Shown one piece after another: positions 1-10,395 of a stretch of DNA of 10,395 bases. The stretch comes from Eubacterium sp. (GTDB lineage: Bacteria > Bacillota > Clostridia > Oscillospirales > Acutalibacteraceae), in the NCBI GenBank assembly GCA_024696725.1, contig JAILGO010000082.1, positions 1-10,395 on the forward strand. The letters run 5' to 3'. The notes under the pieces were generated by a model. It was not told the DNA's origin and made no database searches. It saw nothing but the letters and a program-made list of their open reading frames with translations. Numbering within the stretch: position 1 is the stretch's first letter; each line of letters begins with the position of its first letter. The translations under genes were made by a program, and so were the position numbers.

Positions 1-83
1 ACCATAATGGGAACGGATATTTTAAGCACCCGCTTGTAAAACGCCTTGTCGCCTATGAACTTTTTTGTTAAACTGTTAGTCAT
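1..83 (-). CDS. MATE-family efflux transporter, N-terminal fragment (cut by window edge)
   Basis: The minus strand opens with ATG at 83-81 and stays open for 27 codons to the window edge. The peptide begins MTNSLTKKFIGDKAF and continues YKRVLKISVPIMV. The motif FYKRVLKISVPIM is typical of the cytoplasmic N-terminus and first helix of clostridial MATE (multidrug and toxin extrusion) proteins, which are Na+ or H+ driven exporters in the inner membrane of about 450 residues. An AGGA ribosome binding site lies 10 nt upstream (minus strand, about 94-97), which supports this start. A promoter candidate is present further upstream. Only the first 6% or so of the protein is visible, so the family call rests on a short motif. 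A related polytopic transporter family remains possible. Confidence 0.6.
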   Translation of the reverse strand, partial: MTNSLTKKFIGDKAFYKRVLKISVPIM

Positions 84-113
84 TGCTTCGTTCCTGTTTG
101 ATTAGTCGATAAT

Positions 114-142
114 ATAATACAGTAAAAGAAATCAACTTTCAA
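114..142 (-). promoter_or_regulatory. Predicted sigma-A promoter for the MATE-like gene
   Basis: Read on the minus strand, TTGAAA (142-137) is followed by a 17-bp spacer and TATTAT (119-114), about 30 bp upstream of the MATE-like start codon. Both hexamers match the housekeeping consensus at four or five of six positions. It lies just downstream of the tRNA terminator, so the transporter would be transcribed independently of the tRNAs. Confidence 0.5.
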
Positions 143-148
143 CCCTTT

Positions 149-186
149 ACAAAAACAACAAAACAGCAACCTTGCGGTTACTGTTT
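149..186 (-). terminator. Rho-independent terminator of the tRNA-Ala unit
   Basis: On the minus strand an 11-position inverted repeat (AAACAG.AACC pairing with GGTT.CTGTTT, one internal mismatch, four-base loop) is followed by a T-rich tail at 160-149 (TTTTGTTGTTTTT). It begins 5 nt after the encoded CCA of tRNA-Ala(GGC), the usual place for the end of a tRNA transcript. Confidence 0.75.
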
Positions 187-191
187 CATTT

Positions 192-267
192 TGGTGGAGC
201 ATAGGGGACTTGAACCCCTGACCCCCACACTGCCAGTGTGGTGCGCTCCCAGCTGCGCTAATGCCCC
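192..267 (-). tRNA. tRNA-Ala(GGC)
   Basis: This is a complete 76-nt cloverleaf on the minus strand with encoded CCA (194-192). The acceptor stem GGGGCAT/ATGCTCC contains the G3:U70 wobble pair that is the main identity element for alanyl-tRNA synthetase. The D stem is GCGC/GCGC, and the anticodon stem CCACA/TGTGG carries loop CTGGCAG. The anticodon GGC is at 234-232 and reads GCC and GCU. The T arm is AGGGG TTCAAGT CCCCT. It is the second gene of a two-tRNA unit, 51 nt downstream of tRNA-Ala(CGC), and is followed by a terminator. Confidence 0.96.
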
Positions 268-283
268 TCGGATAATCAGGTGA

Positions 284-317
284 AAACGAAATAACACCAT
301 TAGGTGCTATTTCGTTT
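284..317 (-). repeat. Long hairpin in the spacer between the two tRNA-Ala genes
   Basis: The arms 284-298 and 303-317 pair at 14 of 15 positions around a four-base loop (ATTA on the plus strand), with a single A-C mismatch at 294/307. The hairpin starts 2 nt after the CCA of tRNA-Ala(CGC). On the minus strand its descending arm ends in CGTTTT, so it may be a weak terminator or attenuator that lowers read-through into tRNA-Ala(GGC), or a processing signal for 3' maturation. The structure is directly visible; the role is inferred. Confidence 0.65.
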
Positions 318-318
318 A

Positions 319-394
319 TGGTGGACCTGAAGGGGTTCGAACCCTCGACCTCCGCATTGCGAACGCGGCACTCTCCCAATTGAGCTACAGGCCC
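319..394 (-). tRNA. tRNA-Ala(CGC)
   Basis: This is a complete 76-nt cloverleaf on the minus strand with encoded CCA (321-319). The acceptor stem GGGCCTG/CAGGTCC again contains G3:U70, the alanine identity pair. The D arm is GCTC AATTGGGA GAGT, and the anticodon stem CCGCG/TGCGG carries loop TTCGCAA. The anticodon CGC is at 361-359 and reads the GCG codon. The T arm is GAGGG TTCGAAC CCCTT. It is the first gene of the unit and lies directly behind a strong promoter. An alanine tRNA with CGC is an accessory isoacceptor, since a UGC tRNA elsewhere would normally cover GCG. Confidence 0.94.
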
Positions 395-408
395 GTATGT
401 ACCGATAA

Positions 409-437
409 ATATTATCATATTTTTTTTCAGTTGTCAA
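409..437 (-). promoter_or_regulatory. Predicted strong promoter of the tRNA-Ala unit
   Basis: On the minus strand a perfect TTGACA (437-432) is followed by a 17-bp spacer and TAATAT (414-409), with a TGA extended -10 just before it. The predicted transcription start is near 402, only a few bases before the mature 5' end of tRNA-Ala(CGC) at 394. It diverges from the promoter at 481-509 on the plus strand. Confidence 0.8.
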
Positions 438-480
438 TCCATTTTAATAGAAATAATTTACTATTATTTACGTATATTTA

Positions 481-509
481 TTGACTATTTGCATATAAAA
501 TGTTAAAAT
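481..509 (+). promoter_or_regulatory. Predicted promoter of the oxidoreductase-hypA-membrane protein operon
   Basis: TTGACT (481-486), a 17-bp spacer and TAAAAT (504-509), with TGT forming an extended -10 at 501-503. The start of transcription would be near 516, giving a leader of about 25 nt. The ribosome binding site AAGGAG at 528-533 sits 7 nt before the ATG at 541. No operator-like repeat is obvious in the 146 bp between the tRNA and this gene. Confidence 0.75.
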
Positions 510-540
510 ATTAACAAATTATATATTAAGGAGAATTACT

Positions 541-3357
541 ATGCCTGACAAAATGTTAGAATATGCTCCCGAATGGACCTACGACGATTCGATAGAAATG
601 CGTGAGCCCATTGTTAAACTGGGAAAAATGATTACTGACAGAATTCCTATCGTTTTAGGCGTTCAGAAAATCACTAAGCAGGACCCGGAATATTGGGCGG
701 TTGCTACGATTTGTCCTACCGATGAAATGGCTGAAATCGCCATGAGAATGAAAAAGCGTCATCCGAGAACCTTAGCGGATATGAAAAAACTCACCGCTAA
801 TATGAATCTCAGCGAGGACATTGAAACGCTTCTCGAAAAAATGAGCGAAAACGGTCTTATCGAATGGAACTATGAGAATCCTCAGCACGAAAAGCAGTGG
901 GTTCTTCCGATGTTCGTTCCCGGTTCAGGCGAGTTCTCGAATATGAATAAAGAGCTTCTTGAGGTTCATCCCGAGCTCGGCCGCTTTTTCGAAAGAATGA
1001 CGCGTAACCCGCTTGAAAAGGTTACTCCGATGGTGCCTCCGGGAGGCGGCGGAATCGGTATGCACGTTATTCCCGTCGAGAAGGCTATCGAAATGGAAAA
1101 CGAGGCAATCGGTATTGAAAAGATTTCCTACTGGCTTGATAAATATGACGGCAAATACGCGGCTTCACCGTGCTCCTGCCGTTATTCAAGAAAAACCTAT
1201 GACGAGGGCTGCGCCGACGACCCCGAGGGATGGTGCGTAGCTGTAGGCGATATGGCTGACTATGTTGTAGAAACTAAGAAGGGCGGCCATTATATTACTA
1301 AAGAGCAGGCGCTTGAAATCTTTAAGCAGGGCGAAGAAAACGGTTTCGTTCATCAGATTACAAATATCGACGGCGAGGACAAGATTTTCGCTATCTGTAA
1401 CTGTAACGTTAACGTTTGCTATGCGCTTCGTACCTCTCAGCTTTTCAATACTCCTAATATGTCACGTTCCGCTTACGTTGCTAACGTAAAGACGGAGAAC
1501 TGCGTTGCGTGCGGACGCTGCGTTGAGCATTGTCCCGCCGGTGCGCTTAAGCTCGGTCAGAAGCTCTGTAAGAAGGACGGCAGCGAGGTTACATATCCGA
1601 AGCAGGAGCTTCCCGATACAGTAAAATGGGGACGCGAAAAATGGGAGCCCGAATACAGAGATAAGAACAGAATCAATTCTCACGAAAGCGGAACAGCTCC
1701 CTGTAAGACCGCTTGTCCCGCTCATATCGCTATTCAGGGATATCTTAAGATGGCGGCTCAGGGAAGATATGAGGAAGCTCTCGCACTTATCAAGAAAGAG
1801 AATCCGTTCCCCGCAGTATGCGGACATATCTGTAACAAGCGCTGTGAAGAAGCTTGTACGAGAGGAACTATCGACGAGGCTATCGCTATCGACGACGTTA
1901 AGAAATTCCTCGCTCACCGCGATATGGATAATAAGACACGTCTTATTCCTAAGAAGGTTATCCCGAAGATTACGGTCGACGGCGTGTTCGACCGCGAGCC
2001 CGGATTTACCGAAAAGGTTGCTATTATCGGCGCGGGTCCCGCAGGTCTCTCCTGTGCGTTCTTCCTTGCAGAAAAAGGTTATCTTAATGTAACCGTATTT
2101 GAAAAGAATAAGGAACCGGGCGGTATGCTCCGTTACGGTATCCCGAATTATAAGCTCGAAAAAGAAGTTATCGACGCTGAAATCGAGATAATTAAGGAAA
2201 TGGGCGTTGAAATCAAGTGTGGCGTTGAGGTCGGTAAGGACATTACGCTTGACGAACTCCGTGCCGAGGGTTATAAGGCATTCTATATGGCTATAGGCGC
2301 TCAGGGCGGACGTAAGGCAGGCGTTGAAGGCGAGGACGCTGAGGGCGTTATGACCGCAGTTGAATTCCTTCACGAAGCCGCTGAAAAAGAGGCTTACGAT
2401 ATCGGTAAGAATGTTGTTGTAGTCGGCGGCGGTAACGTTGCTATCGACGCGGCGAGAGTAAGCGTTCATTGCGGAGCTGAAAACGTTTCAATGTACTGTC
2501 TTGAAAGCAGGGAAGAGATGCCTGCTTCCGACGATGAGGTTGAAGAAGCTCTCGAGGACGGCGCAACCGTTAACTGCGGCTGGGGACCGAAGGAAATCGT
2601 TAAGGACGAAAACGGAAAGGTTAAGGCTATCGTATTCAAGAAGTGCTTATCCGTATTCGACGAGGAACATCGTTTCTCACCTAAGTATGACGAGAACGAT
2701 ACAATAACCGTTGAGTGTGAAAACGTTATCCTTTCTATCGGTCAGGCTATAGAATGGGGCGGCTTACTTGAAGGCTCTGCAGTTGAGCTTAACAGAAATA
2801 TGACCGCTCAGGCCGATACCTTTACCTTCCAGACCGCACAGCCCGATATCTTCGTAGGCGGCGACGCATTTACCGGTCCGCGCTTTGCTATCGACGCTAT
2901 TGCAATGGGTAAGGAAGGCGCAATCTCGATTCACCGCTTCGTACAGCCGAACTCAACTCTTACCATCGGACGTAACCCGAGATACTACGTTGAGCTTGAT
3001 AAGGACGACATCAAGGTTGAGGGTTATGACGACGCTCACCGTCAGGTACCGAAAGCAACGAGAGAGGTTGACCCCAAGGGCTTTAAGGACGATTGTAAGC
3101 TTCTCAGCGAGGAACAGGTTAAAATTGAAACTGCCCGTTGTCTCGGCTGCGGCGCAACAATCGTTGATAAGAACCGCTGCATCGGTTGCGGCGTATGTAC
3201 TACTAAGTGCGAATTCGACGCAATCCATCTTAACAGAGAGCGTCCCGAGTGCTCAACTATGTATAGGGCTGAAGATAAGCTTAAGGCAATTCTTCCGTAT
3301 ACAATCAAGAGAGAGTTTGCTATTAAAAAGGCAAAGCGTGCATCTAAGAAGGGATAA
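541..3357 (+). CDS. Multi-domain Fe-S/flavin NAD(P)H oxidoreductase (glutamate synthase small-subunit type)
   Basis: This 938-residue cytoplasmic protein combines several redox modules. Residues 1-205 are of unknown type, with a winged-helix-like stretch around 75-120. Residues 206-300 hold a Cys-rich region: CSCR at 211-214, C224, C232, and CNCNVNVC at 286-293. A ferredoxin cluster CxxCxxCxxxC follows at 321-331. The GltD/DPYD-type N-terminal Fe-S domain has C388, C392, C427, C431, C435 and C439. An FAD fold has GAGPAG at 497-502, an NAD(P)H fold has GGGNVA at 629-634, and an FAD-closing motif GGDAFTGP lies at 773-780. A C-terminal pair CLGC (867-870) and CIGCGVCTTKC (880-890) ends the protein. 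The family moves electrons between NAD(P)H and Fe-S partners. The true acceptor is unknown, and no glutamate synthase large subunit is present nearby. Standalone GltD is about 480 residues, so this is a large elaborated form. A strong SD supports the start. Confidence 0.88.
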   Translation: MPDKMLEYAPEWTYDDSIEMREPIVKLGKMITDRIPIVLGVQKITKQDPEYWAVATICPTDEMAEIAMRMKKRHPRTLADMKKLTANMNLSEDIETLLEKMSENGLIEWNYENPQHEKQWVLPMFVPGSGEFSNMNKELLEVHPELGRFFERMTRNPLEKVTPMVPPGGGGIGMHVIPVEKAIEMENEAIGIEKISYWLDKYDGKYAASPCSCRYSRKTYDEGCADDPEGWCVAVGDMADYVVETKKGGHYITKEQALEIFKQGEENGFVHQITNIDGEDKIFAICNCNVNVCYALRTSQLFNTPNMSRSAYVANVKTENCVACGRCVEHCPAGALKLGQKLCKKDGSEVTYPKQELPDTVKWGREKWEPEYRDKNRINSHESGTAPCKTACPAHIAIQGYLKMAAQGRYEEALALIKKENPFPAVCGHICNKRCEEACTRGTIDEAIAIDDVKKFLAHRDMDNKTRLIPKKVIPKITVDGVFDREPGFTEKVAIIGAGPAGLSCAFFLAEKGYLNVTVFEKNKEPGGMLRYGIPNYKLEKEVIDAEIEIIKEMGVEIKCGVEVGKDITLDELRAEGYKAFYMAIGAQGGRKAGVEGEDAEGVMTAVEFLHEAAEKEAYDIGKNVVVVGGGNVAIDAARVSVHCGAENVSMYCLESREEMPASDDEVEEALEDGATVNCGWGPKEIVKDENGKVKAIVFKKCLSVFDEEHRFSPKYDENDTITVECENVILSIGQAIEWGGLLEGSAVELNRNMTAQADTFTFQTAQPDIFVGGDAFTGPRFAIDAIAMGKEGAISIHRFVQPNSTLTIGRNPRYYVELDKDDIKVEGYDDAHRQVPKATREVDPKGFKDDCKLLSEEQVKIETARCLGCGATIVDKNRCIGCGVCTTKCEFDAIHLNRERPECSTMYRAEDKLKAILPYTIKREFAIKKAKRASKKG

Positions 3358-3363
3358 TAAATA

Positions 3364-3708
3364 ATGCACGAGCTCGGAATAGTATTTCATATAATAAAAA
3401 CGCTTGAAGACGTTGCTAAAGAGCAAAATCTTACTAAGGTTTCAAAGGTCGTCCTTGAAGTAGGGGAGGTATCTACCGTTATTCCCGAGTATCTTGAGGA
3501 TTGTTGGAAATGGGCGTGCAAAAAAAGCGAGCTTATGCTTGAAAGCGAGCTCGTCCATGAGACCGTAAAGGCAGTTACCTACTGTGAGGACTGCAAGGGC
3601 GAATACGAAACCGTTAAATATGCTAAAATCTGTCCCTATTGCGGAAGTGAAAACACATATCTTCTTAAAGGCAACGAGGTACAGATAAAAGAAATAGAGG
3701 CAATGTAA
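3364..3708 (+). CDS. hypA: HypA-like hydrogenase/nickel metallochaperone
   Basis: The 114 residues match the usual HypA length. The N-terminus is MHE, in which His2 (with Glu3 nearby) supplies the nickel site of the family. A zinc-ribbon follows, with C74xxC77 and C90xxC93. HypA delivers Ni2+ to the large subunit of [NiFe] hydrogenases, with HypB, and in some bacteria to urease. Start choice: the MHE motif requires this ATG, and AGAAGGGA at 3347-3354 inside the end of the previous gene gives a ribosome binding site 9 nt upstream. Only 6 nt separate it from the oxidoreductase gene, so the two are surely co-transcribed. No hypB, hypC-F, hydrogenase or urease subunit is present in the window, so the client protein is not known. 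Confidence 0.88.
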   Translation: MHELGIVFHIIKTLEDVAKEQNLTKVSKVVLEVGEVSTVIPEYLEDCWKWACKKSELMLESELVHETVKAVTYCEDCKGEYETVKYAKICPYCGSENTYLLKGNEVQIKEIEAM

Positions 3709-3713
3709 ATCAG

Positions 3714-3732
3714 TTTCTAAGGCTCTTAGAAA
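3714..3732 (+). repeat. Intercistronic hairpin after hypA
   Basis: TTTCTAAG (3714-3721) and CTTAGAAA (3725-3732) form a perfect 8-bp stem with a three-base loop, 5 nt after the hypA stop. No T-run follows, so it is unlikely to terminate transcription fully. It may mark an mRNA processing or stability site between hypA and the membrane protein gene. Confidence 0.5.
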
Positions 3733-3775
3733 AGAACCTGAAAAATACATATTTTTTAAGGGGAGGAAAAACATT

Positions 3776-4879
3776 ATGTTATTCCACATCTACGGCGATT
3801 TATCCCTGTGGCAGCTTCTCGGCTGGTGCCTGGTATTCGTCGGACTCGTTGTTGCTAATGAAATAGCACGCCGCACTAAAGCAGGCGGAATCTTCTGCTT
3901 TGTAGTTTTACCTTTAGCGCTTACAATTTACTTTGTAGTAATTAATATCGGCGCTAAAAGCTTCGCAGCCGACAATCCGACTATTGTTCAGATGAACGGC
4001 TGGTTCCACTATGCTAAGCTCTATGCTGCAACTATCGGTTGCGTAGGCTTTATGATTCTCAAGTATCATTGGGGAAGCCTCGGCAAGAGCCACTGGTTCA
4101 AGTGTTATCCGTTTATCATCGTTGGTATCAACATTCTTATCGCTGTTGCTTCCGACTTTGAATCCGCTTTCAAGGGAATGAAGGCTGCTCATGACGCAGG
4201 TCTCGGACTTGGTGTAGGCGGATGGTGGTATTCATCTGAAGGCGTATGGCTTTACGGCGGATGGTGGAACATCCTTAACGGTGTTGCAGGTCTTATTAAC
4301 ATTATGTGTATGACCGGCTGGTTCGGTATTTATTCCTCAAAGAATAAGCAGCAGGATATGCTCTGGCCCGATATGACATGGCAGTTTATCCTTGCTTACG
4401 ACGTATGGAATTTTGAGTATACTTACCTTAATCTTCCGCTCCATACCTGGTACTGCGGCGTTGCGCTTCTTCTTGCGCCGACATTCGCAAATGCCTTCTG
4501 GAACAAGGGCGGCTGGATTCAGAACCGTGCTAACACTCTTGCACTCTGGTGTATGTTTGCTCAGGTATTCCCGAGCTTCCAGAACCACTCCAAGTTCACT
4601 ACTCTTCCCGTTATCTATGCTAACCCCGAGCTCTTCGCAACGGGCGCTGACGGAAGAATGGACCCGAACCTTGTACTCACCGCAGCTGATGCAAACCCGA
4701 AGGCACAGGGCGTAGTTGCTGTTCTTGCAATCGCTGTTAATATCCTTGTAATTACGAATATTATCAAGAGAGCAAAAGAGCAGAAGAAGAATCCGTATAC
4801 TAACGAAATCTTTACTGACACCCGTGATTATAAGCTTGCACTTGAAAGAGCTGCAGAGGCTCATAAGGACGTAGCATAA
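3776..4879 (+). CDS. Tryptophan-rich polytopic membrane protein, probably DUF5692 family
   Basis: The 367 residues contain about eight or nine hydrophobic segments: near 10-28, 37-58, 80-97, 108-126, 164-185, 200-220, 221-241, 254-268 and 311-330. It ends in a charged cytoplasmic-looking tail (331-367). There are 18 Trp residues (nearly 5%), many in GGWW or GWF clusters in the middle third. I recall this kind of sequence as the uncharacterised DUF5692 family, from memory only. The start is backed by a very strong SD, AAGGGGAGG at 3758-3766. It follows hypA by 67 nt, contains no terminator before it, and is closed by a strong terminator, so it is likely the third gene of the oxidoreductase operon. 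It could anchor or receive electrons from the oxidoreductase, or transport an ion. No catalytic motif is recognisable. Confidence 0.72.
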   Translation: MLFHIYGDLSLWQLLGWCLVFVGLVVANEIARRTKAGGIFCFVVLPLALTIYFVVINIGAKSFAADNPTIVQMNGWFHYAKLYAATIGCVGFMILKYHWGSLGKSHWFKCYPFIIVGINILIAVASDFESAFKGMKAAHDAGLGLGVGGWWYSSEGVWLYGGWWNILNGVAGLINIMCMTGWFGIYSSKNKQQDMLWPDMTWQFILAYDVWNFEYTYLNLPLHTWYCGVALLLAPTFANAFWNKGGWIQNRANTLALWCMFAQVFPSFQNHSKFTTLPVIYANPELFATGADGRMDPNLVLTAADANPKAQGVVAVLAIAVNILVITNIIKRAKEQKKNPYTNEIFTDTRDYKLALERAAEAHKDVA

Positions 4880-4886
4880 TAATTAT

Positions 4887-4921
4887 CCCCCTATGACGCT
4901 CCCGCGTCGTAGGGGATTTTT
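4887..4921 (+). terminator. Strong rho-independent terminator of the oxidoreductase operon
   Basis: A 12-bp stem (4888-4899 with 4904-4915, one G-T wobble) closes a TCCC loop and is followed by ATTTTT. It lies 8 nt after the membrane protein stop codon. The GC-rich stem and U-tract make this a confident intrinsic terminator. Confidence 0.9.
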
Positions 4922-4949
4922 ATATATTTGTTTTATCCCCCTCAGGGGC

Positions 4950-4978
4950 TTGCATTTTATTTAATAATTTAGTACAAT
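4950..4978 (+). promoter_or_regulatory. Predicted promoter of the small membrane protein pair
   Basis: TTGCAT (4950-4955), 17-bp spacer and TACAAT (4973-4978). The start of transcription would be near 4985, leaving a short leader with AAGGAG at 4996-5001, 8 nt before the ATG at 5010. A 10-bp direct repeat, TTATCCCCCT, occurs at 4883-4892 (inside the upstream terminator) and again at 4933-4942, just before this -35 box. Confidence 0.7.
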
Positions 4979-5009
4979 AAAGTATCAAATTATTTAAGGA
5001 GATTTTATT

Positions 5010-5423
5010 ATGGCATGTTTTATAGTACCTGCAGTTGAGGCTGTTGTTGTTACAGCGGCTTATTTTGCTGCAAAAAAGAGCGAACAGAAGATTCAGGCTC
5101 CTAAGCTTGCTGACGGTGAAAAGTTTGCTTCCGACGAAGTAAAAATCACATGGTCTAAAAGACTTTCGTGGCTTATGGGACTTCTTTGGGGAGGCGTAAT
5201 CCTTCTCGCATTTGAACATTTCTGGCACGGGGAGGTAGTACCTTATCCGCCGTTCCTGACGGCTATGGCGACGCCTGAGGAAACCGCCCAAATGCTTCAC
5301 GAAATGGCTACGGTAGGTGTTTCTATGGCTGTTACCGTTACGGCAGTATGGGGCGTAATCTGCGCTGTTGCCGAGGCTAAGGTTAAGAAGATTAAGGCAA
5401 GCCTTAAAAACGAAGCTGCGTAA
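5010..5423 (+). CDS. Small membrane protein of unknown function (three predicted helices)
   Basis: The 137 residues have three hydrophobic stretches: 3-21 (beginning MACFIVPAVEA), 52-68, and 102-121. A short polar loop (22-50) and an acidic/His loop containing EHFWHGE (69-75) and HEM (97-99) separate them. The C-terminus is basic (VKKIKASLKN), so it likely stays in the cytoplasm. I do not recognise a named family, though I have the impression that similar MACF-starting proteins are common in gut clostridia. It is the first gene of a two-gene transcript, 14 nt upstream of another small membrane protein, so the two may form one complex. A good SD and a consensus-like promoter show it is a real gene. 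The conserved-looking His residues could bind a metal or cofactor, but this is a guess. Confidence 0.7.
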   Translation: MACFIVPAVEAVVVTAAYFAAKKSEQKIQAPKLADGEKFASDEVKITWSKRLSWLMGLLWGGVILLAFEHFWHGEVVPYPPFLTAMATPEETAQMLHEMATVGVSMAVTVTAVWGVICAVAEAKVKKIKASLKNEAA

Positions 5424-5437
5424 GAGGAGAAATACCT

Positions 5438-5752
5438 ATGACCTTACTCGTTACTCTTATTGCGGCAATTATTGCAACGGTTATCTGGTATACAAATGAA
5501 AAGAGAGATACGTATAAGCTCGGTACGCTTTCCCTTACATACTGGGGTGCTTCGCTTATGTGGTTTATGGACTTTGTATTTGAGTATTCGGAGCTTAAGA
5601 CCGAATATTTTAATCAGGCAATAGGCGATATCATTAATGACTCTCTTCTCGGCGTAACAGTCGTTGCTCTCGGCTTAATCGTCTGGCTGATAGTGCTTTT
5701 CATTAAAGACCCGAAAGAAGTTTTTAAGAAAAAGTTTACCGAAAAGAAATAG
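5438..5752 (+). CDS. Small membrane protein of unknown function, partner of the preceding gene
   Basis: The 104 residues have an N-terminal helix (2-18), a weaker segment around 32-48 (YWGASLMWFMDFVFEY), an acidic loop (49-70) and a second strong helix (71-89). A basic C-terminal tail follows (PKEVFKKKFTEKK). No family is recognised. AGAGGAG at 5423-5429, overlapping the previous stop codon, provides the ribosome binding site, which implies coupled translation with its neighbour. A terminator follows directly, so the transcript holds only these two genes. Possible roles include accessory subunits of a membrane redox or transport complex, perhaps with the upstream operon. The sequence itself does not settle this. 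Confidence 0.7.
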   Translation: MTLLVTLIAAIIATVIWYTNEKRDTYKLGTLSLTYWGASLMWFMDFVFEYSELKTEYFNQAIGDIINDSLLGVTVVALGLIVWLIVLFIKDPKEVFKKKFTEKK

Positions 5753-5758
5753 TTTTTA

Positions 5759-5789
5759 AATCCCTGCCGTACGGCGGGGATTTTTATTG
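5759..5789 (+). terminator. Rho-independent terminator after the small membrane protein pair
   Basis: AATCCCTGCC pairs with GGCGGGGATT (5759-5768 with 5773-5782, one G-T wobble) around a GTAC loop. The 3' arm runs into TTTTTATT. It starts 6 nt after the stop codon at 5752. Confidence 0.87.
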
Positions 5790-5855
5790 TGTTGAATGTT
5801 GTGCTTTCGGCGGTTTTCGCGAACATATCGACAATAATTGATTTTATGGTAAAAT

Positions 5856-5890
5856 AGACGGCATTTTATTGCCGTCTTATTTATTATAAA
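5856..5890 (+). terminator. Second terminator-like hairpin in the intergenic region
   Basis: AGACGGCA (5856-5863) and TGCCGTCT (5870-5877) form a perfect 8-bp stem with a six-base loop, followed by the AT-rich TATTTATT. It lies 75 bp beyond the terminator at 5759-5789 and upstream of the STAS-kinase promoter. It may be a backup terminator that insulates the downstream operon. The tail is weaker than an ideal U-tract. Confidence 0.55.
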
Positions 5891-5896
5891 TTTTTA

Positions 5897-5925
5897 ATGA
5901 CATTTAATTATTAATGTAGTATAAT
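5897..5925 (+). promoter_or_regulatory. Predicted promoter of the STAS-kinase operon
   Basis: ATGACA (5897-5902), 17-bp spacer and a perfect TATAAT (5920-5925). Transcription would start near 5932. The leader contains a 9-bp AT-only inverted repeat (5938-5946 with 5949-5957) that abuts the SD AGGAG (5958-5962), 7 nt before the ATG at 5970. Confidence 0.75.
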
Positions 5926-5969
5926 ATAAACTGTATTATTATTAAACTTTTAATAATAGGAGAGAAACT

Positions 5970-7097
5970 ATGACTGTATTTATAAAAGGAAGAATTGATT
6001 CCTCTAACGCTGCTGAAACAGAAAACAATATTAACGAGCAAATCGGTGACTCCGTAGACGAGTTGACTTTTGACGCGTCAGAGCTTGATTATATTTCAAG
6101 CGCCGGTCTGCGTGTGATTCTGCGGTTTAAAAAGGCCTATCCGTCAACAAAGATTATTAACTGCAACTCGGAGATTTACGAAATATTCGATATGACGGGT
6201 TTTACCGAAATGATGGATATTTCAAAGGCGTACAGAAAGCTTTCGGTTCAGAACTGTGAGGTGATTGGCGAGGGCGCTAACGGTATCGTTTACCGTACCG
6301 ACCCCGATACAATCGTTAAGGTATATAAAAAGCCCGATTCACTTGACGAGATTCACAATGAGCGCGAGCTTGCAAGAAAGGCGTTTATAATGGGTATTCC
6401 TACGGCTATTCCCTATGACGTCGTACAGGTCGGCGATTTATACGGCTCAGTTTTTGAACTTTTAAACGCTGAATCGTTTTCACAGCTTCTCAGCGAGGGC
6501 GGAGACGTTGACGAGCTTGCGAAAGCTTCAATAGATATTCTTAAAACGATTCATAATACCGAGCTTAAGGACGGCGAGCTTCCGAGTAAAAAGCAGGAGT
6601 CGTTAGGCTGGGCTGAATACTGTAAGCCATATCTTCCCGAAGAAATAGGCGAGAAGCTTATTAAGCTGTTTAATGAGATTCCCGAATCGAACGGTATGCT
6701 TCACGGTGACTATCATATTAAAAATATTATGTGTCAGAACGGCGAAAATCTGTTAATAGATATGGATACGCTGTCCGTCGGACATCCCGTTTATGAATTT
6801 TCTCAGATGTATCTCGCGTATTTGGGCTTTAGTGAAACAAATCCCGATGACGTTATGAAGTTCCTCGGAATAGACCGCGATACCTCGATGAAATTTTGGG
6901 AATGCAGCCTTAAATACTATTTTGAGGGCAAGGACGCCGATTATATTAACGACGTAGTTATTAAAGCGAGAATTATTGCTTATGCAAGGCTTTTAAGACG
7001 TACTCTTAAGCGTAAGCCCGAAAAAACGGATATAATAGAAAACTGTAAAAAACAGCTTTGTGAGCTTGTACCTGTAACCGACAAGCTTTATTTCTGA
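5970..7097 (+). CDS. STAS domain fused to aminoglycoside-phosphotransferase-like kinase
   Basis: 375 residues in two domains. Residues 1-88 form a STAS (anti-sigma-antagonist) fold; ISSAGLRVIL at 42-51 aligns with the DSSGL phosphorylation loop of SpoIIAA/RsbV, so Ser44 (or Ser43) is the candidate site. Residues 93-345 are an APH/choline-kinase-like domain: glycine-rich IGEGANGIVYR (99-109), VKVYK with Lys117 as likely ATP lysine, HGDYHIKN (245-252) with catalytic Asp247 and Asn252, and IDMD (263-266) with a metal-binding Asp. The kinase resembles the TIGR02172 family, from memory. The substrate is unknown. A fusion suggests the kinase or its availability is tied to a partner-switching signal, and an RsbW-like gene lies in the same operon (9555-9959). 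It is the first gene after a consensus promoter, with a good SD. Confidence 0.87.
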   Translation: MTVFIKGRIDSSNAAETENNINEQIGDSVDELTFDASELDYISSAGLRVILRFKKAYPSTKIINCNSEIYEIFDMTGFTEMMDISKAYRKLSVQNCEVIGEGANGIVYRTDPDTIVKVYKKPDSLDEIHNERELARKAFIMGIPTAIPYDVVQVGDLYGSVFELLNAESFSQLLSEGGDVDELAKASIDILKTIHNTELKDGELPSKKQESLGWAEYCKPYLPEEIGEKLIKLFNEIPESNGMLHGDYHIKNIMCQNGENLLIDMDTLSVGHPVYEFSQMYLAYLGFSETNPDDVMKFLGIDRDTSMKFWECSLKYYFEGKDADYINDVVIKARIIAYARLLRRTLKRKPEKTDIIENCKKQLCELVPVTDKLYF

Positions 7098-7107
7098 GGA
7101 GCAGGAA

Positions 7108-7908
7108 GTGAAGTTTATTACCGATAAGGCTGTAACTGAAGCTTCTGAGATAGAGTATATTCGCTTCGGCAGCGGAGATAAAACCCTCGTTATCCTTCCG
7201 GGCTTAAGCGTTCAGAGCGTGATTCCGTCTGCTCCGGCGATAGCAAAGCAGTACGAAGCCCTCTGCGATGAGTTTACCGTATATCTCTTTGACAGAAGAA
7301 GCGTACTGCCCGATACATATAAAATCGCCGATATGGCGCGCGATACCGCGGAAGCTATTAAAACAATCGGTTTAAAAGACGTGTGTCTTTTCGGCGTTTC
7401 TCAGGGCGGAATGATTGCTATTGAAATTGCCGCGCGTTATCCCGGGCTTGTTAATAAAATGGTACTCGGCTCAACGGCTTGCCGTATTGACGACGAGCGT
7501 ATTGCCGCTGTCTCCGAATGGATTGAGCTTGCTAAAAAAGCAAAGTCAGAGGAATTATATCTGACCTTTGCGAAATATGTATATCCCGAGTCGTTTTATA
7601 ATGAGTACAGAAAGGCTTTCGCCGTATTGTCAAGAACGGTTACAGACAGCGACTTAGAGCGCTTTACAATTCTTGCAGAGGGAATTAAAGGACTCGATTT
7701 AACTGAGAACGTAAAGAAAATCGAGTGTCCGGTTCTTGTAATAGGCGACAGCGACGACGCAGTTCTCGGTCCCGATGCTTCCGAAGAAATAGCTGAGCTT
7801 TTAAAAAACGGAAGTCTTTATATGTACAGCGGCTACGGTCACGCCGTGTATGATATGGCTCCGGATTATATACAAAGACTATTAAGCTTTTTTACAAGGG
7901 ATTTTTAG
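7108..7908 (+). CDS. Alpha/beta hydrolase
   Basis: This is a 266-residue, single-domain hydrolase of typical length, without a signal peptide, so cytoplasmic. The nucleophile elbow GVSQG (96-100) provides Ser98. The acid is probably Asp214 or Asp217 (IGDSDDAVL), and His245 lies in GYGHAVYD. A strand-loop ILPGL (29-33) fits the oxyanion region. The substrate cannot be told from sequence; esters, lactones or thioesters are all possible. It begins with GTG at 7108, supported by GAGGAGCAGGA just upstream. The gap to the STAS-kinase stop is 10 nt and to the next start only 4 nt, so it is firmly in this operon. It may act on the product of the kinase or on a transported compound. Confidence 0.88.
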   Translation: MKFITDKAVTEASEIEYIRFGSGDKTLVILPGLSVQSVIPSAPAIAKQYEALCDEFTVYLFDRRSVLPDTYKIADMARDTAEAIKTIGLKDVCLFGVSQGGMIAIEIAARYPGLVNKMVLGSTACRIDDERIAAVSEWIELAKKAKSEELYLTFAKYVYPESFYNEYRKAFAVLSRTVTDSDLERFTILAEGIKGLDLTENVKKIECPVLVIGDSDDAVLGPDASEEIAELLKNGSLYMYSGYGHAVYDMAPDYIQRLLSFFTRDF

Positions 7909-7912
7909 TATT

Positions 7913-9511
7913 ATGAGATTTACTCCTGTAAAAACTAAATATAAGCTAACTCCCGAGTCTGTTGACTCTGTAAGCGAGGACGTCAGCTCGTTTCTCGTAG
8001 GACTTAAAACACAGAAAAAGAATATTATCGAAACAAGGCTTACCGTGGAGGAAATTCTGCTTAACCTTATGGACCGTTACGGACGGGAGCAGGAATTTAC
8101 TTACATAAAGAATAATTCTTTCGGAAAGCCGTATATATCGATTTCGCTCTATGCGGAGCAGTTCAATCCGCTTGAACGGGGCGACGGGGACGAATTCGGC
8201 GACTGGTCGAGCGCGCTTATTCAGAATTCGGATTACTCTCCCTCTTATTCCTACGATAAAGGCGTTAATACCGTTACCATCCGCTTTTCAAAGAAAGAGA
8301 TTAACCCGATTATTAAGCTTTTCGCCTCGATAGTAGCGGCTTTTCTCGTTTCACTTTTACGCTTCGCAGTTCCCTACGAGAGTATTGTTTATATCAAGGA
8401 AAGCGTACTCGACGTGCTGTATAATGCTTTTCTCGGTCTTATGACCACGGTTGAAATACCGCTTGTTTTCTTATCCGTTACCTGCGGAATAATCGGTATC
8501 GGAGACAGCTCGGTTTTCGGTAAAATCGGACGGAAAATGGTTCTTCGGTTTATTGCGGTTATGCTGTTTTTTACAAGCTTTGCAGGCGTAGTATTTTCGA
8601 TGTTCTTTACAAACCTGAGAGGCAATGACGGCGCCGGCTTATCTCTTAAGGTCGGATTCGAAATGCTTTTCGATTTAATCCCCGAAAACCTTATTGCGCC
8701 GATTGTCAGCGGTAACACGATGCAGATTGTGCTGATGGCGGTAATAATCGGCGTAACTCTTGTTATTCTCGGAAGTAAGGCTAAAACTATATCAAGTATA
8801 ATTTCTGAGGGTAACAGAATAATCGTATATATAACCGGTCTTATTACTAAGCTGCTTCCGTTTTTTATCTTTGTTGTGCTTCTTGATATGATATGGAGCG
8901 GAGACATAAAAACCTTTCTCAATATGTGGAAACCGGTTGTCGCTTTAGCGGCGGTGCTGACTTTCCTCCTTGTAATTATGCTTGTTGCCGTATCCTCAAG
9001 GGAAAAGGTAAGCGCGAAGCTTCTTATTAAAAAAATGCTTCCTACCTTCTTAATCGGTATAGGTACCGCCTCCTCGATTGCGGCTAACGGTGAGAGCTCC
9101 GAAACGCTTAACAGACGCCTCGGAGTCAAGAAAAGATTTGTTGATTTCGGACAGCCTGTCGGCAGCGTGATATTTATGCCCTCGACCGCAATTACTTTTA
9201 TGGTTTGTGCCATATACTTTTCTTCGTATTATAAACTCAGCATTTCAGTTTCGTGGTTTATAATCGCGATAATTATCTGCGTATTCATAGCGGTAGCTAC
9301 TCCGCCCGTACCCGGCGGCGCTATTGCTGCATATACAATCATTTTCTCACAGCTCGGAATTCCGAGTAAGGCGGTTGCAATCGTAATTGCGCTTGACATA
9401 CTGTTTGACTTTGTCGCAACTGCATTTGACGGCGCATTTTTACAGCTTGAGCTTGTAAGACAGGCTGAAGAGAATAATATGTTAAACTATGAAACATTAA
9501 GAAAAGAATAG
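7913..9511 (+). CDS. SDF/DAACS-type symporter with N-terminal degenerate RsbW-like domain
   Basis: 532 residues. Residues 1-128 are soluble: RLTVEEILLN (42-51) matches the N-box of RsbW-type GHKL ATPases, and NPL (85-87) the end of the G1 box. The G1 Asp/Gly and the G2 Gly-rich lid are missing, so ATP binding is doubtful. Residues 133-515 are a Glt-type transporter: IPENLIAPIVSGNTMQIV (256-273), hairpin-1-like TASSIAANGE (385-394), TM7 GSVIFMPSTAI (417-427), hairpin-2-like PPVPGGAIAAYT (464-475) and TM8 DILFDFVATAFD (495-506). The family normally imports dicarboxylates or amino acids with Na+ or H+. NMDGT is replaced by FMPST and the TM8 Arg by Ala502, so substrate and coupling ion probably differ. 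Canonical members are about 420 residues. The start is 4 nt after the hydrolase stop, with a modest GGGA site. Confidence 0.82.
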   Translation: MRFTPVKTKYKLTPESVDSVSEDVSSFLVGLKTQKKNIIETRLTVEEILLNLMDRYGREQEFTYIKNNSFGKPYISISLYAEQFNPLERGDGDEFGDWSSALIQNSDYSPSYSYDKGVNTVTIRFSKKEINPIIKLFASIVAAFLVSLLRFAVPYESIVYIKESVLDVLYNAFLGLMTTVEIPLVFLSVTCGIIGIGDSSVFGKIGRKMVLRFIAVMLFFTSFAGVVFSMFFTNLRGNDGAGLSLKVGFEMLFDLIPENLIAPIVSGNTMQIVLMAVIIGVTLVILGSKAKTISSIISEGNRIIVYITGLITKLLPFFIFVVLLDMIWSGDIKTFLNMWKPVVALAAVLTFLLVIMLVAVSSREKVSAKLLIKKMLPTFLIGIGTASSIAANGESSETLNRRLGVKKRFVDFGQPVGSVIFMPSTAITFMVCAIYFSSYYKLSISVSWFIIAIIICVFIAVATPPVPGGAIAAYTIIFSQLGIPSKAVAIVIALDILFDFVATAFDGAFLQLELVRQAEENNMLNYETLRKE

Positions 9512-9554
9512 AGCTGAATTTTAAATTAAACCTTATAAAAAAGGGGATAGAAAA

Positions 9555-9959
9555 ATGCAAGTCTTGACCATAGAAGCTAAAAATGAAAATCTGCAAAAGG
9601 TTATAGATTTCGTTGACGCAGTTCTGGTAGAGCACGACTGCTCTCTTAAGGTGCAGACTCAGATTGAGCTTTGTGTTGAAGAAATCTTTGTTAATATTGC
9701 TAATTATGCCTACGGCGACGAAATCGGAAACGCCGAGGTATCGGTAGAAGAAAACGACGGCGCGGTAACGATTACCTTTAAAGACGGCGGAATTCCATAT
9801 AATCCGCTCGCTAAGGACGACCCGGATACCACGCTTAAAGCTGAAGAAAGAGAAATCGGCGGACTCGGCATATTCCTTGTTAAAAAGAATATGGACAGCG
9901 TGTCTTATGAATATAAGGATTCTCAGAATATATTTTCAATGAAAAAGAGTATTATCTGA
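9555..9959 (+). CDS. RsbW-like anti-sigma regulatory ATPase (GHKL/HATPase_c family)
   Basis: The 134 residues match the length of RsbW/SpoIIAB-type serine kinases. The N-box VEEIFVNIANYAY (41-53) includes Glu42/Glu43 and Asn47. The G1 box is DGGIPYNPL (77-85), and the G2 lid is IGGLGIFLVKKNMD (101-114). All ATP-binding motifs are intact, unlike the related N-terminal domain of the preceding gene. Family members phosphorylate a STAS-domain antagonist on Ser and sequester a target, usually a sigma factor. A STAS domain is present in this operon (gene at 5970), making it a plausible partner; other STAS proteins could be partners. AAGGGGA at 9541-9547 is the SD, and the 43-nt gap to the previous gene shows no terminator. 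Confidence 0.9.
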   Translation: MQVLTIEAKNENLQKVIDFVDAVLVEHDCSLKVQTQIELCVEEIFVNIANYAYGDEIGNAEVSVEENDGAVTITFKDGGIPYNPLAKDDPDTTLKAEEREIGGLGIFLVKKNMDSVSYEYKDSQNIFSMKKSII

Positions 9960-9997
9960 GAACCGTATTAATCTGTAAAAAATCGGAGAAGCGTTAA

Positions 9998-10395
9998 ATG
10001 GAATACATTTATGATGTTGCAATAGTAACCGCAGTAAATATAGAAGAAGAAAGCGTTAAAAGGCTTTATGATAACTGGACTCAGGTTAAAAAGGAAGGCG
10101 ACGACCAGCTTTACTACGCTGCTGAATTTGAAAAGGACGGCGTTACGCGTCGCGTAATAACCTCACGCCAGAACGAAATGGGTATGACGGCGGCGTCCCA
10201 TCTTTGCGCTCATATTATTGAGCATTTCAGACCGCGTTATCTTATTATGACGGGTATTGCCGCAGGTATAGGCGCTGAGCAGATTTACGGCGACGTAATC
10301 GTTCCCGATATAATATGGAACTATGCCTCCGGAAAATTTGTAAGCGCAAAAAACGCCGATATAACCTTCGGAGATATAGGCTTTCTTCCGCGACC
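9998..10395 (+). CDS. Nucleoside phosphorylase/nucleosidase-superfamily protein, N-terminal part (cut by window edge)
   Basis: ATG at 9998 opens a frame that runs off the window after 132 codons. GGAG at 9985-9988 is the ribosome binding site, and the gap to the RsbW-like gene is 38 nt. The protein starts with a short strand (YDVAIVTAV, 5-13) and has NEMGM (59-63), MTGIAAGI (85-92) and YGDVIVPDIIWNYASGKF (98-115). These are core motifs of the PNP/UDP phosphorylase fold, close to MTA/SAH nucleosidases and the uncharacterised phosphorylase-like proteins linked to signalling. It would cleave a nucleoside N-glycosidic bond. The substrate is not predictable without the C-terminal half, which holds the catalytic Asp in nucleosidases. 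It probably belongs to the STAS-kinase operon. Confidence 0.8.
   Translation, partial: MEYIYDVAIVTAVNIEEESVKRLYDNWTQVKKEGDDQLYYAAEFEKDGVTRRVITSRQNEMGMTAASHLCAHIIEHFRPRYLIMTGIAAGIGAEQIYGDVIVPDIIWNYASGKFVSAKNADITFGDIGFLPR

Follow-up and report, generated by a model that had tools for sequence, protein, structure and literature searches.

A degenerate RsbW/SpoIIAB-fold domain fused to an SDF-family transporter and its possible place in STAS partner switching

Partner switching by an anti-sigma kinase, a STAS protein, and a SpoIIE-type phosphatase is widespread, and its output is often unknown in operons that lack a sigma factor. In SiaB-SiaC, BtrW/BtrV, and SypE/SypA the output of the switch is not a classical sigma factor; these systems act on a cyclase, on secretion, or on biofilm control. 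Secondary transporters can also bear one half of the STAS/anti-sigma pair in the cytoplasm, as in SLC26/SulP (PMC8256260), a likeness to the protein described here. MlaB-MlaF offers a second likeness, in which a STAS protein binds a component of a transporter; MlaF depends on MlaB for its stability, and Thr52, at the position usually phosphorylated, forms part of the interface (PMC7367683). The one published contact that we found between an SDF transporter and a STAS-bearing protein, DauA-DctA, runs via the transmembrane parts, and the isolated STAS domain gave no interaction (PMC5703999), which speaks against a simple precedent. No transporter-anti-sigma fusion was found among the listed matches of an open-access literature search covering titles and abstract openings, and one may be in print elsewhere. 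Here we analyze a window consisting of a whole contig (C149; 10,395 bases) from a 1.82-Mb draft genome of 195 contigs, in which the sole SDF gene found in that genome encodes such a fusion.

The fusion protein and the fold of its N-terminal domain

The transporter gene (positions 7913..9511, plus strand; ATG start, stop codon at 9509-9511) encodes 532 amino acids: an N-terminal domain (residues 1-132, 7913..8308) and an SDF domain of the SLC1/GltPh type (residues 133-532, 8309..9508). It stands in a row of genes that all lie on the plus strand. Upstream are a 375-aa fusion of a STAS domain to an APH-like kinase (5970..7097; PF01740, 41.5 bits; PF01636, 55.3 bits), in which the SSAGLR motif is kept, and, between this STAS-kinase and the transporter, an alpha/beta hydrolase (7108..7908; PF00561, E value of 8.8e-17) whose relatives, at 38 to 54% identity, occur near the fusion in 6 of 83 loci examined (script count). 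Downstream are a 134-aa RsbW-like kinase/anti-sigma protein with intact ATP-site motifs (9555..9959; HATPase_c_2, 82.9 bits) and the start of a PNP/UDP-phosphorylase-family gene that runs from 9998 to the window end. The first-pass annotation had placed the intact RsbW-like gene two genes' width downstream, and it is in fact the next gene, 43 nt past the stop codon. The intergenic gaps from the 5970 gene onward are 10, 4, 43, and 38 nt, suggesting that the genes from there to the window end are read as one operon. Further upstream lie genes for a HypA-like protein, a DUF5692 membrane protein, and a large Fe-S flavoprotein (3364-4879 and 541-3357), with no sign of anything that ties them to the operon, and a minus-strand frame at 80-418 (GPVAQLGE...GSNPFRST) that resembles the usual false reading across tRNA genes.

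Pfam recognized only the SDF domain in the 532-aa protein (residues 135-504, E value of 1.6e-54); the best match of residues 1-133 searched alone was to an RNA polymerase domain at 0.029, which is not meaningful, and neither this segment nor the whole protein reached the gathering score of PF13581. The motifs that had first suggested an RsbW-type domain are nonetheless where they were reported, with RLTVEEILLN at residues 42-51 and FNPL at residues 84-87, and in a profile alignment they share columns with VEEIFVN and YNPL of the protein encoded at 9555-9959. Comparison of the N-terminal domain with the RsbW-like family by hhalign gave 96.9% and 97.5% (E values of 1.9e-10 and 7.2e-12), and with mostly-gap columns removed the score was 65.3; none of 200 column shuffles exceeded 19.7, and the reversed profile scored 15.3. 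The match was retained when the homologues of the fusion were split by clade (96.1% for the close clade of 54 sequences and 96.8% for the distant clade of 41). An AF2 model of the domain had a pLDDT of 82.6, with residues 90-101 below 50; all 19 Foldseek matches in the PDB at E values of ≤1e-3 came from anti-sigma-factor entries, as did the best Foldseek/VIA matches. When PDB sequences were searched with the domain profile by hmmsearch, no anti-sigma factor and only weak unrelated matches came back (best E value of 0.14), so that it takes profile-profile or structure methods to see the kinship. An HMM of the domain also matches the kinases adjoining the fusion, most of them with E values of 6e-10 to 2e-4, and the motif (Y/F)(N/D)PL is common to both groups.

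The domain is present in all 95 homologues longer than 500 aa, a sample made up of the proteins above that length among P0001-P0099 with the query counted; the length limit means that this sample selects for the fusion. Outside it, among the 120 homologues listed, are four fragments in P0001-P0099 and the proteins P0100-P0120, which at 385 to 463 aa align over no more than 70% of the query and have room for the transporter part only. Taken together, the profile comparison, the predicted fold, and the homologues confirm that residues 1-132 have the RsbW/SpoIIAB fold and that a short linker connects this domain to an SDF transporter, which bears out the original proposal of a degenerate anti-sigma (GHKL) domain on a symporter: the predicted fold is the one proposed, and the homologues carry the same domain.

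We also considered an unrelated N-terminal extension with a chance resemblance to the motifs, a reading favored by the absence of a Pfam HATPase match and by the failure of the PDB-sequence search to return an anti-sigma factor. It was ruled out by the shuffle controls on the profile-profile match, by the AF2 fold, and by the recovery of HATPase_c_2 neighbors with the domain HMM, and we regard its probability as negligible.

In the wider set of genomes, the domain profile (E value of ≤1e-5) was found in 13 of 291 genomes of the class, 8 of them with the match in 536- to 545-aa frames typical of the fusion, and the full profile (E value of ≤1e-60) recovered the full-length fusion in 9 of 398 genomes of the phylum (the source genome counted), one of them a single-contig genome. 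These counts indicate that the fusion is sparse but widespread.

Loss of the ATP site

The residues with which this fold normally handles ATP are largely gone. The G1 box aspartate is present in 0 of 95 homologues, N-box Asn51 in 8 (absent in 87), the complete N-box E-x-x-x-N in 7, including the window protein, and the GxG lid pattern in 3, which do not include it. The window protein itself has N51, an alanine at position 81, and a leucine at the G1 aspartate position. In the proposed N-box, E46 is conserved in 94 of 95 homologues, whereas Asn51, in 8, is no family feature, suggesting that this portion of the motif match was partly accidental. Conservation across the 95 is otherwise strong at E47 (80), G81 (90), N85 (78), P86 (87), P110 (93), and N119 (94). 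In a 30-member alignment of the family of the RsbW-like protein at 9555-9959, by comparison, E43, N47, D77, G79, G102, G103, and G105 are invariant. With the G1 aspartate lost in every homologue and the N-box asparagine in most, the domain cannot be a normal ATPase, and on its sequence it is best classed as a pseudo-kinase that has lost the nucleotide-site residues and kept the fold.

This loss makes gating of transport by a nucleotide, one of two modes suggested in the first-pass annotation, unlikely, and leaves a protein-docking role possible. A broader version of the idea, in which a nucleotide or some other small ligand binds where ATP once did and itself gates transport, draws on the pocket that the fold has and on the conservation of E46, G81, N85, P86, P110, and N119, several of which align close to the former ATP-site motifs. 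The residues that usually hold ATP and Mg2+ have been lost, however, and nothing indicates any other ligand, so that we consider direct ligand sensing quite improbable.

Partner-switch genes and related domains around the fusion

To place the fusion in its genomic context we scanned species genomes, which yielded 163 relatives, and retained 78 loci whose titles include Clostridia, Lachnospiraceae, Oscillospiraceae, Phascolarctobacterium, Coriobacteriaceae, and others; with 5 loci from a second genome search this made 83, although the two sets may overlap. Genes were called with a simple longest-ORF caller, and the counts use the 78 of these 83 loci in which an SDF frame was called, the other 5 being dropped. 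A STAS, SpoIIE, or HATPase gene lies within three genes of the fusion in 32 of 78 loci (22, 22, and 21 loci, respectively), and no such gene lies within that distance in 46, a number to be read knowing that some contigs are short and that small genes may be missed. STAS genes account for 34 of the 412 genes near the fusion, compared with 4 of 306 at a distance of at least five genes. By genome, 12 of 23 that encode the fusion have a STAS gene no more than 5 kb from it (confirmed by script), where chance would give 0.47, an expectation derived from STAS counts and genome sizes on the assumption of one fusion per genome, where the 23 genomes hold 27. These 23 come from 26 full-fusion genomes encountered (G000, G011, and G025 were left out), and with seven of them from one genus the P value of 4e-15 overstates their independence. 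The single-contig fusion genomes G361, G240, and G148 have no STAS gene within 5 kb, G148 being judged by frame length alone.

Tight operons are seen in the close clade, where a STAS-kinase is followed by the SDF fusion, a free STAS protein (about 98 aa), and SpoIIE plus HATPase, with gaps of -4 to 45 nt between the four (L033, L034, L037, L039, L041, L043, L045, and L050). Of the 83 loci, 17 have a STAS-kinase (375 to 448 aa; e.g., L047:802-1941) no more than five genes from the fusion, and in 12 loci it is directly upstream; its kinase part could phosphorylate a STAS protein or a metabolite. The free STAS proteins have the motif SSAGLR in 23 of 24 cases, and the 24th (ASAGLR) still has the aligned phospho-acceptor serine, which we assign by comparison with SpoIIAA Ser58. 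Among the STAS-kinases SSAGLR is found in 16 of 17, the 17th being cut off. The three PP2C aspartates are present in all 18 SpoIIE proteins aligned, of 22 in two clusters. A partner-switching module with kinase, phospho-acceptor STAS, and PP2C phosphatase together is thus found in close relatives, not at every locus. The window itself has only the STAS-kinase and the RsbW-like gene; a free STAS gene and SpoIIE plus HATPase are on contig C126 of the same genome.

These neighborhoods agree with the second mode suggested in the first-pass annotation, in which a STAS partner gates transport. The partner named there, the STAS-kinase encoded at 5970, is directly upstream of the fusion in many close relatives, and at least as good a candidate is the free STAS protein (about 98 aa) whose gene comes directly after the fusion in relatives.

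An HD_4-domain protein of about 188 aa recurs near the SDF fusion, at L035:1468-2031 and 10 other loci, in several of them directly upstream of the STAS-kinase. On contig C126 an MFS_2 transporter gene (L133:1463-3745), whose product has a charged extension of about 280 aa at its C-terminus, is in a row with STAS, SpoIIE plus HATPase, and GH30 genes; the extension had no match to five HMMs. Contig C182 of the source genome (L134:404-1806) has STAS, HATPase, and sigma-70 genes in a SpoIIA-like row, with the HATPase match split across two frames in the assembly.

In 12 of 13 genomes examined no Sigma70_r2 match was found within 6 kb on the contig, some contigs ending sooner; the sole exception is genome G654, with a sigma-70 gene (L182:10698-11366) about 1.8 kb from the SDF fusion.

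The domain is not confined to SDF proteins. An HMM built from SDF-linked domains alone also picks up ABC ATPases encoded near the SDF fusion, matching them at the C-terminus, and ABC ATPases with the domain lie within five genes of it in 14 of 78 loci. These 14 C-termini, picked from 29 proteins in three clusters after the sequences were inspected, matched the SDF-linked domain at 97.8% (E value of 8e-13; score of 72.7 versus at most 18.9 in 60 shuffles) and RsbW at 83% (E value of 9e-6; score of 37.0 versus at most 18.5 in 60 shuffles), while an ABC set mixed with domain-less proteins and antisense frames gave no match (6.5% and 0.3%). A search with the ABC C-terminus found 71 proteins, 69 of them with ABC_tran. 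The ABC fusions are of the amino-acid type, with SBP_bac_3 and permease parts in a 1,137-aa example. The ABC fusion gene and the end of the SDF-fusion gene share 4 nt in L081, L086, L091, L098, L100, and L105; the ABC fusion is directly upstream of the SDF fusion in L063 and L083, and L065 has a permease-type gene, an ABC fusion, STAS, SpoIIE, and RsbW-like genes in a row with two divergent SDF fusions. Some ABC fusions combine binding protein, permease, and ATPase in one chain (examples are L086:4563-7973, L142:8653-11382, and L063:6877-7989).

A third transporter type is encoded in the source genome, where a 580-aa MATE transporter (C127:924-2663, the same as L135:924-2663) has a C-terminal HATPase_c_2 domain at 27.6 bits, just above the Pfam cutoff of 27.4. 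This domain is less degenerate, with the G1 aspartate and part of the glycine lid apparently kept, and one gene separates the MATE gene from a SpoIIE phosphatase gene. Among 39 other related genomes, G002, G005, G006, and G019 encode relatives of 70 to 79% identity over nearly the whole length, G009 has a partial match, and matches of 24 to 25% identity in G039 and G051 also reach the C-terminal domain. In a phylogenetic tree, whose kinase rows are 29 HATPase-envelope sequences and from which one badly framed MATE row was dropped, 21 SDF domains form one clade (100/99) and 9 ABC domains another (85/85); the tree does not settle the order between the groups or whether the fusions share one degenerate ancestor. 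The frameshifted row L067 was retained in alignment A5.

These distributions bear on whether the domain serves the transporter alone, by stabilizing, assembling, or localizing it, with no STAS partner. RsbW-type domains dimerise, SDF proteins are trimers, and some of the most conserved residues of the domain are likely structural; the 46 of 78 loci without a linked partner gene also fit such a role. The enrichment of STAS, SpoIIE, and kinase genes near the fusion argues against it, as does the occurrence of the domain on ABC and MATE transporters of differing architecture, and we therefore view a purely structural function as rather improbable.

Transport as a possible output of the switch, and comparison with known systems

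The transporter part belongs to the SDF family by score and has the SLC1 fold, with several Na+-ligand positions replaced. We numbered its residues through a HMMER alignment to an ancestral aspartate transporter, 9bgz. The position of R397 is mostly alanine (63 of 95); D390 is kept in 82 of 95 homologues, D394 (D499 here) in 84, and the two HP1 serines in 93 and 86. The loss of R397 with retention of D394 makes a neutral amino acid a reasonable guess for the substrate on sequence grounds. The N310 position has F or Y in 89 of 95, the D312 position P in 91, and the D405 position L in 81. The window protein has F421, M422, P423, and L510 at positions 310, 311, 312, and 405, so that only position 311 (M422) is kept of these four. 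The Na+-binding set in SLC1 comprises S/T92-93, N310, M/S311, D/E312, and D/E405 according to PMC12668577, and relative to that paper both the published Na+ set and the H+ set are incomplete here, judged on 310, 311, 312, 405, and R397, with 92-93 set aside. The replacement of Na+-ligand positions in nearly all members points to an unusual transporter, and the retention of D394 and the HP1 serines suggests that it really transports.

We propose that transport is controlled by a STAS protein that is switched by phosphorylation and docks on the N-terminal domain, a reading that we hold to be evenly poised between right and wrong. In this scheme an SDF-type transporter would present its RsbW/SpoIIAB-fold pseudo-kinase at the cytoplasmic N-terminus as the place where a STAS protein docks. 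The intact RsbW-like kinase would phosphorylate the STAS serine, and the SpoIIE phosphatase would remove the phosphate on a signal. The unphosphorylated STAS protein would then bind the N-terminal domain and alter transport, with either sign. The outcome would be a partner switch in which a transporter, not a sigma factor, is the output.

STAS docking is supported by the fold and profile kinship, the operons of the close clade, the enrichment of STAS genes, the kept phospho-acceptor serine and PP2C aspartates, the related domains on ABC and MATE transporters, and the absence of Sigma70_r2 near the fusion in 12 of 13 genomes. Against it stand the loci without a partner gene, the three single-contig genomes with no STAS gene within 5 kb, and the sigma-70 gene in G654. 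In SpoIIAB the STAS-binding face lies at the ATP pocket, and the loss of ATP binding could also have changed that face. The linkage to STAS and SpoIIE genes could moreover have another cause, for example, shared expression.

The same genes and linkage would fit a transporter that signals in the reverse direction, in which the N-terminal domain and the kinase would compete for the STAS protein. Substrate occupancy or transport would then alter the amount of free STAS and so report nutrient state to the switch and its targets. Such a transceptor would agree with the lost Na+-ligand positions of an unusual transporter, and DctA is said to control the sensor kinase DcuS (PMC5703999). However, a shared control handle accounts for the related domains on amino-acid ABC ATPases and on a MATE transporter better than a shared sensor would, the kept D394 and HP1 serines suggest real transport, and the SpoIIE partner at L094 has its own HAMP and N-terminal region, which could sense. 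We consider the transceptor unlikely, if worth keeping in view.

A wider form of the docking proposal is that an anti-sigma-kinase domain was recruited, lost the ability to bind ATP, and as a regulatory handle spread among the unrelated SDF, amino-acid ABC, and MATE transporter families in Clostridia and some other bacteria. A single STAS protein, phosphorylated or not according to a kinase and a sensor phosphatase, would then control several transporters at once, posttranslationally and with no sigma factor. We put this somewhat below an even chance. If true, such control of multiple transporters would be a Ser-phosphorylation analogue of PTS-style inducer exclusion and could provide fast posttranslational control of amino acid uptake in rumen and gut bacteria. 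The recurrent fusion of the anti-sigma half to importers points to a direct and testable output, which is transport.

Set beside known systems, the family differs from SpoIIAB, RsbW, and UsfX (HATPase_c_2, PF13581) in being fused to transporters, in having lost the N-box asparagine, the G1 aspartate, and the glycine-rich lid, and in falling below Pfam detection. The transporter differs from GltPh, ASCT, and AncInt in having mostly F/Y, P, and L at the N310, D312, and D405 positions and mostly alanine at that of R397. None of SiaB-SiaC, BtrW/BtrV, and SypE/SypA, to our knowledge, has a transporter domain as its output. MlaB binds the ABC ATPase fold itself, whereas here a separate anti-sigma-type domain is carried on the transporters. 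Finally, relative to SLC26/SulP proteins with their C-terminal STAS domain the arrangement is a mirror image, with the anti-sigma half on an SDF elevator-type protein, and control by a docked STAS protein would mirror the poorly understood role of the STAS domains of SLC26.
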